Of a DNA stretch of 6,995 bases, positions 1 through 6,995 are shown one piece after another. Each line of letters starts with the position of its first letter. Positions within the stretch are counted from its first letter, which is position 1. The notes beneath the pieces were generated by a model. That model was given only the letters and a program-made list of their open reading frames with translations, was not told where the DNA came from and did not search any database. The translations under genes were made by a program, and so were the position numbers. The DNA is from Candidatus Fermentibacterales bacterium (lineage in GTDB: Bacteria > Fermentibacterota > Fermentibacteria > Fermentibacterales > JAFGKQ01): positions 1 to 6,995 of the forward strand of contig JAFGKQ010000069.1 in NCBI GenBank assembly GCA_016928495.1, in the 5' to 3' direction.

Positions 1-453
1 CATCCCATCGAACTCCATCACCGTCCGTCTGCCCGGTTCGGACACCAGGATCCTCCCGTCTTCCATGGCGCAGATCCCTCGGGGAGAGTAGAACTCACCC
101 GGACCGTGGCCCAGTCTTCCGAAGGTCGTGGGATTGCCGTTCTCCGGGACGATCCTGACCCTGCCCATGACGCGATCCAGTATCAGGACGGAGCCTGACG
201 GATGGTAGCAGAAGCCGTCTATGCTGCCGATGAGCTCCAGCGAGTCTCCCATCTCCACACCGAACGAGTCGGCTACTACGAGCTGATATACGGGAACACC
301 CGGGTCCGGGCCTGCAGGGCTCTCCTCAACGCTGGAGCTGCAATTGAACGAAGCCAGAACGGCACTCGCTACAAGAACCAGTACCGGAGCAGACCCCTTG
401 ACCGTCTGTGTCTGCGCCCTGCCTGCACACCTGCTCCCTGGTTGAACGGACAT
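1..453 (-). CDS. Exported six-bladed beta-propeller protein, probable lipoprotein (N-terminal part, runs off the left edge)
   Basis: The frame is open from ATG at 453 to base 1, giving 151 codons with no stop, so only the N-terminus is present. The start is chosen because GGAAGG lies about 8 nt upstream. Residues 1-20 are polar and basic; residues 21-36 are a hydrophobic signal segment ending in LASFNC (Cys38), followed by a Ser/Glu/Pro/Gly linker typical of lipoproteins. Asn at -1 and Phe at -2 make this a poor lipobox, so plain secretion is also possible. From about residue 55 the protein shows propeller blades. The diagnostic stretch is LGHGPGEFYSPRGI followed by an aspartate/glycine turn and ILVSEPGRRTVMEFDG, which matches the GxGPGEFxxPxGI signature of NHL-like/6-bladed propeller proteins. 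These are usually binding or scaffold proteins of the cell envelope. It lies on the same strand as the scm genes, 222 nt after the small cysteine peptide. Confident about the fold; the specific role is unknown. Confidence 0.8.
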   Translation of the reverse strand, partial: MSVQPGSRCAGRAQTQTVKGSAPVLVLVASAVLASFNCSSSVEESPAGPDPGVPVYQLVVADSFGVEMGDSLELIGSIDGFCYHPSGSVLILDRVMGRVRIVPENGNPTTFGRLGHGPGEFYSPRGICAMEDGRILVSEPGRRTVMEFDGM

Positions 454-675
454 GGCTTTCACCTTCCAGCGTGTCTCCCCCCGCGAGCCTGCTGGTCCCC
501 TCCAGGATCTACTCCGACGCCAACCGCGAGTGCTCCCCAGTGAGGCATGCGCCCGCGGACTCCTCTCGACAAGACCGGGAGGACTCGATGCAGCTGCTCT
601 CTCGAACCACCGGCTCTTTCACCTGTCCGAAACCCAGCGTCGCCCATGATGCTGGCACTACACTCGGCGGCAGGC

Positions 676-858
676 TCAGGACTGCCAGGGGCCAGGGAGA
701 CAGAGCTCTGTCTGTATATGCCCTCCGGGCCAGCACTGCACCCAGTCCTCTATTCCACCATCACATGAGAGCTTGGGGCTGTACCCATGCTTGCAGTCCA
801 TCGCGCCGTCAAACCCCCCAGCGCCTATCCCGAAGAGCCTCGGGTCTTCCCAGGTCAT
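676..858 (-). CDS. 60-residue cysteine-periodic peptide, candidate precursor for the adjacent radical SAM cassette
   Basis: This small ORF lies on the operon strand, 67 nt after the scmF stop. I chose ATG at 858 because GGGAGG sits 7 nt upstream; an in-frame ATG at 912 has no such site and would add 18 residues. The 60-residue product has an acidic/aromatic N-terminus (MTWEDPRLFG), a glycine-rich stretch (residues 10-18) and four cysteines at 22, 32, 42 and 53. It also has four tryptophans and a Pro/Gly C-terminal tail ending PGPWQS. It shows no signal peptide and no membrane segment. The repeating units around the cysteines (DCKHGY, SCDGGI, QCWPGG, LCLPGP) resemble a core carrying several modification sites, and size and position suit a RiPP precursor. 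I do not recognise the family and cannot prove translation. Codon choice is somewhat less GC3-biased than in the scm genes. The link to ScmDEF is inference from position, spacing and composition. Confidence 0.55.
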   Translation of the reverse strand: MTWEDPRLFGIGAGGFDGAMDCKHGYSPKLSCDGGIEDWVQCWPGGHIQTELCLPGPWQS

Positions 859-888
859 GCTACTGCCTCCCGTCATCGCTGAACCGCA

Positions 889-901
889 ACTCCCAGGGAG
901 T
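889..901. repeat. 13-nt perfect palindrome between scmF and the small peptide gene
   Basis: ACTCCCAGGGAGT reads the same on both strands apart from its central base. It lies between the scmF stop and the SD of the 60-residue ORF. It could fold as a short 5-bp hairpin with a 3-nt loop in the transcript, or act as a small operator. No T-tract follows on the minus strand, so it is not a convincing terminator. Its function is unknown and chance occurrence is possible. Confidence 0.3.
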
Positions 902-925
902 CGCCCGATCATGCTCCAGGCAACA

Positions 926-2050
926 TCAGCCCGGCACTCCGAGAGCCGGCCTCAGCCTGCTCTCCGGGAACAGCCCCCCTTCCATCGCCTGCTCGCAGTA
1001 CCAGAACGGGGCCGTGAGCCTGCCGCTGGCGTAGTAGTTCTGGGCAACGCAGCTTCCCATGCACAGAGCCTTCATCAGGCAGTCTCCGCAGACTCCCTCG
1101 AGCATTCCGGGAAGGCCGCCGCGGAGTTCGTTCAGAACCGGGGAGCCCCTCCAGACATCCTCCAGCCTGTCTCTGCCTGCGTGCCCGAAGACCAGGTCGG
1201 GAACCGTCTCCCCTATTCCGCAGAGGGAGTAGGAGCCGTCCGCCAGCACGCCCAGGATCCCCAGTACGTTGCACACCGCGCATCCGTCTCCTCCCCGTCC
1301 GAACATCCTGCCGAGCGGGCGGAAGGCCATGGGCTGGCAGAAGACGAGCCTGAGCGCGGTCTTCCCGGAGAGCTCGTCATGGACCCACCTGCCCAGCCTG
1401 ACCAGCTCCCGGATCGGCAGCGTCTCCATCGCCCTGTGCATTCTGTCTCCCCTCGCAGTGGGCTGCACCGGGTTGAACTTGACCGACTCGAGGCCGAGCT
1501 TCTCGGCCAGGCGGACTACCGCTTCCATCTGCTGCGCGTTCCTTCTCATCACCGACATGATGAGCTGTGTTCTGATCCCGGCCTCCGCCAGGCATCCTGC
1601 CCCCGAGACGGCAGCCTCGAAGGCCCCGTCCACTCCCCTCACCCAGTCGTGGGTCTCGGGGTCGGCTCCATCTATGCTGACCGACACGAAGGGCCTTCTC
1701 GAGCTGTCCCTCACGCGTCGGGCCATCTCCGGGGTGCAGAGCGTGCCGTTGGTCTCCATGACCAGATCGAGCTGCCGGGAGCGCACGATCGAGAGCATCT
1801 CCCCCAGGTTCGGGTGAAGGAGCGGCTCTCCTCCCGTGAGCTTCACCCCCCGCAGGCCCAGCAGCCTGCCCTGTTCGACGACCGACCGGAAGAGCCCGGG
1901 ATCCAGTGACGGGAGAGGCCTGTCGGGAGTCTGGTGCTCCGGCGCGATCCAGCAATGGCGGCACCTGAGGTTGCAGCCCTTGGTCAGGTAGAAGTAGATC
2001 TGCCTCAGAGGGTAGTGCTCCACAGCTTCTCGTTGCTCCTCTGTCCCCAT
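926..2050 (-). CDS. scmF: Radical SAM/SPASM peptide-modifying enzyme, ScmF-like
   Basis: This 374-residue enzyme is predicted to use S-adenosylmethionine and an iron-sulfur cluster to make a radical that modifies a peptide in the cytoplasm. The N-terminus IYFYLTKGCNLRCRHCW holds the CX3CX2C cluster motif (Cys26, Cys30, Cys33), followed by GGEP (73-76) and a SIDGADPETHDWVRG strand. The C-terminal SPASM domain carries Cys260, Cys277 (after an LGVLADGSYSLC strand), the CX2CX5CX3C set 321/324/330/334 and Cys352, enough for two auxiliary [4Fe-4S] clusters. The whole protein, especially the PLRQIYFYLT lead-in and HCWIAPEHQ, matches my memory of the SynChlorMet protein ScmF. Its ATG shares its A with the scmE stop (TGATG), and GAGGG lies 7 nt upstream, indicating translational coupling. 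All cluster cysteines are intact. The family assignment is good; substrate and chemistry are not known. Confidence 0.88.
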   Translation of the reverse strand: MGTEEQREAVEHYPLRQIYFYLTKGCNLRCRHCWIAPEHQTPDRPLPSLDPGLFRSVVEQGRLLGLRGVKLTGGEPLLHPNLGEMLSIVRSRQLDLVMETNGTLCTPEMARRVRDSSRRPFVSVSIDGADPETHDWVRGVDGAFEAAVSGAGCLAEAGIRTQLIMSVMRRNAQQMEAVVRLAEKLGLESVKFNPVQPTARGDRMHRAMETLPIRELVRLGRWVHDELSGKTALRLVFCQPMAFRPLGRMFGRGGDGCAVCNVLGILGVLADGSYSLCGIGETVPDLVFGHAGRDRLEDVWRGSPVLNELRGGLPGMLEGVCGDCLMKALCMGSCVAQNYYASGRLTAPFWYCEQAMEGGLFPESRLRPALGVPG

Positions 2051-3153
2051 CAGGACACCCTCGGCAGCTTCCCGCCCGAGTCGAGGAAGCGTCTCAGGCA
2101 GGCATCAGGGCTCGGATGGTTCTCGACGCCCAGGATCGTGTAGGCCAGGGCGGGGCAGTTGCCCCTGCAGTAGGGGATGTAGGGACAGCCCCTGCAGAAC
2201 TCGAAAGACCCCAGAGGCACATCCCACCTTCGCCTGAGGCTCAGGATGCCGGGGTGCTCCTGCCAGAGGACCCGCAGATCGGAGCGGTTGATCCTGCCCA
2301 GCTCGATATGGGTCATCTGGACGCACGGGACGATCACCCCGTCCGCCCTGACCGTGATCTTCGAGAAGACTCCCCCGCATGACCTGAGGTAGCCGCAGTC
2401 GGGGAACGGGTCCAGGCCTTCTTTCCTGGCCCGCTCCATGTCGAGCCAGTGCCTCGCGTTGGACAGCGGGCCCGCGTTGGCGAGGATGCGTCCGGGGTAT
2501 CTATCGCCGAGCCGAAGCAGGGCCTCCATCGCCCGGGAGTGCTCCTCGACGCCGAGCTGCACCTCGTCGGCGTTCTGCCTGCAGAGGCCCATGTAGGAGG
2601 CGGAGTTGGTGCTGAACGCGGGAAGCCCGAAACCCTCCAGAAGCAGCGTCGCGATCCTCTCGAGGTCATCCACGTTCCGCTTGTGGACCGTCACCCTGAC
2701 CGAGATGGGGAGCCGGCTCTTCTGGAGGATCCGCAGCCCGGTGATGACGCCCTCGAAGCTCCCATCGCCGCGGAAGTGATCGTGAACCTCCGGGCATGAT
2801 CCGTCGATCGAGAGCTGGACCTGGTGGCACCTTCCCGTCGATCTCAGGGAAGCCGCGAGCTCCAGGGTCAGCAGCAGCCCGTTGGTCTGTATCCGGAACC
2901 TCATGCGGTTCGTGACTATGCCGTTGACGAGCTCCATCAGGTCTCCTCTGAGAAGCGGCTCGCCTCCTCCGAGCACGACTTCGAGAACCGAGCAGCGGTT
3001 CAGTTCCTCGAAGAAGGCGAGCCACTCCCCGGTGGGGAGGTCATCGGATCCGGAGCCCTCGCTGCTGAAGTGCGAGCAGTAGGTGCACCTGAGGTTGCAC
3101 TGGTTCGTGATGCAGATCTCGACGTTGCGGGGGGTCCTGCAGGCTCTCATCAT
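2050..3153 (-). CDS. scmE: Radical SAM/SPASM peptide-modifying enzyme, ScmE-like
   Basis: This 367-residue radical SAM enzyme is the first of two in the operon. The cluster motif is ITNQCNLRCTYC (Cys19, Cys23, Cys26). It is followed by GGEP at 63-66, the SIDGSCPEVHDHFRG strand near 115-129, and a SPASM domain with Cys253, Cys259, Cys277, then 320/323/329/333 (CX2CX5CX3C) and Cys352. Stretches such as LPTGEWLAFFEEL, NRMRFRIQTNG, FSKITVRADGVIVPC and FEFCRGCPYIPYCRGNCPA match the SynChlorMet ScmE pattern as I remember it. The frame is open far upstream (to 3480), but that part is out-of-frame scmD. The start is therefore placed at the ATGATG one base after the scmD stop. The local SD is weak (a GGGCGGGCG run), so expression probably depends on coupling to scmD; the second ATG (3150) is an equal alternative. 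It shares the radical SAM and SPASM layout of ScmF but is clearly divergent from it, so the two enzymes likely act on different positions. Confidence 0.9.
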   Translation of the reverse strand: MMRACRTPRNVEICITNQCNLRCTYCSHFSSEGSGSDDLPTGEWLAFFEELNRCSVLEVVLGGGEPLLRGDLMELVNGIVTNRMRFRIQTNGLLLTLELAASLRSTGRCHQVQLSIDGSCPEVHDHFRGDGSFEGVITGLRILQKSRLPISVRVTVHKRNVDDLERIATLLLEGFGLPAFSTNSASYMGLCRQNADEVQLGVEEHSRAMEALLRLGDRYPGRILANAGPLSNARHWLDMERARKEGLDPFPDCGYLRSCGGVFSKITVRADGVIVPCVQMTHIELGRINRSDLRVLWQEHPGILSLRRRWDVPLGSFEFCRGCPYIPYCRGNCPALAYTILGVENHPSPDACLRRFLDSGGKLPRVS

Positions 3154-3154
3154 C

Positions 3155-3445
3155 TCAGCGCCCGCCCGGGGTGCGCAGCTCGGCCATTCCGCGGGTGACC
3201 AGCTCCTCCAGGAAATCCCCGACGATCCTCTCGGCATCGGACGGGACGTCGGTACAGCGCTCGCGGATCTCGGCGACGATGTCCCGCACCGTTCTGCTGC
3301 CGTCCAGGAGCCTGAAGACGAGCACGCCCATCGGGTTGACGCCGAAGGTAGCGGCGGTGTCGGGATCGAAGAGAATGGCCCAGTCGTCGGTCTCCTCGCG
3401 CAGGACGATCCGGGGCATGGGAAGAACGAGCGCTTCGCTTCGCAT
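3155..3445 (-). CDS. scmD: PqqD-like peptide-recognition protein, ScmD-like
   Basis: This 96-residue protein has the PqqD fold, the RiPP recognition element that binds a precursor's leader and presents it to a radical SAM enzyme. The visible pattern is WAILFDPDTAATFGVNPMGVLVFRLLDGSRTVRDIV at residues 22-57. It contains the family's 'FDP-t--t--lNP-G--v---LDG-rtv-eI' signature, followed by an acidic helix (AERIVGDFLEELVTRGMAEL). The start at 3445 is chosen because AAAGGA lies 8 nt upstream and the domain begins about ten residues later. The frame stays open to 3898, but that extension overlaps the divergent gene and looks non-coding. This is the first gene of the scmD-scmE-scmF operon and is separated from scmE by one base. 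Having a PqqD protein plus two SPASM enzymes is the defining content of the SynChlorMet cassette, so the symbol rests on protein type and neighbours together. Confidence 0.87.
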   Translation of the reverse strand: MRSEALVLPMPRIVLREETDDWAILFDPDTAATFGVNPMGVLVFRLLDGSRTVRDIVAEIRERCTDVPSDAERIVGDFLEELVTRGMAELRTPGGR

Positions 3446-3498
3446 TCGCCTGGTCCTTTCCGCGGGGCGGAGCTGCACACGACAGACCGATCGCCGGG

Positions 3499-3527
3499 AT
3501 TGTCCTGATCCGAAAACCGGGCCGCAA
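3499..3527 (-). promoter_or_regulatory. Weak candidate promoter for scmDEF
   Basis: On the minus strand, TTGCGG (3527-3522) and GACAAT (3504-3499) are separated by 17 nt. They match the sigma70 consensus at 3/6 and 4/6 positions. A transcript would have a leader of about 45 nt before the scmD ATG. The spacing is right but the match is weak, and the organism's housekeeping consensus is unknown. Confidence 0.2.
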
Positions 3528-3573
3528 CCCCCCGCGTCGAATTCGCTTCCGGGAGACCCTACCCTCGTCGGGG

Positions 3574-3592
3574 GCGGCCCCAGGCGGGCCGC
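3574..3592. repeat. 7-bp inverted repeat in the scmD/divergent-gene intergenic region
   Basis: GCGGCCC (3574-3580) and GGGCCGC (3586-3592) form a perfect 7-bp stem around a 5-nt CAGGC loop. It lies 31 nt before the ATG of the plus-strand gene and about 130 nt before scmD, in the only divergent spacer beside the cassette. It could be an operator dyad or a leader hairpin for the plus-strand gene. There is no T-tract, so it is not a typical terminator. Confidence 0.4.
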
Positions 3593-3623
3593 TGCCACAG
3601 GAAACCAACGGACGGGAGACGGC

Positions 3624-3970
3624 ATGAACAGGCTGGTGGTCGTGCATCTCAACCAAGAGAGGCGATGCGCCGTGGTGGAGCAGATCGAGTACCCACTGCA
3701 ACAGCTGCTCTTCGCTGTTCCCAACGGCATCATCGAGGTGCTGGGCAAGAACCGCAGGTTCATCTCGACGATCCCCATGGGGCCCGGGTTCGACGATGGC
3801 CTGGTCAGAGAGGGAAGCGCCCCCGTGATCCACGGCAGGCTCCTGACGAGGCCCAGGCCGGCATTCCGGAGAGCGAGGAGAGAAGGGTCGCCTCCCACAT
3901 CGCCTCGGTCCTTAGCTTCGCCCCGGACACCAGGGTCCTGGGCTACTGGTTCACGCCGGCGGGGGACTGA
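3624..3970 (+). pseudogene. Small protein of unknown function, interrupted by a one-base frameshift
   Basis: The start is ATG at 3624 with GGGAG 5 nt upstream. The first about 74 codons read MNRLVVVHLNQERRCAVVEQ and continue through IEVLGKNRRFISTIPMGPGFDD to APVIHGRLL, with the GC3-rich codon choice of the neighbouring genes. After about 3840-3850 that frame turns into Arg/Pro/Ser-rich nonsense. The -1 frame takes over with DEAQAGIPESEERRVASHIASVLSFAPDTRVLGYWFTPAGD and stops at 3970, just before the convergent glycosyltransferase. Joined, the two parts give about 115 residues. No slippery heptamer stands at the junction, so a missing base (real mutation or sequencing/assembly error) is more likely than programmed frameshifting. 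There is no signal peptide or clear membrane helix; the product looks like a small soluble alpha/beta protein. I do not recognise it. It is transcribed divergently from scmD and may share its control region. Confidence 0.55.
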
Positions 3971-3984
3971 GCGGGGCAGACAGG

Positions 3985-4000
3985 CCGGCGGCTTCGCCGG
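3985..4000. terminator. Hairpin between convergent genes, possible bidirectional terminator
   Basis: CCGGCG and CGCCGG form a perfect 6-bp stem with a GCTT loop. It sits in the 34-nt gap between the plus-strand stop (3970) and the glycosyltransferase stop (TAA at 4007-4005). The position is where a shared terminator is expected. No run of T follows on either strand, so it may be a pause/stabilising hairpin or need Rho. Confidence 0.45.
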
Positions 4001-4004
4001 GTCC

Positions 4005-5267
4005 TTACCGGGGCAGCCCCTCGATCAGTCTGACGGCGGTATCGAGGCCATCCTCGCCCGCCATCACGCCTGCCAGCTCCCGCGCGCGGGCTCTCATGCC
4101 ATCCGAGCCGCAGGCTTCCGCAATGGCCCCGGTCAGGGCGGGAAGGCTGAGCTTCCTGCGAAGCAGGGGCTTCGGGGCCACGCCCCTCCCGTGGAGAAGA
4201 GGTCCCCAGAAGAGCTGATCGACCCCGTACATCAGGACGACCGAGGGTAGGCCGCAGCCCGTGACGGTGTGGGTCGTGCCGGCTCCCCCGTGGTGGAGCA
4301 CTGCGCGGCAGTGCGGGAAGACCTCGCGATGCGGCGTCCTGCCGACCAGGACGATGTCGTCGGAGGAGGGCATCCACCTCAGGTCCTGCCTGCCGCACTG
4401 GATGACGCCTCTCTGCCCGGCGTCCAGGATGGCCCGGGAGACAAGCTCCATCAGCCGGTCCGGCTCGGGCTCGAAGTGCATCATGCTGCCGAAGGTGCAG
4501 TAGACCGGGGCCTCGCCGGCCTCGAGGAAACTCTGCAGGGCGGGCGGGATGCCGGTCTCCGGCTGCTCCGGGACCATGCTGCCGCACAGCCGGGCATTCA
4601 TGCCCCAGCGCACCTCGCGGGGGAAGAAGGCCCTGCTGCAGCCGACCAGAGTCAGGTCGCTCATGGTGATAAGCCAGTCGTAGACGTTGGGGATGGGATC
4701 CAGCCCCACCTGCTTGCGTAGCGAGTTGATCCTCTCGCCCAGGAGGCGTGAGAGCACCTTCGAGGCGATCCGCCAGAGCAGGGCGTTCAGGGGCCTTCCC
4801 AGCCAGGGCGCCCCCATGAAGCGGATGTCCGGGGACCTCAGCGCACCCGCTGTGGGCGTGACATCCACCAGGGGAGTACCGTGCTTCTCCGCTGCCACCG
4901 AGAGCGTGTGCACCAGCAGGTGCTTCACGACTACGTCGCAGTCCCGGCAGAGCCTGACGCTGTGGTCGAGAAGCTCCTGCTCCACCGGGTCGAACAGGTG
5001 GTCCAGAAGGAACCGGAAGTGCTCGACCGGGTCGCGCTTCGATATGGCCATGGCGCTCATGCGGTCGGCAAGCTCCCTGTCGTGCGGTATCGGGGCCGTC
5101 AGGGAGAGCCTGACCGGCCTGCCCTCGAGCATGCCGGAGTAGTCCCTGTAGTCTATCGGGGAGATGACCAGGTCGACCTCGTGCCCCCTGTCCGAGAGAC
5201 CCTGTGCCAGGGCCACAAGGGGCCTTATGTCGCCTTCGCTGCCCCATGCCATGATTCCGACCTTCAC
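4005..5267 (-). CDS. GT1-family (UGT/MGT-like) glycosyltransferase
   Basis: This 420-residue GT-B fold enzyme is predicted to transfer a sugar from a nucleotide-sugar donor to a small molecule, lipid or peptide acceptor in the cytoplasm. The N-terminal MAWGSEGDIRPLVALAQGL (6-24) is the GS-GD-xP acceptor-domain signature of the UGT80/macrolide/vancomycin glycosyltransferase group. The C-terminal donor domain has VYCTFGSM (255-262), HHGGAGTTHT (325-334) and the GVDQ sugar-contact motif (348-351). The length is typical of the family. The start is GTG at 5267 with a GAGGAGAGGAG tract 9 nt upstream; the next in-frame Met (residue 6) would cut into the first beta strand. It is convergent with the broken small gene and divergent from the protease, so it forms its own transcription unit and is not part of the scm operon. 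The acceptor cannot be predicted: glycolipid, sterol-like or natural-product targets all fit. Confidence 0.9.
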   Translation of the reverse strand: MKVGIMAWGSEGDIRPLVALAQGLSDRGHEVDLVISPIDYRDYSGMLEGRPVRLSLTAPIPHDRELADRMSAMAISKRDPVEHFRFLLDHLFDPVEQELLDHSVRLCRDCDVVVKHLLVHTLSVAAEKHGTPLVDVTPTAGALRSPDIRFMGAPWLGRPLNALLWRIASKVLSRLLGERINSLRKQVGLDPIPNVYDWLITMSDLTLVGCSRAFFPREVRWGMNARLCGSMVPEQPETGIPPALQSFLEAGEAPVYCTFGSMMHFEPEPDRLMELVSRAILDAGQRGVIQCGRQDLRWMPSSDDIVLVGRTPHREVFPHCRAVLHHGGAGTTHTVTGCGLPSVVLMYGVDQLFWGPLLHGRGVAPKPLLRRKLSLPALTGAIAEACGSDGMRARARELAGVMAGEDGLDTAVRLIEGLPR

Positions 5268-5421
5268 CCTCTCCGGCTCCTCTCCTCAGGGGCGGGCAGC
5301 ACATCGACCGCTTCCTGCGGAACATATGCAGGCAGCGCTCCATCTGGACACCGCCCGCTGCATGGATCATCCTCTGCCCGGCCCAACTCGGGATCAGTCT
5401 AACGGAGGCAGGAGGAATGGC

Positions 5422-6378
5422 ATGTCCGGCCGTCGCTCCCTGAAGATGCTCGTCGTTCTGATGGTTCTCGCCAGCGGCTCTGCCGCCGCGCAGGGCTCGG
5501 GGAAGCCCGGGCAGCAGACCTCTACGGCCAACATACCGATAGAGGGGCTGACAATCGGCCAGCTCTCGGGCTGCTCGGCAACCATCTGGGGAGTCTACGG
5601 GCTGCCGGACAGGAGCGAGGAGCCGGGTCAGTGGGTCGGGTCGGCCTTCGGCATCGGGGCTCTCGGGGACACGCTGTTCATGTTCACGAACCGGCACTGC
5701 CTCGGCATCGACGACTTCGTCAGCTCGGGAGCCGTTCTGACCGAGGCCGACCAGTACGGCCTCTTCATCGAGTTCCCCTCGGGGGAGATCCGTCAGGTCG
5801 ACCAGTGCGGCTTCTACATGGTCAGCGGGATGAACATGGACCTGGCGGTCCTGACGGTGGACATAGGAGGCCTGATCGAGGGCTACGACTACACGCTGGT
5901 TCCCATCTACCCACTGGATGACCTGCAGGTAGGCGACGAGGTCGCTGCCTCCGGATCCCCGGCCGATGTCAGCTCGGTCTACGCGGGAACCGTCACCTTC
6001 GGAAGGGTCAGCGCCTTCAGGGAGCTGGACGGCACCCCGGTGATCCAGGTGGACGCCTCCGTCAACCACGGCAACAGCGGCGGCCCCCTGCTGGTCGAGC
6101 GGGCCGACCACTACTACTGCGTGGGAGTGAACGCCTGGGGGCCCATGACCGAGACCATCGAGGGGATATCCTTCGCCATCGACATACGGCGATCCGGAAA
6201 CATCCTACAGACCGGCGAGATCATGTTCTTCAGGGCGGACGGCCCCGGCCTGTGCAGGGCGCTTGCTGACGCCGGATACGAGGGCGCGGTAGTGCAGGAT
6301 GCTCCTCTGCTGCCCCCTCCGCGGGGCAGGCGGGTCAGCACCGGCGCATCGGCAGGCGGCGCCCGCAGGGTCGACTAG
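5422..6378 (+). CDS. Exported trypsin/HtrA-like serine protease without PDZ domain
   Basis: This 318-residue protein is predicted to be secreted and to cleave proteins in the periplasm or outside the cell. Residues 1-23 are a signal peptide (basic MSGRRSLK, hydrophobic LVVLMVLASG, then AAAQ). The catalytic triad is visible: His92 in FTNRHC, Asp140 in NMDLAVL and Ser219 in HGNSGGPLL, with ASG near 176-178 and the VIQVDAS strand before the nucleophile, as in HtrA/V8-type domains. Cysteines at 51, 93, 129, 233 and 278 may form disulfides. The frame lacks a PDZ domain; after about residue 285 it ends in a Pro/Arg/Gly/Ser-rich tail. GGAGG lies 6 nt before ATG 5422, which fixes the start although the frame is open to 5164. 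It is divergent from the glycosyltransferase, and a YccF gene follows 34 nt later. A role in maturing the cassette peptide is possible but unsupported. Confidence 0.88.
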   Translation: MSGRRSLKMLVVLMVLASGSAAAQGSGKPGQQTSTANIPIEGLTIGQLSGCSATIWGVYGLPDRSEEPGQWVGSAFGIGALGDTLFMFTNRHCLGIDDFVSSGAVLTEADQYGLFIEFPSGEIRQVDQCGFYMVSGMNMDLAVLTVDIGGLIEGYDYTLVPIYPLDDLQVGDEVAASGSPADVSSVYAGTVTFGRVSAFRELDGTPVIQVDASVNHGNSGGPLLVERADHYYCVGVNAWGPMTETIEGISFAIDIRRSGNILQTGEIMFFRADGPGLCRALADAGYEGAVVQDAPLLPPPRGRRVSTGASAGGARRVD

Positions 6379-6412
6379 GCTCTCCGCCGGGAGATCTGCT
6401 GCTGAGGCCCCG

Positions 6413-6784
6413 GTGAGTCTGCTGGGCAACCTGCTCTGGATCGTCCTGGGGGGCGGGCTCATCCTTGCGCTGGAGTACTTCGCTGTCGGGCTGCTGATGT
6501 TTTGCACATTCGTCGGCATCCCCTTCGGGGTGCAGTGCATGAAGCTGGCATGGCTGTCGCTGCTTCCGTTCGGCAAGGAGGTGCGGAGCAGGCAGAAGGC
6601 CTCGGGCTGCGTCTCCACCGTCATGAACGTTCTCTGGATCGTGACCGGGGGGATAGTGGTCTCGCTGACGCACGTGGTCTTCGCGCTCCTCTGCGCCCTC
6701 ACGATCATCGGCATACCCTTCGCGAAGCAGCACATGAAGCTGGCGTCTCTCGCCCTTGCCCCGTTCGGAAGGCAGGCGGTCTAG
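6413..6784 (+). CDS. yccF: YccF-family inner-membrane protein
   Basis: This 123-residue membrane protein is built from two similar halves of about 55 residues. Each half has an (N)-LWIV-GG opening, hydrophobic segments, then an (I/V)GIPF-xQ-MKLA-L-L-PFG ending: residues near 5-59 and 66-121. This duplicated GIP(F/V) pattern is the YccF (DUF307) inner-membrane component family. Its molecular function is not established; some members occur beside ion transporters. The GTG start at 6413 is chosen because GAGG lies 5 nt upstream and the first repeat begins within five residues. An upstream in-frame ATG (6299) would add 38 polar residues that overlap the protease tail and do not belong to the family. 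It follows the protease by 34 nt on the same strand and is probably cotranscribed with it. Confidence 0.88.
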   Translation: MSLLGNLLWIVLGGGLILALEYFAVGLLMFCTFVGIPFGVQCMKLAWLSLLPFGKEVRSRQKASGCVSTVMNVLWIVTGGIVVSLTHVVFALLCALTIIGIPFAKQHMKLASLALAPFGRQAV

Positions 6785-6860
6785 CGGGCCCCCGGAACAA
6801 GGTGCGTGCCTCCATGTATCAGTGCTGTTGGATGTGTGTGCCCGTGTGCCGTGGGCGGGC

Positions 6861-6886
6861 TTGACCCGGAGTGCCGGCTGGATAAT
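6861..6886 (+). promoter_or_regulatory. Candidate promoter upstream of the right-edge gene
   Basis: TTGACC (6861-6866) and GATAAT (6881-6886) are each one base off the sigma70 -35 and -10 consensus. The spacer is only 14 nt, shorter than the usual 16-18, which weakens the call. A start site would leave a leader of about 40 nt before ATG 6935. The rest of the 150-nt gap after yccF shows no clear terminator. Confidence 0.25.
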
Positions 6887-6934
6887 CTCTCCGGGACCGG
6901 TAGCCACAGGACCTAGTGAGCTGGGGGTAGAACG

Positions 6935-6995
6935 ATGAGCAGGCCGCTGCTCGAGCCAGATACTCAGATCAGGAGGGCGGAGGTCCGGATCAGGA
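6935..6995 (+). CDS. Start of an unidentified gene (runs off the right edge)
   Basis: ATG at 6935 opens a frame to the window end, 20 codons plus one base, reading MSRPLLEPDTQIRRAEVRIR. A GGGGG run lies 7 nt upstream (CTGGGGGTAGAACG before ATG), an acceptable ribosome site. The fragment is charged and has no signal peptide. It is too short to identify; the product is probably cytoplasmic. Confidence 0.5.
   Translation, partial: MSRPLLEPDTQIRRAEVRIR

Follow-up and report, generated by a model that had tools for sequence, protein, structure and literature searches.

A ScmA-like candidate precursor peptide with four CxxG units beside scmDEF, and its relatives in cassettes from five phyla

Which peptide do the enzymes of a SynChlorMet-type cassette act on? 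The question is raised by the window (the whole stretch of DNA analysed, 6,995 nucleotides), in which scmD, scmE and scmF are followed on the same strand by a short open reading frame with four Cys codons. The features of the window are listed in order of position.

1-462, minus strand: NHL/six-bladed beta-propeller lipoprotein gene, 5′ part, which runs off the contig
676-858, minus strand: gene for a predicted ScmA-like RiPP precursor of 60 aa (ATG at 858, stop at 676)
691-702, minus strand: CxxG unit 4, CLPG, residues 53-56
724-735, minus strand: CxxG unit 3, CWPG, residues 42-45
754-765, minus strand: CxxG unit 2, CDGG, residues 32-35
784-795, minus strand: CxxG unit 1, CKHG, residues 22-25
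835-852, minus strand: leader motif W-E-D-P-R-L, residues 3-8, of the type [W/Y]xxPx[L/V/I/F/A] read by discrete RREs
866-871, minus strand: GGGAGG ribosome-binding site, 7 nt before the ATG
926-2050, minus strand: scmF, radical SAM/SPASM maturase (TIGR04251, 549 bits, cut-off 400), with CxxxCxxC and a complete 7-Cys SPASM motif
2050-3153, minus strand: scmE, radical SAM/SPASM maturase (TIGR04250, 577 bits, cut-off 400)
3155-3418, minus strand: scmD, PqqD-like discrete RRE (TIGR04248, 99.6 bits, cut-off 100; PF05402, E 3e-12)
4005-5267, minus strand: MGT-like glycosyltransferase, upstream and on the same strand as the scm genes, of uncertain cassette membership

The 60-residue peptide, MTWEDPRLFGIGAGGFDGAMDCKHGYSPKLSCDGGIEDWVQCWPGGHIQTELCLPGPWQS, is read from the minus strand; a plus-strand reading of 676-858 was rejected, as it contains a stop and the frame is not open. 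The sequence-only reading had described an ORF of this length behind a GGGAGG Shine-Dalgarno sequence, 67 nt past the end of scmF (926), with Cys at residues 22, 32, 42 and 53 (spacing 10, 10 and 11), and each of these details is borne out by the DNA. A Gly lies exactly three positions after each of the four Cys; when the core was shuffled, all four Cys occurred as CxxG in only 0.1% of trials. Pfam and NCBIfam profiles gave no family match to the peptide.

The neighboring genes assign the locus to SynChlorMet, with the ScmE and ScmF equivalog matches both above cut-off; the score of ScmD is at the cut-off line (99.6 vs 100 bits), and its orthologous position and fold agree with the assignment. 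The stop codon of scmE overlaps the start codon of scmF. Motifs of both enzymes correspond to those required of sactipeptide maturases, namely, a radical SAM enzyme with SPASM/twitch auxiliary clusters: CxxxCxxC and the 7-Cys SPASM motif are invariant in all 38 ScmF sequences and are 88-100% kept among ScmE sequences, a set that includes partial ones. ScmC (TIGR04249) had no match at E 1e-10 in the window's genome, which is 81% complete. Nor does the window include the SpI-type signal peptidase that canonical scm cassettes carry. The MGT-like glycosyltransferase was not seen beside scmD in the two other cassettes of the phylum, in genomes G032 and G028.

That no precursor had been identified for SynChlorMet, as the sequence-only reading held, is outdated: NCBIfam already includes a predicted one, TIGR04252 ("SCM_precur_ScmA"). 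This profile (35-bit cut-off) does not match the window peptide. It matches the G028 orthologue (22.5 bits, E 1e-4), a peptide from genome G327 (29.2 bits, E 8e-7, aligned from the leader onward) and, weakly, relatives from G417 and G086, all under the cut-off; every precursor tried against TIGR04252 missed at its cut-off, and no ScmA above 35 bits was found in the genomes searched. Since a precursor is already predicted in NCBIfam, this kind of system was known; the window peptide is a divergent ScmA of an already named system, not a first-found missing piece. Three things seem to be new: how widely the peptide family is spread, the rule of CxxG units, and a local variant that lacks ScmC and SpI and has a beta-propeller lipoprotein gene after the peptide. 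Among open-licence papers, none was found on SynChlorMet, ScmE/ScmF or the TIGR numbers, nor on the CxxG pattern, and the chemistry of SynChlorMet appears uncharacterised.

Among the 42 genomes of the phylum, ScmF is above cut-off in three (the window's own, G032 and G028), and in both of the others a peptide of like size is encoded by the next gene after scmF. These are MEWSNPRLVDLRMGGIDAQQNCENGGGPEKGCIFGGALNYDICHGGGEIAWEICVEGSSPEA in G032 (tblastn E 7e-10 with the window peptide) and MEWCNPVIVDLSVDTKESKKCVDGGAPTADCVFGGVKHGHTCNGGNHAPLCDTGGGGAL in G028, which starts with GTG. Both were found, like the window peptide, without use of the motif. A profile search revealed a further copy in the window's own genome, on contig C104:

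797-985 of locus L131 (G000:C104), plus strand: second ScmA-like peptide gene, between beta-propeller lipoprotein genes

This paralogue, MTWEDPRLVGLGNDGTRGFKLPLCFPGVDVLFWCEAGAIHYDECWPGGGKHVEICVDGSLAD, opens with MTWEDPRL, as the window peptide does. The two share 24 residues, 13 of them by different codons (dN 0.68, dS 3.9, the latter saturated). A GG cleavage site, considered at residues 14-15 of the window and G032 peptides, was dropped, being absent from G028, and a Paramyxovirus zinc-finger match of the G028 peptide (E 0.004) was judged to be due to chance. In the ScmF tree, the three cassettes of the phylum are grouped (100/96), with G228, from another phylum, as sister. Across the phylum, the peptide is present in 23/23 genomes with a ScmF-like gene vs 7/19 without one (Fisher 5e-6), a count in which some peptides also helped to build the search profile. 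The genomes compared are mostly draft assemblies; a ScmF-based search of genome contigs for related loci returned one locus, which was unrelated. Two observations concern the enzyme genes themselves: scmE of G028 (L038 9258-10356, minus strand) has a frame break, from sequencing error or genuine decay, and is represented by two overlapping ORFs, with peptide and scmF intact, and the window's own genome carries a second, divergent ScmE/ScmF-like pair (L039, G000:C308, 1121-3198, minus strand, 225 bits), beside which no peptide was found on that short contig.

Beyond the phylum, a precursor-like peptide occurs in the cassette of 14/14 ScmF genes scoring at least 385 bits, which span five phyla; it lies after scmF in 13 and before scmD in one (G327, contig C329). 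In G228, scmD, scmE, scmF, the peptide gene and scmC lie in this order, with genes for an SpI-type signal peptidase and an NTP transferase after them; the peptide (MKYEKPELKSLN...GGDVCTEGGNAGTCNIGYDDGHLTGG) occupies the gap between scmF and scmC. The G436 scm cassette includes an ABC transporter, and the canonical cassettes at L064 5134-7171 and L098 10695-13995 carry the SpI-type signal peptidase common to LPP/paeninodin clusters (PMC13381572). A fixed scan (Shine-Dalgarno site, 35-130 aa, leader motif and at least two CxxG) was run on the DNA downstream of 38 scmF-like genes (54 kb), where it detected 33 peptides, compared to 2 in 737 kb of control strand, both of them scm precursors too, and 0.03 in shuffled DNA. 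With Ka/Ks of the window peptide saturated, close relatives in sister cassettes were used instead, and three related peptides gave dN/dS of 0.22-0.28. An HMM trained on other phyla only placed the three cassette peptides at ranks 1-3 of 595 ORFs (E 0.006 for that of the window); with all other peptides in the training set, the window peptide scored E 8e-6. The training peptides came from scans requiring the leader motif and at least two Cys with Gly at +2 to +4.

These peptides have a common anatomy, in which an N-terminal [W/Y]xxPx[L/I/V] motif is followed by 2-7 CxxG units spaced 9-14 residues apart. The sequence-only reading expected regular Cys spacing of multi-site radical SAM substrates; across the family, the informative pattern is the CxxG unit and not regular spacing as such. 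Of 140 core Cys, 94% have a Gly at +3 (20% in shuffles), and most of the others are in CxPxG, where the Gly is at +4. Much of the CxxG statistic derives from the same motif-requiring scans, and the parts of it free of selection are the +3 preference and the closest peptides only. Since a Gly anywhere from +2 to +4 would pass the scan, the sharp choice of +3 is not a selection artefact. All 16 core Cys of the four closest peptides (window, G032, G028 and C104, the last from a profile) have Gly at +3. Separate from these are the sister ScmF-like cassettes at L048, L051, L055 and L080-L082, whose peptides (...GW[SGNH]A.C..G... plus a C-terminal tail) are separated from scmF by ~950-1000 nt that include a signal-peptidase-like ORF; they look like a separate RiPP subfamily.

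As a short ORF in an scmDEF cassette with a leader motif and repeated CxxG, the window peptide has the features of a ScmA-like precursor, and judged from sequence it is in all probability the RiPP precursor of the ScmD/E/F system, as had been proposed. The conserved peptides in all 14 high-scoring cassettes, the leader motif of discrete RREs and the repeated Cys units argue for this role. The proposal had been staked on whether similar peptides adjoin other cassettes and whether reading frames hold in relatives; similar peptides do adjoin them, and the frames are intact.

The mechanism that we favor (probability roughly 0.88) is that of a ScmA-type precursor whose leader is held by ScmD and whose core is modified by ScmE and ScmF at the CxxG units. 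Residues 1 to ~15 would form the leader, with W3-x-x-P6-x-L8 bound by the discrete RRE, ScmD would bring the precursor to ScmE and ScmF, and these radical SAM/SPASM enzymes would act on the core at its four units; leader removal and export would depend on genes that are not in the window. Discrete RREs have been shown experimentally to bind [W/Y]xxPx[L/V/I/F/A] leaders (PMC13381572), and StsC binds the WxxP of the sactipeptide StsA, with binding lost in double-Ala variants covering W and P (PMC12710340). The predicted ScmD model (pLDDT 83) has three strands and three helices in an RRE fold, and its best PDB matches are TbiB1 and TfuB1 with lasso leaders, the top one being the TbiB1-leader complex. 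Because this fold with its lasso-leader matches goes together with a known RRE motif, ScmD very likely holds residues 3-8, a contact predicted from the model and by analogy. The PF05402 match, the modelled fold and the WxxPxL motif correspond to what defines an RRE-dependent RiPP, binding here being a prediction; that the motif is short and common to lasso peptides counts against it.

Might the ORF have arisen by chance, without a product? The window is GC-rich and has many overlapping ORFs, as such an origin would suggest, but in the homologues and the paralogue, which have 35-40% identity, the start, frame, leader and Cys are retained despite codon changes, with strong Shine-Dalgarno sites in all. 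The ORF is a real, conserved small-peptide gene, and a chance origin has next to no credibility. Nor is it at all probable that the product acts on its own as a Cys-rich peptide for metal binding or redox chemistry and has its gene beside scmF only by accident. Four Cys in 60 residues and the lack of a family match would suit such a peptide; however, peptides of this kind are found practically only beside scmF-like genes and co-occur with them across genomes, they have the RRE leader motif, and what is kept is CxxG, not CxxC or CxxH.

A more serious alternative accepts the precursor and differs in the reaction. In the favored mechanism, a sactionine-type thioether would join each Cys sulfur to the alpha-carbon of the +3 Gly. 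The product would be a string of four-residue rings, none nested in another, spaced like Cys31-Gly34 in streptosactin, whose bonds (Cys25-Ser28 and Cys31-Gly34) are un-nested (PMC8172795). Instead, the enzymes might form thioethers to beta- or gamma-carbons (ranthipeptide-like), C-C or other crosslinks, or epimerise residues, or the Cys might be transient iron-sulfur ligands. SPASM enzymes catalyse all of these reaction types, two different enzymes may mean two reactions, and profiles pick no one reaction, with similar scores of ScmE and ScmF for the StsB, PapB, PqqE, WgkB and heme-synthase models. Against these options stands the near-invariant partner of Cys, a Gly at +3: since Gly has no side chain to attack, an alpha-carbon thioether is suggested. 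Sequence does not tell this bond from other Cys or Gly radical chemistry, and by analogy we rate the Cys-to-Gly(+3) thioether at about even odds and a different chemistry on a genuine precursor as a sizeable minority prospect.

In the window's phylum, the precursor has a further constant neighbor. Each of the three genomes has a beta-propeller lipoprotein gene after the peptide, and NHL/DUF5128 six-bladed beta-propeller lipoproteins are encoded at 1-462 of the window, L037 10412-11527, L038 6695-7927 and L131 1046-3509. The end of the window and the start of C104 overlap exactly by 14 nt, with one 410-aa propeller ORF reading through; thus, C104 likely continues the window past position 1, giving the order scmD-E-F-A1-propeller1-A2-propeller2-propeller3. 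It is possible that the lipoprotein is a partner, receptor or immunity protein of the precursor.

More tentatively, SynChlorMet-type cassettes might constitute a large multi-phylum RiPP class in which a two-enzyme radical SAM pair with a shared RRE closes 2-7 alpha-thioether rings per peptide, each un-nested and linking Cys(i) to Gly(i+3), and in which, within the window's phylum, each precursor has its own beta-propeller lipoprotein as a possible surface partner or receptor. The rule of a [W/Y]xxPx[L/I/V] leader plus CxxG repeats, usually just after scmF, yields substrate/enzyme pairs from five phyla, which make scm chemistry directly testable.

Several known systems share parts of this architecture. 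LPP (PMC13381572) and paeninodin-like lasso peptides have the same [W/Y]xxPx[L/V/I/F/A] leader and discrete RRE, and SpI recurs in canonical scm; for LPP clusters, the leader consensus is a different one (YxxPxVLxHQ...) and radical SAM enzymes are not described, and the window holds none of their markers (SpI peptidase, HprK-like kinase, NTP transferase, LPP leader consensus). StsA/StsB/StsC of Actinomycetota (PMC12710340; NF045558, NF045574), an actinobacterial sactipeptide system distinct from streptosactin, GggA/GggB (PMC12710340, PMC8172795), likewise pairs a radical SAM/SPASM maturase with a discrete RRE of the PqqD type whose target is a WxxP leader, and the StsA profile weakly matches a G020 peptide (E 0.009). 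The window peptide has no StsA match, and scm has two maturases. Streptosactin GggA/GggB (PMC8172795) is alike in its radical SAM/SPASM maturase, its Cys to +3 spacing and Gly among the acceptors, but has two units and one maturase, whereas scm peptides have 2-7 units and would be served by two maturases with the RRE as a separate protein, their bonds being predicted. Canonical SynChlorMet (TIGR04248-TIGR04252) has the same ScmD, ScmE and ScmF and a small Cys/Gly-rich peptide in the cassette. The window differs in that neither ScmC nor a signal-peptidase gene is nearby and a beta-propeller lipoprotein gene follows instead: namely, it is a local variant of this system, with a divergent ScmA and a beta-propeller lipoprotein in place of ScmC.
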